In this document: positions 1 through 64,000 of the stretch, one piece after another
Numbering within the stretch: the first letter of the stretch is position 1
How the letters are laid out: each line of letters begins with the position of its first letter
Origin: Terriglobia bacterium
GTDB lineage: Bacteria > Acidobacteriota > Terriglobia > Terriglobales > Acidobacteriaceae
Reading direction: 5' to 3'
Length of the DNA: 64,000 bases
NCBI GenBank assembly: GCA_020073495.1
Contig: JAIQFD010000003.1
Location: forward strand, 248,001-312,000
Position numbers and translations under genes: made by a program
Notes under the pieces: model-generated
Seen by the model: only the letters and a program-made list of their open reading frames with translations
What the model was told of the DNA's origin: nothing
Database searches by the model: none

Positions 1-1
1 C

Positions 2-1015
2 CTGCTGGGTGGCGGCCCGCCTCCCGCTCCGCCGACCGCATCCTGCTCCGTTCAGCCCTCGGAGGTGTTTGCCGGTGAGCCGGTGCGCGCCACGGTCACT
101 CCCGGCGGATTCAACCCCAAGCACACAGTCGACATCAACTGGACAGCGACCGGCAACGCGAAGGTCGCGGGCAAGGAAACGGCCAGCGTCGATACCAAGG
201 GCCTGAACCCCGGCGCCTACACCCTGACGGCGAACGTTACCGACCCAAAGGACAAGAAGGCGACCGCGAGCTGCAACACCTCCTTTCGAGTGAAGGAGCG
301 TCCGAAGAACCCGCCGCAGGTTTCCTGCTCCGCGAATCCGGCGACGGTGCAGTCGGGGACGCCCTCGACCATCACCTGCTCGTGCAGCAGCCCGGACAAC
401 AGCGCCGATTACCCGGTGTCAGCCAGCATCACAAACTGGTCGGCCAGCGCGGGCAAGGCGATGGGCAGCGGCAACAGCGCGACGCTGGACACCGCGGGCG
501 CGCCTGCGGGCCCGATCTCGGTCAGCGCGACCTGCACCGACAGCCGCGGCCTGAGCAGCAATGGCACGGCCAACGTGTCGGTGGAGAACCCGCCACCACC
601 ACCGCAGGCCAGCAAGCTGAACGAGTGCACCTACACCAACAAGGCCAAGCCGGCGCGCGTGGATAACGCCTGCAAGGCCGCCTTGGACGACTACGCGCTT
701 CGCTTGCAGCGTGATGCCGATGCCAAGGGCGTCATCGTGGGCAACAAGGGCGCCAAGGAAAAGGCCAAGAACCTGCCCGGTCAGCGTGCCGCCAACGTCA
801 AGGAGTACATGGCGAAGGAGAAGGGCATCGATCCGGCACGGCTCGAGACCCGTTCCGGCAGCGCGGACTCCGCGACCACCGAACAGTGGATCGTGCCTGC
901 GGGCGCTACCTTCAATGCGCCTGGAACCCAGCCTGTGGCCGAGAAAGCGACCCCGGCGAAGCCTGCGAAGAAGGCTGCCAAGAAGCCTGCTGCGGAGGCT
1001 CCCAAGAAGCAGTAA
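2..1015 (+). CDS. PKD/Ig-like and OmpA-like surface protein (5' truncated)
   Basis: The reading frame is open to the left edge, so the N-terminus lies outside the window. The visible part has two Cys-containing Ig/PKD-type repeats (each starting near a SCS or SCSANPATV segment), a Pro-rich linker (NPPPPPQ), then a region that reads as a divergent OmpA C-terminal domain: conserved Asp/Ala helices, a GQRAANVKEYM segment and a GIDPARLETRSG segment. The tail is Lys/Ala/Pro-rich. OmpA-like domains bind peptidoglycan, so the protein probably anchors an extracytoplasmic beta-sandwich region to the cell wall. Domain names are inferred from pattern, not from a search. A strong hairpin follows the stop codon. 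Confidence 0.75.
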   Translation: MLGGGPPPAPPTASCSVQPSEVFAGEPVRATVTPGGFNPKHTVDINWTATGNAKVAGKETASVDTKGLNPGAYTLTANVTDPKDKKATASCNTSFRVKERPKNPPQVSCSANPATVQSGTPSTITCSCSSPDNSADYPVSASITNWSASAGKAMGSGNSATLDTAGAPAGPISVSATCTDSRGLSSNGTANVSVENPPPPPQASKLNECTYTNKAKPARVDNACKAALDDYALRLQRDADAKGVIVGNKGAKEKAKNLPGQRAANVKEYMAKEKGIDPARLETRSGSADSATTEQWIVPAGATFNAPGTQPVAEKATPAKPAKKAAKKPAAEAPKKQ

Positions 1016-1029
1016 GTCTTTTGTTTTGC

Positions 1030-1066
1030 GGCCGGTGGGACCTATCCCACCGGCCATTCTTCTTTC
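1030..1066 (+). terminator. Rho-independent terminator after the OmpA-like gene
   Basis: An 11-bp perfect stem (GGCCGGTGGGA / TCCCACCGGCC) with a CCTA loop is followed by a T-rich run (ATTCTTCTTTC). It starts 14 bases after the stop codon. Confidence 0.8.
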
Positions 1067-1161
1067 GGCCTTCGGTAACTTGCCGGCGAGAGCGGGCGGA
1101 GGCAAAGTTAGGCCTCGGCTCGAGGCGAAATCTCACTACTCTGGCCGGAAGGGACCTTGAT

Positions 1162-3168
1162 ATGATTCACAGGTTTCCCATGCGGTGGCGAACGCACATG
1201 GCGGTTGCAGTCCTGCTGGCGCTGGCGGTGTCCTGCGTCCAGGCGGCGAACTGGCGTGCCCTGGGTCCCGACGGGGGCGACGTCCGCAGCCTGACCTACG
1301 ACCCCCGCAACCCTGACCGGATCATCCTGGGGACCAGTTCGGGCAAGCTGTTCGTCTCCACCGACAACGGCAGGAGCTGGTCGCGATTCGCACAGCTAGG
1401 CGGCGGCGACGATCTCGTCCTCGACCACGTCGTCTTCGATTCGGCGCGTCCGGGCACGATGTACGTGGCCGCATGGAGCGTCGAGACCAGCGAGCGCGGC
1501 GAGCTGTTCCGCTCACGCGATGACGGGCGCACCTGGGAAACGATTCCGGCCATGCACGGGAAGAGCATCCGGGCCTTCGCCCTCGCCGCCGGACATCCGG
1601 AGACCATGGTCGCGGGCGCGCTCGACGGCGTGTACCGCAGTGAAGACGCGGGCCAGACCTGGCGCAAGATCACGCCCGAGCACCACGCCGAGCTGAAGAA
1701 TTTTGAATCGGTCGCGATCGATCCGGCCGATCCCAAGGTCATCTACGCCGGCACCTGGCACCTGCCGTGGAAAACCACTAACGGCGGCGCCACCTGGACC
1801 AACATCAAGAAGGGCATCATCGACGACTCCGACGTGTTCTCCATCATCATCGATCCAAACCAGCCGTCGGTCGTGTATGCCAGCGCCTGCTCGGGCATCT
1901 ACAAGAGCGAAAACGCCGGCGACCTGTTTCACAAGATCCAGGGCATCCCCTTCTCGGCGCGGCGCACACGCGTGCTCAAGCAGGACCCGAACGACCGCAA
2001 CGTGGTCTACGCGGGCACAACCGAGGGCCTTTGGAGAACCGTCGACGCGGGCAAGACCTGGAAGCGCGTGAGCTCCGCCAACGTCATCGTCAACGACGTG
2101 CTGGTGGATCCGCGGCGCTCCTCGCGCGTATTGCTGGCGACGGACCGTGGCGGCGTGCTGGCCAGCGACGACGCTGCCCAGACGTTCTCGGCGTCCAATC
2201 GCGGCTTCGTGCATCGCCAGGTCGCGGCCCTGTTGCTCGACCGCAGCGACAGCCGGACAATCTACGCCGGAGTGCTCAACGATAAGGAATTCGGCGGCGT
2301 CTTCCGGTCGCACGACGGCGGCCAGAGCTGGATGCAGTCCAGCGAAGGGCTCGAAGGGCGCGACGTCTTCGCCTTGCGGCAGGCCGAGGATGGTGCGCTG
2401 CTCGCCGGCACGAATTCGGGCGTTTTCATGTTGGACCGCGCCGCGCATAGCTGGCGGCCGGCCAGCGTCGCTATCACCGAGAAGATCGTCACGACTCCGG
2501 CGCGCAAGGGCGTCAAGGCGCGCACCACGAAGCAGACTTTGGTCACGGAGCTGCGCGCGCGCGTAGCCTCGATCGAGACCACCTCGAACAAGTGGTTCGC
2601 CGCGACTTCCGCGGGGCTGTTCAGCAGCACCGATCGCGGACAGAGCTGGTACGGCGGCCCGGTGCTGAGCAGCCAGAACTTCGTCTCCGTAGCGGTGCGC
2701 CGTAACATGGTCGCGGCCGCCACGGCGAGGAGCGTCGTGGTCTCCCTGGACAAAGGTTCCACCTGGTACGCCGCTAAGTTGCCGGCCTACGTGACGCAAG
2801 TCTCCGGCCTCGCCATCGATGGCGACTCCCACATGTGGCTGGCCGCGCGCGAAGGCGCATTCCGCAGCGACGACGGCGGCGACACCTGGGATCACGTGAT
2901 GGCGGGCTTGCCGGCCAAGCACGTGTATTCCTTCGTCTCTGACGACGACGGATCCCGGCTGCTGGCCACCGCCGCTGGGCAGTCGTTCGAAAGCCGCGAC
3001 GGCGGGCGCTCTTGGCACAGCTTCGGGGAGCTCGGATACTCGGTGCGCGCCCTGAGCTTGGGCTGGGGACGCGTGCTGGCCGCGACCGATTTCGACGGTG
3101 TCATTGCTCCGCCGGAGCCGGCGCGGGTGGTAGTCCGCGAAACCGGTGCGGGTGGCTCGAGCGAATAA
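1162..3168 (+). CDS. Secreted BNR/sortilin-type beta-propeller protein
   Basis: A 668-residue protein with a signal peptide (basic start, hydrophobic AVAVLLALAVSCVQA). The mature part carries about ten Asp-box motifs of the S/T-x-D-x-G-x-T/S-W type, for example STDNGRSW, SRDDGRTW, TTNGGATW, SHDGGQSW, SDDGGDTW and SRDGGRSW, spaced as in BNR/Vps10/YCF48-like propellers. It therefore folds as one or two beta-propellers outside the cytoplasm. Substrate or partner is unknown. The open frame extends upstream to 886 but that part overlaps the previous gene; ATG 1162 (or ATG 1180) fits the signal peptide. Confidence 0.85.
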   Translation: MIHRFPMRWRTHMAVAVLLALAVSCVQAANWRALGPDGGDVRSLTYDPRNPDRIILGTSSGKLFVSTDNGRSWSRFAQLGGGDDLVLDHVVFDSARPGTMYVAAWSVETSERGELFRSRDDGRTWETIPAMHGKSIRAFALAAGHPETMVAGALDGVYRSEDAGQTWRKITPEHHAELKNFESVAIDPADPKVIYAGTWHLPWKTTNGGATWTNIKKGIIDDSDVFSIIIDPNQPSVVYASACSGIYKSENAGDLFHKIQGIPFSARRTRVLKQDPNDRNVVYAGTTEGLWRTVDAGKTWKRVSSANVIVNDVLVDPRRSSRVLLATDRGGVLASDDAAQTFSASNRGFVHRQVAALLLDRSDSRTIYAGVLNDKEFGGVFRSHDGGQSWMQSSEGLEGRDVFALRQAEDGALLAGTNSGVFMLDRAAHSWRPASVAITEKIVTTPARKGVKARTTKQTLVTELRARVASIETTSNKWFAATSAGLFSSTDRGQSWYGGPVLSSQNFVSVAVRRNMVAAATARSVVVSLDKGSTWYAAKLPAYVTQVSGLAIDGDSHMWLAAREGAFRSDDGGDTWDHVMAGLPAKHVYSFVSDDDGSRLLATAAGQSFESRDGGRSWHSFGELGYSVRALSLGWGRVLAATDFDGVIAPPEPARVVVRETGAGGSSE

Positions 3169-3572
3169 CGAGTTCACACCGCACCACCTCCGCAACCCAG
3201 AAATTCCCCGCAGAGACTCCCGAGAGCGTCGCCGCCTAGCCACGGATGGTGGCGGGTTGCGTCCCCCGTTGTTTCTTGAGATCCCTTTTGGTCCCGAGTA
3301 CCAAGTTGGGAAGACGTAGCACGGGGATCTTTCCCGTTTGTGGAAGCGTTCCTACCCACTCTCCTTAATTCCCGTATTTGCACCATGCCGAAAACGGCAG
3401 CCCGTGTGCAGCAAGATTGTTGGTCCACACAGAACAATAGCCACGAGCTATATGGCGGACCGACGCAAGCCGGAGTCGCCGCTCCAGATTTTGCGGTCGA
3501 CGTCACTGCGCCGGGCCTCACATTCGTGGTACTAGGAGAACTGCTGTCGGACTCGTGCGGGAGGGATGCTCA
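3169..3572. other. 404-bp intergenic region, no clear feature
   Basis: Between the propeller gene and the NtrC-type regulator. Frames here are short and lack ribosome binding sites or recognisable motifs. I see no tRNA, no strong hairpin and no convincing sigma-54 (-24/-12) promoter. It most likely holds the regulator's promoter. Confidence 0.4.
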
Positions 3573-4967
3573 ATGGCCACCGTTGAGTCAATGCCGGAGA
3601 TTCAGGAAATTCGAAGCGATCTGCTGAACCTGCTGATCGTAGATGACGAGCGAACGGTGCGCGAGGGTTGCCGGGAAGCCGCACAATCGCTCGCCATGAC
3701 CACCTTCGTCGCCGAGAACATTGACCTTGCGTTCCGTGTTCTCGATGCCCAGGCCATCGATGTCGTGTTGCTCGATTTGCCCCTGGGTAGCGGTGGGTTG
3801 GAGGTGTTGCAGGAGGTGAAGCGGCGCCGCCCGGAAGCCGAGGTCATCGTCATGACCAGTCATGCGACGGTGCAGGCGGCGGTGCAGGCCATGAAGTTGG
3901 GCGCTTATGATTACGTGCCCAAGCCCTTCAACCTGGAAGAGCTCAAGCTTCTCCTGCAGCGCGTCGGCGAACACTTGCGCCTGACCACGGAGAACCGCGT
4001 GTTGCGGGAGAAAGTCAGGTCCCGCCTGGGGTTCGGGAACATCATCGGCCACGCACCGGAGATGGAGCGCCTGTACCGCATGATCGCCAAGGTGGCGCGC
4101 AGCACGCACCCGGTGCTGATCATTGGTGAGAGCGGCACGGGCAAGGAACTGGTGGCGCGCTCCATCCATAATTCAGGACCCGTCCGCGACAAGCCGTTTC
4201 TCCCGGTGGATTGCGGTTCTCTGGTGCCCACCCTGATCGAGAGCGAGCTGTTCGGGTATGTGCGCGGCGCCTTCACCGGCGCGGTACGATCCAAGGACGG
4301 GCTGCTTTCCGTGGCGGAAGGCGGGACGGTGTTCCTCGACGAAATCGCCGAGCTGCCCGTGGACCTGCAGGCGAAGCTGCTGCGTGCCCTGCAGGAGAAA
4401 GAGATCCGTCCGGTGGGCAGCACGCGGCGCATCCCCATCAACGTGCGCATCCTCGCGGCCAGCAACCGCAACCTAGAGGAGGCGGTGGAGGAAGGGAAGT
4501 TCCGCAAGGACCTGTATTTCCGCTTGAACGTGGTGGCACTCAAGCTGCCGCCATTGCGCGAGCGCAAGCAGGACATCCCCATGCTGGTGAGCTATTTCCT
4601 GGAAAAGATGGCCGGCCTGGGCGGAAAGGTGCGCACGCTCAGCGACGAGGCCCTGAAGCTGATGCTGGCCTACGACTGGCCGGGCAACGTGCGCGAACTG
4701 GAGAACGCGCTGGAGCGCGCCAGCGCGCTGAGCTCGGGACCGCTCGTCCAGGTCTGCGATCTGCCCACAGCCCTCCAGAACTGTCAGGCGCAGCCGGGGC
4801 TGCCCATCAGTTCCGGGAAGATCATCCCCATGGCTGAGCTGGAGAAGCAGGCGATCCTGAACAGCATTGCGCAGCTCAACGGTGACAAGCTGATGGCAGC
4901 GCGCCTGCTGGGCATCGGCAAGACCACGCTCTACCGCAAACTGAAGGAATACGCCTCCCGACAGTGA
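3573..4967 (+). CDS. Sigma-54-dependent response regulator (NtrC family)
   Basis: 464 residues in the order receiver, AAA+ ATPase, Fis-type HTH. The receiver has the acidic pair (VDDER), the phospho-acceptor Asp in VVLLDLPL and the conserved Lys in VPKPF. The AAA+ part has Walker A (GESGTGKE), the sigma-54-contacting GAFTGA loop, Walker B (GGTVFLDEI) and the arginine-finger region (FRKDLYFRLNV). The C-terminus (LNGDKLMAARLLGIGKTTLYRKL) is a Fis-like HTH. All motifs needed to remodel sigma-54 holoenzyme are intact. ATG 3573 is chosen because GGGAGGG lies 8 bases upstream. No partner histidine kinase is next to it, so the signal is unknown. Confidence 0.93.
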   Translation: MATVESMPEIQEIRSDLLNLLIVDDERTVREGCREAAQSLAMTTFVAENIDLAFRVLDAQAIDVVLLDLPLGSGGLEVLQEVKRRRPEAEVIVMTSHATVQAAVQAMKLGAYDYVPKPFNLEELKLLLQRVGEHLRLTTENRVLREKVRSRLGFGNIIGHAPEMERLYRMIAKVARSTHPVLIIGESGTGKELVARSIHNSGPVRDKPFLPVDCGSLVPTLIESELFGYVRGAFTGAVRSKDGLLSVAEGGTVFLDEIAELPVDLQAKLLRALQEKEIRPVGSTRRIPINVRILAASNRNLEEAVEEGKFRKDLYFRLNVVALKLPPLRERKQDIPMLVSYFLEKMAGLGGKVRTLSDEALKLMLAYDWPGNVRELENALERASALSSGPLVQVCDLPTALQNCQAQPGLPISSGKIIPMAELEKQAILNSIAQLNGDKLMAARLLGIGKTTLYRKLKEYASRQ

Positions 4968-5067
4968 ACTGGGCGGCCCGCCGGATGCCAGTCCGGGAAC
5001 GGGCCCCCAGACAACCCCTGCGTTTTCAACGGGTGTCTCTGGAAGGACGCTTGCACCGTAAGCAGGC

Positions 5068-5556
5068 ATGGTGCTCCTGGTCATGTCCTCCGGACGGAGT
5101 AAGGAGTGCGCGGAAGCCATCCGCCAGCTGACGGGCGAGGTGGTCCAAACCGTCCGCGACTTGCACGCGGCGAGCGACGAGCTGCGCCGGGCGGAATTCA
5201 CGGCCGTGGTCGTGGAGCAGCATCTGTGGGAACTGGATAGCCGGTTGGCGGACAGCTTGGTTGCGACCTGCGGTACAGCAGCACTGCTGATCGCCAATCT
5301 GGCCATCGCCGGTGCCAACCGGGTGGCGCGCGAGGTCTCCGCCGCCCTCCGGCGGCGTGAAGGCGAGCTGCGACGGGCCCGAGAAGATGCTGAATCGCGG
5401 CTGTACACCGAACTGAATGAAGCCTTGACCGGCATTCTGCTCTCATCGGAACTGGTCTTGGCAAGCCCCTCCCTGCCGGCCGGCGCCGCGACCAAGATTC
5501 GCGCTGTCTATGAGCTTGCCATGTCCATCCGCGAGTGCCTGGGGGCCAAGCGGTAA
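5068..5556 (+). CDS. Small pseudo-receiver / DHp-like protein
   Basis: 162 residues (ATG 5080 is an alternative start). I do not recognise a named family. Residues ~1-95 have receiver-like alternation of strands and helices (VLLVMSS, FTAVVVEQ, GTAALLIANLA) but no acidic phospho-site. After a charged coiled-coil stretch (RREGELRRAREDAE), the end (ELNEALTGILLSSELVL) resembles the dimerisation helix of histidine kinases, with Glu-Leu-Asn where the phospho-His would be. It lies 100 bp downstream of the NtrC-type regulator on the same strand, so a scaffold role in that pathway is possible. This is inference. Confidence 0.6.
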   Translation: MVLLVMSSGRSKECAEAIRQLTGEVVQTVRDLHAASDELRRAEFTAVVVEQHLWELDSRLADSLVATCGTAALLIANLAIAGANRVAREVSAALRRREGELRRAREDAESRLYTELNEALTGILLSSELVLASPSLPAGAATKIRAVYELAMSIRECLGAKR

Positions 5557-5643
5557 GGACTGTCCTGCACCGAATCCGCCGGCTCGGGAAGCAGCTTCCG
5601 GCCCCTGGAAGCCTTCCCACCAGGTACGACTCCTTCGCTGTGG

Positions 5644-7971
5644 CTAGAAACCGAACAGATAAGACAGTTTGAGGAAGACTTCGTTGCCGAGGTCCGCAGG
5701 ATCCAGCGGCGTGTGGCGCTGGCGGTTGTAACCGACGAACAGAGCGCTGCGCGCCGTGAAGTCGTACGCGACCAGCGAGTTCAGACTGAGGTTGTGGCCG
5801 TGGATGTCGCTGGCGTACTGCGCCAGGACGCGTGCGCGCAGTTTCGGCGTGACCTGGAAGGTCCAGCGGGAGATGAGGAATCGCCGGTCCTGGAAGTAGG
5901 TGTGGTTCCGCAGGGACTCGCGCGCGTCCACGGCAGTCAACTCCAGGCGATTATGCTCGCCGATCCGGGCGTTCACCGAAACGTCCACACGTTTCTGGTA
6001 GCCGAAGAAATTCTCGTCGAACTGCACCAGGCCGGAGGTCGTGTAGCCCACGCTCGCACTGTAAGGGCGGCTCTGGTTGGTGGACAAGATGAACTGCCAG
6101 AAGGGGGTCACATAATTCCTGGTACAAGCAAGGTTGTCCGGGCACAGCTGGTGCGTGAAGCCGGGATTGAATTGGAAAAATCGGACTCGGTCGTAGGAGT
6201 AGCGGGTCTCAAAATTCCAGAAATTCTTGAACTGGATGCGCAGGTCGGCGTCAGCGCCGGAATCCTCCAGTTCGCCGCGGGTGCCATTGGCCTCGTCGTA
6301 GTTCAGGGTGGCGAAGATCTGCCGGATCCCGTAGCGGCCGATGAAGGGCTTGTATACGACGTCCGCCTGGCCCGACCAGCGGTCCACCTCCGGCTCGAAC
6401 CCGGTGCTGCGGATGTCGAAGTTGCGGCCCAGGTACTTCCCCGTGGTCTCGAAAGTCCACAGCTCGGAGTCGTACTTGAAGTGACTGATGCCGCCCAGGT
6501 GCTGGCCGGTGAAGCCCGGGTGTGTCGCGTTCTGGTTGGCCACGAACTGCGACGCCCAGGTGATGTGCTCGCCGGAGACGATGTTCAGATCGATGCCATT
6601 GGTGGACTCGCTCTGGCTGAGCACGTTGTTGTCCGAGTCGCGCAGCACCCCGTTCTGGAGCCGCGTAGCGGAGATGAAGCCGATCGTGGATTTCTGGAAG
6701 ATGTCGCGCTGCACCCGCAGTACGCCGAATAAGGCCGCGGGCGCGAGGTCGTGGAAGCCCGATCCCGGGTCAATGAAATCCGTGCGCTGGGTGACGGCTT
6801 CCAGCGCCCCGATGGTCCACGGGCCGGTCTTGCCGGTGAGCTTGCCGCCTTCGAGGATGCGCTGCGGTTCTCCGTCGAGCAAGAGGGAACCTACGCGGCG
6901 CGTGAAGAAGATGCCCAGCGGAGTGGAAAAGTAGTTGGCGCCCTCGGTAAAGAACTTGCGTTTCTCCGGGAAAAAGATTTCGAAGCGCGAGATCTGGGAG
7001 GTGAACTCGTCGGCCTCCGTCTCGGCGAAGTCGGGGTTGACGGCGAGATTCAGGGTGAGGTTCTGGGTCAGCCCGTACCGGGCGTCCAGACCGCCGTTGC
7101 CGCTGCCGCCGGAGTACTCGGGTATCCACTCCGCTTTGCGGTACTTGGTCGAGACAAAGGGGATCAGCTCCAGATTGCGGCCCACCTTGATGTCTTCCAG
7201 GCCCGTCAGGTCGCCGGTCTTCGAGGGCCGGGCAGTGCCGTCGAAGCGCGACACCGGCGCCCACCAATCGTTCTCGTTCTTGCGCACGATGTCGCGGCCC
7301 AGGTTCAGACCCCAGATCTGCTGGGCTGCCCGCGATACGCGGATGGACTTGAAAGGAATCGCGACCTCCGCCGACCAGCCCCAGGATTCGATGGAGGTTG
7401 CGCTCTCCCAGATCCCGTCCCAGGTGGAGTCGTAGTAGGAGCTGAAGTCGCCGCTCTGCCCCGATTCTCGTGCGGTGGCGTCGTACTGGCTGTTGCGCGA
7501 GTTCAGCGAGAAAAAGTAACCGGTGCGGCGGTCGTGGAAGGTATCGATGAGTATGTTCACCGAGTCGGAGTTCGTAAAGGCGTCGTGGGCGCCGTAGCGG
7601 TGGACCATCTTCTGCGGTTCTGAGTCGTAACAGCGGAAGCCGAAGTAGATCTTCTCGTCGTCGTAGAAGATGAACGCCTCCGTCTTTTCGCTGCCGGGGG
7701 CGCCCAGGTCAGGATTGGTCTGGGTGAAATCGGTGATGGGCGTCAACTGGCTCCAGACGGGCTCGTCGAGCTTGCCGTCGATGTGGATCTTGGCTGCGAT
7801 CTTGCGCACACGGATGGTCTTGCCCTGGTTGGCAATGGTGATTTCCTGCGCCACGAGGGGCAGGCAGAGGAGAAAGAAGACTGCGCCGAGGATGGAACGG
7901 GTTCGCAGCAACGCGGAATTATAGACGTGCTGCGCTGTCGCGGGTAATGCCTGGCTTTTTTTTGGGCTCAT
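5644..7971 (-). CDS. DUF5916 outer-membrane protein with CBM9-like N-terminal domain
   Basis: 775 residues. A signal peptide (ILGAVFFLLCLPLVAQ) is followed by a CBM9-like module (KIHIDGKLDEPVWSQL ... YFGFRCYD) and then a long region typical of DUF5916, rich in alternating strands and ending in an aromatic strand (KLSYLFGF), as outer-membrane beta-barrels do. Such proteins are common in Acidobacteriota and Bacteroidota; the function is not established. The 5' end is uncertain: a TATAAT box lies inside the first 20 codons (7924-7919), and TTG 7911 would place the signal peptide right at the start. Confidence 0.82.
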   Translation of the reverse strand: MSPKKSQALPATAQHVYNSALLRTRSILGAVFFLLCLPLVAQEITIANQGKTIRVRKIAAKIHIDGKLDEPVWSQLTPITDFTQTNPDLGAPGSEKTEAFIFYDDEKIYFGFRCYDSEPQKMVHRYGAHDAFTNSDSVNILIDTFHDRRTGYFFSLNSRNSQYDATARESGQSGDFSSYYDSTWDGIWESATSIESWGWSAEVAIPFKSIRVSRAAQQIWGLNLGRDIVRKNENDWWAPVSRFDGTARPSKTGDLTGLEDIKVGRNLELIPFVSTKYRKAEWIPEYSGGSGNGGLDARYGLTQNLTLNLAVNPDFAETEADEFTSQISRFEIFFPEKRKFFTEGANYFSTPLGIFFTRRVGSLLLDGEPQRILEGGKLTGKTGPWTIGALEAVTQRTDFIDPGSGFHDLAPAALFGVLRVQRDIFQKSTIGFISATRLQNGVLRDSDNNVLSQSESTNGIDLNIVSGEHITWASQFVANQNATHPGFTGQHLGGISHFKYDSELWTFETTGKYLGRNFDIRSTGFEPEVDRWSGQADVVYKPFIGRYGIRQIFATLNYDEANGTRGELEDSGADADLRIQFKNFWNFETRYSYDRVRFFQFNPGFTHQLCPDNLACTRNYVTPFWQFILSTNQSRPYSASVGYTTSGLVQFDENFFGYQKRVDVSVNARIGEHNRLELTAVDARESLRNHTYFQDRRFLISRWTFQVTPKLRARVLAQYASDIHGHNLSLNSLVAYDFTARSALFVGYNRQRHTPLDPADLGNEVFLKLSYLFGF

Positions 7972-8070
7972 GGACCCATCGGCGGCCAGGGGCTGGCGGT
8001 CCGCGTGTTATCCTGCTCCGTGCTGTAACCGGAGCTGTTGCCCCGCAATCAGAGGATCTCGGAGGAAGGA

Positions 8071-8295
8071 ATGGCGGTCAAGATCACAGCCAAGAAGAAC
8101 GGGCCTTTCCGCGTCGAAGCGGCCGAAGGCGAAGCTATCTTGCTCGACTACGAAGGCAACCAGTACGACCTGACGGGCAAGCCGGCGTTTTCCCTCTGCC
8201 GCTGCGGTCATTCCAGCAACAAGCCGTTCTGCGACGGCACTCACGCCAAGGTGGGATTCCAGGCGGACCAGACGGCGCCCAAGAAGCCGGCGTAG
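8071..8295 (+). CDS. CDGSH iron-sulfur domain protein
   Basis: 74 residues, with a near-perfect ribosome binding site (GGAGGAAGG) immediately before the ATG. The motif CRCGHSSNKPFCDGTH matches the CDGSH signature C-x-C-x2-S-x3-P-x-C-D-G-T-H, whose three Cys and one His bind a 2Fe-2S cluster. Bacterial single-CDGSH proteins act in electron transfer or iron-sulfur handling; the precise role here is unknown. It is a single gene between oppositely oriented neighbours. Confidence 0.92.
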   Translation: MAVKITAKKNGPFRVEAAEGEAILLDYEGNQYDLTGKPAFSLCRCGHSSNKPFCDGTHAKVGFQADQTAPKKPA

Positions 8296-8325
8296 CGGGC
8301 CTCGGCGAGGATTTCCGGGCGGCAC

Positions 8326-8841
8326 TCAGGCCGAAGCTTCATTCTTCAACGCCACTTCGCGCACCTGCTCCGACGTCATGCCGTAGAGCGGCGGCACCGC
8401 CACGCCCAGCATCCCGAGATACACGTACATCTCGCCGCGGTGGTGCGCCTCGTGCTCGATCATGGAGCGCAGCATCTTCCACATGCTCATGGTCGAGCCG
8501 TCGGCGGCAAACACCTTGCGCTTCAGGTCTTCATCTTTCACCCGGGAAAAGATCTCCATGGACTCGGCGTGCATGCGCTCCATGAAGCGCAGCACGTTCT
8601 CGTATCCGTCGGCCAGCTCTTTCCCGCAGCCGGGATAGCTATTGCGCCCGCCGTTGACGCTCTCCGCGAACAGGTAGCGCTCGACCACAGCGATATGCCG
8701 CGCCAGGTCGCCGAGCGTGAACTTGCCCTCGCGATAACTCCACTCAAGTTTTTCCGGCGGGATGCACTTCACCAGGCGCATGGTTCGCTCGCGCACCCGC
8801 TCGAAGTAGTCTAAGAACGGCTGGATGGTCGTGATTTCCAT
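8326..8841 (-). CDS. DinB-family protein
   Basis: 171 residues, all helical. Metal-ligand histidines of the DinB/YfiT four-helix bundle are visible in LARHIAVVE and in EHEAHHRGEMYVYLGMLGV. Family members include thiol-transferase-like and damage-induced proteins, and the substrate cannot be read from sequence. It is one of three DinB-fold genes in this window and shares no close sequence with the other two. Confidence 0.85.
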   Translation of the reverse strand: MEITTIQPFLDYFERVRERTMRLVKCIPPEKLEWSYREGKFTLGDLARHIAVVERYLFAESVNGGRNSYPGCGKELADGYENVLRFMERMHAESMEIFSRVKDEDLKRKVFAADGSTMSMWKMLRSMIEHEAHHRGEMYVYLGMLGVAVPPLYGMTSEQVREVALKNEASA

Positions 8842-8883
8842 GGGAAGACAGGGTAGCGCGTCACCCGGGCCGACGCCAGCGAA

Positions 8884-10122
8884 TCAGTGGATGGTCTTGG
8901 TCTTGCGCGACATGTAATCCATCAGCAAGTACTGGCCGAGGGTGTACGGCGTGGTGAAGTACGCTTTGCCGCGGCACATCTCCGTGACCTTCTGCACGAA
9001 TTGCACCAGCCCGTAGTCGGACGCCAGCATGAAGGTGTTGATCAGGATCCCGGCGCGCTTGCACTTGGCAACTTCTTCCAGCGTCTGGCTGACCACCAGC
9101 GGATCGAGCCCGAAGGCGTTCTTGTAGATGCGGCCGTCCTCCAGGGTGAGCGCTGACGGCTTGCCGTCGGTGATCATCACGATCTGCTTCATGTCTTTCC
9201 GTTGGCGTTGCAGGATGCGTTGTGCCAGCCGGAGGCCTTCACGCGTGTTGGTGTAGTACGGCCCGACCTTCACCCGCGCCAGTTGCGACAGAGGCACCTC
9301 TTCCGCCGAGTCGTGGAAAAGGATCAGCGAAAGCGAGTCGCCCGGATACTGCGTGCGGATCAGGTGCGAGAGCGCCATCGCCACTTTCTTCGCCGGGGTG
9401 AAGCGGTCCTCGCCATACAGGATCATCGAGTGCGAGCAGTCGAGCATGAGCACCGTCGCGCACGACGACTGGTACTCGCACTGGTGCACCTGGAGGTCGC
9501 TGTACTCGATGTTGATGGGCAGGCCGAGGCCCTCGCGCTGGATGGCGCTGGAGAGCGTGGCGGTGATGTCGAGATTGAGCGTGTCGCCGAATTCGTACTG
9601 CTTGGCCGAGCCGCTGGCCTCGATGCCGGTGGCCAGGTCGCGCGTGTCGTGCCGCCCGAAACTCGACTTGCCCAGCGAGCCGAGCAGGTCGCGCAGCGTC
9701 TTGAAGCCGAGGAAATCGAGGCTCTTGTCCGTGACCTCGAACCGCGCCTGCGACTCGTTGCGCCCGACCTGTCCGCCCACGCTCGACTGCTTCGACGGAT
9801 CGCGTGGCTGGTCGATGGAGATGTAGTCCTCCTGCTCCATCCGCTCAATAAGCTTTTCGACCAACTCTTCGAGCGTGCCCTCCATCTGCATCTGTTGCAG
9901 ACGTTCCCTCATCTCCTCGTCGAACAGTTCGCCGTTCAGCAGCGCCTCTTCGATGGCGCGCTTCAGCTCCTCGAGCGACTGCTCGTTCATCTCGTAGAAC
10001 TGGGCGTAGGGATTCTGGAAGCCGCTGTTCAGCAGGTAGTCGGAGAGCGCGTTGAGCAGGTCTTCCATGCTCATCTCCGACGCGGGATCGCCGACGTACT
10101 TGCTGTATTTGACGAACTTCAC
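8884..10122 (-). CDS. VWA-domain protein, partner of the MoxR-like ATPase
   Basis: 412 residues from GTG 10122, chosen because AAGGA lies 6 bases upstream and the open frame above it is made of repeat sequence. An N-terminal acidic helical region ([29 protein letters not shown]) is followed by a von Willebrand A domain with an intact MIDAS: DCSHS in [12 protein letters not shown], a Thr in the middle strand, and MITDGKPS. Together with the AAA+ gene upstream this resembles Mg-chelatase I/D or MoxR/CoxE pairs, in which the VWA protein links the ATPase to a client. The client is unknown. An 80-bp repeat separates the two genes. Confidence 0.85.
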
Positions 10123-10129
10123 AGGAGAT

Positions 10130-10205
10130 CCTTCCCCCTCGCTACGCTCGGTGTCAGGATGACCGCGGCGGGCTCTCCCCCTCGCTTTGCTCGGGGTCAC
10201 GCCCG
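10130..10205. repeat. Dispersed repeat with CGCTACGCTCGG / CGCTTTGCTCGG modules
   Basis: Two related modules lie in the gap between the AAA+ and VWA genes. Both contain CCCCTCGCT-A/T-C/T-GCTCGG, and the second sits inside a GGCGGGC ... GCCCGCC inverted repeat. The same architecture (GCGGGCTC ... TTCGCTC ... GCCCGC) recurs at 29993-30063 after comM, which supports a repeat family rather than chance. Confidence 0.7.
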
Positions 10206-10215
10206 CCAAGCGCGA

Positions 10216-11733
10216 TCAGTTGTAGGGGCGGCGATTTCTGTTCGGCCGCTCTTCGTCGCGCTCGCGCAGCGGCTGCGGCTCGGGCCGGCGCGCCTGCTTC
10301 TCGCCGGCCGAGAAGACGCGCTCTTCGCTACGGCCGATACGCTTGTGCGCGTGCAGGCCTTCCAGCAGGAATTCCGCCGCCGAGACCAGCACCTCGGGCC
10401 GGTCCTTCGGCTTCACCCCGAGCGGCTCAAGCTTGTCGAGGAGGCCCTGGATCTTGCGCAGGTTGGCCACCACCTCGTCGGCCGGCACCGTGTCGCTCAT
10501 CTTGATGTCGCCGCCCAGGTCGAACCACTGCACGATCTGCTGCAAGTCTCCGTTCGCGAGGTACGCGTCGAAGGTCTTGGCGACGGCGGCGCGGATCAGC
10601 TCGCGCGCCACGTTGTCGGCGCCCTTCATCTCGCCTTCGTACTCCAGCTCCAGCTTGCCGGTGATGGCGGGCATGGCGGAGTAGATATCGCCCACGCGCG
10701 GCACGACCATCTGCTCGTCGTTGCGGATGGCGCGGCGCTCGGCGTTGGAGATCACGTTTTCCATGCAGGAGATGGGCAACCTCTGGCTCACGCCCGAGCG
10801 CTTGTCGATGCGCTTGTCCTCGCGCGCCACGAAGGCGATGCGCTCAATCACCTCGCGCACGTACTTGGGAACCAGCATCTTGTGGCCGTTGCGCTGTGCC
10901 CACGCTTCCTGCGAGGTGATGGCGATGCCTTCCTCCACCGTCGCCGGATAGTGCGTGCGGATCTCCGATCCGATGCGGTCCTTGAGCGGCGTGATGATCT
11001 TCCCGCGCGCGGTGTAGTCCTCGGGATTCGCACTGAAAACCAGGGCAAGGTCCAGCGGCAGGCGCACCGGGTAGCCTTTGATCTGCACGTCGCCCTCTTG
11101 CATGATGTTGAACAGGCCCACCTGGATCTTTCCCGCCAGATCGGGCAGCTCGTTGATGGCGAAGATGCCGCGGTTGGCGCGCGGCAGCAGCCCGTAGTGC
11201 ACGGTGAGCTCGCTGGAGAGCTCGTGCCCTCCCTTGGCCGCCTTGATGGGATCGATGTCCCCGATCAGGTCGGCGATGGTCACGTCCGGGGTGGCCAGTT
11301 TCTCGACGTAGCGCTCCTCGGGCGAAAGATAGGCGACCGCCGTCTTGTCGCCCTCGCGGGCGACCAACTCGCGGCAGCGCTTGCAGATGGGCGCATAGGG
11401 GTCGTCGTGGATCTCACAGCCGCTGACGTACGGCGTGTGCGGGTCGAGCAGCGCCGTGAGTGCGCGCAGGATGCGGCTCTTGGCCTGTCCGCGCAGCCCG
11501 AGCAGGATGAAGTTATGCCGCGAGAGGACCGCGTTCACGATCTGTGGCACTACCGTATCGTCGAAGCCGACGATGCCCGGGAAGATGGTTTCCTTGCGGC
11601 GAAGTTTTTCGATCAGGTTCTCGCGCAGCTCGTCCTTCACGCGCCGCGTGCGCAGACGCTCTTCTGTAAATTGACTGTGCCGGAGTTCACCTAGACTTCG
11701 GGGAAGATTCACGATGGGACGCCCCCTCCACAT
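10216..11733 (-). CDS. MoxR/Mg-chelatase-like AAA+ ATPase
   Basis: 505 residues. The Walker A segment reads GLRGQAKSR, so the usual Gly before Lys-Ser is Ala. Walker B is in RGIFAINELPDL, and a sensor region is in LVFSANPEDYTARG. A Cys-rich insert (SGCEIHDDPYAPICKRCREL) sits between Walker A and B and could bind a metal. The C-terminal part is helical and ends in an Arg-rich tail. The gene is followed by the VWA gene, as in chelatase/MoxR systems. A TATAAT box lies 11 bases upstream of ATG 11733; GTG 11712, preceded by GGAGGGGG, is an equally good start. Confidence 0.82.
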   Translation of the reverse strand: MWRGRPIVNLPRSLGELRHSQFTEERLRTRRVKDELRENLIEKLRRKETIFPGIVGFDDTVVPQIVNAVLSRHNFILLGLRGQAKSRILRALTALLDPHTPYVSGCEIHDDPYAPICKRCRELVAREGDKTAVAYLSPEERYVEKLATPDVTIADLIGDIDPIKAAKGGHELSSELTVHYGLLPRANRGIFAINELPDLAGKIQVGLFNIMQEGDVQIKGYPVRLPLDLALVFSANPEDYTARGKIITPLKDRIGSEIRTHYPATVEEGIAITSQEAWAQRNGHKMLVPKYVREVIERIAFVAREDKRIDKRSGVSQRLPISCMENVISNAERRAIRNDEQMVVPRVGDIYSAMPAITGKLELEYEGEMKGADNVARELIRAAVAKTFDAYLANGDLQQIVQWFDLGGDIKMSDTVPADEVVANLRKIQGLLDKLEPLGVKPKDRPEVLVSAAEFLLEGLHAHKRIGRSEERVFSAGEKQARRPEPQPLRERDEERPNRNRRPYN

Positions 11734-11744
11734 CCATTGAGCCG

Positions 11745-11750
11745 ATTATA
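11745..11750 (-). promoter_or_regulatory. -10 box TATAAT of the AAA+/VWA genes
   Basis: A perfect TATAAT on the minus strand. Transcription would start about 11738, leaving only ~5 nt before ATG 11733 or ~26 nt before GTG 11712. The -35 region is weak (ATTTCC at 17 bp). Confidence 0.55.
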
Positions 11751-11794
11751 CGCCCCGCTGCACCTTCGGAAATCTTTCTACCGGCTGCCAGCTA

Positions 11795-12406
11795 CTACAG
11801 CCCGTGCCCGTTCCCGCCGGCTTTTTCTCTGGCTTTGAGTGCCCGCTTCATGCGCGGCAGCACTGCAACCAGGTACTCGGCGGTCATGGCAATGCGCTTG
11901 GCCTCGGAGCGCGAGGCCAGCAGGGTCTGCTTGAAGTCCAGGTCCACGGGCAGAGCGGCGACCAGGTGGAAGGAGAGCTGTGGGTCGTCGGCCTCCGGAG
12001 GCTCAGCTTCGGACTCGACCAGCGACATCAGCTCGCCGTACGACGCGATGGCGCTCTTGGCGTGCTCGAGAGACGGCGCATCGGGTTCGTCATCGAAGAA
12101 ACTCACTTCCGCGCGCAGGTAGCTGCGCTCCTGGTCGAGCTGCACTACTTCGAAGCGCTGCCGCCCCTCGCACATGATGTCGAGCTGGCCGTCGTCATAC
12201 TTCTTGACCACCTCGACGATCTCGGCCGTGCATCCGACCTCGGCCACCGCCTGCCCGCTCATGGCGCGTACCACGCCGAAGGCGCGCTTCTGCTCCAGGC
12301 ATTCGCCGATCATCTCCTTGTAGCGATCCTCGAAGATGTGCAACGGCAGCGGCACGCCGGGGAAGAGCACCAGCTCGAGCGGGAACAGGGGCAGGAGATC
12401 GGCCAT
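11795..12406 (-). CDS. LON substrate-binding (N-terminal) domain protein
   Basis: 203 residues. The start LLPLFPLELVLFPGVPLPLHIFEDRYKEM, seen here as FPLELVLFPG and LHIFEDRYKEM, is the classic opening of the Lon PUA-like domain. The rest follows the Lon-N fold (FGVVRAM, GCTAEIVEV, GQLDIMCEGRQRFEV). There is no ATPase or protease domain, so this is a stand-alone Lon-N protein, common in bacteria, probably a peptide or protein recognition module. Divergent from the SDR gene upstream. Confidence 0.9.
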   Translation of the reverse strand: MADLLPLFPLELVLFPGVPLPLHIFEDRYKEMIGECLEQKRAFGVVRAMSGQAVAEVGCTAEIVEVVKKYDDGQLDIMCEGRQRFEVVQLDQERSYLRAEVSFFDDEPDAPSLEHAKSAIASYGELMSLVESEAEPPEADDPQLSFHLVAALPVDLDFKQTLLASRSEAKRIAMTAEYLVAVLPRMKRALKAREKAGGNGHGL

Positions 12407-12525
12407 GGGAAAACAGGATACATTTTTTTCGCCGTTGGCGTCTTGGGGGTGCTTTCGTCCGCTGTCCCGTTGCGTTTACCTTCGTGTACCTTCGTGCCCT
12501 CTGTGGCGAGTCCCTTCTAAAGGAT

Positions 12526-12531
12526 TAGAAT
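12526..12531 (+). promoter_or_regulatory. -10-like box TAGAAT upstream of the SDR gene
   Basis: TAGAAT ends 10 bases before ATG 12542, so the transcript would be nearly leaderless. There is no clear -35 box and no ribosome binding site. Confidence 0.4.
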
Positions 12532-12541
12532 CCTTGCTCTT

Positions 12542-13372
12542 ATGCGACTCCAGGGGAAAGTTGCTGTCATCACGGGTGCTTCGATGGGGATCGGCGAGGA
12601 GATCGCCAGGATCTTTGCCGCCGAAGGCGCGAACGTGGTGCTCTCATCGCGCGATCTGGGCCGCGCCGAAACCGCGCGCCAGCGCATCGGCCACGAAGAT
12701 CAGACCCGGGCCGTTGTCTGCGACGTCCGCAAGCGCGGCGACATCGATTCGCTTGTGCTGGCAGCACTCGACCGCTACGGCCGTATCGACATCTGGGTGA
12801 ACAACGCCGGCTATGGCATGCAAGACGCGGTCGCGAGCATGGGCATGAGCGCCTGCCGCGACATGTTCGAGACCAATCTCTTCGGCGCCATCGAGTGCAT
12901 GCAGGCGGTGGTCCCGCTGATGAAACAGCAGGGCGGGGGCACCATCATCAACATCTCGAGCGTGGTCGGCTACATCGCGCTGCCGTACCAGGCGGCGTAC
13001 AGCGCTTCCAAACACGCCATGAACGCCATCGGGCACGCCGCGCGCGTTGAGCTGCGCACGGACGGCATTCACGTGATGACCGTCTGCCCGGGCTATATCC
13101 CCACGCAGTTCCAGCAGAACATCGTCATGGGCAAGGAAGCGTTGAAGTTCAGCGGCGGCGGCAGGGCGGACGCAACCGCGGAGGACGTGGCGCGAGCGAC
13201 GCTGAACGGCTATCTGAAAAGGAAGCGCGACGTGATCGTGCCCGCAAAGCACCGCTTCAGCGTGAAGATGTACCAGCTCTTTCCCACACTGATCGAGTGG
13301 GTCGTCGGCCGGAACTTGCGGCCGGCCCAGGAAGTCTTCGACAAAATGGCCGCCAGCTCGAAAAAGCAATGA
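12542..13372 (+). CDS. Short-chain dehydrogenase/reductase
   Basis: 276 residues of the classical SDR type. The nucleotide-binding motif is TGASMGIG, NNAG is in WVNNAGYG, and the catalytic Ser and YxxxK are in NISSVVGYIALPYQAAYSASK. Cofactor preference and substrate are not determined. A C-terminal extension (KRKRDVIVPAKHRFSVKMYQLFP) is like that of membrane-associated SDRs acting on lipid-like substrates. It ends only 2 bp from the convergent DinB gene, and its start has no Shine-Dalgarno sequence. Confidence 0.9.
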   Translation: MRLQGKVAVITGASMGIGEEIARIFAAEGANVVLSSRDLGRAETARQRIGHEDQTRAVVCDVRKRGDIDSLVLAALDRYGRIDIWVNNAGYGMQDAVASMGMSACRDMFETNLFGAIECMQAVVPLMKQQGGGTIINISSVVGYIALPYQAAYSASKHAMNAIGHAARVELRTDGIHVMTVCPGYIPTQFQQNIVMGKEALKFSGGGRADATAEDVARATLNGYLKRKRDVIVPAKHRFSVKMYQLFPTLIEWVVGRNLRPAQEVFDKMAASSKKQ

Positions 13373-13374
13373 TT

Positions 13375-13875
13375 CTACGCGGCGCCGGCGGTCGCTCCCG
13401 AAACGATCTTCTCCAGTTGGGCCAGATGGTTCAGGGTGTGTCCGGCGAGGATGCGGATGACGGTTCCGGCCTTTTCTGGTCCACGCTCGGGGTGTTGCGC
13501 CGTCCGCTCCAGCTCTTCCTTGCTGAGCTGCCGGAACAGCGACAGGTTCCACGCCCGCAGCGCCTTGAAGGCCTGCGCCGCTTCCAGTCCGCTCATGCGG
13601 TCATAGCGTACCGCCCACCGGTTTTCGTCGAAGGGCTGGATGGGGAGCTCAGGTTCGGCGACTACCTGCCTGACGCGGAAGCCGAATGCGATCTCGGCAT
13701 CTGCTAGGTGCGACAGCACCTGCGCTGCGCTCCATTTACCCGGCCCGTAGCTCCGCTTCAGGCCCTCGGGGCCGAGTTTCTGCGCGAGCGCCGGGATCCG
13801 ATCCTGGGTTTCGGCGAGCACGGCAAGAGGATCGCGGTCGCCAAGAAGTTGCGCGTAGGGATGGGTGGCGGTCAT
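13375..13875 (-). CDS. DinB-family protein
   Basis: 166 residues. Helix-bundle motifs of the DinB superfamily are visible: GKWSAAQVLSHLADAE with the first metal His, and GHTLNHLAQLEKI with the other two. Its ATG overlaps the stop of the TPR gene upstream (ATGA), so the two are translationally coupled. Confidence 0.85.
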   Translation of the reverse strand: MTATHPYAQLLGDRDPLAVLAETQDRIPALAQKLGPEGLKRSYGPGKWSAAQVLSHLADAEIAFGFRVRQVVAEPELPIQPFDENRWAVRYDRMSGLEAAQAFKALRAWNLSLFRQLSKEELERTAQHPERGPEKAGTVIRILAGHTLNHLAQLEKIVSGATAGAA

Positions 13876-14186
13876 TGCTTCAACTCCTGTAACAGCGCCT
13901 CCATCTCCGACATGGCGTGGTTGTTGCCCGTGCGTCGGGCGCAGGCGATGCCCTCGGAAAGCATCTTGATGGCCTCCGCGGTGCGGCCTGCGCTGGCCAG
14001 CGTCTGTCCAGCCATTTGATAGGCGGCGGTGTAGTCGGGATTCTTTTCCAGCAGGGTCTTGAATTCCTGAAGCGCGGTGTCCACGCTTCCGGCCTTCACG
14101 TACTCCAGAGCGAGTCCGTAGCGCGCGAAGGAGTCGTTCGGGTTCTCCTTCAGGAACTCTTGCAGCATTGCCATGCGGTCAGTCAT
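13872..14186 (-). CDS. Small TPR protein
   Basis: 104 residues from ATG 14186; the open frame continues upstream but without a plausible start context. It carries two to three tetratricopeptide repeats (DSFARYGLALEYVKAG, YTAAYQMAGQTLASAGRT, AEAIKMLSEGIACARRTG). TPRs are protein-docking modules. The 4-bp overlap with the DinB gene suggests that the two products work together. Confidence 0.82.
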   Translation of the reverse strand: MTDRMAMLQEFLKENPNDSFARYGLALEYVKAGSVDTALQEFKTLLEKNPDYTAAYQMAGQTLASAGRTAEAIKMLSEGIACARRTGNNHAMSEMEALLQELKQ

Positions 14187-14268
14187 AAATGAACAGGCGA
14201 ATTTATCACACGCCGGGAGGGCAGTCAGCGAGTCGGATTTGCGATTAGCCAATGTGAAGCTCTGGACG

Positions 14269-14289
14269 GCTAAACGCTAAGCGCTAAAT
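14269..14289. repeat. 7-bp tandem repeat, 3 units (GCTAAAC/GCTAAGC/GCTAAAT)
   Basis: Three consecutive heptamers with one or two mismatches, in the divergent gap before the Cys-rich gene. The last unit overlaps the putative ATG 14288. Confidence 0.75.
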
Positions 14290-14758
14290 GCCAATTGCTC
14301 ATGCGATAGAATGCCTTTCCGTGGCCTGCCCGTATTTCATGCCGACCGAGCGGTTGGTCTCTGACCTGTGGCCGCATCGCGCGCGTTTGCCACTGGGCGA
14401 CGGCTTCCGCGGCGTGTGCACAGCGCCCGGCCACGAGGGCGCAGCGTTGGCCGATGAAGAGCTGAGAGACTTCTGCAATCTCGGATACGCCAGGCGCTGT
14501 CCGCGTCTGCCGCAGGGGCGCACCGCCGATGCTGTGCGCTTCATCGTCACGCAGGTCCGCGAGGACCTGGTCGCACTCTACTTCACCTGCGAGCGGGACC
14601 ACGCTCCGCGCGATCACGGTCCCCTGGCCTACGACCGGGCGCAGCAGCGCTGGATCAACCCTCACCCGGACGCGCGCATCCAGCGCATGGCCGAGTGCTA
14701 CGTGCAGTCCTACTTTTCCCGCAGGCAGGGCGGCTTCAGTACCTCTGCCACGACATAA
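14288..14758 (+). CDS. Uncharacterised Cys-rich protein
   Basis: 156 residues; family not recognised. Cysteines are placed as in a metal or iron-sulfur site: ACPYFMPTERL near the start, GVCTAPGH, FCNLGYARRCPR and FTCERDH. The remainder has several Arg/His and WINPHPDARIQRMAECYVQSYF. GTG 14321, just before ACPYF, is an alternative start that would leave the 7-bp repeat outside the gene. It ends 3 bp before the thioesterase gene and is probably co-transcribed with it. Confidence 0.65.
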   Translation: MPIAHAIECLSVACPYFMPTERLVSDLWPHRARLPLGDGFRGVCTAPGHEGAALADEELRDFCNLGYARRCPRLPQGRTADAVRFIVTQVREDLVALYFTCERDHAPRDHGPLAYDRAQQRWINPHPDARIQRMAECYVQSYFSRRQGGFSTSATT

Positions 14759-14761
14759 GCC

Positions 14762-15256
14762 ATGAACGAGAAACCCAACCTGTCCGGCCGGCCGGTGCGC
14801 GAGTCGCAATCGGAGATGGCGGAGGTCGTCCTGCCCAACGACGCCAACCCGCTGGGCTCTCTGCTCGGTGGTCGCATCATGCACTTCATCGACATCGCCG
14901 GAGCCATGGCCGCTCACCGCCACGCACGCAGCTATGTGGTCACCGCCTCCATGGACCACATCGATTTCCTCGCGCCCGTTCGCGTCGGCGATCTGCTCAT
15001 CCTGAAATCTTCGGTGAACCGCGCCTTCCGCACTTCGATGGAGGTGGGCGTGAAGTGCTTCGTCGAGAACTATATTTCAGGCACGCGCCAGCACATCGCT
15101 TCCGCATTCCTGACCTTCGTCGCCGTGGACGAGCACGGCCACCACGTCCCGGTGCCGCCCGTCATTGCAGAGACCGAGGACGAGAAGCGCCGCTACGACG
15201 GTGCCGGCCGCCGCCGGCAACTCCGCGAGCAGGAACGCCAGCGCCGCAAGTCCTGA
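14762..15256 (+). CDS. Acyl-CoA thioesterase (hotdog fold, YciA-like)
   Basis: 164 residues. Hotdog-fold motifs are NDANPLGSLLGGRIMHFID with the catalytic Asn/Asp region, the helix AGAMAAHRHA, and SMDHIDFLAPVRVGDLL. The family hydrolyses acyl-CoA to free fatty acid and CoA in the cytoplasm. The C-terminal tail is basic (RRRQLREQERQRRKS). It starts 3 bp after the preceding gene. Confidence 0.9.
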   Translation: MNEKPNLSGRPVRESQSEMAEVVLPNDANPLGSLLGGRIMHFIDIAGAMAAHRHARSYVVTASMDHIDFLAPVRVGDLLILKSSVNRAFRTSMEVGVKCFVENYISGTRQHIASAFLTFVAVDEHGHHVPVPPVIAETEDEKRRYDGAGRRRQLREQERQRRKS

Positions 15257-15317
15257 CTAAGACAGGAGGCAGGATGAAGGAACCTGCCGCCTGCCCCCTG
15301 CACGCTGGTTCAGCGGG

Positions 15318-15323
15318 TATAAT
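15318..15323 (+). promoter_or_regulatory. -10 box TATAAT of mrp
   Basis: A perfect TATAAT lies 33 bases before GTG 15357. No good -35 box was found, so this is a single-element call. Confidence 0.5.
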
Positions 15324-15356
15324 CGAACGTTTGCCACTACCTCCAGAGGGTATCCC

Positions 15357-16196
15357 GTGAGTCACATGCATGCTCCGCCGCAGATGGGTCCGCAGCCGCT
15401 GCCCGGCATTCAGAACATCATCGCCATCGGTTCCGGCAAAGGCGGGGTGGGCAAGACCACCATCTCCGTGAACCTGGCGGTCGCGCTGGGCAAACTGGGC
15501 TACAAGGTCGGCCTGCTCGACGCCGACGTCTACGGCCCCAACGTCCCGCTCATGATGGGCACCAGCGCCACGCCCAAAGTCGTCGGCGAGAACCGCATTG
15601 AGCCGCTGGAAGCGTTCGGCGTTAAGGTGCTCTCGGTCGGCTTCCTCAACCCCGGCGACAAACCCCTGATCTGGCGTGGGCCGATGCTGCACTCCATCAT
15701 CCGTCAGTTCCTCCAGCAGGTGGAGTGGGGCGAGCTCGACTATCTAGTCATCGACCTGCCCCCGGGCACGGGAGACGTCGCCATCTCCCTGATGCAGACT
15801 GTTCCCCTGACCGGCGCCATTGTGGTCACGACGCCCTCCGACGTCTCGCTCCAGGACGCGCGCAAGGCCATCGAGATGTTCCGCCAGGTGAAGGTGGACA
15901 TCCTGGGCATGGTCGAGAACATGAGCCACTTCGTCTGCCCGCACTGTCATCACGAGATCGACATCTTCTCCACCGGCGGAGGCGAGCGTACCGCCAAGCA
16001 GTTCAACGTCCCCTTCCTGGGGAAAATCGAACTCGACCCCGACATCCGGCGCGGGGGCGATACCGGCCACCCGGTGGTTCTTGCCGGGGAGCAGGGTGAG
16101 CATGCGAAGTCGTTTTTCGCCCTGGCCAAGACGGTGGTAACGCGCGTGGACGAGCAGAACGCAGCCGCCCCCCAGGATTTCCTGAAAATCCAGTAG
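15357..16196 (+). CDS. mrp: Mrp/NBP35-type iron-sulfur carrier ATPase
   Basis: 279 residues. The deviant Walker A KGGVGKTT, switch motifs (LLDADVYGPNVP, LVIDLPPGTGD) and the cluster-binding CxxC (FVCPHCHHEID) identify the ApbC/Mrp family, which binds and transfers 4Fe-4S clusters. The MIP18-like N-terminal domain found in some homologues is missing, so this is the short form. The start is GTG 15357 or ATG 15366. It is followed by the CIRCE element. Confidence 0.93.
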   Translation: MSHMHAPPQMGPQPLPGIQNIIAIGSGKGGVGKTTISVNLAVALGKLGYKVGLLDADVYGPNVPLMMGTSATPKVVGENRIEPLEAFGVKVLSVGFLNPGDKPLIWRGPMLHSIIRQFLQQVEWGELDYLVIDLPPGTGDVAISLMQTVPLTGAIVVTTPSDVSLQDARKAIEMFRQVKVDILGMVENMSHFVCPHCHHEIDIFSTGGGERTAKQFNVPFLGKIELDPDIRRGGDTGHPVVLAGEQGEHAKSFFALAKTVVTRVDEQNAAAPQDFLKIQ

Positions 16197-16203
16197 CCCT
16201 GGC

Positions 16204-16236
16204 GGTTTGGCACTCTGAGTCCCAGAGTGCCAAACC
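16204..16236 (+). promoter_or_regulatory. CIRCE operator (HrcA binding site)
   Basis: The inverted repeat TTGGCACTC-N9-GAGTGCCAA at 16207-16233 has the exact 9-9-9 layout of the CIRCE element (TTAGCACTC-N9-GAGTGCTAA) and extends to 12 bp per arm. It abuts the -35 box of the hrcA promoter, where HrcA would block RNA polymerase. Confidence 0.92.
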
Positions 16237-16265
16237 TTGACTACCCTTTCGTCCGGACCTAGAAT
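16237..16265 (+). promoter_or_regulatory. Sigma-70-type promoter of hrcA-grpE-dnaJ
   Basis: TTGACT (16237-16242), 17-bp spacer, TAGAAT (16260-16265), placed directly after the CIRCE element. The transcript would start about 16272, giving a leader near 65 nt. Confidence 0.8.
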
Positions 16266-16339
16266 CTAGGTAGACCCCACTCTGCGGATTGGGTGTAAGT
16301 TTTTGCATCTAAAGCTTTTAGTGGGGCAGGTGTTCATTC

Positions 16340-17389
16340 ATGTCGTCCCCCGGACAAATCGGCCCGCGCGAGCGCGAGATTCTGACGGCCATCGTGGAGA
16401 CCTACATCGCCACGGGCGATCCGGTCGGATCGCGCACGCTGTCGCGCAGCAATCCCAACGGGCTCAGCCCGGCGACCATCCGCAACGTCATGGCCGACCT
16501 CGCGGACGCCGGCTTCCTGGAGCAGCCGCACACTTCCGCCGGCCGCGTGCCCACGCCCAAGGCGTATCGCTATTTCGTTGAGCACATCACGGGGCGGGCG
16601 CATCTCTCCCCGGCCGACGAGGGGCTGATCCGGCAGTCGCTTTCCGGCGTCTCCGACCCGCAGGAATTCCTGGAGCGCACTTCGCACGTGCTCTCGCTGA
16701 TCTCCAGTTGCGTGGGCGTGGCAGTCGCGGCCCCCGGCGCGCACAATGCGCTTGATCATGTCTATTTCTCGCGTCTGGCGGAAAAGAAGATCCTGGCCGT
16801 GGTGGTGACGCGCTCGGGTGTGGTGCGCGACCGCGTGCTTCGGACCGAGCGCGACCTGCCGCAGTCCGACCTCGACACCGCCGCGCGCTACATCAACGAA
16901 AACTTCCGCGGCTGGACCATCGAGGACATGAAGGCCGAGATCGGGCGGCGCCTGGAGCAGATGCGCAGCGAGTACGACCGCCTGCGCGCATCGCTCGAGG
17001 AGCTCTGCCGCGGTGGCGCGCTCAGCGGCGGGCCGGCTGCTCCGCAGAATGTCTTCGTCGAGGGCGTGGCCAACCTGGTGGTGGACGAGGCCGACAAGGA
17101 GCGCCTCAAGGAGCTGTTGCGCGCTCTGGAGGAAAAAGAGCGCATCGTCGAACTGCTTTCCGCCTACCTCAGCGCCCGCCAGGAAGCGGTGCGCGTGGTG
17201 ATCGGGCTCGAAGAGGCCATGCCGCAGATGCGCAACCTGGTGCTCATCGGTGCCCCCGCTCGCGTCGGAGAAGAGGTTGTGGGCTCTCTTGCCGTGATCG
17301 GACCCACCCGCATGGATTACGAGCACACCATCACGGCCGTGTCTTACATCGCGAAAATGTTCGACAGGATCTTGAACGAAAACCGTTGA
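16340..17389 (+). CDS. hrcA: Heat-inducible transcription repressor HrcA
   Basis: 349 residues, normal length. The winged-helix N-terminus is clear (PREREILTAIVETYIATGDPVGSRTL seen as REREILTAIVETYI and DPVGSRTLSR; LSPATIRNVMADL; HTSAGRVPTPKAYRYFV). The C-terminus ends with the typical IGPTRMDYEHTITAVSYI. HrcA dimers bind CIRCE and repress heat-shock genes, with GroE adjusting its activity. The operator is in the promoter of its own operon, so the system is autoregulated. Confidence 0.97.
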   Translation: MSSPGQIGPREREILTAIVETYIATGDPVGSRTLSRSNPNGLSPATIRNVMADLADAGFLEQPHTSAGRVPTPKAYRYFVEHITGRAHLSPADEGLIRQSLSGVSDPQEFLERTSHVLSLISSCVGVAVAAPGAHNALDHVYFSRLAEKKILAVVVTRSGVVRDRVLRTERDLPQSDLDTAARYINENFRGWTIEDMKAEIGRRLEQMRSEYDRLRASLEELCRGGALSGGPAAPQNVFVEGVANLVVDEADKERLKELLRALEEKERIVELLSAYLSARQEAVRVVIGLEEAMPQMRNLVLIGAPARVGEEVVGSLAVIGPTRMDYEHTITAVSYIAKMFDRILNENR

Positions 17390-17407
17390 ACGGAATCGAA
17401 TAGGAGA

Positions 17408-18001
17408 ATGGCAAAAGGGAACGGAAAACCGGATCTTGACTTGGAGCATGAGCTGCCTCCGGGCGAAGACGGCGGCGAGGTGACGCCGGAGGCGGGCGCG
17501 CCTGAAAGCCAAGCGCCCATCAGTGAGGCCGCCGCACAGCAGGAAGAGCTGCGCAAGCTGAGGGCGGAGCGCGATGCGCTCTACGACCGCCTGGCGCGCC
17601 AGCAGGCTGACTTCGAGAACCAGCGCAAGCGCATCGTCCGCGAGCAGGCGGAGTTCAAGGATTACGCGCTCGCAGACGCCGTCAAGGAGCTGCTGCCCAT
17701 CGTGGACAGCTTCGACCGGGCGATCAAGCATGCAGGCCCAGAGGACAAGGATTTCCGCTCCGGCGTCGAGCTCATCAACCGGCAACTGCACGATGCGCTG
17801 GCCAAGCTTGGCGTGCGCCAGATCCCGTCGGAAGGCGAGCCCTTCGACCCGCACCTGCACCAGGCGGTCCAGATGGTGGATACGGACCAGGCCGAAGACA
17901 ACCACGTGCTGGAAGAGTTGCAGCGCGGATACAAGCTGAAAGACCGCCTGCTGCGCCCGGCGATGGTGCGCGTGGCGCGCAATCCAAAATCCAAATCGTA
18001 G
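17408..18001 (+). CDS. grpE: Nucleotide exchange factor GrpE
   Basis: 197 residues. An acidic, disordered start is followed by the coiled coil (LRKLRAERDALYDRLARQQADFENQRKR, seen as RAERDALYDRLARQQADFEN) and the beta-wing domain (VRQIPSEGEPFDPHLHQAV, DRLLRPAMVRVA). It releases ADP from DnaK. It lies 18 bp after hrcA and 4 bp before dnaJ in the CIRCE operon; dnaK is not between them. Confidence 0.95.
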   Translation: MAKGNGKPDLDLEHELPPGEDGGEVTPEAGAPESQAPISEAAAQQEELRKLRAERDALYDRLARQQADFENQRKRIVREQAEFKDYALADAVKELLPIVDSFDRAIKHAGPEDKDFRSGVELINRQLHDALAKLGVRQIPSEGEPFDPHLHQAVQMVDTDQAEDNHVLEELQRGYKLKDRLLRPAMVRVARNPKSKS

Positions 18002-18005
18002 GGGA

Positions 18006-19142
18006 ATGAGTCTGGCCACACAAGCAAAACGCGATTATTACGAGGTCCTGGGAGTCGGGCGCGGTGCCGCCGATCAGGAGATCAAGAGCGCCTACCGCAA
18101 ACTCGCCATGCAGTACCACCCGGATCGCAACCCCGGGAACCCTAACGCTGAGGAGAGCTTCAAGGAGTGCAGCGAGGCCTATGCCGTGCTCTCCGACCCG
18201 AACAAGCGCGCCCAGTACGACCAGTTCGGCCACGCCGGTGTGAATGGCGGCTCGGTGCAGTTCGACCCGTCCATCTTCAATGACATCCTCAGCGACCTGT
18301 TTGGCGGGGACTTTTTCGGTTTCGGCGACCTTTTCGGCACCGGCAGCGGCCGTCGGCGCAGCCGCGCGCAGCGCGGCGCCGACCTGCGCGAAGACCTGAC
18401 GCTCGAGTTCGAAGAAGCGGTCTTCGGCGCCAAGAAGGAGACCACCTACCGCCGCCACGAGATCTGCGACCAGTGTCATGGGTCGGGCGCGGCGGCGGGC
18501 AAGTCGCCCTCGACGTGCAGCCAGTGCGGCGGGCGCGGACAGGTCCGCTATCAGCAGGGATTCTTCACTGTCTCGCGCACCTGCCCGGCCTGCGGCGGCG
18601 TGGGCAGCGTGATCACCGACCCCTGCAAGGCGTGCAAGGGACAGGGCCGCGTGCTGCGGCAGCGCACCAAGGAGATCGAGATCCCGGCGGGCGTCGAGGA
18701 CGGCATGCGCGTGCGCCTGGGAGAGGCTGGCGAAGCGGGCTCGTTCGGCGGACCTCCGGGCGACCTCTACGTCGTCCTGCACGTCAAGGAACACGCGTTC
18801 TTCGAACGCGAGGGCAACGATCTGCACTGCGTGCTGCCCATCTCCTTCGCCCAGGCTGCCCTCGGCACCGAGCTGAAGGTCCCGACGCTGGACGGGGAGC
18901 AAAACCTGAAGATCCCCGACGGCACGCAGAGCGGAGCCACCTTCCGCCTGCGCGGCAAGGGGGTGCCGGTGCTGAACGGCCGCGGGAAGGGCGACCTCTT
19001 TGTCGAGGTGCGTGTGCAAACTCCGAGCAAGCTCACCAAGCGCGAAAAGGAACTGCTTCAGGAACTCGATTCGCTGCGCCGTGTGGACAACAAGCCCGAG
19101 CACCGCACGCTGTTCAGCAAAGTCAAGGACATCTTCCAGTAG
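18006..19142 (+). CDS. dnaJ: Chaperone DnaJ
   Basis: 378 residues, full type I DnaJ. It has a J domain with HPD (YHPDRNPG), a Gly/Phe-rich segment (LFGGDFFGFGDLFGTGSG), four zinc-binding repeats (CDQCHGSG, CSQCGGRG, CPACGGVG, CKACKGQG) and the C-terminal substrate-binding domains. It stimulates the DnaK ATPase and delivers substrates. Start ATG 18006 follows AGGGGAATG. Confidence 0.97.
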   Translation: MSLATQAKRDYYEVLGVGRGAADQEIKSAYRKLAMQYHPDRNPGNPNAEESFKECSEAYAVLSDPNKRAQYDQFGHAGVNGGSVQFDPSIFNDILSDLFGGDFFGFGDLFGTGSGRRRSRAQRGADLREDLTLEFEEAVFGAKKETTYRRHEICDQCHGSGAAAGKSPSTCSQCGGRGQVRYQQGFFTVSRTCPACGGVGSVITDPCKACKGQGRVLRQRTKEIEIPAGVEDGMRVRLGEAGEAGSFGGPPGDLYVVLHVKEHAFFEREGNDLHCVLPISFAQAALGTELKVPTLDGEQNLKIPDGTQSGATFRLRGKGVPVLNGRGKGDLFVEVRVQTPSKLTKREKELLQELDSLRRVDNKPEHRTLFSKVKDIFQ

Positions 19143-19153
19143 TCCCACCCTAT

Positions 19154-19870
19154 ATGACGAGACGCCGCTGGATCGCCGACGAAGTCACCGGCGATCGTGC
19201 CGCCCTCGTGGAGGCCCACGCCGATCACCTGGTGCGCGTCCTGCGCGCGCGCGTAGGCCAGGAATTCGACATCTCTGCTGGCGGACGCGTCCGCCGTGGC
19301 CGGATCGCGAGCGTAACGCCTCAGCGCGTGGAGTTTGAGCTGGCCGAAGACGTCCCCGCCTCGGCCGCTCCGCAGATCCACCTCTACCTGGCCGTCTTCA
19401 AATTCGATCGCTTCGAATGGGCGGTGGAGAAAGCCACCGAACTCGGCGCTGCGCGCATCGTTCCCGTCATCGCGCGCAGGACCGACTCGCACCTGGCCGC
19501 AGCGGCGGCCAAGCGTGCGGAGCGCTGGCGCCGCATCGCGCGGGAGGCTGCCGAGCAGTCGCGCCGTACCTCGCCGCCGGAGATCGCCGAGCCGGTCAAG
19601 CTGAAGGCCGCACTCGCCGGTGCCGGCGGCACGCGCATCGTTCTGGCCGAATCGGAGCAGGGGACGACACTCAAGGATGCACTGGCTTCCGCCGCCGAAC
19701 CGGTCTTGCTCGCCATCGGCCCAGAAGGCGGCTGGACCAGCGATGAGTTGAGACAGTTCACCGAATCCGGCTGGATCTCTTCCGGGTTAGGACCCACCGT
19801 TCTGCGTGCGGAAACCGCGGCGGTCGCCGCTGTGGCGATCGCTGTTTCCGAGCTAGCGACTGGCGACTAG
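19154..19870 (+). CDS. rsmE: 16S rRNA m3U1498 methyltransferase RsmE
   Basis: 238 residues from ATG 19154, 11 bp after dnaJ. SPOUT-class motifs are present: IHLYLAVFKFDRFEWAVEKATELG, IGPEGGWTSDEL and LGPTVLRAETAAVAA, which form the AdoMet-binding knot. dnaJ-rsmE (or prmA-rsmE) order is common in bacteria. The last codons and stop lie in a 7-bp tandem repeat, so the extreme C-terminus is repeat-derived. Confidence 0.95.
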   Translation: MTRRRWIADEVTGDRAALVEAHADHLVRVLRARVGQEFDISAGGRVRRGRIASVTPQRVEFELAEDVPASAAPQIHLYLAVFKFDRFEWAVEKATELGAARIVPVIARRTDSHLAAAAAKRAERWRRIAREAAEQSRRTSPPEIAEPVKLKAALAGAGGTRIVLAESEQGTTLKDALASAAEPVLLAIGPEGGWTSDELRQFTESGWISSGLGPTVLRAETAAVAAVAIAVSELATGD

Positions 19871-19873
19871 CAG
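19851..19873. repeat. 7-bp tandem repeat at the 3' end of rsmE
   Basis: Heptamers AGCTAGC, GACTGGC, GACTAGC and a partial fourth. The TAG stop of rsmE is part of the third unit. Confidence 0.65.
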
Positions 19874-19959
19874 CCTTTTCCACGCCGCGGACTTTTCCTC
19901 ATTGCCGCCCGCGCCGGAGTCTCACATAATGTTCTGCCCCAGGCGATTGCACGCGCGCA

Positions 19960-22917
19960 GTGTCTGATTCCCGCAAAGACGTTGAGCTCAACCCGCAACA
20001 GCGCAAGGCTGTCGAGCACGTGCACGGCCCCATGCTGGTGGTGGCCGGCGCCGGCACCGGCAAGACCACCGTATTAACCGAACGGATCTCGCACCTTATC
20101 GAGCATCAGCATGCTCTCCCGGACCAGATCCTGGCAGTCACGTTCACGCGCAATGCCGCCGAAGAGCTGCGCACACGCGTCGCCGCCAGGATCGGCCCAT
20201 TCGCCGCCCAGCAGATCATCGCCTCGACTTTCCACTCGTATTGTGCCGCGGTGCTGGAGGCTGCGGGCCGAGGATTCGAGCCGCTTAGCCGCGAGGATCT
20301 GTGGATCTTCCTGCGTCAGCGCATCCAAGAACTGGAACTTGAACACTTTATCAAGCCTAGTGACCTGGGAGAATTCCTCCGAGATCTCATCCGCTTTTTC
20401 GATCGCTGCAACGATGAGAACGTCGACGCGGCGGCGTACCAGGTTTACGTTGACCGAGTCTCGCGCGGCGAAAGGCCGGTCCCGCCGGTGGGCCGCAAGT
20501 TTGCAGACTTGCCACCCGAGCAGCGGCTGGAAAGACTTCTGGAGATCGCAAAGGTTTACCGAAAAGTCGAGCAGATGCTGGCTGCTGAAAGACTTGGGAC
20601 GTACGGCCTGCAGATCACGCACGCCCTTGCACTCTTGCAAGAGCGGCCGGCGCTATTGGAGGAGTGTCGGGGGAGGGCGCGTTTCATCCTGGTTGACGAA
20701 TTCCAGGACTGCAATGCCACGCAGATTCGCCTGATCCACCTGCTCGGCGGCAACAAGGCCAACGTGTTCGTGGTCGGCGATCCAGACCAGGCGATCTACC
20801 GCTTCCGGGGCGCCTCCAGCGCAGCGTTCGATCAATTCCGCGACGTCTTTCCGCACACGAGCGGGGTCGTCCTGCAAGAGAATCAGCGCTCCCGCGGACC
20901 GATCTTGGACTGCTCCTTCGAGCTCATACGCGAGAACCCGGCGGTCAACGTCCTTGTGGGAAATGGTAAATCGTACGGTCGGGCGCCGCTTGTCTCCGCA
21001 CGCGACGAGGCGGAGCGTGCGCGGGGGCAGGTCCCGCCCGGAACACCCGTCGAAGTGGTGCCGTGGACCGCTGCCGAACAGGAAGCTGCCGACATCGCCG
21101 AGCGGATCCGCGAGCTGAACCGGCAATACGGAGACGATCCGGCAATGCGCGAGCATTCCGGCGCGAAGCCCTGGTTCGGGGTTCTTTACCGCCTCCACGG
21201 CCATCGCGGCCACCTGATCGCCGAACTGGCCCAGCGGGGGGTCCCATACATCGTCAAGGGCGTCGACGTGCAGGACACTGGAGACGTCCGAGACCTGCTC
21301 GCGCTCCTGTGGGCCATCGATTCGCCAGGCGACAGCGGCAGCCTCTTTCGAGTCGCGTCGTTCACGATATTCGCCATCCGGCCGGAAGAATTGCGCCGGC
21401 GTCTGGCCTCTGCCGGCGAGATGAGTTTCACCGGCATCCTGTCGTCGTTTTCGCAAGGCCAGGCCGTATTGACCGCGATCGATAAAGCGCGGGCATTCTC
21501 GCGTGATCGGGTCATCAGCGCCGTCGTGAGCTGGTGTGTCGAACAGTTCCACTTCGACCGCTCGTCCGCAGCAGTCATCGCATTTCGGAACTTCATCGAA
21601 GCCTGGAAGGACAAGCCACTAAGCCGGCGCAAGGATCTGCGCGAATTCCTCGCTTACATGGAATATTTCGAAGAAGCCGGTGGTTACATTCCGCTGCGCA
21701 GCGAAGAGGAGCAGGAAAAGCTCGAGCGGGGCGACCGCACGTCGGTGCGGCTGATGACCGTTCACAGCGCAAAGGGCCTGGAATTCCGCCACGTGTTCGT
21801 CGTGCGCACGACTTCGGGTTCCTTCCCATTGCGCTACGGTCCGCCGCTTCTCGATTTTCCTGAGGAACTGCTCTCGTTCCCCGCGCCCGCAGACAGCAGA
21901 TCCGCGCACGATCAGGAGGAGCGGCGGATGTTCTACGTTGCCATGACCCGCGCCCGCGACACCCTCGCGCTTTATGGAAAGCAGGGGATCGGCCGCGACA
22001 AAACGCCACCCGGGCTCCTGCGTCCGCTGTTGGGCGCGTTACGAGGTCTGCCAGTCATCAAGAGCCGCGACGCCCGTCCGTACACCATCGACATCCAGGC
22101 GAGTGCCGCTCCGGCATCAGCGATCGGGCAGTGGCTCATGTTGCCGCCCCGCCCGAAAGATGCCGTGGTGCTCAGCGCGCATTCGGTGGAGACCTACCAC
22201 GAGTGTCCTCTGCGCTATAAGCTGGACCGCGACTGGGCTATTCCAGGGGAACCCACTGCGGCGGTCCAGTTCGGCAACGCGGTGCACAAAGTGCTGAAGG
22301 ACTACTATGACCCGCATGCCCGCATCACGATGACAGTCGACCAGGTCGTCGAGGCCTTCCGCGCCGAGTGGACAAAAGTTCGCGCCGACGATCCCGAGCA
22401 GCATGCGCTGTATGGCCGCCGCGGCGTCGCGCAGTTGCGCGAACTCGTCGCTCGTTATCCCAGGGGGAGTTCAAAAGTGCTCGCTACCGAACAGACATTT
22501 CGCTTCAAGCTCGGAAACCTGGAGATCGGCGGGCGTATGGACCGCATCGACGCGGTTGTCGGCCGCCGGGTGCGCATCGTCGATTACAAGACGGGGAACC
22601 CGCGCCGCCAGGATCACGCGGATAAGAGCTTGCAACTCTCCATCTACGCGATGGCCGCTGGACAACTCGGCCATGCGGTGGACAGCATCGCCTTCGTCAA
22701 CGTGCAGAACGGGGAAGAGGTTGTTACCAACCGTGACACGAAAGCACTGGCGCACGCCCGTGAGCAGATCGAAGAGGCGGCAGATGGGATCGCTCGTGGA
22801 GAATTCGACCCCAGGACCGGGTTCCACTGTCGCTGGTGCGCGTATCGAACCCTGTGTCCTGCCACTGAGGAGAAACTGATTACTCTTGGCGCCGCCAGCG
22901 CAACCGGAGTCAACTGA
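19960..22917 (+). CDS. UvrD/Rep-like helicase with C-terminal Cas4/AddB-type nuclease
   Basis: 985 residues. Superfamily-1A helicase motifs: Walker A VVAGAGTGKTT, Walker B FILVDEFQDCN, motif III GDPDQAIYRFRGA, motif V MTVHSAKGLEF and motif VI FYVAMTRARD. The last ~250 residues form a PD-(D/E)xK nuclease (GGRMDRIDAV, RIVDYKTGN) with cysteines at HECPLRY and HCRWCAYRTLCPA, as in Fe-S nucleases of the Cas4/AddB type. The enzyme should unwind and resect DNA ends during repair. GTG start. Its stop overlaps the rmuC start by one base. Confidence 0.92.
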   Translation: MSDSRKDVELNPQQRKAVEHVHGPMLVVAGAGTGKTTVLTERISHLIEHQHALPDQILAVTFTRNAAEELRTRVAARIGPFAAQQIIASTFHSYCAAVLEAAGRGFEPLSREDLWIFLRQRIQELELEHFIKPSDLGEFLRDLIRFFDRCNDENVDAAAYQVYVDRVSRGERPVPPVGRKFADLPPEQRLERLLEIAKVYRKVEQMLAAERLGTYGLQITHALALLQERPALLEECRGRARFILVDEFQDCNATQIRLIHLLGGNKANVFVVGDPDQAIYRFRGASSAAFDQFRDVFPHTSGVVLQENQRSRGPILDCSFELIRENPAVNVLVGNGKSYGRAPLVSARDEAERARGQVPPGTPVEVVPWTAAEQEAADIAERIRELNRQYGDDPAMREHSGAKPWFGVLYRLHGHRGHLIAELAQRGVPYIVKGVDVQDTGDVRDLLALLWAIDSPGDSGSLFRVASFTIFAIRPEELRRRLASAGEMSFTGILSSFSQGQAVLTAIDKARAFSRDRVISAVVSWCVEQFHFDRSSAAVIAFRNFIEAWKDKPLSRRKDLREFLAYMEYFEEAGGYIPLRSEEEQEKLERGDRTSVRLMTVHSAKGLEFRHVFVVRTTSGSFPLRYGPPLLDFPEELLSFPAPADSRSAHDQEERRMFYVAMTRARDTLALYGKQGIGRDKTPPGLLRPLLGALRGLPVIKSRDARPYTIDIQASAAPASAIGQWLMLPPRPKDAVVLSAHSVETYHECPLRYKLDRDWAIPGEPTAAVQFGNAVHKVLKDYYDPHARITMTVDQVVEAFRAEWTKVRADDPEQHALYGRRGVAQLRELVARYPRGSSKVLATEQTFRFKLGNLEIGGRMDRIDAVVGRRVRIVDYKTGNPRRQDHADKSLQLSIYAMAAGQLGHAVDSIAFVNVQNGEEVVTNRDTKALAHAREQIEEAADGIARGEFDPRTGFHCRWCAYRTLCPATEEKLITLGAASATGVN

Positions 22918-24107
22918 TGCCCGCTACCGTAATCGCCATCATCGCCGTCCTTGCCGCGATCATCGCGGCCATCGCATTAGTCGCCGTGCTTCGCCGACCA
23001 TCCGGCGCCGACGACCAGGTGCTCCAGGCTGTCCGCAACGACGTCAACCTCCTGCGCGAGACCACAGACCGCTCCATCAAGCAGATCACCGATGTCTTCT
23101 CCCAACAGTTGCAGGGGATCGGTTCCAATGTGCAGACGGCGCTGGCAAGCGTGAACTCGGAAGTCGCGAATCGGCTCGAGGCCATCAACAAGAACGTCGG
23201 CGATCGCCTGGGAGAGAACGCGCGCGCCGTCCAGACCAGCTCCGAGGCGGTCAACGCCCGCATCGCGACCGTGCAAAGCACGTTCGCGAATCTTCAGAAG
23301 CAGGTCGGAGAGATGAGCGAACAGGCGCGGGCCCTCGCCGAGGCCTCCAAGTCCATCACCAGCCTGGAGCGGGCGCTGACTGCGCCCAAAGCACGCGGCG
23401 GATTCGGAGAGACGAGCCTCGAAGCTCTCCTGCAGCAGGTGTTCGCGGCGCACCAGTACCAGATGCAGTATCCGTTCAAGTCGGGCGAGGTGGCCGACGC
23501 GATGCTGTTCTTCCCCCAGGGCAGCGTCGTCATCGACTCCAAGTTTCCCCTCGAGAATTTTCGCCGCATCACGGATGCCGCAACCGACCTGGAGAAGAAA
23601 GCGGCGCGGCGCGAGTTCATCAAGGACGTGAAGAAGCGCATCGACGAGATCGCCACCAAGTACATACTCCCCGCCGAAGGGACGCTGCCCTTCGCGCTCA
23701 TGTACGTGCCGGCCGAGAACGTGTACTACGAAGCCGTCATCCGCGAAGAGGAAGGATCGGATCTCTACGGTTACTCGGTCGAGCGGCACGTCATGCCGGT
23801 GTCGCCGAACTCGCTCTACGCCTACCTGCACACCATCATGGTCGGCCTGAACGGCATGCGCATCAGCCAGCGCGCCGAGGCGATCCTGCGCGAGATCCAA
23901 TCGCTGAGGGTCGAGCTAGGAAAATTCGCCGACGAGTACCAGACCGTCGGCAAGCATTTGCGGAACGCCAGCACGAAGTTCGACGACAGCGCCAGACAGC
24001 TAGGAAAGGTGGAGACGCGCGTCAGCGGGTTGGCGAACCAGGCGGGCGGTGCGGAAGAGCTCGGCGAGCCGGAACAGAAGCGCGCTCTGGGCGCGGGCGG
24101 GAACTGA
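22917..24107 (+). CDS. rmuC: RmuC-family DNA recombination protein
   Basis: 396 residues. An N-terminal membrane segment (VIAIIAVLAAIIAAIALVAV) is followed by a long coiled coil (residues ~35-150) and the RmuC core (GFGETSLEALLQQVFA, VIDSKFPLENFRRI, FALMYVPAENVYYEA, VMPVSPNSLYAYLHTI). RmuC limits inversions and rearrangements, and its core is nuclease-like. It is coupled to the helicase-nuclease gene by a TGATG overlap, which supports a shared repair role. Confidence 0.93.
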   Translation: MPATVIAIIAVLAAIIAAIALVAVLRRPSGADDQVLQAVRNDVNLLRETTDRSIKQITDVFSQQLQGIGSNVQTALASVNSEVANRLEAINKNVGDRLGENARAVQTSSEAVNARIATVQSTFANLQKQVGEMSEQARALAEASKSITSLERALTAPKARGGFGETSLEALLQQVFAAHQYQMQYPFKSGEVADAMLFFPQGSVVIDSKFPLENFRRITDAATDLEKKAARREFIKDVKKRIDEIATKYILPAEGTLPFALMYVPAENVYYEAVIREEEGSDLYGYSVERHVMPVSPNSLYAYLHTIMVGLNGMRISQRAEAILREIQSLRVELGKFADEYQTVGKHLRNASTKFDDSARQLGKVETRVSGLANQAGGAEELGEPEQKRALGAGGN

Positions 24108-24119
24108 CGCAAAAACTCT

Positions 24120-24140
24120 GGGGACGCTCATCGCGTCCCC
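24120..24140. terminator. Bidirectional terminator GGGGACGC-TCATC-GCGTCCCC
   Basis: A perfect 8-bp stem with a 5-nt loop. Read on the minus strand it is followed by AGAGTTTTTG, which makes it a good terminator for the short gene at 24163-24204. On the plus strand it follows rmuC by 12 bases. Confidence 0.8.
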
Positions 24141-24162
24141 ATTTATGCCTTTCGGCATGAGC

Positions 24163-24204
24163 TTAGTGTTTCTTCTTTTTTGCTTTCTTCTTCTTGGTTG
24201 CCAT
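24163..24204 (-). CDS. 13-residue lysine-rich microprotein MATKKKKAKKKKH
   Basis: A reading frame too short for normal gene calling. It has a complete expression context: a consensus promoter upstream (see 24268-24296), GGGAG about 11 bases before the ATG, and a hairpin terminator after the stop. Eight of 13 residues are Lys, encoded by AAG and AAA in an AT-richer patch of a GC-rich genome. Poly-Lys peptides of this kind could bind nucleic acid or ribosomes; no function is known to me. Alternatively the locus is a small RNA and the frame is incidental. Confidence 0.55.
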   Translation of the reverse strand: MATKKKKAKKKKH

Positions 24205-24267
24205 GGTTTCTATTCTCCCTTTCCATTCTTCATGGATGTGCAACGGTGTTTTGTTGCGATTGTTGAA

Positions 24268-24296
24268 TGTATAGAGTCATTAAAATTTGATGTCAA
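24268..24296 (-). promoter_or_regulatory. Consensus sigma-70 promoter of the lysine-rich microprotein
   Basis: TTGACA (24296-24291), exactly 17 bp, TATACA (24273-24268) on the minus strand. This is the best -35/-10 match I found in the window. Predicted leader about 57 nt. The surrounding sequence is AT-rich relative to its neighbours. Confidence 0.8.
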
Positions 24297-24406
24297 GAGA
24301 AAAATCGAACCAACGTAGTTACTTCAAGGAACGTACTTCGCGTGATTGTCGATGATTTTCGGTTTCGCCGGAGGCATCGACGACATTTTTCGTGCAAAAG
24401 CGGCAT

Positions 24407-26101
24407 TCACTTCGTGCCAAGCGCCAGCATCGCGCGCTTCAATCTAGCGTGCTGGCGCAGCAATCGCAGGTACGCGGTTTCGTCCGCGCGGACCTTCGAT
24501 CGGATGATTCGCACCAGCGCGCGCTTCTCCGCGTCTGTCCAGCGAGCCAGTCCTGAGACGAGTGCCAGCACGAACGCGATGTTGTCGAATGCGGTGCGCT
24601 CGACCCCAGTCCAACTACCGATGTCGACGCGCAGCGTGCGGGCGAGACGGGCGCGAGCGGCGGAGCGCATTGCGTCAGGATCGCCTCCGAATCTGGCGGC
24701 CATGCGCCTCTGCACCGCCATGCCGACATTGCGCACGGAGAAGCGGTCCCACAGTCCCCGCTGCGTTCCCGACATCTCGTAGAAGATGTGCCCCGCTGCG
24801 AGCTTTCGCAGCACGCTCGCTGGTGCGCGGTACTTCGGATCGAAGGCGATCTTTTTCTCTTCTCGCTCCGCCAGGGCCAGCAATTCAGGCCGGCCGGGAC
24901 GGAACCCGAGCTTGCGATAGAACCAGAACGCACCCGACTTGATCGCTTCTTCGTTACCTTGTCCGATCTGGTACGGATACACGGAGAAACACGTGTATCC
25001 GAATAGCTGGTGGAACAGGTGCAGGATTTTGGAGTAGATCCACGCGCTCTCGCCGTCGCGGTAGGCGTAGAACGTATTGAATCCCACCTCCACCCACTCG
25101 AACAGACCGATGTCTTCGATGTAGCCGATGGGGACACCGTTCTTCACCGTCAGGCCGGCGTGGTACGTACGCAGCGGCAGACGCCGGTCGGGCGGCAGAC
25201 CCCAGAGAAAAAGACTGACGCCGCGTCCCGGCCGCGCCTCGATCACCTGCTCCGGGTCTCCGCGCGTGGTGCCGTAGAGTTCGCGGTAGCGGAGCGTGAG
25301 ACACGTCCGCACCATGTCCATAACTTTTTCGCCGTCGCGGCGAGAGAGCTTCCGCACCGGGATGTCAGGCGTCGCGAACTCGCGCTCCAGCGACACCTCG
25401 CGCCGCTGGATGAACCCGCCCTTGTGGAAGAAGTGCTGCTTCGCCGGCCAGCGCGCCAGCGTCCGCGATGCCGGCGAACCGCCCAGTTCCCAGTTCAGTG
25501 TGATGCCCAGCGCGTCGTAGATCTCGGTCTTCTGGGCGATCGGGATGCGCAGCGCCTCGAGGCGTCGCATGAGCCACCGGAGGTCGTGCCCTCCGTCGGC
25601 GGCGTGCATCCACGCGAGGTAGGGAACATCCGCCTCGACCAGCGAATCCTCTTCGAGCAGGGGGAGGAAGCGGGGAAAGGTGGCCGCCAGACGCGCCGAC
25701 TGTTCTTCCTCGTCCCAGTCGATGGTGACCTGTCCGTGGTATCGCTGCGCCAGCCAGCGCGCCACCTCATAGGTGAACGTGTCGAAGATCGTTGTGCCGG
25801 CGATGCCGGAGACATCCTCCGGCTCGAACGGGCTCAGGTCGGCGCCCGCCGCGCGCAACTTCTGCACACGGCCGGCGAAGGACGCGAGCAACCGGTCGGC
25901 GAGTCCGGCCGTGCGCGCGTTTGGGGGAAAGGCGCGCAGGAACATCAGCGCGTCGTGAAAACGGATGAGAGAAGCGGCGTCACGGAAGCGGCTGCGGCCG
26001 AGCGAGCGCAGCAGCGGCTCGAATGTCGCGGATTCTCCCCGGACGTACTGACGCTTGGCTTCTTCGAACCGCGCCAGCCGGCGGCCCAGCCCGTCCCTCA
26101 T
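24407..26101 (-). CDS. Uncharacterised 564-residue protein with a GNAT-like segment
   Basis: Family not recognised. The first ~200 residues are helical and Arg-rich. The middle (VRKLSRRDGEKVMDMVRTCLTLRYRELYG..., then LPLRTYHAGLTVKNGVPIGYIEDIGLF) and the stretch YQIGQGNEEAIKSGAFWFYRKLGFRPG resemble the core of a GNAT acetyltransferase, where the last element is the usual YxKLGF end motif. The C-terminal ~130 residues are again helical and basic. No signal peptide or membrane segment. It stands alone between the microprotein locus and a divergent DinB gene. Confidence 0.7.
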   Translation of the reverse strand: MRDGLGRRLARFEEAKRQYVRGESATFEPLLRSLGRSRFRDAASLIRFHDALMFLRAFPPNARTAGLADRLLASFAGRVQKLRAAGADLSPFEPEDVSGIAGTTIFDTFTYEVARWLAQRYHGQVTIDWDEEEQSARLAATFPRFLPLLEEDSLVEADVPYLAWMHAADGGHDLRWLMRRLEALRIPIAQKTEIYDALGITLNWELGGSPASRTLARWPAKQHFFHKGGFIQRREVSLEREFATPDIPVRKLSRRDGEKVMDMVRTCLTLRYRELYGTTRGDPEQVIEARPGRGVSLFLWGLPPDRRLPLRTYHAGLTVKNGVPIGYIEDIGLFEWVEVGFNTFYAYRDGESAWIYSKILHLFHQLFGYTCFSVYPYQIGQGNEEAIKSGAFWFYRKLGFRPGRPELLALAEREEKKIAFDPKYRAPASVLRKLAAGHIFYEMSGTQRGLWDRFSVRNVGMAVQRRMAARFGGDPDAMRSAARARLARTLRVDIGSWTGVERTAFDNIAFVLALVSGLARWTDAEKRALVRIIRSKVRADETAYLRLLRQHARLKRAMLALGTK

Positions 26102-26230
26102 TCCGCAGCCTCGCTGGAGATGCGCGCGCCAGTGTACCGCTTTCGCCGACTCCCCGAAACCGCGTTCAGGGTGGAACCGGCGCCGCCCGCGATGCGTACG
26201 ATAGAATGTCGCCCTCGAGGTGCGCCTAAG

Positions 26231-26833
26231 ATGGCCAGCTCCCGCCGTGCGTGGATGAAAACATCCGGTCTCGCCGCCGTCGCCTTGTGTGCCGGAGAGA
26301 TGTGGGCGCAGGGCGAGCGCCCCGGCCGCCAGGGCCGCCAGGGTGGGACCGTGTTCGTCCCGCTATTCACCTACCTGCCGGATTTCTCCGACATGCTCGG
26401 ACTCTCGCGCGACTACACCATCGAGTGTGCTTTGGCGATGCCGGAAAGCCGGTACGGCTTCCGCCCGGCCCAGGAGGTGCGCACCTTCGGCCAGCACATG
26501 GTGCACATCGCGGAGTCCGTTCGCGGAGTGTACGAGGTATTCGTCGAAGGCAAGGCGGGGCCGACCAACGCACTCAGCGAAGCCGGGCAGGAACAGGTGC
26601 GCTCGCGCGCCGAGGTGCTCTCGCAACTGCGGCAGTCCTTCGACTACGTCGGGGGAGCCGTGGGAAAGCTCAGTGAGTTCGAGCTCGGACAGCGTGTCAG
26701 CTTCCTGGGCAACCGGCAGATAGCGCGTTGGCGGGTGCTGGATTTCATCCTCGACCACACCACCCACCACCGCGGGCAGACCGTCGTGTACTTGCGCATG
26801 AACGGCGTCCGCCCGCCGACCTACCGCGCCTGA
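26231..26833 (+). CDS. Tat-exported DinB-family protein
   Basis: 200 residues from ATG 26231. The start SSRRAWMKTSGLAAVALCAG is a twin-arginine signal (SRR-x-W-M-K plus a weakly hydrophobic stretch). The mature part is a DinB bundle: FGQHMVHIAESVRGVY and DFILDHTTHHRGQTVVYLRMNGV carry the metal-binding His residues. Tat export suggests that the metal is loaded in the cytoplasm before export. It ends 3 bp from the convergent fabF. Confidence 0.85.
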   Translation: MASSRRAWMKTSGLAAVALCAGEMWAQGERPGRQGRQGGTVFVPLFTYLPDFSDMLGLSRDYTIECALAMPESRYGFRPAQEVRTFGQHMVHIAESVRGVYEVFVEGKAGPTNALSEAGQEQVRSRAEVLSQLRQSFDYVGGAVGKLSEFELGQRVSFLGNRQIARWRVLDFILDHTTHHRGQTVVYLRMNGVRPPTYRA

Positions 26834-26836
26834 CTC

Positions 26837-28048
26837 CTACTGCGCCGCACGGAACGCCAGAACCGCGTTCAGGCCTCCGAACGCGAACGAATTCGAGAGC
26901 GCACTCTCCACGGCCGCCTCGCGTCCGCGATTGGGCAGGACGTCCAGATCGCACTGCGGGTCGGGCGTCGTGAAATTTGCCGTGGGCGGTAGGAAGCGCT
27001 CGTGCAACGCGAGCAGCGTCGCCGCCGCCTCCAGCGCGCCCGCCGCGCCGAGAGCGTGCCCGTGCATGGATTTGGTGGAGCTGACCGCCAGCCGGTCGGC
27101 ATGCTTGCCGAAGACGCTGCGGATCGCCTGCGTCTCGGCGACGTCGTTCTGCGGCGTGCCCGTGCCGTGGGCGTTGATGTAGCCGACCTGCTCGGGCGCG
27201 ATGGAGGCGTCGGCCAGGGCCGCTTTCATAGCACGCGCTGCGCCATCGGCAGACGGGCGGGTCAGGTGATATGCGTCCGCCGACATCCCGAAGCCCACGA
27301 TCTCTCCGTACACGCGCGCGCCGCGCGCCCGCGCCGCCTCCAACGGCTCCAGCACCAGCATGGCTGCGCCTTCCCCCAGGATCATTCCTTGCCGGTCCTT
27401 GGAGAAAGGGCGGCAGGTGTCGGGCGCGACCACGCGCATCGCCTCCCAGGCTTTCAGCATCCCTAGGCTGAACGGCGCTTCGCTGCCGCCGGCCAGCGCC
27501 AGTTCTGCTCTCCCGTCTCGCACCATGCAGAATGCTTCTCCGATGGCGTGATTCGCGGAAGAGCACGCGGTCGAGATGGTGAAAGCCGGTCCGGTGATGC
27601 CGAATTCCATCGAGATGTGGCTCGCGCCGGCGTTCGCCATGGTGCGCGGGATGGTCAGCGGATGCACGCGGTTGCTCTTTGCTCCATACAACTCGGCGAA
27701 CTGAACGTCCTCCGATGACTGGCCTCCGGTGCACGAACCGGTCACGATGGCTGTCCGCTCACCGACAGCGGCATCAAGCTTGAGGCCTGAATCGCTGATC
27801 GCTTGCCGCGCCGCCACTAGCGCGAACTGCGAGAAGCGGTCGAGCACGGTGCATTTTTCTTCCGTGAAATGCTTGCGGGGATCGAATCCGCGGACTTCGG
27901 CCGCGTTCTGGAAGCGAAGGCTGCTGGGATCCACCAGCTCCATGCGGCGGATGGCGCTACACCCTTCTCGCAACGCGGCCCAGCAGTCGGCGGTGGTTGC
28001 CCCAAGGGCGCAGATGGTTCCCAGTCCGGTGACTGCGACGCGGCGCAT
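26837..28048 (-). CDS. Beta-ketoacyl-ACP synthase (FabF type)
   Basis: 403 residues. Thiolase-fold condensing enzyme with catalytic Cys in ISTACSSANHAIGEA and the two His in NAHGTGTPQNDVAE and SMHGHALGAAGALEA. The fold is complete. It condenses malonyl-ACP with an acyl-enzyme. It lies 3 bp after a dedicated ACP gene, with no fabD, fabG or fabZ nearby, so it may serve a specialised acyl chain rather than bulk fatty acid synthesis. Confidence 0.92.
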   Translation of the reverse strand: MRRVAVTGLGTICALGATTADCWAALREGCSAIRRMELVDPSSLRFQNAAEVRGFDPRKHFTEEKCTVLDRFSQFALVAARQAISDSGLKLDAAVGERTAIVTGSCTGGQSSEDVQFAELYGAKSNRVHPLTIPRTMANAGASHISMEFGITGPAFTISTACSSANHAIGEAFCMVRDGRAELALAGGSEAPFSLGMLKAWEAMRVVAPDTCRPFSKDRQGMILGEGAAMLVLEPLEAARARGARVYGEIVGFGMSADAYHLTRPSADGAARAMKAALADASIAPEQVGYINAHGTGTPQNDVAETQAIRSVFGKHADRLAVSSTKSMHGHALGAAGALEAAATLLALHERFLPPTANFTTPDPQCDLDVLPNRGREAAVESALSNSFAFGGLNAVLAFRAAQ

Positions 28049-28051
28049 GGA

Positions 28052-28330
28052 TCAGGTTTCCGCTCGTCCCGCCGCGGCGAGCATGCTCTTCACGCCCTCG
28101 ACCATCTGGCGCACGCTGCGGATCGATTTCGCCTGATCGTCCGGGATGGAGATGTCGAAGGCGCCCTCGACCTCGAACAGCAGGTTCATGCCGTCGAGCG
28201 AATCGATCCCCAACTCCTCAAACGAGCTGTCGAGTCGGACCTGCTCGCGCGGCAATCGTTTGATGGCCGCGACCAGGGACAGGATCTTCTCCGCTACGCG
28301 GTCCGGCATGGTGTCAGGCATGGCGCTCAT
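28052..28330 (-). CDS. Acyl carrier protein
   Basis: 92 residues. The phosphopantetheine attachment site is the Ser in LGIDSLDGMNLLFEVE. Acidic helices II and III are as in FabF-recognised ACPs. The sequence (RLPREQVRLDSSFEELG) differs from a housekeeping AcpP, which fits a dedicated carrier paired with the adjacent synthase. It is the first gene of the pair. Confidence 0.9.
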   Translation of the reverse strand: MSAMPDTMPDRVAEKILSLVAAIKRLPREQVRLDSSFEELGIDSLDGMNLLFEVEGAFDISIPDDQAKSIRSVRQMVEGVKSMLAAAGRAET

Positions 28331-28444
28331 TTCTCCTTAGATGAAGCAGGAGGGCTGGAAGTATCGCACACGTGAGCGGCTCACACGTGCCTGTGAGCGC
28401 GGTCATAGATGGCGGTGGAAGGTCTGAGTACAGTGATGTGTTCC

Positions 28445-29992
28445 ATGCTGTTCAAAACCCTGAGCGCCGCCGTCTACGGCATCGACGCGCACATCATCGA
28501 CGTCGAGGTAGATGTTTCCGGCATCAAGACCAACGAGGACCACTTCCTGACCGTCGGCCTGCCCGATGCGGCAGTGCGCGAGAGCCGTGATCGCATCCGC
28601 GCCGCGTTGCGTAACTGCGGCTACGACATCCCACCCACGCACATCACGGTCAACCTTGCGCCCGCCGACATCAAGAAGGAAGGCTCGGGTTTCGACCTGC
28701 CCATGGCGCTCGGCATCCTGGGGGCCTACGGCGCGCTCGCCTGCAAAGAGATCCCCGACTACGTCTTCGTAGGCGAGCTCTCACTCGATGGCGGCGTGCG
28801 CTCGGTGCGTGGCGCGCTGCCCGTGGCTCTCGCGGCACGCTCGCGCAAGATCGCGGGCCTGATCGTCCCCGAGGCCAACGCGCGCGAAGCCGCCGTGGTC
28901 AGCGACGTCGCCGTCTATCCCGTGCGCTCGCTGATGGACGTGGTCAACCGGCTCAATGGACGCGACGGCAGCCCGCCGTTGAAGATCGACCCGCAGTCCG
29001 TGCTGAACGAGTCGCAGCACTTCACGGTGGACTTCCGCGACGTCCGCGGGCAGTACACCGCCAAGCGCGCCCTGGAAGTTGCCTGCGCCGGTGGGCACAA
29101 CATCCTGATGATCGGTCCGCCGGGCTCGGGCAAGACCATGCTGGCCAAGCGCGTGCCCACCATCCTTCCACCCCTTACGTTCGACGAAGCGCTGGAAACC
29201 ACGAAGATCCATTCCGTCGCCGGCGTGCTCGATCCCGGCGCGGGGCTGGTCGGGACGCGTCCCTTCCGCTCCCCGCACCACACCATCTCCGACGCGGGCC
29301 TGATCGGAGGCGGCGTGATCCCGCGTCCGGGCGAGGTCTCGCTGGCCCACAACGGCGTGCTCTTCCTCGACGAGCTGCCGGAATTCCCGCGCAACGTGCT
29401 TGAGGTCATGCGCCAGCCGCTGGAGGACGGAACCGTCTGCATCGCGCGCGCCTCCATGTCGCTGACCTTCCCCGCGCGCTTCATGCTGGCGGCGGCCATG
29501 AACCCGTGTGCCTGCGGCTTCCACAACGACCTCTCACGCGAGTGCCACTGCACTCCGCCGATGATCCAGCGCTACCTGTCAAAGATATCGGGGCCTCTGA
29601 TGGACCGCATCGACATCCACATCGACGTGCCTGCGGTGAAGTACAAAGAACTGCGCAGTGGGGCGGCCCCAGAGGGTTCGGAGCAGATTCGGGAGCGGGT
29701 GATCCGCGCCCGCCAGGTGCAGTTGCAGCGCTTCGCCGGGGCAGGGGAGCGCATCTACTGCAACGCCCAGATGCAATCGCGCCAGATCCGGACCTACTGC
29801 GAGCTGTCGGCCGATTGCGAGCGCCTGCTGGAGCGCGCCATGCAGCAACAGGGCCTCAGCGCCCGGGCCCATGACCGCATATTGAAGGTCGCGCGGACCA
29901 TTGCCGACCTCGAGGGCGCCGCGGCCATCGACCCCAAGCACATCGCAGAAGCCATCCAGTACAGGACGCTCGACCGTACGTATTGGGTGTGA
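28445..29992 (+). CDS. comM: ComM/YifB-type Mg-chelatase-like AAA+ ATPase
   Basis: 515 residues from ATG 28445, which matches the family start ([16 protein letters not shown]). An N-terminal Lon-protease-like domain ([19 protein letters not shown]) is followed by AAA+ with Walker [10 protein letters not shown], Walker [13 protein letters not shown] and a C-terminal helical domain. ComM helicases extend branches during recombination of incoming DNA in natural transformation. The last 17 codons before the stop are repeated, diverged, 125 bp further on (30064-30117). Confidence 0.93.
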
Positions 29993-30063
29993 TTAGAGAT
30001 CCTTCGCTTCGCTCAGGATTTCGCGTGCGGGCTCCCGCTTCGCTCACGCCCGCAAGGCCGCTC
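29993..30063. repeat. REP-like repeat inserted behind comM
   Basis: Contains ATCCTTCGCTTCGCTCAGGAT, whose outer ATCCT/AGGAT arms pair, and GCGGGCTCCCGCTTCGCTC followed by ACGCCCGC, again with pairing ends. The layout matches the repeat at 10130-10205. It lies exactly between comM and the second copy of the comM tail. Confidence 0.7.
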
Positions 30064-30117
30064 AACATCGCCGAGGCCATCCAGGACCGGACCCTGGACC
30101 GGACCTACTGGGTGTAG
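30064..30117 (+). pseudogene. Relict second copy of the comM 3' end
   Basis: Seventeen codons plus stop read [17 protein letters not shown], against [17 protein letters not shown] at the real comM end (29939-29992). Ten of 51 coding bases differ and eight of these are synonymous. This shows divergence under coding selection rather than a fresh duplication. It has no start codon and is in another frame, so it is a remnant. Confidence 0.8.
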
Positions 30118-30449
30118 TGTCTGTCTGGCGTGGGGCACCTGCCGCCGTGGGGCTTACGATTCTTCTTGACCTCCAACTCCTTTACCGGTAAGGTATTCCC
30201 GTTCGGTTGCCAGTGTGCCCCCTGAGGGCCGATGTTTCTGTAGGGTAAAATCCCCTTAAAAAGAGCAACTAAGGATACGGTTAAGGCATCTATAGCATTG
30301 TCCCGTATTCGATTCCCCAGAAAGCCAGCAGAACCAACAACTTACCAGCTTTCAGCAACATGTCGGCCGAATCTGGGTTTCAGGATAGAATAATCGAGCC
30401 ACCGCCAAGGCTCGGGGATCAAATAGACCGAACAATCGTAGGAGACCAC
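30118..30449. other. 332-bp gap ahead of rpoZ
   Basis: Follows the comM tail copy. It holds one good promoter candidate (30166-30194), which would give a leader of about 250 nt for rpoZ. No hairpin strong enough for a terminator and no coding frame with support. The long leader could hold a regulatory RNA, but I see no known riboswitch. Confidence 0.4.
30166..30194 (+). promoter_or_regulatory. Candidate promoter of rpoZ
   Basis: TTGACC (30166-30171), 17-bp spacer, TAAGGT (30189-30194). The -10 box sits in a small palindrome (TACCGGTA). Confidence 0.5.
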
Positions 30450-30683
30450 ATGGAAATGCGTTCTGATCTGATTCATGAGGCACTGCGTACGGTGAGCAAC
30501 CGCTACACTCTGTGCCAGCTGGCGTCGAAGGCGACGCGCAAGTTCCACAAGCCCAGCACCCGCATCCAGGAGACTATGAATGAGGTGCTGGAGAAGTTCG
30601 GCAAGGCGGCCAACGATCCCGCTCGCATTGTGGGTTCCGGCCCGCAGTTTAAGGTTTCTGAAGGACAGCGGCGCGCTGCATAA
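30450..30683 (+). CDS. rpoZ: RNA polymerase omega subunit
   Basis: 77 residues. The start MEMRSDLIHEALRTVSNRY and the stretch LCQLASKATRKFHKPSTRI match the omega/RpoZ pattern of helix, basic loop and helix in the divergent form found in Acidobacteriota. Omega stabilises beta-prime in RNA polymerase. GGAG lies 5 bases before the ATG. It lies directly upstream of rho, so two general transcription factors are together. Confidence 0.8.
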   Translation: MEMRSDLIHEALRTVSNRYTLCQLASKATRKFHKPSTRIQETMNEVLEKFGKAANDPARIVGSGPQFKVSEGQRRAA

Positions 30684-30793
30684 TAGGGTTTCGCAGCGCG
30701 CCCGCGCCGCGATTCAAAGATTACATATTTCGTCTTGATCGACCCGGTCGTTTCCGACCCCCCTCAATCCGGACAACAATCCCGTAGGTGAGC

Positions 30794-32044
<1,251 letters not shown>

Positions 32045-32045
32045 T

Positions 32046-32073
32046 AGCTGGCAGCTGGCAGTCAGCAGCTCAG
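32046..32073. repeat. 7-bp tandem repeat after rho, 4 units
   Basis: AGCTGGC, AGCTGGC, AGTCAGC, AGCTCAG, beginning one base after the rho stop codon and before the terminator hairpin. Confidence 0.8.
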
Positions 32074-32083
32074 CAAAGACAAG

Positions 32084-32112
32084 AAGCCCGGCAGAGATGC
32101 CGGGCTTTTCTT
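32084..32112 (+). terminator. Rho-independent terminator of rho
   Basis: Stem AAGCCCGGCA / TGCCGGGCTT with a GAGA loop, followed by TTCTTT. Textbook shape. Confidence 0.9.
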
Positions 32113-32126
32113 TGGCGACGGAAAAT

Positions 32127-32291
32127 TCAGGAGTTCTTCTTAATGGCCTTGCAGCTTGCCTGCGTGGGACTGATCTTGCCGCACGCGAGAGCCATGGTCT
32201 CGAACACTTTCTCGTGCTTGAATGAAGGTTTCTGGTAGGGCTTCTTGCCGGATTTCGCCGTTGCTTTGGTTTCTTTCTTTTCGTTGCCCAT
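32127..32291 (-). CDS. 54-residue RiPP-precursor-like peptide
   Basis: The sequence starts with a Lys/Thr-rich stretch (GNEKKETKATAKSGKK), continues with PYQKPSFKHEKVFETMALACGK and ends with a Cys-containing tail (SPTQASCKAIKKNS). A K/R-P-Y-x-K-P motif followed by a hydrophobic segment and C-terminal cysteines is typical of small peptides found next to radical-SAM or export genes and often annotated as putative RiPP precursors. No modifying enzyme is nearby. The peptide lies downstream of an ABC-2 exporter pair on the same strand, with a large hairpin between. No clear ribosome binding site, and a GTG start at 32318 is possible. Confidence 0.65.
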   Translation of the reverse strand: MGNEKKETKATAKSGKKPYQKPSFKHEKVFETMALACGKISPTQASCKAIKKNS

Positions 32292-32301
32292 AGCGATTGG
32301 C

Positions 32302-32338
32302 GGCAAGGCACTCCACACCCTTCGGCGTGTGCCTTGCC
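32302..32338. repeat. Long inverted repeat between the ABC operon and the small peptide gene
   Basis: GGCAAGGCAC and GTGCCTTGCC are perfect 10-bp arms 17 bases apart. An alternative inner stem CACAC-C-C / G-C-GTGTG with a TTCG loop can form inside. It sits 11 bases upstream of the peptide gene start, so on the minus strand it may be an attenuator, a processing site or a partial terminator. Confidence 0.65.
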
Positions 32339-32387
32339 TGAATGCAGGTATGATACCGCGAAAGCGGCAGGTCTAACCACTTTTCGA

Positions 32388-33191
32388 TCAGTAGTAAGAG
32401 AGCGTCCCCTCACGACGGGCGTAACGCAGGGCACGGCCGAACAGCCACACGCTCACCGGCAACAGGACGATGGCATAGGCTGCCAGGATGACCAGGGGAC
32501 GGCTCATCTCCCGCCAACCGGCGTCACGCAGCAAGGCCAGGCGCAGTCCGTCGAGCGAGTGGGTGATGGGGACCAGCTCCCCCAGCCGCCGCAGCGGGTC
32601 GGGGAGCGCGGAGACGGGGAAGGTGGCGCCCGTCAGCAGCCACAGCAGCGAGCTGAGCAGCCACACGATCCCAGCGCCTTTTTGGATGGCGACCTGCACC
32701 GCGGCGATCCCGATCCCCACGGCCACGGCTACCGCCAGCGAAAGCGCGAAGACCACCAGCGCGGCGGCCACGTTGGGGGTCGACAGGGGCACGCCGAACA
32801 CCAGCATCCCCACGACGATGTAGAACACCAGGTGCAGCGTGCGCGAGAAGAAGGTCGAGACCGCGGTCAGGAACACCAGTTCGGGCTCCGCGGTGGAGGT
32901 GGTCATCAGCACCTCCATGGTGCCGGTCAACTGGGCCTCGTGGATGCTATTCACGAACGAAGCCACGCCCGCCACAAAGAACCCGTAGAAACCGGTGCCG
33001 ATCAGCAGGAACGGGAAGTACTCTACGCCGTCGGGACGGAAGCCGGGTCCGACCGCCCGCGCCAGGTAATAGAACGCCGCCATCTCCGCCAGCATGCCGC
33101 CCACGTACATCCAGGAGGCGCTGCGGTAGCGCACGGCACTGAGCAGGTCGCGGCGCAGGATGGCCGCAAGTTTGTCGATCAAACCGCTCAT
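32388..33191 (-). CDS. ABC-2 type transporter permease
   Basis: 267 residues with six predicted membrane segments (for example YFPFLLIGTGFYGFFVAGVA, LVFYIVVGMLVFGV, ALVVFALSLAVAVAVGIGI, LVILAAYAIVLLPVSVWLF) and the ABC-2 signature region before the last helices (LLTGATFPVSALPDPLRRLGELVP). Such permeases export polysaccharides, lipids, drugs or peptides. Its start overlaps the stop of the ATPase gene by 4 bp. Confidence 0.9.
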   Translation of the reverse strand: MSGLIDKLAAILRRDLLSAVRYRSASWMYVGGMLAEMAAFYYLARAVGPGFRPDGVEYFPFLLIGTGFYGFFVAGVASFVNSIHEAQLTGTMEVLMTTSTAEPELVFLTAVSTFFSRTLHLVFYIVVGMLVFGVPLSTPNVAAALVVFALSLAVAVAVGIGIAAVQVAIQKGAGIVWLLSSLLWLLTGATFPVSALPDPLRRLGELVPITHSLDGLRLALLRDAGWREMSRPLVILAAYAIVLLPVSVWLFGRALRYARREGTLSYY

Positions 33192-33979
33192 CCGACGCCT
33201 CCCGTGACCTCGGCGCCTTCCGGCTCGATCTCGCGGAAGTAGAAGGTGCGCAGGTCCTCGGTCGAGGTCTGATGGCCGACCCGGCGCTCGGCTGCGACTT
33301 CTCCGTGGCGCAACACCACCACGTGGTGGCCTACCGTGACCGCCTCTTCGAAGTTATGCGTGGCGAGCAGCACGCTGGTCCCGTTCTCCGCGGTGCGGCG
33401 CAGCATCTGCCACAGCCGCCAGGTGCTGCCGGGATCGAGACTACGCGTGGGCTCATCGAGCAGGAGGACGGCCGGCTGCTTCAGCAGCGCGCGGGCGATC
33501 CCCAGCCTCTGGTACATGCCGCTGGAGAACTTCATCACCAGGGTGTCGCCGACTTCGGCCAGCCCGGAGGACTCGAGCACCCGCTGCACGCGCTCCGGGC
33601 GTTCCTCGCGCGGGATGTCCTCCAGCGCGCCGAAGAAGTCGAGGTTCTCGCGTGCGGTCAGGCGGGGGTAGAAGGAGCGCTCGGTGGCCACCGCGAAACC
33701 AACGGAACGCCGCACCTGGCGCGTGTCCCCGGCGGTATCGGCGCCGCAGACCCGCACCCGGCCCTCGTCGGGCAGAAGCATGGTCGAGACCAGCTTCAAC
33801 AGCGTGGTCTTGCCGCTGCCGTTCGGACCGAGCACAACCAGCACGTCTCCCGCCGCCGCCCGCAGCGACACGCGCAACACCGCGCACGTCACTCCGACGC
33901 GCTCGGAGCCAAACCAGTTCCACAGGGCCGGCCGGTGGCGGAAAAACTTGCTCACGGATTCTAGGGTGACTGCGTCCAT
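33188..33979 (-). CDS. ABC transporter ATP-binding protein
   Basis: 263 residues from ATG 33979. Walker A GPNGSGKTT, Q-loop, signature FSSGMYQRLGIARALL, Walker B AVLLLDEPTRSLD and switch His in LLATHNFEEA. The signature has Ser-Ser-Gly-Met rather than Leu-Ser-Gly-Gly, as in some polysaccharide or drug exporters. Coupled to the permease by ATGA overlap; the pair makes a complete ABC-2 exporter. Confidence 0.93.
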   Translation of the reverse strand: MDAVTLESVSKFFRHRPALWNWFGSERVGVTCAVLRVSLRAAAGDVLVVLGPNGSGKTTLLKLVSTMLLPDEGRVRVCGADTAGDTRQVRRSVGFAVATERSFYPRLTARENLDFFGALEDIPREERPERVQRVLESSGLAEVGDTLVMKFSSGMYQRLGIARALLKQPAVLLLDEPTRSLDPGSTWRLWQMLRRTAENGTSVLLATHNFEEAVTVGHHVVVLRHGEVAAERRVGHQTSTEDLRTFYFREIEPEGAEVTGGVG

Positions 33980-34110
33980 GCTGAGGTGCGATCCGCGGTT
34001 TCCGACAGCATACATTCTCCGGCGGCGGATTGCTGCGCTAATCCGCTCCCCGTGGGCTTCCCGCGCCGGGAATCGTGTAGGATTGCGAGTTCTACCAGGA
34101 GAGAGCAGGC

Positions 34111-36183
34111 ATGATCTCGCCCAGGACTGTACTCATTTTTTCGATGTGTCTCGCAATCGCCATCCCAGTCTTTGCCCAGGCCGGTCGCCCGGTTCCCGCG
34201 CAGGCCGAACCGCCCTACACACCGGGCCTGGACGTCTCCGCCATGGACAAGACGGTCGATCCCTGCGTGGATTTCTATACCTACTCGTGCGGCGGTTGGA
34301 TGAAGAACAACCCTATCCCGCCCGACCAGTACAACTGGAGTGCGTACTCCAAGCTCCAGGATGAGAACCGGCTGATCCTGCGCGACATCCTGGAGAAGGC
34401 CTCCATACCCGATGCCAAGCGCAGCTCCGTGCAGCAGAAGATCGGCGACTACTACGCCTCGTGCATGGACGAGAAGGCGATCGAGTCGTCGGGCGCGAAG
34501 CCGCTCGAAGCGGAGCTGAAAACGATTGCCGGACTCCGGTCGAAAGATCAGCTTCCGGAATTCCTGGCGGACTTTCATCGCGGAGATGAACACACCGACG
34601 GGCCGACGGCGACGCTTTTCTCCTTTGGCTCCGGCCAGGACTTCAAGGACTCCACCCAATATATCGCCCAGGCCGACCAGGGCGGCCTGGGCCTGCCCGA
34701 CCGTGACTTTTACCTGAAAGAAGACGCCAAATCGGTCGAGATCCGGAACGCCTACGTGGCGCATGTTACGAAGATGCTCCAGCTCATTGGGGAAGGTCCG
34801 CAAGAGGCTGCGAGCGACGCGCAGGTCATCCTGAAGATCGAGACCGAGCTGGCCAAGGCGTCGCTCACCCGCGTGGAACGGCGCGACCCGAACAACATCT
34901 ACCACAAGATGGGCGTCGCCGAGCTACAGGCATTGGCGCCCTCGTTCTCCTGGCCGCGCTATTTCACACAGGTGGGTCTCGGGCAGACGAACTCGCTGAA
35001 CGTCACCCACCCGCCGTTCTTCAAACAGATGGAAGCCGAGCTGAACACGGTGTCCCTCGCGCAGTGGCAGACGTACCTGCGCTGGCACCTGGTGCACTCG
35101 CGCGCTCCGTACTTGTCGTCGCCATTCGTGAATGAGAATTTCGACTTCTACGGAAGAACGCTCACCGGGGCGAAGGAGCTGCGCCCGCGCTGGAAGCGCT
35201 GTGTGAGCTGGGTCGACCGCGACCTCGGCGAGGCGCTCGGCCAGGCCTACGTGGAGCGCACCTTCAGTGCGGAAGCCAAGCAGCGCACTCTGAGGATGGT
35301 GCAAGAGATCGAGAAGGCGATGGACGACGACGTCAAGTCTCTGGACTGGATGCAGCCCGCCACCAAGCAGCAGGCTCTGACGAAGCTGCACGCTGTCGCC
35401 AATAAGATCGGTTACCCCGACAAATGGCGCGACTACTCGGCGCTGAACATCGTCCGCGGAGACGCGCCGGGCAATGTGCAGCGGGGCATCGCGTTCGAGT
35501 TCCGCCGCCAGTTGGGCAAGATTGGAAAGCCGGTGGATCACACCGAGTGGGACATGACTCCGCCGACCGTCAATGCGTACTACAACCCCCAGATGAACGA
35601 CATCAATTTTCCCGCCGGCGTGCTCCAGCCGCCGCTCTTCGACCCGCGCATGGATGACGCGCCGAACTACGGCAACACCGGGGGGACCATCGGCCACGAG
35701 CTGACCCACGGCTTCGACGACGAGGGCCGCCAGTTCGACGCCCAGGGCAACCTGCGCGACTGGTGGACGGCGCAGGATTCCAAGGCATTCGAACAGCGCG
35801 CCGGCTGCATCGTCGACCAGTATGCCCAGTACACCATCGTGGACGACATCAAGATCAACTCCAAGCTGACCGAAGGTGAGGACGTCGCCGACCTAGGCGG
35901 TCTTCTGCTGGCGTGGATGGCGTGGAAAGATCACACCAGGAACATGAAGCTCCAGCCCATCGACGGGCTCACGCCCGAGCAGCGGTTCTTCATCGGCTAC
36001 GGCCAGAGCTGGTGCACCAACGAGCGCGACGAGATCAAGCGGCTGCGCGCCACCATCGACCCGCACTCGCCCGCGAAGTACCGCACCAACGGCGTGGTTT
36101 CCAATATGCCCGAGTTCCGTGAAGCGTTCCGTTGCAAGCCCGGGCAGCCTATGGTGCGCGAGAAGGCGTGCCGCGTCTGGTAG
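34111..36183 (+). CDS. M13-family zinc metallopeptidase (neprilysin-like)
   Basis: 690 residues with a signal peptide (ISPRTVLIFSMCLAIAIPVFAQ). Zinc site HELTH in GGTIGHELTHGFDDEG, third ligand Glu in EGEDVADLGG, substrate-binding VNAYYNPQMNDINFPAGVLQ, and the family C-terminus CRVW. All catalytic residues are present. M13 enzymes cut short peptides outside the cytoplasm. Divergent from the ABC exporter operon, which makes a link to an exported peptide possible but unproven. GGAGAG precedes the ATG. Confidence 0.96.
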   Translation: MISPRTVLIFSMCLAIAIPVFAQAGRPVPAQAEPPYTPGLDVSAMDKTVDPCVDFYTYSCGGWMKNNPIPPDQYNWSAYSKLQDENRLILRDILEKASIPDAKRSSVQQKIGDYYASCMDEKAIESSGAKPLEAELKTIAGLRSKDQLPEFLADFHRGDEHTDGPTATLFSFGSGQDFKDSTQYIAQADQGGLGLPDRDFYLKEDAKSVEIRNAYVAHVTKMLQLIGEGPQEAASDAQVILKIETELAKASLTRVERRDPNNIYHKMGVAELQALAPSFSWPRYFTQVGLGQTNSLNVTHPPFFKQMEAELNTVSLAQWQTYLRWHLVHSRAPYLSSPFVNENFDFYGRTLTGAKELRPRWKRCVSWVDRDLGEALGQAYVERTFSAEAKQRTLRMVQEIEKAMDDDVKSLDWMQPATKQQALTKLHAVANKIGYPDKWRDYSALNIVRGDAPGNVQRGIAFEFRRQLGKIGKPVDHTEWDMTPPTVNAYYNPQMNDINFPAGVLQPPLFDPRMDDAPNYGNTGGTIGHELTHGFDDEGRQFDAQGNLRDWWTAQDSKAFEQRAGCIVDQYAQYTIVDDIKINSKLTEGEDVADLGGLLLAWMAWKDHTRNMKLQPIDGLTPEQRFFIGYGQSWCTNERDEIKRLRATIDPHSPAKYRTNGVVSNMPEFREAFRCKPGQPMVREKACRVW

Positions 36184-36210
36184 GGCTTGCTACGCGGTTC
36201 CCAGTGCTCA

Positions 36211-37083
36211 GTGAAACCGACCGTCACTATCGGGTTGCCGGTCTATAACGCCGCGCCATTCATCGAGGACGCGCTGCGAAGCATCTTCGCGCAGACATTG
36301 ACCGATTGGGAGCTGATCGCCGTAGACGACGGATCGTCCGATGGCGGCGCCGAACTGTTGCGGCGGCTGCGGGACCCGCGCGTGCGCGCCTTGATGGACG
36401 GGCAGCACCACGGCCTCGGTGCGCGCCTCAACCAGATTGTGGGGCTGGCCGCAGGGAAGTACGTCGCGCGCATGGATGCCGATGACCTGATGCATCCCGA
36501 GCGGCTCGAGCGCCAGGTCGATTTCCTTGAGAATCATCCCGCGGTGGATGTCGTCGGGTGCGGGCTGATCAGTTTCGATGCCCAGCACCGGCCGATCAGC
36601 GTGCGCCGGCTCCCCGCCGAACACCAGGCCATCACCGCCCGGCCTCTGCGCGGGATCCCGCTGGCGCATGCCACGGCCGTGGGCCGCGCGCAGTGGTGGA
36701 AGAAGCACCCCTACAATGAGCGAAGCCGCCGTTGCGAGGATTGGGAGCTATGGTTCTCCAGCTTCCGCGAGAGCCGGTTCGCCAATCTTCCTGAGCCGCT
36801 CTATTTTTATCGTGAGGTCCAGGCGTATTCGTTCCCCGGCTACGCGCGCGGCAAGGCAGAACTGGCGGGATTCTTGTGGGGTCAGCGAGAGAGCTTTGGT
36901 GCGCCTGCGGCGGCCGTGGAGGCGGTTGGCCAGTGGGCGCGCATCGGCGCGTACGCGATCGCGCATCTGGCCGGACTCGACCGCACTCTGCTACGAAGGC
37001 GGGGACAGGCAGTCAGGGAAGAAGAGCGGGCGGCATTCGAGTCGGCATTGGAGCGGGTTCGAGGCGTCGCGCTGCCCTTCTGA
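36211..37083 (+). CDS. Family 2 glycosyltransferase
   Basis: 290 residues from GTG 36211. The GT-A fold N-terminus is clear: VTIGLPVYNAAPFIEDAL, LIAVDDGSSDGG and the metal-binding MDADD. The C-terminus is more variable and contains WKKHPYNERSRRCEDWELW. It transfers a sugar from a nucleotide donor to an unknown acceptor. The two units CCCAGTG/CTCAGTG just before the start hint at another 7-bp repeat. TTG 36187 is an alternative start. Confidence 0.88.
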   Translation: MKPTVTIGLPVYNAAPFIEDALRSIFAQTLTDWELIAVDDGSSDGGAELLRRLRDPRVRALMDGQHHGLGARLNQIVGLAAGKYVARMDADDLMHPERLERQVDFLENHPAVDVVGCGLISFDAQHRPISVRRLPAEHQAITARPLRGIPLAHATAVGRAQWWKKHPYNERSRRCEDWELWFSSFRESRFANLPEPLYFYREVQAYSFPGYARGKAELAGFLWGQRESFGAPAAAVEAVGQWARIGAYAIAHLAGLDRTLLRRRGQAVREEERAAFESALERVRGVALPF

Positions 37084-37100
37084 TCCGGCTACGATCCCGG

Positions 37101-37856
37101 CTAGTCGCGCACCACTTCCGTCTTCTCCGACGCAACCAGGATGCGCACCAGCTTGTAACGGTCGGCCGAATCCACCCAGAACGACCAGTTCAATCCGTCG
37201 GCGTCCAGGTCGAAGCGGTCGAGCTGGCGCTCGGCGCCCCGGATCTGCACCTTCTCGCTCCCCTTGTACTCGAGGGTGACCATCGTGGGAGTCTGCTGCC
37301 GCGGCACGAAGACGCCGAATTGGGACTTCCCCAGCCGGCATTGGTTGTTTTGCGAAGGCTGGCCGCAGCCTGCTGCGATGTAGCGCCACAACAGGACTTC
37401 CCGGTGGCTGAAGAAGTAATCGTCCACCACCGAGGTCGAGGGCGGCAGGATGAAAGCCAGTTCGATGGGTTTGTCGCTCCCCTCCGTCGACAGGCGCTCG
37501 ATCAGGAATTGCTCGCTGGGTTGGACGGTGGCGCGCGCTTTCCCGGGGCTCAGCTCGTGCCACTCGTACTTGCGCAGGTTGCCGTTGGAGAGGACCTCGA
37601 GCTTTCCCTGCTGCGTCGCCTTGGATCCGTCCTCCATCTTGAGTTCGGAGCTGGTGACGCTGTATCCATCGTACTCCTGGATCTGGAATGTTTCCGTCGC
37701 GACCCGTTTCCCGTCGATGAAAATCCCGAACGAGCCGGCATCGACGACCTGGCTCGTCTCGCCCTTCTTCTTCGTAGGTGTCTTGGGGCTGGGATAAGCG
37801 CAAACTTCGAAGGCGAACAGCAGGAGCGCGAACACCAGGATACCGGACCGCTTCAC
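37101..37856 (-). CDS. Secreted protein of unknown function (DUF3108-like)
   Basis: 251 residues from GTG 37856, one base after the aroK stop. A signal peptide (SGILVFALLLFAFEVCA) is followed by a beta-rich body: GSFGIFIDGKRVATETFQI, YEWHELSPGKARATV, DRFDLDADGLNWSFWVDSADRYKLVRI. The closing pattern (a strand ending in Trp-x-Asp, then Lys-Leu-Val-Arg) is like periplasmic DUF3108 and outer-membrane-lipoprotein-like beta-sheet proteins. Function unknown. Last gene of the sigma-factor operon. Confidence 0.7.
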   Translation of the reverse strand: MKRSGILVFALLLFAFEVCAYPSPKTPTKKKGETSQVVDAGSFGIFIDGKRVATETFQIQEYDGYSVTSSELKMEDGSKATQQGKLEVLSNGNLRKYEWHELSPGKARATVQPSEQFLIERLSTEGSDKPIELAFILPPSTSVVDDYFFSHREVLLWRYIAAGCGQPSQNNQCRLGKSQFGVFVPRQQTPTMVTLEYKGSEKVQIRGAERQLDRFDLDADGLNWSFWVDSADRYKLVRILVASEKTEVVRD

Positions 37857-37857
37857 A

Positions 37858-38385
37858 TTACCTCCCCAGCTGCAACCGCTGGATGATCTCGGCCGCCACC
37901 TGCTCAGCCGTCTTGTTGGATGTGTCCACGCGCACGTTGGCCCGCAGGTAGTGCGGCCGGCGGGTCTCGAACAATGCGCGGAACCGGCTCTCGTCCTCGA
38001 ACAAGGGACGCGCCGGTCCCATGGCCTCGCAGCGCTGCCGCAGGATCTCGAAGCCCGCGTCGAGGAACACCATGGGGTCGCCCGCCTCGGCCAGCAACCA
38101 CGCATTCTCGTCCTGCACGAAAGCCCCGCCGCCCAGCGCCGCCACCGTTGGCCGCTCGTGGTCGAGCTGGTCGAGCAGTTCGCGCAGCGCCTCCGTCTCT
38201 GCCTTGCGAAACGCGCTCTCGCCCGAGTCGCGGAAGATCTCGGCGATGCTCCGCTTCTCCCGCGCCTCGACCCGGTCATCCAGGTCTATGAAGCGCCATC
38301 CCAGGCGGCGGGCGAGTTGCTCTCCCACGCTGGTCTTGCCCGCACCCATGAATCCGACGAGGAAGACCGCGCGGTGCCTGCCCAT
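37858..38385 (-). CDS. aroK: Shikimate kinase
   Basis: 175 residues. Walker A GFMGAGKTSVG, shikimate-binding DLDDRVE and FRKAETEAL, GGGAF, and lid Arg in PARPLFEDESRF. It phosphorylates shikimate using ATP in aromatic amino acid synthesis. Unusual context: it lies inside a run of envelope-stress genes (sigma, anti-sigma, DUF4097) rather than with other aro genes. A perfect 12-bp hairpin lies just upstream of its start. Confidence 0.94.
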   Translation of the reverse strand: MGRHRAVFLVGFMGAGKTSVGEQLARRLGWRFIDLDDRVEAREKRSIAEIFRDSGESAFRKAETEALRELLDQLDHERPTVAALGGGAFVQDENAWLLAEAGDPMVFLDAGFEILRQRCEAMGPARPLFEDESRFRALFETRRPHYLRANVRVDTSNKTAEQVAAEIIQRLQLGR

Positions 38386-38396
38386 AGAACACTTTC

Positions 38397-38424
38397 GTAG
38401 AGACGCCCTTCCGGGCGTCTCTAC
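38397..38424. repeat. Perfect 12-bp palindrome with TTCC loop upstream of aroK
   Basis: GTAGAGACGCCC-TTCC-GGGCGTCTCTAC. It has no T-tract on the minus strand, so it is more likely a dispersed REP-like element than a terminator, although it could weaken read-through from the DUF4097 gene into aroK. Confidence 0.8.
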
Positions 38425-38444
38425 AGCAATTCTGGGAATCTGAG

Positions 38445-39296
38445 CTACTGCTTCTTGACGCGGATTTTACCACTGAAGCTGCGGAGCTGGACCGATGATG
38501 CTCCGGTGTTGGAGGTCCCGGCGAAGGAACGTCCCGGGTTGGGCTGGAACGCCAGGTGCGACTTTTGGTGGAGAGGGAAGTCCTGCTCGACGGTTCCAGC
38601 CACCGAGCGCGCCGAGAGATCGACCGATGCGCTGGTCGGCAGCGACACCTCGATGTCCCCCGCGTGGCTGTTGAACGAGTAGTCTCCGCCCCCGGCGAAA
38701 TCACCCTTGTAGCGGATGTTTCCCTTGGTGGTGTTGACGGACACCTTTGGCCCGTTGACCGAGGTCATCTGCACGTCGCCGTTCACGCTGGTGACCTCGA
38801 CGTGCCCATTGCCGATATTGCTGAGCGTGACCGGCCCTGTCACCGTGCGAATGTGTACGTGCGCATTGCTGCAATCCTGCACCGTGATCTGTGCCGTGTC
38901 GCCCTCCAGCGTCATGTCGCTGCGCAGCTTCTCCACCCGGATGGGCCCGCCGGCGGCGCGCACCGTGAGCATGATGTTCGGCGGCACCTGGATGTCGTAG
39001 TCCACCTGGGCTTCGCTTTCGCTGGGCTTGCCCAGCAGGTGGCTGTGTGCCTCGATGCGGTTGCCGGTCTGTGTGGAATCGACCTCGACCTTGTCGGAGT
39101 GAGAGGTGGCGCCGATGACCACCTGGCGCGAGCTCGACGGACGAACCGTCACCGCTCCGAATTCGTTGACCACGTTCAGTGTGGCCCCGCTCCCCACGTT
39201 GTAGCGAAACTCTTTCTGGGTGTCGGCGGCGAAGGTGGCGCAGGCCACCAGTGTCACGGCCAAGCCCAGTTGCTTCACGCGTGTTCCAGCTGACAT
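38445..39296 (-). CDS. Secreted DUF4097-type beta-helix protein
   Basis: 283 residues from ATG 39296 (GGGAGAG upstream). A signal peptide (QLGLAVTLVACATFAA) is followed by repeated short strands with the rhythm of DUF4097/adhesin-like beta-helices: VTGPVTLSNIGNGHVEVTSV, NGDVQMTSVNGPKVSVNTTKGNI, GDYSFNSHAGDIEVSLP. These proteins often sit next to ECF sigma/anti-sigma pairs, as here. Function unknown; probably extracytoplasmic. Confidence 0.82.
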   Translation of the reverse strand: MSAGTRVKQLGLAVTLVACATFAADTQKEFRYNVGSGATLNVVNEFGAVTVRPSSSRQVVIGATSHSDKVEVDSTQTGNRIEAHSHLLGKPSESEAQVDYDIQVPPNIMLTVRAAGGPIRVEKLRSDMTLEGDTAQITVQDCSNAHVHIRTVTGPVTLSNIGNGHVEVTSVNGDVQMTSVNGPKVSVNTTKGNIRYKGDFAGGGDYSFNSHAGDIEVSLPTSASVDLSARSVAGTVEQDFPLHQKSHLAFQPNPGRSFAGTSNTGASSVQLRSFSGKIRVKKQ

Positions 39297-39361
39297 ACCG
39301 ACTCTCCCCTGCACCGTGCCGGCCGACTGCCCGCTAAGCGAGAGCGCCGGTCTCCGATTCG

Positions 39362-40012
39362 TTACTCCAAAGACCGCGACAGGGCCATTTCGTAGAGCAT
39401 GGCTTTCTGGTCATAGGCCAGCATAAGGTGATCGTGCGCTTCTTCGCTCCCCGGGTTCTTGGCCAGTGTCGTCTTGGCGTCAGCGATGTACGCGTTCACG
39501 CTCTTCAGACTGTCCTCGTAGCTGGCCCGCACAGCGGGAACGCGATGCGCGACCTCTTGCAGCAACTTAACGTCGTCATCGTCGATGGCCGCCGCCTTGG
39601 TAGTCGCGGCGGGGGCGTGCATCGCCGGCACCGCAGCCGTTTCGGTCCCGCTTGGGTTGGTCACGCTACGGTAGGTGACCAGCCCGATGACGATCAGCAG
39701 CGCCGCGGCTAACGCAGCCACTCTTGCCGGCAATCCCCAACGGCGCGGCATCAGGACCACTGGGGCGGGGAATCGGGCCGTCCCGGCAGGACGTACCAAC
39801 CCTTCTCCCTCCAGGGAAGACTGGATCCTGTCCCACACCCGGGGATCGGGATCCATGGTCGGCTCCAGCAGCTTGGCCTGCTCGGCGATGTACTTGAGAA
39901 CGGCCACCAGGTCGGAGCAGACCTGGCAGCTCTGCCTGTGTGCTTCCTCCTCGGCGTTGCCGCCGCTGTCAATGATGTCGGGAAGCACCTTCTGGTATTC
40001 GGCGCATGTCAT
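39362..40012 (-). CDS. Anti-sigma factor with zinc-finger (ZAS) domain
   Basis: 216 residues. The ZAS motif H-x3-C-x2-C is seen in HRQSCQVC. One membrane helix (VAALAAALLIVIGLVTY) splits an N-terminal cytoplasmic domain, which would bind the sigma factor, from a periplasmic helical domain (VAHRVPAVRASYEDSLKSVN). It lies 46 bp after the sigma gene and is presumably co-transcribed. Release of the sigma factor would need a signal sensed by the periplasmic part. Confidence 0.87.
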   Translation of the reverse strand: MTCAEYQKVLPDIIDSGGNAEEEAHRQSCQVCSDLVAVLKYIAEQAKLLEPTMDPDPRVWDRIQSSLEGEGLVRPAGTARFPAPVVLMPRRWGLPARVAALAAALLIVIGLVTYRSVTNPSGTETAAVPAMHAPAATTKAAAIDDDDVKLLQEVAHRVPAVRASYEDSLKSVNAYIADAKTTLAKNPGSEEAHDHLMLAYDQKAMLYEMALSRSLE

Positions 40013-40058
40013 GACTGCATCCTCTCCCCTATAAAACTCGCCCGTGTCAGCGCTCCTG

Positions 40059-40664
40059 TCACTGTCGTGCGGCCTTTTCGGCTCTGTTCAGCTTGAGGAG
40101 GTTCCGCAGCTTCATTCTCGCCTTGTGGAGCTGCGATTTACTGTTGCCGACCGAGCACCCCATGATTCCGGCGATCTCGTTGTGCTCGTAGCCTTCCACG
40201 TCGTGCAGGACGAAGATGATGCGGTATCCGGGCGGCAGGCTCTGGATGGCCCGTTCCAGGTTGATCCGATCGATGGATCCCGCCAGTACGTTGTCGCGCG
40301 CCCCGATATCTTTCCTCGGCCCGTCTTCCTGCTGCGGCTCCAGGCTCTCTTCGAGCGAAACCTCGGGCAGGCCTTTCTTGCGCAGGTGCATCAGCACCAC
40401 ATTCACGGCCAGACGGTGCAACCAGGTGGAGAACGCCGACTCGCCGCGGAAGGTCGCGATCTTGCGATACAACTGCAGGAACGCTTCCTGCGTCAGGTCC
40501 TCGGCCTCCGCCGTGTTGCCCGTCATGCGCAGACACAGCGAATACACACGGCGCTTGTGCAGGCCATACAAGCCTTCGAATGCTTCCGCGTCTCCCTGTT
40601 TGGCCCGATTGATCGCCTCTGCCTCTGGGAGCCCGGAAGCTGTCGTTTTTCTTGCTTGTGTCAA
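40059..40664 (-). CDS. ECF-type RNA polymerase sigma factor
   Basis: 201 residues. Region 2: [39 protein letters not shown] and [20 protein letters not shown]. Region 4: [23 protein letters not shown] followed by [22 protein letters not shown]. The order sigma, membrane anti-sigma, DUF4097 protein is a standard envelope-stress arrangement. Confidence 0.94.
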
Positions 40665-40846
40665 TGCCCTTTTCAGGCCGCAATCTGTCAGATGCGGCTA
40701 GGTAGTTGCTCGTTGTATGCGTTGCAGAACGCAGCCGTAAGTGCCAACGGAATCTGGACTAACCCTGGGACTCCGACCGCCGGAGAAAGACCCCCGCCCG
40801 TGAAATGAGTCGTTTTGTTACCTGCCCGGTCGCCCGGCCCGCCCGA

Positions 40847-42250
40847 TTATGCGCCTGTAGCCGTCGTAATGGTCTCCAGGCCGTGGCCGTGCGGCCCGGT
40901 CTCCCGCTGCCGCAGCAGAAAGGCAAACAGCATACCCAGGAAGCCCAGTACCGAGAAGATCTGCATGCCCAGGCGGTATCCGGCCGGGTTCTGCGCGCTC
41001 GCTCCCCCGTAATCGTTAGCCCAACCCACCAGCAGGTTGAAGCCGAACAATCCGATGTTCTGGATCATGGTCATCAGACCGTATGCCGTGCCCAGCTTCG
41101 ACTGCTCGACGATGTAAGCCACCGAAGGCCACATGACGGCTGGGATCAGCGAGAAGGCGATTCCCATCATTGCCATCGGGACGTACAGACTGACGTGCGT
41201 GTAGCCCATGATGAGGTACACCGGGATGAGCAGCAGCGAACCGAACATCATGAACAACGCGCGCTTTCCTACCTTGTCGACCAGCAGCCCGAACAGCGGC
41301 GTGGCGAACATGGCGAACAGCGTCAACATGCTCGAAAGGAAACCGCCGAACGCCCTTGAGGTTCCGTGAGCATCTTGAAAGAACTCCACCGCGAACGTCT
41401 GGAACGGAAAGATCGCCGAATAGAACGTGATGCAGAGGGCCACGACGTACCAGTACGACGTGCCGAACGAAAACAGGTCCCTGAATACCACCTTATCGGT
41501 AGAGGCGTGGCCGAGCTCATAGTGCTTTTCCGCATAGAGCTCCATCACCCAGTAAACGACGGCGCCGGTGATGCAGAACGTGCAGAAGCCCACGCCGATC
41601 AAGAACGGCGTGCGCCAGTTGGAATATGCGCCTTGTGCCCAGGTCGGCGAATTGAGCGCCGCGAACGAGCCCAGACGCGCGATCATGAGGTTCACCCCGA
41701 ACGCGAAGCTCAATTCCTTCCCGCGAAACCACTTCGCCAGCGCCGCCGTTACCGCGACGATCAAGGATTCCGCTCCCATTCCGAATATCAGTCGTCCGAA
41801 GGCCATCACCAGCAGGCGGTCATTCGACAGTGCCGTCCGGATGTAGTCGCCTGTACTCTGGCTGAACCAGCTGAAGGGAGCTGCTACGGTTCCGGCAACG
41901 CCGGGCGCGATCGCCGCAACAAAACGCGGAGGGCTGATGACGGTGACGAACGCGCCGATGAAGCACAGCACTCCAAAGATCAGGGTCGATTTGCGAAGAC
42001 CGATGCGGTCGATGATCACGCCGCCGATCAGCACCGTGAAGATATTCGGGAAGCTGTAGATGCCTTGCAGCAGTCCGATGTAGGTTTGGGGGAAGCCGAG
42101 TTGGCGATTCAGCAGGTCCGCCACCGGGCTGAGCGCGTCGTAGACGTAGTAATTGCCGAACATCGCCAGGCTGATGAAGATCAGCACCAACCAGCGATAG
42201 AGACGCGAGGGCTGTGGACGGGCCTGGCCGGGGGTCTTGGGTTCAGTCAT
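40847..42250 (-). CDS. Major facilitator superfamily transporter
   Basis: 467 residues with about 12 membrane segments (for example LVLIFISLAMFGNYYVYDAL, GLLQGIYSFPNIFTVLIGGV, MAMMGIAFSLIPAVMWPSVA, MQIFSVLGFLGMLFAFLLR). Between helices 2 and 3, IIDRIGLRKSTLI is the usual MFS loop motif. Substrate unknown. The sequence between it and the sigma gene (182 bp) is enough for a separate promoter. Confidence 0.88.
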   Translation of the reverse strand: MTEPKTPGQARPQPSRLYRWLVLIFISLAMFGNYYVYDALSPVADLLNRQLGFPQTYIGLLQGIYSFPNIFTVLIGGVIIDRIGLRKSTLIFGVLCFIGAFVTVISPPRFVAAIAPGVAGTVAAPFSWFSQSTGDYIRTALSNDRLLVMAFGRLIFGMGAESLIVAVTAALAKWFRGKELSFAFGVNLMIARLGSFAALNSPTWAQGAYSNWRTPFLIGVGFCTFCITGAVVYWVMELYAEKHYELGHASTDKVVFRDLFSFGTSYWYVVALCITFYSAIFPFQTFAVEFFQDAHGTSRAFGGFLSSMLTLFAMFATPLFGLLVDKVGKRALFMMFGSLLLIPVYLIMGYTHVSLYVPMAMMGIAFSLIPAVMWPSVAYIVEQSKLGTAYGLMTMIQNIGLFGFNLLVGWANDYGGASAQNPAGYRLGMQIFSVLGFLGMLFAFLLRQRETGPHGHGLETITTATGA

Positions 42251-42426
42251 GCGGGGGAGGTCTTTCCCGGGGTTGTTCCTGGATGCCTTTGAAATTGTGC
42301 AGCGAACGCACCAAGATACCAGAACTTGCCGGAGTTGTCAGACGACCGGGGTGTCCCGTGAGTCATAGCTGGCGCTCGTCACATTCGGCCTGGCGCAAGG
42401 GAATCGTGGTGGGCTTTGGCGCCGGC

Positions 42427-43443
42427 CTAGCAGCCGACATACCGTGCGTAGAGGCTGCGCGCGGCGGCGGTATCGGTGGTGCCCTTGATGATCGCCCGCC
42501 CGTCGGGAAACAGGGTCATTTCGTATGGCTCGTGCCAGAACTTCAGGACGAATTCGTTGTGCCGCACCGCTCCGTGCGGGGAGAGGCGAGTGGCCAGCTC
42601 GGCGAAGTCGATCGGCCGGCGGCGCTCGTGGATCTGGACCGAATTCCGTCCACATAGCGTGATGTGTGGGCGTCCTTCTCCGGCCAAGTGAGGGAACTCG
42701 CGACGGGCACAGGTGGGACAATCGGAGCGCGGATGCGCGGTCGAGATCTCCGAGCGCTCGTTGCTCCAGGCGTCAAAGGAGAGCAGCGTGCGCCGCATTT
42801 TGTCGCGCGCCCCCACCAGCAGCTTCATGGCTTCCGTCGTTTCGATGGATGCCACCTGGTTGACCACCGAGTTCAAGATCCCCGAGGTGTCGCAAGTCTC
42901 GACCGTACCTTGTGGCGCCGCCGGAAACACGCACGACAGGCACGCGGTCTCGCCCGGCAGGATGTTCATGGTCACGCCATAGCTGCCGACCGCCGCGGCA
43001 TAGATCCAGGGCACGCTTTTTTTCACGCAGTAATCGTTGACCAGGTAGCGAGTCTCGAAATTGTCAGTGGCATCGAGCACGAGCTGCGCGCTGCCCAGAA
43101 GTGGCTCGATGTTTTCCGGACACAGGTCGGCGACTTCGCCGTGGATCTGGATCTCGGAATTGAAGGCGGCAATCTTGCGCTGCGCGGCGACCGCCTTGGG
43201 AAGCGATTCCGCCGCATCCGCTTCGTCGAATAGCGACTGGCGCTGCAGGTTGCTGGGCTCGACATAATCGCGGTCGATGATGCCCAGGTGACCGACCCCG
43301 GCGCGCGCCAGCAGCCCCGCCACCGCCGATCCGGTCGCGCCGCATCCCACCACAATTACCCGCGACTCTCCCAGGCGGCGCTGTCCGTCGGCGCCGACTG
43401 GGCGGAAAAGCATCTGGCGCGAGTAACGATCTTCAATCGGCAT
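42427..43443 (-). CDS. ThiF/MoeB/HesA-type adenylyltransferase
   Basis: 338 residues. Rossmann ATP-binding VIVVGCGATGSAVAGLLARAG, the Arg-Gln segment VEPSNLQRQSLF, catalytic Asp in LVLDATDNFETR, and the paired zinc Cys ACLSC and CPTC. A ~65-residue C-terminal extension (PHGAVRHNEFVLKFWHEPY, TLFPDGRAIIKGTTD) ends in YVGC. The enzyme should adenylate the C-terminal Gly of a small sulfur-carrier protein (ThiS or MoaD type). No carrier or other thi/moa gene is nearby. Confidence 0.9.
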   Translation of the reverse strand: MPIEDRYSRQMLFRPVGADGQRRLGESRVIVVGCGATGSAVAGLLARAGVGHLGIIDRDYVEPSNLQRQSLFDEADAAESLPKAVAAQRKIAAFNSEIQIHGEVADLCPENIEPLLGSAQLVLDATDNFETRYLVNDYCVKKSVPWIYAAAVGSYGVTMNILPGETACLSCVFPAAPQGTVETCDTSGILNSVVNQVASIETTEAMKLLVGARDKMRRTLLSFDAWSNERSEISTAHPRSDCPTCARREFPHLAGEGRPHITLCGRNSVQIHERRRPIDFAELATRLSPHGAVRHNEFVLKFWHEPYEMTLFPDGRAIIKGTTDTAAARSLYARYVGC

Positions 43444-43507
43444 TCCGGGTCCCAGCCATTATTATAAGTGCCGCGATCCAATCACCTTAACCGGGCGCGC
43501 GCTCCGG

Positions 43508-46500
43508 GTGCGAGTACACGGACCGAAGGGCGCCTGCTCGTCAATCTCCGCCGGGTATCGGCCTGGCATTTTTGAAGGGGCGTCTTTTTTGGGATTTCGG
43601 TCAGCTCTAACCCAATGGCTGATTGCGGCGGTGGCGTGTGCCCTCGCCGCCCCGGCGGTTCTGGGACAATCGCAGGCCGGATCCTCGGCCAGCCAGGACT
43701 CTCCGCCGGTGGGCGCCTCCGCGGCTCCTTTGCCCACGGCCCCACCGTCCCCGCAATCCCAGACCGGGGGGCTGAACCGGCTGGTGGGCCTCCCCGTCCG
43801 TGACATCGAGTTCCGGGGTCCTGCCCCCGACGAAGTCGAGCATCTTCGCACCCTCCTGGTACAAAAGCCCGGCGAACCCCTCGACAAGCAGAAGCTCCGC
43901 CTCAGCGTGCAGAACCTGTACTCCACCGGGCGGTTCCTCGATATCCAGGTGGAAGCCGACCGTACGCCTCAGAATGAGCTGAAGCTGGTGTTTGTGGCAG
44001 AGGCGAACTATTTCATCGGTCGTATGACGCTGGTGGGCGCTCCCAGAGGCGGACCCAACGCTCACCAGCTCATTAATTCCAGCAAGCTGTTGCTGGGACA
44101 GCTCTTCACCGACGAAAAGGACCAGGACAATAAGACCCTGATGGAGCGTGCCCTTGAGTCGATGCAGCGGACCCTCCAGGCGAACGGCTTCTACCGGGCG
44201 ACCATCACTCCCGAGTACGCCAGGCACCCTGGCACGCAACAGATCGAGATCCAGTTTCATGTGGACGCCGGGGAACGGGCGAGGATCGGCAAGGTCACTG
44301 TGGATGGAGCTTCCGACCTGACTGCAGATCAGGCCTTGGACATCCTGAAGATGAAGCCGGGCGATCCCGCGTCGTCAGATCGGTTGGACCGGGCGCTGCG
44401 GCGACTGCGAAAACACTACCGGAAGCAGGACAGGCTTGAAGCCAGCGTTGCGGTTGCCCCCAGCTCCTATCGCCCCGAGAACGATGCCCTGGACTACGTC
44501 TTCAAAGTCGAGCGCGGGCGCGTGGTGGATATCCAGGTCGAAGGTGTGCGGCTGCTGAAGGGAACGTTGAAGAAGTACATCCCCGTGTACGAGGAGAACG
44601 CGGTCGACGATGACCTGTTGAACGAGGGCCGCCGTAATCTTCGCGACTACCTCCAAACCAGGGGATACTTCGATGTAAAGGTCAACTACACCCAAAAGGT
44701 GGAGTCCGACCGCCGTCTGGTCATCTACGACGTGGACAGGGGCATGCCGCATAAGCTGATCGCCGTCGACATCGACTGGAGCGACACCGTCGTCCTTCCC
44801 AACCACGAGACCTATTTCAAGGCGGACACCATCCGCGAGCGCATGCTGGTGCAGGCGGCAGGGCGAGTGCTCTCGCACGGACTTTTCAGTCAGTCGCTGT
44901 TGGCCCGCGACCTGCAATCCATCGAGAGCCTCTACCAGTCGAACGGCTTTCAGCAGGTGAAGGTCACCGCGGACGTACACGATGACTACGAAGGTGTGCC
45001 CGGACGCATGCGCGTTGCGGTCCACATCGCCGAGGGGCCCCAAACGCGGGTGAACTCGCTGAAGTTCGTGGGCAACGAGCACGCCCCAGCCGACCGGATC
45101 CGCAGCCTCATTTCCACGCTCGAGGGGCAGCCCTGGTCGGAGGTCAATCTCACCACCGATCGCGAAGCGGTCACGAACTACTATTTCAACGACGGTTTCC
45201 CCGAGGTTGGCCTCGAAGTCACTTCGGCGCCGGTCGCCGGCGACCCCACCCGCAGGGATGTCACCTTCAACATCAACGAAGGGAAGCAGGTCTTCGTGGA
45301 TCGAGTGCTGATCAGCGGCCTGAACGTCACCCGGCCATTCGTCGTCGGGCGCGAGCTCCAGGTTCGCCAAGGCGACCCGCTGAACCAGAGCGCCATGTTC
45401 GAGAGTCAGCGGAAACTCTACGACCTCGGCATCTTCAACGAGGTGGACGTGGCCGTCCAGAACCCCGAAGGCGACGACACGCTGAAGAACATGTTGTTCG
45501 ACATCAAGGAAGCGCGCCGCTGGACCTTCAATTACGGATTCGGCATCGAGGTGCAGACCGGCAGCGAACCCAACAGCAGCCTGCCCCAGGGCCGCACCGG
45601 CGTCAGCCCCCGCGTTTCCTTCGACCTCACCCGCATCAATTTCCGCGGCCGCAACCACACACTCCTCTTCAAGAGTCACATCGGCCGCCTGGAACAGCGC
45701 GGGCTTTTCACCTACCAGGCGCCGCGCTGGTTCGACCGCGAGAACCTGACCTTCAGCTTCATCAGCTTTTACGACAACACGAACGACATCCGCACGTTCA
45801 CCTCACAGCGCCTGGAGGGCGCCTTCCAGGTGGAGCACCGCTGGAGCCGCGCCACCACCTTCCTCTACCGCTTCAGCTACCGTGGGGTCAGGGCGACCAA
45901 TCTCGTGATCGATCCGACGCTGGTGCCGCTGTACTCGAAGCCGACGCGCATCGGCATGCCCAGTTTCACCTATATCCGCGACACGCGCGACAACCCGCTG
46001 GACTCACACCGCGGGGACTACACCACGGCGGACATGGGCGTCTCCACGCGCATCTTCGGATCCCAGGCGAGCTTCGCGCGTCTCCTGCTCCAGAACTCGA
46101 CCTATCACCGGTTCGGCAAGCGGCGTCTCGTTCTGGCCCGCTCTGTCCGCTTCGGGATCGAACACCCGCTCGCCAGCACCAGCACCACGCAAGGCGTGAT
46201 CCCATTGCCCGAGCTGCTCTTTGCCGGTGGCGGGAATTCGCACCGCGGCTTCTCCATCAACCAGGCTGGGCCTCGCGATCTGGACACCGGTTTTCCCCTG
46301 GGTGGACAGGCCATGTTCATCAACAACCTGGAACTGCGTCTGCCGCCTCCCTGGCTGCCGTGGCTGGAAGACAAGGTCAGCCCGGTCCTCTTTTACGATT
46401 ACGGAAACGTGTTCGCCTCCCCCAGCGGCATGTTCCACAGCTTCCTGAAGACGGGTCAGAACAACCTTCAGTCCTGCCGGCCCAAGGTGGCGGCCGACCC

Positions 46501-46702
46501 GCCCGATTTCAAGCCGCTCTGTGACTTCGATTTCATGTCCCACGCCGTGGGCGGCGGGTTCCGCTACAACACTCCGATCGGGCCGGTGCGCCTCGACTTC
46601 GGCTACAACCTCAATCCGCCTATCTTCCTGGTCGGCCGCGAGAACCGGGTGGACGAGCTCCGCCGCTTCAATTTCTTCTTCAGTATCGGGCAGACTTTCT
46701 GA
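43508..46702 (+). CDS. Omp85-family outer-membrane assembly protein (BamA/TamA-like)
   Basis: 1064 residues. A hydrophobic signal (WLIAAVACALAAPAVLGQ) is followed by several POTRA domains, the last ending with GRELQVRQGDPLNQSAMFE and LYDLGIFNEVDV, then a 16-strand-type barrel with the L6 motif HRGF in FAGGGNSHRGFSI and a final strand NFFFSIGQTF. More POTRA sequence is present than in TamA (three), so it is closer to BamA in size. The downstream tamB suggests TamA-like work. GTG 43508 is the longest start; TTG 43589 after GAAGGGG fits the signal peptide better. Coupled to the next gene (TGATG). Confidence 0.9.
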   Translation: MRVHGPKGACSSISAGYRPGIFEGASFLGFRSALTQWLIAAVACALAAPAVLGQSQAGSSASQDSPPVGASAAPLPTAPPSPQSQTGGLNRLVGLPVRDIEFRGPAPDEVEHLRTLLVQKPGEPLDKQKLRLSVQNLYSTGRFLDIQVEADRTPQNELKLVFVAEANYFIGRMTLVGAPRGGPNAHQLINSSKLLLGQLFTDEKDQDNKTLMERALESMQRTLQANGFYRATITPEYARHPGTQQIEIQFHVDAGERARIGKVTVDGASDLTADQALDILKMKPGDPASSDRLDRALRRLRKHYRKQDRLEASVAVAPSSYRPENDALDYVFKVERGRVVDIQVEGVRLLKGTLKKYIPVYEENAVDDDLLNEGRRNLRDYLQTRGYFDVKVNYTQKVESDRRLVIYDVDRGMPHKLIAVDIDWSDTVVLPNHETYFKADTIRERMLVQAAGRVLSHGLFSQSLLARDLQSIESLYQSNGFQQVKVTADVHDDYEGVPGRMRVAVHIAEGPQTRVNSLKFVGNEHAPADRIRSLISTLEGQPWSEVNLTTDREAVTNYYFNDGFPEVGLEVTSAPVAGDPTRRDVTFNINEGKQVFVDRVLISGLNVTRPFVVGRELQVRQGDPLNQSAMFESQRKLYDLGIFNEVDVAVQNPEGDDTLKNMLFDIKEARRWTFNYGFGIEVQTGSEPNSSLPQGRTGVSPRVSFDLTRINFRGRNHTLLFKSHIGRLEQRGLFTYQAPRWFDRENLTFSFISFYDNTNDIRTFTSQRLEGAFQVEHRWSRATTFLYRFSYRGVRATNLVIDPTLVPLYSKPTRIGMPSFTYIRDTRDNPLDSHRGDYTTADMGVSTRIFGSQASFARLLLQNSTYHRFGKRRLVLARSVRFGIEHPLASTSTTQGVIPLPELLFAGGGNSHRGFSINQAGPRDLDTGFPLGGQAMFINNLELRLPPPWLPWLEDKVSPVLFYDYGNVFASPSGMFHSFLKTGQNNLQSCRPKVAADPPDFKPLCDFDFMSHAVGGGFRYNTPIGPVRLDFGYNLNPPIFLVGRENRVDELRRFNFFFSIGQTF

Positions 46703-47367
46703 TGAGGGCCTGGCAACAACTCGTGCTCGTTCTCGCGCTGCTGGCGCCGCTCGCCGTGGCGGGGGAAGTGGTCGAGCGCATCGTCGCCCGCGTCCATGAT
46801 CGGGTCATCCTGCAAAGCGAGCTCGACGATGCCCTGCGCTACCAGGCGCTGCTCGCGGGCCGCGATCCGGACAGGTTCACCGGCGACGAGCGCAATCAGG
46901 CCATCGAGCGCCTGGTGGACCAGATGCTCATCAAGGAGCAGATCGACCGCAGGACGTTTGCCCGCGCCTCGAAAGAGGACATCGCCCGCCAGGTGGCCGA
47001 CATCCGCCGCCGGCTCCCCGGTGCGCAGGACGACCAGAGCTGGCGCCAACTGCTCGCCCGCTACGGCTTGGCCGAAGCCGACGTCGACGAGCTGGTCGCC
47101 GTCCAGGTAGACATCCTGCGCTACGAGGACGCACGCTTTCGCCCCACCATCCACATCGACGAGCGCAGCATCAAGACGTACTACCTGGAACAGTTCATTC
47201 CGCAGCTCCACAAAGCTGGGGCGCAGGAGGTGCCCCTCCAGGATGTCTCCGGTAAGATCGAGGAGATCCTCATCCAGCAGCGGATCTCCGAATCCGTGGA
47301 CTCCTGGCTGAGCCGGCTGCGGGAAGAAGCGCATTTACCGAGGTCGAAAGAGGTGAAACTGCAATGA
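46702..47367 (+). CDS. SurA N-terminal-domain periplasmic chaperone
   Basis: 221 residues. Signal peptide (LVLVLALLAPLAVAG), then the SurA_N pattern: VVERIVARVHDRVILQSELDDAL, IERLVDQMLIKEQIDRRTF, and the C-terminal helix IEEILIQQRISESVDSWLSRLR. No parvulin (PPIase) domain is present, so it can only be a chaperone, holding outer-membrane proteins for the Omp85 protein encoded just upstream. It overlaps both neighbours (1 bp and 4 bp), giving strict three-gene coupling. Confidence 0.88.
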   Translation: MRAWQQLVLVLALLAPLAVAGEVVERIVARVHDRVILQSELDDALRYQALLAGRDPDRFTGDERNQAIERLVDQMLIKEQIDRRTFARASKEDIARQVADIRRRLPGAQDDQSWRQLLARYGLAEADVDELVAVQVDILRYEDARFRPTIHIDERSIKTYYLEQFIPQLHKAGAQEVPLQDVSGKIEEILIQQRISESVDSWLSRLREEAHLPRSKEVKLQ

Positions 47368-50300
47368 CGCGCCGCCGCACCAAGCTCGTGCTGGCTGCCA
47401 TCGGGATCGCCTTGTTCGCTCTGTGCATCTCGGCGGCCTGGTACCTCACCAGTGCGCGCTTCCACGAGAGCGTCCGCGCCCGGGTGGTGGAAGGGCTCGA
47501 GCAGACCACCGGTGGCCGCGTCGAGATGAAGTCGTTCGAGTGGAGCCTGTCGAAGCTCGAGTTCGAGATCCGCGACTTGACCATCCACGGCCTCGAAGGC
47601 GTGGACGAGGTGCCGTACGCCCATGCCGACCGCGTCTTCGTGCGCGCCCGAGTCCTCTCCCTGTTCAGCCGCAAGGTCGGCCTCAAGTACGTGGGTGTCG
47701 AGCGCCCCGTGCTGCACCTCATCGTCTATCCCGACGGCTCCACTAATCAGCCGGCGCCGAAGGTCGCGCAGCTGGGCGGCCGTGCCCGCGCCCAACAACT
47801 CTTCGACATGGCCATCAACCGCCTGGAAGTCAAGGACGGGCGGTTGCTGCTGAATGACAAGCCGATCCCCCTCGATCTGGATGCCACCGACGTGGGCGCG
47901 ACCTTGACCTATCGACTGCTCGCCCGGCGGTACGACGGCGAACTCCGCGCCGCCATGGTGCAGACCAAGTACACCGGCTTGCCTCCGCAGGGCTCCCAGG
48001 CCGCGCTCCAGTTCAGCCTTTGGCCGGACCGGGCGGAGCTGAAGTCGCTGAAGTGGGCGTCGGCGCGCTCGCAGATCGAAGCCAGCGGCGCCCTCAATGA
48101 CTTCCGCGATCTCAAGGCCGACTTCACCTACAAGGCTTCGCTGGATGTCTCCGAACTGGGGGCCATCGAGCGCAACTCCGCGTTCCGCTCGGGCAGGATC
48201 GAGCTGAATGGCCAGGCCGCGTACCGAGGCCAGGGGTTCTCTTCCGCCGGCAAGCTGATCTTGAAGAACGCGGAATGGCAAGGCGACTCCCTGCGCGTCA
48301 CCGGCATCAATGCTGGCGCGCAATTCACCGTCAACCCGGATCGCATCGCGCTGTCCAGCGTCTTCGGCACCGCGTTCGGCGGCTCCGCCAACGGCAGCGC
48401 GGAGATCCGCAACTGGATGACGGGCAGGCAGCCGCCCGCCGGCCAGCTCAAGCCCGCGCCCGAAATCGGCATCGCTAACCTCCGGTTCAACGGCATCCAG
48501 GTATCGCAGCTCGCGGCCGCGTTTGCCACGCGCTCTCTGCCGCTGGAGAATCTGGGGCCCGTCGGCGCTGCCAGCGGGACGCTCCGCGCGCAATGGGCTG
48601 GATCGTCGTCCAACATGGAGACGGCGGTCAACCTCGACATCGTGCCGCCGGCCAATCTCGCTCCCGGCCAGCTTCCCATTACCGCGCACCTCCAGGCTGT
48701 CTTCAGCAGGCCGCGGCAGACGATCGTAGTCACGCAATTCGACCTCGCCACGCGCGCCACCCGTGCTGGCGCCACGGGTGTCCTTGGTTCTGCGACGGCT
48801 GCGCTCCGCGTTTCCGTGGACTCGACCGATTTCTCCGAGTTCAGCCCGGTGCTCGCCCTGTTCGGCGAAGGAGCCTTTCCCGCCGACATCCACGGCCGCG
48901 CATCATTCAATGGGACCATCTCCGGCAAGCTCGCCGCCCCCAGCATCGCTGGTCGCATCGAGGCCACGGACTTCGATTCGCTGATGAGCATTCCGCCGGG
49001 CCTCGTGATCCCACTCTCGATCGTCGCTCCAGCGAAGCCTGTGCTCATGCATTGGGACCTCTTGCGCGCCGATGTGCTTTACTCGTCGACACAATCCGCG
49101 GCCCGTCACGGGCTGCTGCGCCGCGGCGCCGCGCAGATCGAATTCGACGTCACGGCCAACCTGCAGGGCGCCAGGTTCGATGCCGACACGCCCTTCTCGC
49201 TACGCTCCAAGGTGGCGAGCGTGGACATCGCCGATCTCCAGGCGCTGCTCGACCGGCGCTATCCCGTCGCCGGCAGACTGTCGCTGGATGTGAACCTGGC
49301 CGGCACCATCAACGATCTTCGTGGCGACGGGCACATGCAGGTGGCCAGCCTCAGGATCGGCCCGGAACCGTTCACCAGCCTGCGCGCGAACCTCCGCTTT
49401 GCAGGACGGGAGACGCAGTTCAACGACATCGTCCTCGCGCACAACGGCGCGCGCGTCGCCGGAAGCTTTGCCTATGTCCTCGGTACGCGTGGGTTCCGCT
49501 TCGATCTCCGGGGAGCCGGCTTCGATCTCGCGCAGTTCCAGCAGCTCCAGTCCGAGAGGTACCGGGTCGCCGGCCTGGCTGAGTTCAAGGCCTCGGGGTC
49601 GGGAACCAGGGAAGCGCCGGTCATCAATGGATCCCTCCGTGTCAGCCACCTGGTTGTGAACAGCGACGAAGTCGGCGAGCTCACCGCCGAAGCGGTCACG
49701 CACGGCGCCGATCTCCAGCTCAACGCGCGCGCCCATTACCAGAGATCCGAGCTCACGGTGGAGGGCACCGCGCACATGCGCGACGAGTGGCCCGCCGACC
49801 TCGTGATCCATTTCGACAGTTTCGATATCGACCCGTTGCTGCGGGCTTACCTGCCGGGCCGCATCACCCGTCCCTCTGCGATCGGCGGGCGTGTGGACGT
49901 GAAAGGGCCGCTACGCGAACCGCGCGGCCTCAACATCACCGGGACCATCGACCGGTTCTCGGCTGAGATAGAGATGATGCCCATCGGCATCGAAGGCGCG
50001 ATCCGCTTCGACATGGCCGATCAGGTATTCAATCTGCGGCAGCTGCATCTGAAGGCGGAAGACACCAACCTGACCGCCTCCGGCAGCGTGCAACTGGGCG
50101 GCGCGCGCGAAATGAACCTCAATGCCAAGGGCGACATCAGCATGAGGTTGCTCCAGACCCTTAACCCCGATCTGGCCGCGTCGGGGCACATCAAGGTGAA
50201 GGATGTGACGGTCGGCGGCACCATGTCCAAGCCCGCGATTTCCGGCACCCTCGGCGTCGAGAACGCGGCTATCTCATTCCGCGAGCTTCCCAATGGCCTC

Positions 50301-51425
50301 AGCGAAGTTAACGGCACCCTCCGATTCGATCAGAACCGGCTTGCGGTGCAGTCACTCACCGCGAAGACAGGCGGCGGAACGATCGACCTGAAGGGTTGGA
50401 TCAGCTACGCGCACGGTGTGCTCTTCAGCTTCAAAGTGGCCAGCGTCATGGAATCCGGAGCATCGGCGGAGGAGGCGGGTGGCATCCGCCTGCGTTACCC
50501 ACCGGGGGTCAGTGCCGTCGCCAGGGTGAAGGGGTTGGTATATGCAGGTTCTGTCCAGAACTCCCGCCTGAGCGGCGAGATCGAGATCACCAGATTCGCG
50601 CTCAATTCGCGCTTCGACTTCGCCCAGTACCTGGCGCAGACCAAGCAGGGGCAGACCTTGCCCGAGCCCACGTCGCCGCTGAGCAACCTGCACTTCGACG
50701 TGCACATCACCTCGAGTCCCGAGGTGCAGGTGCAGACCACGTCGGCCAAACTTTCCGGTAACGTCGATCTCCGGCTGCGGGGGACTGCGAACCAACCCGT
50801 CCTGCTGGGCCGCGTCAACGTCCTGGAAGGCAATGTCTCCATCAGCGGCACGAAGTACCGCATCGAGCGCGGCGACGTGACCTTCTCGAATCCGACGCAC
50901 ATCGAGCCGGTGGTGAACGTGGAGGCCACCGCCCGCATCCGCGATTACGACATCAGCGTTGGCGTCCACGGCGTGCCGCCCGACAAGCTGAAACCCACCT
51001 ACCGCTCCGATCCCCCCTTGCCCACCGCCGACATCATCGCTCTGCTCGCCCTCGGCCGCACCAAGGAGGAATCCGTGCTTACCGCGGGGCCGACCCAGAA
51101 CTACACCGAGACCACCTCGAACGTCATCCTGAGTGAGGCCCTGAGCTCCACCGTCAGCAGCCGCTCGCAAAAATTGTTCGGCTTGAGCCGCATCAAGATC
51201 GATCCCCAGGCCGGCGGCCCCGAGAGTAACCCCAATGCGCGTGCGACCATCGAGCAACAGGTTTCCGACAAGGTCACGCTCACCTTCATCACCAATCTGT
51301 CGCAATCGTCCCAGCAGATCATCCAGGTGGAGTACAACGTGAACCGCAACCTCACCGTCATCGCCATCCGCGACCAGAACGGGGTGGTCAGCTTCGACGT
51401 CCGGTATCGCCAGCGGAAGCGGTAG
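47364..51425 (+). CDS. tamB: Translocation and assembly module protein TamB
   Basis: 1353 residues. One N-terminal membrane anchor (LVLAAIGIALFALCISAAWYL), then a very long run of beta strands (AsmA/TamB beta-taco repeats), and the DUF490 C-terminus: TYRSDPPLPTADIIALLALG, LSEALSSTVSSRSQKLFGLS, QVSDKVTLTFITNLSQSSQQ. TamB spans the periplasm and works with an Omp85 partner, moving lipid or assisting barrel proteins. The length is typical. Its ATGA overlap with the SurA-like gene ties it to the envelope operon. Confidence 0.95.
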   Translation: MTRRRTKLVLAAIGIALFALCISAAWYLTSARFHESVRARVVEGLEQTTGGRVEMKSFEWSLSKLEFEIRDLTIHGLEGVDEVPYAHADRVFVRARVLSLFSRKVGLKYVGVERPVLHLIVYPDGSTNQPAPKVAQLGGRARAQQLFDMAINRLEVKDGRLLLNDKPIPLDLDATDVGATLTYRLLARRYDGELRAAMVQTKYTGLPPQGSQAALQFSLWPDRAELKSLKWASARSQIEASGALNDFRDLKADFTYKASLDVSELGAIERNSAFRSGRIELNGQAAYRGQGFSSAGKLILKNAEWQGDSLRVTGINAGAQFTVNPDRIALSSVFGTAFGGSANGSAEIRNWMTGRQPPAGQLKPAPEIGIANLRFNGIQVSQLAAAFATRSLPLENLGPVGAASGTLRAQWAGSSSNMETAVNLDIVPPANLAPGQLPITAHLQAVFSRPRQTIVVTQFDLATRATRAGATGVLGSATAALRVSVDSTDFSEFSPVLALFGEGAFPADIHGRASFNGTISGKLAAPSIAGRIEATDFDSLMSIPPGLVIPLSIVAPAKPVLMHWDLLRADVLYSSTQSAARHGLLRRGAAQIEFDVTANLQGARFDADTPFSLRSKVASVDIADLQALLDRRYPVAGRLSLDVNLAGTINDLRGDGHMQVASLRIGPEPFTSLRANLRFAGRETQFNDIVLAHNGARVAGSFAYVLGTRGFRFDLRGAGFDLAQFQQLQSERYRVAGLAEFKASGSGTREAPVINGSLRVSHLVVNSDEVGELTAEAVTHGADLQLNARAHYQRSELTVEGTAHMRDEWPADLVIHFDSFDIDPLLRAYLPGRITRPSAIGGRVDVKGPLREPRGLNITGTIDRFSAEIEMMPIGIEGAIRFDMADQVFNLRQLHLKAEDTNLTASGSVQLGGAREMNLNAKGDISMRLLQTLNPDLAASGHIKVKDVTVGGTMSKPAISGTLGVENAAISFRELPNGLSEVNGTLRFDQNRLAVQSLTAKTGGGTIDLKGWISYAHGVLFSFKVASVMESGASAEEAGGIRLRYPPGVSAVARVKGLVYAGSVQNSRLSGEIEITRFALNSRFDFAQYLAQTKQGQTLPEPTSPLSNLHFDVHITSSPEVQVQTTSAKLSGNVDLRLRGTANQPVLLGRVNVLEGNVSISGTKYRIERGDVTFSNPTHIEPVVNVEATARIRDYDISVGVHGVPPDKLKPTYRSDPPLPTADIIALLALGRTKEESVLTAGPTQNYTETTSNVILSEALSSTVSSRSQKLFGLSRIKIDPQAGGPESNPNARATIEQQVSDKVTLTFITNLSQSSQQIIQVEYNVNRNLTVIAIRDQNGVVSFDVRYRQRKR

Positions 51426-51429
51426 CGCC

Positions 51430-52098
51430 ATGTCCCCGCCGCATGCGATCGATCCGTTCGAGCCCAGGCGGCTGCGCATGGTGGAGACCCAGATCCGCGA
51501 GCGCGGCGTTCGCGATGCGCGCGTGCTCGCGGCCATGGCGCGCGTCCCGCGCCACTTTTTCGTGCCCGCTGGCTACGAACGCGAGGCCTACGAAGATCAT
51601 CCCATCCCCATCGGCGAAGGGCAGACCATCTCGCAACCTTACGTGGTCGCGGCCATGACCGAGGCCCTCGCCCTCGAGCCGCAGGAGATCGTGCTCGAGA
51701 TCGGTACCGGTTCCGGCTACCAGACCGCCGTCCTCGCGGAGCTGGTGAGCCGTGTGTACTCCATCGAGCGCATCGCCGCTCTCGCCGAACGCGCCCGGGA
51801 GGTGCTGCAACGCATGGGCTACGAAAATGTCAGCGTTGTGGTTGGAGACGGCAGTGAAGGCCTGCCCGGCGCCGGTCCGTTCGACGCCATCCTCTGCAGT
51901 GCCGCCGCTCCCGACCTCCCGCCCCCGCTCTTCGACCAGTTGCGCGAAGGGGGGCGCATGATCATTCCCATCGGCACTTATGGAGGACAGCAGCTTCAAC
52001 TCGTACGCAAGGTGGAGGGCAAGCCCATGAGCGCCTGGCTCGACCTCGTCCGTTTCGTTCCCCTCATCGGCAGCCGCGGCTACCGCGAGAGCTGGTAG
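51430..52098 (+). CDS. pcm: Protein-L-isoaspartate O-methyltransferase
   Basis: 222 residues. AdoMet motif VLEIGTGSGYQTAVLAEL, the Pcm signature IGEGQTISQPYVVAAMTEAL and the catalytic-side DAILCSAAAPDLP. It repairs isoaspartyl residues in aged proteins. It starts 4 bp after tamB and is likely the last gene of the envelope operon. Confidence 0.96.
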   Translation: MSPPHAIDPFEPRRLRMVETQIRERGVRDARVLAAMARVPRHFFVPAGYEREAYEDHPIPIGEGQTISQPYVVAAMTEALALEPQEIVLEIGTGSGYQTAVLAELVSRVYSIERIAALAERAREVLQRMGYENVSVVVGDGSEGLPGAGPFDAILCSAAAPDLPPPLFDQLREGGRMIIPIGTYGGQQLQLVRKVEGKPMSAWLDLVRFVPLIGSRGYRESW

Positions 52099-52112
52099 TG
52101 CGCCTCTTCCGC

Positions 52113-52118
52113 TAAAAT
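52113..52118 (+). promoter_or_regulatory. -10-like box TAAAAT before the UbiA gene
   Basis: TAAAAT ends 6 bases before GTG 52125, so transcription would start at or near the start codon (leaderless). No ribosome binding site is present. Confidence 0.4.
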
Positions 52119-52124
52119 CTCTTT

Positions 52125-53000
52125 GTGGCCGGTGTGTCCATCTTCCGCAATATCAGGATCACGCTAGAGATGATCAAGTGGGAGCACTCGGTTTTCGCGC
52201 TCCCCTTTGCTCTGTGCGGCGCCATGCTGGCCGCACGGGGATTGCCGCACTCCCGGCAACTGGCGTGGATTGTCGTGGCCATGGTGGCGGCACGCTCGGC
52301 GGCCATGGCGTTCAATCGCCTGGCCGACGCCGACCTGGATGCCGCGAATCCCCGCACCGCCGCCCGCGCGCTTCCCGCCGGCCTGCTCTCGCGGCGCTTC
52401 GTCGGATTCTTCGTGATCGCCGCTTCGGCCGTGCTGGTGCTGGCCGCCTCGCAACTGAATCGCCTCGCGCTCTACCTGTCGCCGCTGGCTCTCGCTCTCC
52501 TGCTCCTGTACTCGTACACCAAACGGTTCACTCGCTGGTCGCACCTGGTGCTGGGTTTCGCGCTCGGCGCGGCACCCGCCGCGGCCTGGATCGCGGTGCG
52601 CGGGGACCTCGACCTCCGCATTCTGATCCTTACCGCCGCCGTCACTTTCTGGGTCGGGGGTTTCGACGTCCTCTACGCCTGCCAGGACTACGAGTTCGAC
52701 TGCCGCGCCGGCCTGCACTCCGTTCCCCGCTACCTCGGGATACGCGGCGCCCTCCGGGCCGCTCGCCTGCTCCACGGCCTGATGCTTGCCCTGCTGGTCT
52801 TGCTGGTCGTCGTCTTCCACCTGGGCGCCATCGCCATGACCGGCGTGGGCACCGTTGGGCTGCTCCTGGCCTACGAGCACTCCCTGGTCCGTGCCGGCGA
52901 CCTCAGCAATCTCAACGCTGCCTTCTTCGCCATGAACGGCGTCATCTCGGTGGTGTTCTTCCTGTTCGTGGCCGGCGACCTGCTCCTGCGGCAGTCTTGA
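52125..53000 (+). CDS. UbiA-family prenyltransferase (menaquinone synthesis)
   Basis: 291 residues with eight or nine membrane segments. The two Asp-rich motifs are present: NRLADADLDAANPRT and DVLYACQDYEFDCRAGLHS. The enzyme attaches a polyprenyl chain to an aromatic acid. Because mqnE follows on the same strand (with the cold-shock gene between), it is probably the prenyltransferase of the futalosine route to menaquinone (MqnP type) rather than a ubiquinone enzyme. GTG start. Confidence 0.9.
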   Translation: MAGVSIFRNIRITLEMIKWEHSVFALPFALCGAMLAARGLPHSRQLAWIVVAMVAARSAAMAFNRLADADLDAANPRTAARALPAGLLSRRFVGFFVIAASAVLVLAASQLNRLALYLSPLALALLLLYSYTKRFTRWSHLVLGFALGAAPAAAWIAVRGDLDLRILILTAAVTFWVGGFDVLYACQDYEFDCRAGLHSVPRYLGIRGALRAARLLHGLMLALLVLLVVVFHLGAIAMTGVGTVGLLLAYEHSLVRAGDLSNLNAAFFAMNGVISVVFFLFVAGDLLLRQS

Positions 53001-53223
53001 TATCATTTGATATCAGCCCCTCGATTTCCGCTGGAACTCTCTCGTACCTCGACATATATTGGTGCTGTTTTGGGACGTGGAAGGCGAACCGCAAGTTGAC
53101 TTGGTCTCTGCCGGCTGCGGCCGGTAGGGACTTTTGTTTTTTGTGTGCGCTGCACCCGCCCGCATCGGCACCTCGCCGCTCAGCACTTTGCACCTGGCGG
53201 GGGACGGAAAGGACGTTTTTTCA

Positions 53224-53430
53224 ATGGCCAAGGAACGAGGGACCGTAAAGTGGTTCAATGCCAGCAAAGGCTATGGTTTCATCCAGCGCGAGCAGGGTGG
53301 AGACATCTTCGTGCATCACACCGCGATTCAGTCCGAGGGCTTCCGCACCTTGAATGAGGGCGACGCCGTCGAGTTCGAGGTGACCCAGGGCCCCAAGGGA
53401 CTCCAGGCTTCGAACGTCACGCGCTTGTAG
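53224..53430 (+). CDS. Cold-shock protein (CspA family)
   Basis: 68 residues from ATG 53224. RNA-binding motifs RNP1 KGYGFIQ and RNP2 DIFVHH are intact, as is the start [11 protein letters not shown]. It melts RNA structure at low temperature or acts as a general RNA chaperone. It is preceded by 223 bp without a gene, which is a typical csp leader length, and followed by a hairpin terminator. It interrupts the two menaquinone genes. Confidence 0.96.
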
Positions 53431-53456
53431 CCCAGCACAGCTCAACAGGGACAGGG

Positions 53457-53482
53457 AGCCGGCGCGCTCCGCCGGCTTCTTG
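53457..53482 (+). terminator. Terminator after the cold-shock gene
   Basis: Stem AGCCGGCG / CGCCGGCT with a CGCTC loop, followed by TCTTG. The T-tract is short, so efficiency is uncertain. Confidence 0.6.
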
Positions 53483-53547
53483 CCCTCCTCCCCGCATCTG
53501 GCTGCCAAGCTGACCTCTGCCGCGCCGGTAAGGTAATATCGAGGCGG

Positions 53548-54672
53548 ATGGCCCACGCTTTTCAGACCGACGATTCGCGCCTGCAACCCGTCGCCCAGAA
53601 GGTCCTGGCGGGAGAGCGTCTCGATCTCGACGACGCACTCGCCCTGTACCGCTCGGGGGACGTGCTGGCCATCGGGTGGCTGGCCAATCACGTGCGCGAG
53701 CGCATGCACGGCAACGCCGCCTACTTCAACGTCAACCGGCACATCAATCCGACCAACGTCTGCGTCGCCGCCTGCCGCCTGTGCGCCTTCGGACGCAAGA
53801 AGGACGCCCCCGGCGCCTACACGATGGCCCTAGAAGAAGCCTGGCAGACCGCCGCCACCGGCTACACCGAGGCCATCACCGAGTTCCACATCGTCGGCGG
53901 TTTGCATCCCGACCTGCCTTTCGAGTATTTCCTCGACCTGATCCGCGGCCTGAAACAGCGCTTCCCCCAGGTGCACCTGAAGGCCTTCACCATGGTCGAG
54001 ATCGCGTATCTGGCGAAGCGTGCCAAGCTCACCATCCGGGAGACACTCGAGAAGCTGAAAGAAGCCGGCGTGGATTCGTTGCCCGGCGGCGGCGCCGAGA
54101 TCTTCGCCGACCGCGTGCGTCACATCATTTGCGACCACAAGATCGACGGGGACCAGTGGCTGGAAACCGCCCGCCTGGCCCACCAGATCGGCCTCAAGTC
54201 CAACGCCACCATGCTCTACGGCCATGTGGAGAACGACGAAGACCGGGTCGACCACCTGCTCAAGCTGCGCGCTCTGCAGGATGAGACCGGTGGGTTCCAG
54301 ACCTACATCCCGCTGGCCTTTCATCCCGCCAACACGCCGCTCCAGCACCTTTACACCACCACCGGCCTGCGCGACATCAAGGAGATCGCCATCGGACGCC
54401 TGGTGCTCGACAACTTTCCCCACGTGAAGTCCTACTGGCAGATGGTTTCGCCTAAGATTGCCCAGATCGCGCTGCGCTTCGGCGCCGACGACATCGACGG
54501 CACCGTGGTCGAGGAGAAGATCTACCACGACGCCGGCGCGACCACGCCCCAGGGCATGCGCCGCCAGGAGCTCATCCGCCTCATCAAGGAAGCGGGCCGG
54601 GATCCAATCGAGCGCGACACCCTCTACCGTCCCGTCACCCGTACCGAGACCTCATTCACGGTTTCGGTGTAG
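53548..54672 (+). CDS. mqnE: Aminofutalosine synthase MqnE
   Basis: 374 residues. Radical-SAM cluster motif C-x3-C-x2-C in NVCVAACRLCAFGRKK, preceded by the MqnE/CofH-type HINPTN. Further motifs are FHIVGGLHPDLPFEYFLDLI and GVDSLPGGGAEIF. MqnE joins AdoMet and a 3-(carboxyvinyl)benzoate to give aminofutalosine, the second step of menaquinone synthesis by the futalosine route. The UbiA gene upstream fits. A TAATAT box and GAGG precede the ATG. Confidence 0.94.
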   Translation: MAHAFQTDDSRLQPVAQKVLAGERLDLDDALALYRSGDVLAIGWLANHVRERMHGNAAYFNVNRHINPTNVCVAACRLCAFGRKKDAPGAYTMALEEAWQTAATGYTEAITEFHIVGGLHPDLPFEYFLDLIRGLKQRFPQVHLKAFTMVEIAYLAKRAKLTIRETLEKLKEAGVDSLPGGGAEIFADRVRHIICDHKIDGDQWLETARLAHQIGLKSNATMLYGHVENDEDRVDHLLKLRALQDETGGFQTYIPLAFHPANTPLQHLYTTTGLRDIKEIAIGRLVLDNFPHVKSYWQMVSPKIAQIALRFGADDIDGTVVEEKIYHDAGATTPQGMRRQELIRLIKEAGRDPIERDTLYRPVTRTETSFTVSV

Positions 54673-54885
54673 TGTCTGGGATCCCGAAATCGGGCCCATT
54701 CCTAGAGTAGCCGCTCCGCTTTTTGCCACTCTCCTAGCACGCAAACAGCCGCAATTCAAGCTGCCAAAGTGCAACTTCTGAATTTTCGCTTGCGTCACAT
54801 TGGACAGGTGTAAGATTTGCCTTGGAGCGTCATTGGCAGTGGTGCGGAATGGGCGCGGGTTCCTTACCGCGTCCCCGAGGTACCC

Positions 54886-55929
54886 ATGAACGTGCATGTC
54901 TCCTACAAGGCCGCAAGAGCTCCCGAAGTCGAAAAAGAATTCCACCACCAGATCGAGAAACTGGGCCGTCGGCTCGCCGTCTTTCGCCCCGAACTGATCC
55001 ACCTGAAAGCCATTGTCGAGGAGACTAACCCCCGGGAGGGAATCGCTGTCTCTTTGAACCTGCGGCTGCCCTCCGGACAAATGGCGGCGCAGCAGGCCAA
55101 CCACGCCGCCATCTCGGCGGTGAAATCAGCCTTCGCCGACCTGCTCTCGCAGCTCACCAAGCACAAGGACCTGCTGCGCGGGCAGAAGCGGCATCCGGCC
55201 CGCCGCGGCACCGAGGACAGCCAGTTGCGCGACGTGGTCCCTTTTGAGCAGACGTTTGCCGCCGTCCATCCCGTCCGGATCTCCGACGCCGATATCGCCA
55301 GCTGGGTGAACGCTAATCTGGAGCGTTTGAACGCCTTTGTCGAGCGGGAGCTGGCCTACCGCGAAGCTAACGGCCTGCTGCCGGAAGACGCGGTCAGCAA
55401 GGAAGAGGTCATCGACGAGGCCATCGTCACCGCCCTGGGCGACGAAGAAAAACCCGAGCTGTTGACGCTGGAGCGCTGGCTTTACCGCCTGTCCCTGCGC
55501 GCCATCAACCAGGTCAACGCCGGCAACCACGAGGCCGTGACCGCAGTCCCCCTGGAGGATTCCGCGCGCAAGCAGAACGTCCGCGCCAGTGACGAATCCG
55601 AACTCCAATACCATCAGCCCGACGAGATGCTCCACCGCTCCGACGTCATCCCCGACCTGCGCACCTCCAATCCGGAGCAGGCCGCCGCTTCTGTCGAGAT
55701 GGTCAACCTGGTGGAAAGCGTGTTGCGCGGGGCACGGCGCGAAGACCGCGAGGCTTTCATCCTTTTCGCCATCGAAGGGTTCACCCTCAACGAGATCGCG
55801 GCCACGACCGACCGTACGGCCGATCAGGTTCGCGGTTCCATCACCGCCGCGCGTGAGCTGGTCCGGCAGAAGATGCCCTCGGCCAGCCTATGGCGCGACA
55901 AGCTTCTCCAACATACCAAGATAGCCTGA
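54886..55929 (+). CDS. HPF ribosome-hibernation domain fused to an ECF-like sigma domain pair
   Basis: 347 residues from ATG 54886. Residues ~1-100 have the HPF/RaiA fold pattern: MNVHVSYKAARAPEVEKEF, HLKAIVEETNPREGIAVSLN and a long helix ISAVKSAFADLLSQLTKHKD. After a linker, residues ~130-210 look like sigma region 2 (LNAFVERELAYREANGLLPED, EEVIDEAIVTALGDE, LTLERWLYRLSLRAI). Residues ~275-330 look like region 4 (RREDREAFILFAIEGFTLNE, EIAATTDRTADQVRGSITAA). HPF parks ribosomes as inactive dimers. The fusion may be a hibernation factor whose other half touches RNA polymerase, or a scaffold that kept only the fold. Followed by an eRF1-like gene 24 bp away. Confidence 0.8.
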   Translation: MNVHVSYKAARAPEVEKEFHHQIEKLGRRLAVFRPELIHLKAIVEETNPREGIAVSLNLRLPSGQMAAQQANHAAISAVKSAFADLLSQLTKHKDLLRGQKRHPARRGTEDSQLRDVVPFEQTFAAVHPVRISDADIASWVNANLERLNAFVERELAYREANGLLPEDAVSKEEVIDEAIVTALGDEEKPELLTLERWLYRLSLRAINQVNAGNHEAVTAVPLEDSARKQNVRASDESELQYHQPDEMLHRSDVIPDLRTSNPEQAAASVEMVNLVESVLRGARREDREAFILFAIEGFTLNEIAATTDRTADQVRGSITAARELVRQKMPSASLWRDKLLQHTKIA

Positions 55930-55953
55930 GATCGTTCTTCAGGAGAGAACGCG

Positions 55954-57117
55954 ATGATCACGCGTGATGAACTCCGTTATCTGGCACAGATCGAGAATAC
56001 GAACAATTCCGCCATCAGTTTCTATTTCCAACCCCGGACACCCAAGGACAAGTCGCACCGCGAAGAGATGATCCTGCTCAAGGACATGGTGCGCGACGCG
56101 CTCCGCCAGGCCGAGCACGGGACCGGCAACGGCAGGAAGAAGGAGGACCTGCACCGCATCCTGGAACAAACCGAGCAGTGGAAGGGAGGCTCGAAGGCGA
56201 AGGTGATCTTCGCCTGTGGCGCTCAGGAGATCTGGCGCGAGTTCGATGTCCCTCCGCACCTGGTGAGTTCCCAGCTCATCGTTAATGACGGCTTCCACCT
56301 CAAACCACTGGCGCGTCTGGTCGAGGCCTTTCCGCGCGCCTGCGCCGTCGTCCTGGACCGCGAGCACGCCCGCTTCTTCACCATCCGCGTGGGCGAGATC
56401 CAGGAAGCCGGCGAGATCCGCACTCCGCTGCCGCGTAAGGCGCGCACCGATGGCTTCGCCGGCTACAACGCGGGCCACAGGGAACGCCACGCGGACAACG
56501 AGGCCATGAAGCACTTCAAGGAAGTTGCCGAGCGGCTCCAGGGCCTGCAGCAGTCGGCCGGATGCGAGCGCTTCCTGGTCGGGTGCCGCGAGGACACCTG
56601 GCCCGACGTCGAGCCGCACCTGCATCCTTACGTGAAGCAGCGCCTGGTGGGCCGCTTCACCGTGGATCCCGCCCTGGTCACCACGCAACAGGTGCACGAG
56701 CACGCCACCCGCTTGCTCCAGGAGCACGCGCAATCCCAGCGGCGGGACATGGTGCGCGAGGCGCTCGGCGAAGCGCACCGCAATGGCCGCGGCGCCGTCG
56801 GCCTGCGCCACGTCCTGCTGTCGCTCGAGCGCGGCGAGATCCAGGCCCTGTTACTGGGCGAGAATTTCTGCGCCACGGCGGCGCGCTGCCTGCATTGCGG
56901 CCACCTCGACACCCGCGTGGTTCGCCATTGCGCCGTGTGCGGCAAGGAGACCCGGGAGATTGACGACATCGCCGACGCCCTCGTCGGCGTCGCCATCCGC
57001 AAGGGCCTTCCTGTCGTGTACGTCCGCGACCAGCCCGATTTCGAGCGCGCGGGCAACATCGGCGCCCTGCTCCGCTTCCGCGCCGACCAGAGCACGCCCA
57101 AGAAACTCGCGGTGTAG
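55954..57117 (+). CDS. Bacterial eRF1-like protein (baeRF/Balon-like) with zinc ribbon
   Basis: 387 residues, AGGAGA 8 bases before the ATG. The layout follows archaeo-eukaryotic release factors: an N-terminal domain (IENTNNSAISFYFQP), a central domain with CAVVLDREHARFFTIRVGEI, and the helix after the usual GGQ loop (RHADNEAMKHFKEVAERLQ). The GGQ itself is absent; AGHRERH stands there, so peptide release is not expected. Near residue 320 a C-x2-C ... C-x2-C zinc ribbon (CLHCGH, HCAVCGKE) is visible. Bacterial relatives include Balon, a hibernation factor that enters the ribosomal A site, and the baeRF families. The adjacent HPF fusion supports a hibernation role. Confidence 0.78.
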   Translation: MITRDELRYLAQIENTNNSAISFYFQPRTPKDKSHREEMILLKDMVRDALRQAEHGTGNGRKKEDLHRILEQTEQWKGGSKAKVIFACGAQEIWREFDVPPHLVSSQLIVNDGFHLKPLARLVEAFPRACAVVLDREHARFFTIRVGEIQEAGEIRTPLPRKARTDGFAGYNAGHRERHADNEAMKHFKEVAERLQGLQQSAGCERFLVGCREDTWPDVEPHLHPYVKQRLVGRFTVDPALVTTQQVHEHATRLLQEHAQSQRRDMVREALGEAHRNGRGAVGLRHVLLSLERGEIQALLLGENFCATAARCLHCGHLDTRVVRHCAVCGKETREIDDIADALVGVAIRKGLPVVYVRDQPDFERAGNIGALLRFRADQSTPKKLAV

Positions 57118-57142
57118 ACATTCCCGTCAAGGCGTCTCGAAG

Positions 57143-57180
57143 CCACCAGCCGTCAGGTCTTCCTGGCGGCTGTGGTTTTT
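57143..57180 (+). terminator. Terminator closing the HPF-sigma / eRF1-like unit
   Basis: CCACCAGCCGTCAGG pairs with CCTGGCGGCTGTGG around a TCTT loop, followed by five T. It ends the two-gene transcript. Confidence 0.85.
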
Positions 57181-57232
57181 CTGTCCATTGGCCAATGCCC
57201 ACTGTTATTCTGCTGCGCTCACCGGAGGTTGC

Positions 57233-58462
57233 ATGTCCAACCGTCGTAACTTCATTGCTGGCGCCGCCCTCGGCGCTGCGGCCCTCGCCCTGGAGGCGCA
57301 GGAAACCAAGTCGGCCAGCCAGACGCAGGATGTCAGCAAACTTTCTCCGCCCAAGCGTCCGGTCATCATCTGCAAGCACACCGGCATGCCGCAGCTTGAC
57401 GGCGCCTACGAAACCCTTCTGCGCGGCCACGACACGCTCGACGCCTGCCTCTTCGTCACCCGCGGACGCGAGGACGATCCCAACGACACCACCGTCGGCC
57501 TCGGCGGCCTGCCCAACGAAGACGGTGTGGTCGAGCTCGACGCCTGCGTCATGCACGGATCCACCCGCCGCGCCGGAGCCGTCGGCGGCGTGCGCAATAT
57601 CAAGAACGTCTCGGCCCTGGCCCGCGTCGTGATGGAGCGTACCGACCACATCTTCCTGGTCGGCGAAGGCGCCGAGCGCTTTGCTGTCGCCCACGGCTTT
57701 CCGCGCGAGAACCTGCTCACCGAGCGCGCCCGCAAGACCTGGCTCCTGTGGAAGGAAACCATGTCCAACCAGGACAACTGGGGCCCCGGCCTCGCCGACC
57801 CGCAGTGGAAACCGCCCGTGCCCGTGCCTCCCCTGCCCCCGCAGGGAACTCCGCAGTCCCTTGACCTGAAGATCAAGCAGATGGAAGAGGTGGCGGCCCA
57901 GTTGGGCATTGAGCCCGACTATCGAATGAAGGCGATCTACGACTGTCTCTACCCGCCCAAGGGCACGCTGCACGTCTCGGTCGTCAACGAGAAGGGCGAG
58001 ATGTCCGGCGCCACTACGACCAGCGGCCTTGCCTGGAAGCTGCCCGGACGCGTCGGCGACTCCTCCATCACCGGTGCCGGATGCTTCACTGACCAGGACG
58101 TGGGCTCAGCGGGCGCGGTCGGGCGCGGGGAAGAAAACATCAAGATCGCCGGCGCGTACACCATCGTCGAGAACATGCGCCACGGCATGGCGCCGCTCGA
58201 GGCGGGTATGGACGCCCTCAAACGCATCGCCCGCAACTACAACAACGACATGACCCGCCTGCGTTTCGTGGACATGTTCTTCTTCATCCTGCGCAAGGAC
58301 GGCGCCTACGCCGGCGTCGGCCTGTGGAGCACCGTCCGCGGCAAGCCGTACAACTTCGCCGTCCACGATGGCTCGGGCAAACGCCTGGAGCCCTGTGTCG
58401 GCCTCCTCCAGGGCGAGTCCATCCAGTGGCCCCCGGCCGCTGCACCGACTGGATCGAAGTAG
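57233..58462 (+). CDS. Tat-exported glycosylasparaginase (Ntn hydrolase)
   Basis: 409 residues from ATG 57233 (GGAGG upstream). Twin-arginine signal SNRRNFIAGAALGAAALALE. The glycosylasparaginase core is present: GLPNEDGVVELDACVMHG, and the autocleavage site with the nucleophilic Thr in MSGATTTSGLAWKLPGRVGD, followed by SSITGAGCF. The enzyme self-cleaves into alpha and beta chains and hydrolyses N4-(GlcNAc)-Asn or beta-aspartyl bonds. Tat export places it outside the cytoplasm. Confidence 0.93.
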   Translation: MSNRRNFIAGAALGAAALALEAQETKSASQTQDVSKLSPPKRPVIICKHTGMPQLDGAYETLLRGHDTLDACLFVTRGREDDPNDTTVGLGGLPNEDGVVELDACVMHGSTRRAGAVGGVRNIKNVSALARVVMERTDHIFLVGEGAERFAVAHGFPRENLLTERARKTWLLWKETMSNQDNWGPGLADPQWKPPVPVPPLPPQGTPQSLDLKIKQMEEVAAQLGIEPDYRMKAIYDCLYPPKGTLHVSVVNEKGEMSGATTTSGLAWKLPGRVGDSSITGAGCFTDQDVGSAGAVGRGEENIKIAGAYTIVENMRHGMAPLEAGMDALKRIARNYNNDMTRLRFVDMFFFILRKDGAYAGVGLWSTVRGKPYNFAVHDGSGKRLEPCVGLLQGESIQWPPAAAPTGSK

Positions 58463-58472
58463 TTCGGGAAGG

Positions 58473-58540
58473 GGCACGGCTTGAGCCGTGCCGATGCAGC
58501 CTCGCCATTGTCATCCCGAGCGGGCTTCAGCCCGCGAGGG
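58473..58540. repeat. Two REP-like palindromes with TTGA/TTCA loops
   Basis: GGCACGGC-TTGA-GCCGTGCC (58473-58492) and GCGGGC-TTCA-GCCCGC (58520-58535), the latter with outer CCC/GGG arms. Similar loops and stem sizes suggest related elements. Confidence 0.7.
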
Positions 58541-58564
58541 ACCTGCTTTTCCCGCATTCAAGAC

Positions 58565-58592
58565 AAAAGGCCTCCGTTTCCGGAGGCCTTTT
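58565..58592. terminator. Bidirectional terminator between asparaginase and FBPase genes
   Basis: AAAAGGCCTCCG-TTTC-CGGAGGCCTTTT: a perfect 12-bp stem with A-tract and T-tract flanks, placed between convergent genes. Confidence 0.92.
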
Positions 58593-58593
58593 C

Positions 58594-58614
58594 TGAGTAC
58601 TGAGTACCGAGTAC
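58594..58614. repeat. 7-bp tandem repeat, 3 units (TGAGTAC/TGAGTAC/CGAGTAC)
   Basis: Lies between the bidirectional terminator and the FBPase stop codon, which is two bases away. Confidence 0.8.
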
Positions 58615-58616
58615 TG

Positions 58617-59657
58617 CTACGAGAATCTCACCTTCACATCGTCCCGCTTCTCCAGGTGGATGCTGTCGATGAACCGCACCTTGCCCGTCTGGAGCGTCAG
58701 GATGATGGACGACGTCCGCGTGCCCTCGCCGAAGAAGCGCACCGGCTTGAGCAACGAACCGTCGGTAACGCCGGTGGCGGCAAAAACGATCTGCTTGCCC
58801 GGCGCCAGGTCGTCCGCGGTGTAGATCTGCTTCGGATCCTTGATGCCCATCTTGGCCATGCGTTCTTCCTGCCCCGGCTTGGTCATCACCAGCCGTCCCA
58901 CCATGTAGCCGTTGAGGCAGCGGATAGCGGCTGCGGTCAGCACACCCTCGGGCGCGCCGCCGGTGCCCATTACCGCGTGTACGCCGGTGCCGATGACCGC
59001 CGAGGCGATGCCCGGCGACAGGTCGCCATCGGTGATCAGCTTGATGCGCGCGCCCGCGCGCCGGATCTCGCTGATGATCTTCTCGTGCCGCGGCCGGTCC
59101 AGGATCACCACCACCAGGTCTTCGACGTCGCGGGAGAGCGCCTTGGCGATCTGTTTCAGGTTGTGGGCCACGGGCGCGTCCAGGTCCACAATGCCTTTGC
59201 ACGACGGCCCCACCACGATCTTTTCCATGTAGCAGTCCGGCGCGTGCAGCAGCCCGCCCTTCTCCGACGCCGCCAGCACCGTGATCGATCCCGGCGATCC
59301 GGTGGCGCACAGGTTGGTGCCCTCCAGCGGATCCACGGCGATATCGATGTCCGGGACCTGCTGCCCGTCGGGAAACTCCGCCCCGACTTTTTCCCCGATG
59401 TAGAGCATGGGCGCTTCGTCGCGCTCGCCCTCGCCGATGACGATAGTGCCGCGCATGGGCACCGAGTCCATGGTCTTGCGCATGGCCTCGACGGCCACGT
59501 GGTCGGCGAATTTGCGATCGCCCTGGCCCATGGTCTTGGCCGCCGCGATGGCCGCATTCTCCACCACGCGCAGGAACTCCAGCGCCAGGTCGCTCTCCAT
59601 GTTCTTGCCGAAACTCTTGGCCAGGGCCTTTACTTCCGGTCGTGTCTCAGTTGCCAT
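58617..59657 (-). CDS. glpX: Fructose-1,6-bisphosphatase class II (GlpX type)
   Basis: 346 residues from ATG 59657 (GGAGG upstream). GlpX motifs: [48 protein letters not shown] with the metal-binding [34 protein letters not shown] and [15 protein letters not shown]. It removes the 1-phosphate of fructose 1,6-bisphosphate in gluconeogenesis and is metal-dependent. Confidence 0.96.
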
Positions 59658-59751
59658 GAATGAATGCCTCCAAGCGCCGCGCCCACTCGGCCTTTCCGGG
59701 GCAAGAATCATGCTCCCGCCCGCGCCTATCGTCAACCCTAGGGTCTGGCCG

Positions 59752-59779
59752 CTAGAAACTAGAAACCAGAAACTAGAAA
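59752..59779. repeat. 7-bp tandem repeat, 4 units (CTAGAAA)
   Basis: CTAGAAA, CTAGAAA, CCAGAAA, CTAGAAA. AT-rich compared with its surroundings; ends 8 bases before the stop end of the acyl-CoA dehydrogenase gene. Confidence 0.88.
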
Positions 59780-59786
59780 CTGCCGT

Positions 59787-60968
59787 TCAGATCGCGTCCA
59801 CGCCCGTGATCGCCTGCCCGATGATCAGCGTATGGATGTCGTGCGTGCCCTCGTACGTCTTCACCGACTCCAGGTTCATCATGTGGCGCATGATCGGGTA
59901 GTCGTCGGTGATGCCGTTCGCGCCCAGCACGTCCCGCGCCATGCGTGCGCACTCCAGCGCCATCCACACGTTGTTCCGCTTGGCCATCGAGATGTGCTGC
60001 GGCTTCACCTTGCCCGCATCCTTCAGCCGGCCGACCTGCAGCACCAGCAACTGCGCCTTGGTGATCTCCGAGATCATCCACACCAGCTTCTCCTGCACCA
60101 GCTGGTGCGAGGCAATCGGCTGGTCGCGCCATTGCTTGCGGATCTGCGAGTATTGCAGTGCAGTGTCGTAGCACGACATCGCCGCCCCCACCGCTCCCCA
60201 CGCGATCCCGTAGCGCGCCTGGTTCAGGCACATCAGCGGCGACTTCAACCCGCCCGACTTGGGCAGCAGATTTCCCCCGGGCACGCGTACGTCCTGCAAC
60301 GACAGCCCCGACGTCACCGACGCCCGCAGCGACCACTTGCCGTGCACGTCGTCCGCTTTGAACCCCTTGCGATCGGTCTCGACGATGAATCCGCGGATCT
60401 TACTCTCCTCATGCTTCACCTTCGCCCAGATGATCGCGAGGTTCGCGATCGTCCCCGACGTGATCCACATCTTCTCGCCGTTCAGGATGTAGTCGTTGCC
60501 GTCCTTCACCGCGTGGGTCAGCATCCCGCCGGGGTTGGACCCGAAGCCCGGCTCGGTCAGCCCGAAGCAACCCAGGATCTCCCCCTTCTGCATCCCCGGC
60601 AGCCACTTGTTCTTCTGCTCATCGCTGCCGAACTCGTGGATCGGGTACATGCACAGCCCCGATTGCACGCTGACGAATGAGCGCACCCCGCTGTCCCCGC
60701 GCTCCAGTTCCTGGTTCATCAGGCCGTATTCCACGTTCGACATCCCCGCGCACCCGTACCCTTGCAGGCTGGCGCCGAAGAACCCCAGCTCCGCCATCGG
60801 CTTCACCAGTTCCTTGGGAAAGCGCCCATCGCGGTTGCACTGCTCGATGAGAGGCACCAGGTTCTCTTCGATGAACTTGCGCGTGTTGTCGCGCACCAGG
60901 CGCTCCTCGTCGGTGAGCAGGGAATCGAACTCGATGAAATCCACTCCCTTGAACTTGATGGCGGGCAT
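59787..60968 (-). CDS. Glutaryl-CoA dehydrogenase-like acyl-CoA dehydrogenase
   Basis: 393 residues from ATG 60968 (AAGGAG upstream). FAD-dependent acyl-CoA dehydrogenase: [36 protein letters not shown], and near the end the catalytic Glu in [21 protein letters not shown], whose TYEGTHDIH context is that of glutaryl-CoA dehydrogenases. These oxidise and decarboxylate glutaryl-CoA to crotonyl-CoA in lysine and aromatic degradation. No partner genes of that route are adjacent, so the substrate remains inferred. Confidence 0.9.
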
Positions 60969-61100
60969 ACGGCTCCTTGCTTGCGTTCCTTGAGATCGCG
61001 CTGAGTAGGAAGGAACCGACAAAGCTATCAGACGCCAAAACGGAGGGTCAAACGGAACAATGCGGCCGCAGAGATTGCACGGCACGCAGCCAGAGACGGT

Positions 61101-61200
61101 GTCGTCCTGAGCGAGGCTGCGCTTTGTGCAGCCGAGTCGAAGGACCCCTACCCCTTCAAGAAATTCGTCATCCTCGGCGAGCGGAGCGAGTCGGGGGAAC
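61101..61200. repeat. Dispersed repeat with GTCGTCCTGAGC / GTCATCCTCGGC modules
   Basis: Two modules: GTCGTCCTGAGCGAGGCTGC ... GCAGCCGAGTCGAAGGAC (internal GGCTGC/GCAGCC pairing) and GTCATCCTCGGCGAGCGGAG followed by CGAGTCGGGGGA. They have the composition of short mobile or REP-type repeats. The gap has no coding support. Confidence 0.65.
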
Positions 61201-61266
61201 CTGAATTCCTTCGACGACTCACGGCTTTAGCCCTCGGGCCGAAAGCCTGTATCCTTGACCGTGCGC

Positions 61267-62253
61267 ATGCCCCGCCCATCCCCCGTCCGCGAAGGCTTCC
61301 GCACCGCCATCCGCTATCCCGGCCTAGCCGCGGCCGAGATCGCCTGGCGCTGGAGCTTCGGGGCTGCCGCGTGGGGCTTGCTTATTTTCGCCTGCTTCGC
61401 TTACCTGCACAGCCTGACCGTCACCGATGCCGACTGGCTCCTGATCCGCACCAAGGTGCCGACACTGGTGGCCGAGGCTTTGCGCCACATCTTCAGCGGC
61501 AGTTGGCCGCGCCTCTTCCGCGCCGCTGCCGTGCTCCTGCCCGCGATCAGCGTGCTCTGGATCTTCGCGGCATCTTTGGCCCGCTGGGCCTCCCTGCGCG
61601 CCCTGCTCGCCGAGACTCGCGGGCGCTTCCGTACCTTGCTAGGCCTGCATTTCCTGCGCGCCGCCACCGCTCTCGCCGCGTGGGTCGGATACCTGGGCGC
61701 GCTGCTGGTCGCCGGCTTCGCTGCCAGCCGCGGCGTCAACGACCGTCCCGGCCTCTTCCTGCTGGTCTTCTTCTTGATCGCTGCCATCATCGGCTTCTTC
61801 CACGGACGCCTGCGCTGGTATCTTTTCCTCGCCGGCATCTTCGCGGTGCGCGACGGCTCCGACTCCTTCGCCTCCATCGCCGCCGCCTTCGACGCCTACC
61901 GCGACCGCCGCCGCGCCTTCCTTTCCCTGGCCGCGATCATGTGGGTGGTTCGGTCGCTCGTCCTCGTGGCCGCCACCGTGGTCAGCCTGGTGCCTCTGGG
62001 CGTGCTCCGGAGATCATCTTGGATACCGGTCGCCGTCGTTCTGGCCCTCATCACGCTGGTGTATTTCGTGGTGGCCGACTTCCTCTTCGTCGCCCGCCTT
62101 GCGGCCTACGTCGAGATCCTCCGCGACGAGCCGGTTGCTGTTCCACCAGTAGAGTCGCCGGTTCAACCTCCTCCGGACTCCGCGACCTACTCTCAGTCCA
62201 GCGATGCCGCCGGCGCGCCTGGAACCAGCGCCCTTGGCGCGGCGGATGTGTAG
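61267..62253 (+). CDS. Integral membrane protein of unknown function
   Basis: 328 residues from ATG 61267 (GTG 61261 is possible). About six membrane segments (AAAWGLLIFACFAYLHSL, AAVLLPAISVLWIFAASLA, ALAAWVGYLGALLVAGFAAS, LFLLVFFLIAAIIGFFHG, VVRSLVLVAATVVSLVPLG, VVLALITLVYFVVADFLF), then a Pro/Ser-rich cytoplasmic tail. It resembles DUF7544/DUF4013-like six-helix proteins in general build; I cannot assign a family. A single gene between repeats. Confidence 0.75.
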   Translation: MPRPSPVREGFRTAIRYPGLAAAEIAWRWSFGAAAWGLLIFACFAYLHSLTVTDADWLLIRTKVPTLVAEALRHIFSGSWPRLFRAAAVLLPAISVLWIFAASLARWASLRALLAETRGRFRTLLGLHFLRAATALAAWVGYLGALLVAGFAASRGVNDRPGLFLLVFFLIAAIIGFFHGRLRWYLFLAGIFAVRDGSDSFASIAAAFDAYRDRRRAFLSLAAIMWVVRSLVLVAATVVSLVPLGVLRRSSWIPVAVVLALITLVYFVVADFLFVARLAAYVEILRDEPVAVPPVESPVQPPPDSATYSQSSDAAGAPGTSALGAADV

Positions 62254-62341
62254 CCCGGCACGCCAGTGCCGGGTCGCCGGCCAGTAAGGACCCGAGTCCC
62301 GTAGGGACGACGGATTTCAGCGCGGTACGGAAGTACCGCGC
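62254..62341. repeat. Three consecutive palindromes upstream of guaA
   Basis: CCCGGCAC-GCCA-GTGCCGGG (62254-62273), GTCCC-GTA-GGGAC (62296-62308) and GCGCGGTAC-GGAA-GTACCGCGC (62320-62341). None has a T-tract, so they are REP-like rather than terminators; the first could still end the membrane-protein transcript. Confidence 0.75.
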
Positions 62342-62398
62342 CATAGCCAAGAAGCACGACTCGCTTTACACTTCCAGCGACATCTGTCACACTCGACC

Positions 62399-64000
<1,602 letters not shown>

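Follow-up and report, generated by a model that had tools for sequence, protein, structure and literature searches.

An HPF-type ribosome hibernation domain fused to sigma-70-like regions 2 and 4 in Acidobacteriota and on mobile elements: a possible link between dormant ribosomes and RNA polymerase

Results

The locus and the domains of the fusion protein

The window, as we call the whole 64,000-nucleotide stretch of DNA analyzed here, carries on its forward strand an HPF-sigma fusion gene (54886-55929) and, next in the same operon, a gene for a Balon-type ribosome hibernation factor (55954-57117). The fusion gene starts with the ATG at 54886, its stop codon ends at 55929 and its product has 347 residues. 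A likely ribosome-binding site, GAGG, is found at 54877-54880, and by eye a similar sequence occupies the same spot in most orthologs, which backs the assigned start. Based on the NCBIfam yfiA profile, a structural model and PDB matches, residues 1-99 (54886-55182) were assigned to an HPF/RaiA-like domain with the order beta-alpha-beta-beta-beta-alpha. A linker, mostly disordered in the model, covers residues 100-133 (55183-55284), and is followed by a sigma region 2-like domain at residues 134-212 (55285-55521) with the region 2.2 helix EEVIDEAI, which was placed using the sigma70-ECF profile, the model and an alignment with ECF sigma factors. Motif counts and alignments define a family signature, LQYHQPDE...PE, at residues 240-264 (55603-55677), which aligns with the sigma region 3.2 finger. 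The last domain, at residues 263-329 (55672-55872), resembles sigma region 4 in profiles, model, VIA and ECF alignment.

The original prediction had named an HPF/RaiA-like domain in residues ~1-100 and sigma region 2- and 4-like blocks in residues 130-330, and profile searches of the two halves found both relations. In NCBIfam, yfiA/HPF matched residues 15-96 (E 0.002) and sigma70-ECF (TIGR02937) matched residues 151-330 (E 3.9e-7), each below its curated cut-off; relatives L145, L157, L163 and L165 scored above the cut-off of TIGR02937. The Pfam matches of the window protein, all below gathering, were PhyR_sigma-like (2.9e-4), Sigma70_r4_2 (0.0021) and Ribosomal_S30AE (PF02482, 0.039). For PF02482 the window protein reached 15.1 bits against a gathering threshold of 23.7, which was passed by L145 (35.2 bits) and L163 (24.1 bits) and missed by L164, L165 and L157, while scans of L168 and L169 with this model gave no match. 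In the distant relative L145 both domains exceed Pfam gathering within one frame, since Sigma70_r4_2 also scores there, at 34.9 bits against 25.7. A phmmer search of the PDB with the window protein (E up to 1) returned four sigma-type chains and no HPF chain, and the HPF part of L145 alone, well scored by Pfam, found no HPF by phmmer against the PDB either. A profile built from 29 orthologs recovered both ECF sigma factors (best 1.8e-9) and HPFs (best 4.6e-4).

Structure prediction of the full chain agreed with the profiles. The AlphaFold model (mean pLDDT 74.7, pTM 0.32) folds residues 1-99 like HPF, residues 134-212 into a three-helix domain similar to region 2 and residues 263-329 into a domain similar to region 4. 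In the stretches between them (101-127 and 215-244) pLDDT is below 50; at this pTM the relative placement of the domains is not readable from the model. Foldseek matched the model to HPF chains (E 6.4e-5) and to ECF sigma chains (8.7e-4). With VIA, the HPF domain gave Z 15.3 to 8rd8_D, a chain from a 70S-Balon-RaiA structure; the rows were mainly HPF, and several sigma rows had an rmsd above 20. Within the HPF domain, K25 and K94 are present in all 30 aligned sequences from the window's family and a second family of its order, and position 92 is K or R in 97% of 62 aligned sequences, one of which is the long HPF of the window's own genome. These basic residues (K25, K92, K94) sit on the rRNA-facing helices. 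They are weaker in 14 members from plasmid records, where the position of K94 holds V, F, I or L. The long HPF of the own genome is a separate 196-residue frame with an extension; long HPF carries a small dimerization domain. An HPF/RaiA domain and sigma-70-like regions 2 and 4 are thus fused in one chain.

The Balon-type neighbor

The downstream gene (55954-57117, forward strand, 387 residues) was assigned to baeRF_family10 from Pfam, NCBIfam and Foldseek. It matches PF18854 above gathering (E 1.9e-21) and the NCBIfam MSMEG_1130 family below its cut-off (5.8e-14), and it is the sole baeRF_family10 match in its genome. In Foldseek its model, which has an aeRF1-like fold, matched ribosome-bound Msmeg1130, of the Balon kind, best (8v9j_z, E 3.9e-23, TM 0.75/0.79), followed by aRF1 (4.5e-19). 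Among 85 Balon-type sequences, a set in which some genomes occur twice because two collections were drawn on, NIKS is absent (0/85), the string GGQ occurs anywhere in the chain in only two, and AGH and GGH are found in 52 and 32, respectively. Four cysteines (C312, C315, C326 and C329) are invariant in 31 aligned Balon-type proteins, a pattern that suggests a zinc ribbon.

A Balon-type gene lies directly downstream of the fusion gene in 73 of the 80 named loci (the best 80 of 119 relatives). Two of the other seven run off the contig, and five have 1.8 to 5.9 kb of downstream sequence without a match. A profile of the gene from the window's family, which could miss a divergent homolog, found none beside seven fusion genes of the second family (~1.4 kb downstream of each) and, at 18 loci from phylum genomes outside the class (distant members below), found one at L143 only. 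The title of PDB entry 8rd8 places RaiA and Balon together on one 70S ribosome, and the available text of a Balon study states that Balon genes most often adjoin raiA (PMC10901736). The pairing at our locus is best explained as a ribosome-dormancy operon.

Distribution of the family

Of the 37 genomes in the window's family, its own included, 23 have matches across both halves, as do 13 of 14 genomes in the second family. Among ten genomes sampled at the level of the class, one matched over both halves (E 4.6e-17, residues 1-311), and two others matched within the HPF part alone. Scanning named genomes turned up 119 relatives, the best 80 of which all carry Acidobacteriota-type names. An even sample of 396 genomes from across the phylum yielded 20 with near full-length matches (E 1.1e-37 or better), of which 14 lie outside the class, together with three that have weaker or partial ones. 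The fusion, which the original prediction had suggested seeking elsewhere in Acidobacteriota, is therefore present in both families and in other classes of the phylum.

Spread outside the phylum was assessed from plasmid records. A tblastn search of 72,556 records hit 32 at E 1e-3, 15 of them with at least 80% query coverage, and the organisms found at this and at a laxer limit are alpha-, beta- and gamma-proteobacteria. Scored with a profile of the two acidobacterial families, ten alpha and beta members gave 9.8e-47 to 8.6e-43 and four gamma members 8.3e-21 to 6.8e-20 (~residues 26-331), and an Azospirillum protein without the HPF domain gave 5.5e-24. Members in these records are annotated as sigma factors (sigma-70, sigma-28 or FliA in several) or as hypothetical proteins; in the rows inspected, the sigma half is sometimes annotated and the HPF half never.

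Trivial origins of the fusion were considered and rejected. A frame or annotation artefact is ruled out by its recurrence on many genomes and contigs, chance similarity by the agreement of two independent domains in both sequence and fold, and a recent event confined to a single genome by its spread across genomes.

Residues kept and lost in the sigma-like half

The sigma-like half was compared with nine canonical ECF sigma factors from nine related genomes, including the window's own, which a motif filter had selected from 30 sigma loci. The family side comprised the 54 sequences that remained after two fragments and two loci of the window's family had been removed beforehand from the distant set and seven more (five of the second family, two distant) had been dropped for lack of the motif used for cutting, so the comparison leans towards motif bearers. 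Net charge in region 2.3/2.4 falls from +4.56 in the ECFs to +0.39 in the window's family (n=23), -0.50 in the second family (n=2), -0.14 in distant members (n=14) and -0.73 in plasmid members (n=15), with p 7e-7, and that of the recognition helix from +4.56 to +1.78, -0.50, +0.29 and -0.93 in the same order, with p 2.7e-6, where both p-values treat related sequences as independent. The acidic character of the region 2.2 helix is retained (-2.89 in the ECFs; -3.04, -3.00, -2.50 and -1.80 in the four groups), and its glutamine, invariant in the nine ECFs, is aspartate in 49 of 54 family sequences. Region 2 of the window protein reads WLYRLS where the ECFs of its relatives have WLVRIA, and the tryptophan is missing from the four gamma members.

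Most of the basic residues with which ECF sigma factors hold promoter DNA have thus been lost, both in region 2.3/2.4 and in the -35 recognition helix, which bears out the original suggestion that promoter binding might be gone. The loss is smallest in the window's own lineage and greatest in plasmid members. As the window lineage keeps a recognition-helix charge of +1.78 and has R in 17 of 23 sequences at a position where ECFs have K, DNA contact would be weakened, not excluded. In a tree of the sigma parts a long branch separates the family from the nine ECFs, but with support of 0.061 for the family as a whole and 0.72 for the window's family the tree is too poorly supported to count fusion events.

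Between regions 2 and 4 lies an insertion of the form [FYW][YHW]QPDE.L..ED[LIV]..D....PE. Its QPDE core was found in 99 of 103 sequences of the window's family (a set that also holds some genomes twice, from two collections), 15/15 plasmid members, 0/7 of the second family and 16 of 20 in a set of 18 distant loci plus two from the window's family; among the four misses of that set, two have F before QPD and one is cut by a contig end. In alignments the motif corresponds to the WhiG region 3.2 finger (6pfj, E 1.2e-4 over 231-314) and, weakly, to that of sigma-A by hhalign (E 0.0026, probability 11.6%), where the global mode gave no match, and it is not present in the nine ECFs compared. The label 'ECF-like' given to the protein at the outset therefore fits only in part, since the linker of most lineages aligns with a finger of the WhiG/sigma-A type. 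When sigma factors are bound to RNA polymerase, their region 3.2 finger is placed in the cleft and their region 2.2 on the clamp.

The operon promoter

A likely promoter, TTGCGT-N15-TAAGAT, was recognized as a conserved element upstream of the operon (54790-54816, forward strand), in which GGTG immediately precedes the -10-like hexamer (GGTGTAAGAT, 54807-54816). GGTGTA occurs in 83 of 94 non-redundant upstream regions of the window's family; the top 6-mer of one shuffle reached 14. A looser promoter pattern could be aligned in 88 of the 94 (three regions had no match and three more were unused), and conservation at the motif itself is built into this alignment by the pattern. The conserved profile is TTG-N15-TAnAAT with GGGTG before the -10 and a weak -35. 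This form is unlike the usual -10 of ECF promoters and would fit a promoter of the sigma-A type better than one of the ECF type.

In 80 loci (827,667 bases), GGTGTANAAT has 74 exact sites, all 74 at the operon promoter, and two control patterns of the same kind gave 0 and 2 sites in the same loci. Written as GGGTGTA[CGA]AAT (window 54790-54816; upstream regions L031-L110), the element was observed among the 80 loci at the operon promoter only. The window's own genome has five exact GGTGTANAAT sites elsewhere, against two for a reversed control; each lies 16-74 bases before a possible ORF start, and two precede genes taken by eye for asd and isocitrate lyase. In 25 genomes, GGGTGTANAAT has 36 sites against 16 for the reversed control. 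The search for a regulon with this element, in the own genome and these 25, yielded no clear regulon.

Other gene contexts and the heat-resistance island

Members outside the window's lineage keep company with chaperone and protease genes (Hsp20, ClpK, FtsH, HdeD, GroEL, DnaK). On alpha-proteobacterial plasmids the gene belongs to islands with the order Hsp20 x3, MarR, FtsH, AAA ATPase and HPF-sigma, with HdeD close behind, and in beta-proteobacteria it adjoins Hsp20 and precedes groES-groEL-dnaK. In E. coli and Klebsiella the member is a 'hypothetical protein' between hdeD-GI and trx-GI and is, by its place, orf11 of the tLST island; at L168 (8575-9720), tLST orf11, also annotated as hypothetical, belongs to the HPF-sigma family. 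In Acinetobacter the member follows hdeD-GI and no trx-GI is listed, and the P. fragi member is flanked by a DUF308 gene and trx-GI. In two gamma members scanned with Pfam, only region 4 was seen, and no Balon-type gene was found among the annotated neighbors of tLST orf11 members. Among 5,426 complete E. coli genomes, 152 have a match to orf11, which in 144 covers 80% or more of the gene. In the available part of one E. coli study, orf11 is not in the list of seven genes whose loss cut heat or chlorine resistance, and its loss left lipid oxidation unchanged (PMC8407380); another source, as far as available, describes orf11 as interrupted in LHR2 (PMC5383660).

Several single arrangements were also observed. 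An Azospirillum record (L175, 4908-6805) encodes a sigma2-QPDE-sigma4 protein without HPF whose gene overlaps a baeRF_family10 gene by 4 bases, which may represent this system in unfused form. At L143 (3521-6074) the order is HPF-sigma, a small gene for a zf-HC2-like (anti-sigma-like) protein and a Balon-type gene; the middle gene has the motif HLDACAAC and scores 17.4 bits, below the cut-off of 22.2. The same genome (G428) holds a second HPF-sigma copy, L144, with a STAS gene as its next gene downstream, as is also the case at L157 (E 1.2e-20 and 3.1e-18). The distant fusion genes L145, L147, L149-L151 and L156 directly precede one type of gene in a metabolic context, an aminotransferase by Pfam at L145 and similar in appearance at the others. 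At L147 an OB-fold/HD-domain gene lies upstream.

Discussion

The N-terminal 99 residues of the window protein have the fold of HPF/RaiA (YfiA, PF02482) and its basic residues, but the chain then continues into a sigma-like module of ~200 residues. No such fusion appears in any title, abstract opening or text passage covered by our literature searches. The domain-association section of a 2026 HPF/RaiA study covers lHPF, HPF/RaiA and HibA only, and in HibA, an archaeal HPF/RaiA protein, the second module is CBS, not sigma (PMC13324472). Alternative sigma-70 genes are listed among the members of Balon operons in the available part of PMC10901736; there RaiA and sigma are separate genes, while in the window they form one protein, next to a gene of the Balon/Rv2629/Msmeg1130 (baeRF) kind. 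Like ECF and group 3 sigma-70 factors, the family has regions 2 and 4, and most lineages also share a linker that resembles the finger; it differs in that its basic residues for promoter contact are largely lost and the region 2.2 glutamine is replaced by aspartate in 49 of 54 sequences. tLST/LHR orf11 belongs to the same family, but is more divergent.

We tentatively read the protein as a hibernation factor with a sigma mimic that would bind RNA polymerase, or regulators of sigma, but not read promoters, and would so couple the dormancy of both machines; we put this at somewhat below an even chance. The HPF domain would dock in the mRNA/tRNA channel of idle ribosomes, with the Balon-type protein filling the A site of these ribosomes. 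On its flexible linker, the sigma-like half would act as a mimic that keeps the surfaces for core RNA polymerase (the region 2.2 helix, the region 3.2-like finger and the region 4 fold) and no longer reads promoters. It could occupy or tether RNA polymerase, keep the housekeeping sigma off, or park the polymerase beside a silent ribosome, so that transcription and translation would fall asleep and wake together. The fusion, its two folds, their conservation, the Balon-type partner, the lost DNA-contact charge and the spread of the family are computational results, from which we infer ribosome binding, RNA polymerase binding and their coupling, and the physical link between the two machines would be the best of several readings. 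The chaperone and protease neighbors of other members speak for it. Against it stand the lack of the QPDE motif in the second family, the missing region 2 tryptophan of the gamma members, the weak hhalign match, the recognition-helix charge that the window's lineage keeps and the absence of orf11 from the seven E. coli genes whose loss lowered resistance; the Q-to-D change in region 2.2 and the reduced charge of this region in plasmid members mean that polymerase binding could also be weaker.

A different use of the same domains would be a working alternative sigma leashed to idle ribosomes by HPF, where ribosome occupancy sets the amount of free sigma, which may drive its own operon. In its favor, the protein has both region 2 and region 4, the promoter element is found nowhere else in the 80 loci, the window's family keeps part of its region 4 charge and the annotation of several plasmid members reads sigma-70, sigma-28 or FliA. 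We nevertheless regard it as unlikely: most DNA-contact charge is gone from regions 2.3/2.4 and 4, most strongly in plasmid members, the conserved element departs from the usual ECF -10 and has a weak -35, and the 36 GGGTGTANAAT sites against 16 for the control in 25 genomes define no clear regulon. That same loss of DNA-contact charge would suit a sigma-like half that has left transcription and serves the ribosome, for example as a module for dimerization or rRNA binding, comparable to the C-terminal domain in long HPF. The separate 196-residue HPF of the genome means that the fusion could be a specialized ribosome factor, and some distant copies adjoin metabolic genes. Without an RNA polymerase partner it is hard to see why the region 2.2 helix has stayed acidic and why most lineages conserve a 3.2-like finger, and the Azospirillum sigma-like half, which stands alone with its gene overlapping a Balon-type gene, indicates that this half is kept without fusion to HPF, so that we consider such a ribosomal role somewhat improbable.

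The sigma-like domain of PhyR functions as a sigma mimic with an altered recognition helix. The window protein would likewise be such a mimic, carrying HPF in place of a receiver domain, and its sigma-like half might bind an anti-sigma factor and free a true sigma when ribosomes idle. In line with this, PhyR_sigma-like is its top Pfam match (21.0 bits, below the cut-off of 27), the response regulator 9by5 is among its best PDB matches, and a zf-HC2-like gene occurs at one distant locus and a STAS gene directly downstream of the fusion at two others. Pfam finds no receiver domain at E up to 0.5, the ORF list inspected by eye has no anti-sigma gene beside the window operon, and a finger-like motif would be unneeded in such a decoy, which makes this reading decidedly unlikely. 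Returning to the coupling of ribosome and polymerase, its fullest version is a single-chain dual-hibernation factor in which HPF silences the ribosome and a sigma mimic, blind to promoters, plugs core RNA polymerase or holds it on a tether. It would pair with a Balon-type factor in soil Acidobacteriota and spread by way of plasmids and, in the form of the unexplained orf11, of the tLST stress island. We offer this composite as a possibility that is on balance doubtful.

Entry into dormancy requires that transcription and translation both be quieted. In E. coli, Rsd (acting on sigma/RNA polymerase) and RMF (acting on ribosomes) are separate proteins under coordinated control, according to the available parts of PMC6904343 and PMC6134199, and the published links between the two shut-downs, as far as we found in such sources, are regulatory. 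With modules of both kinds in one protein, the coupling would become a physical one that can be tested directly. HPF-sigma proteins are carried by some soil bacteria and by mobile stress-tolerance islands of other bacteria.
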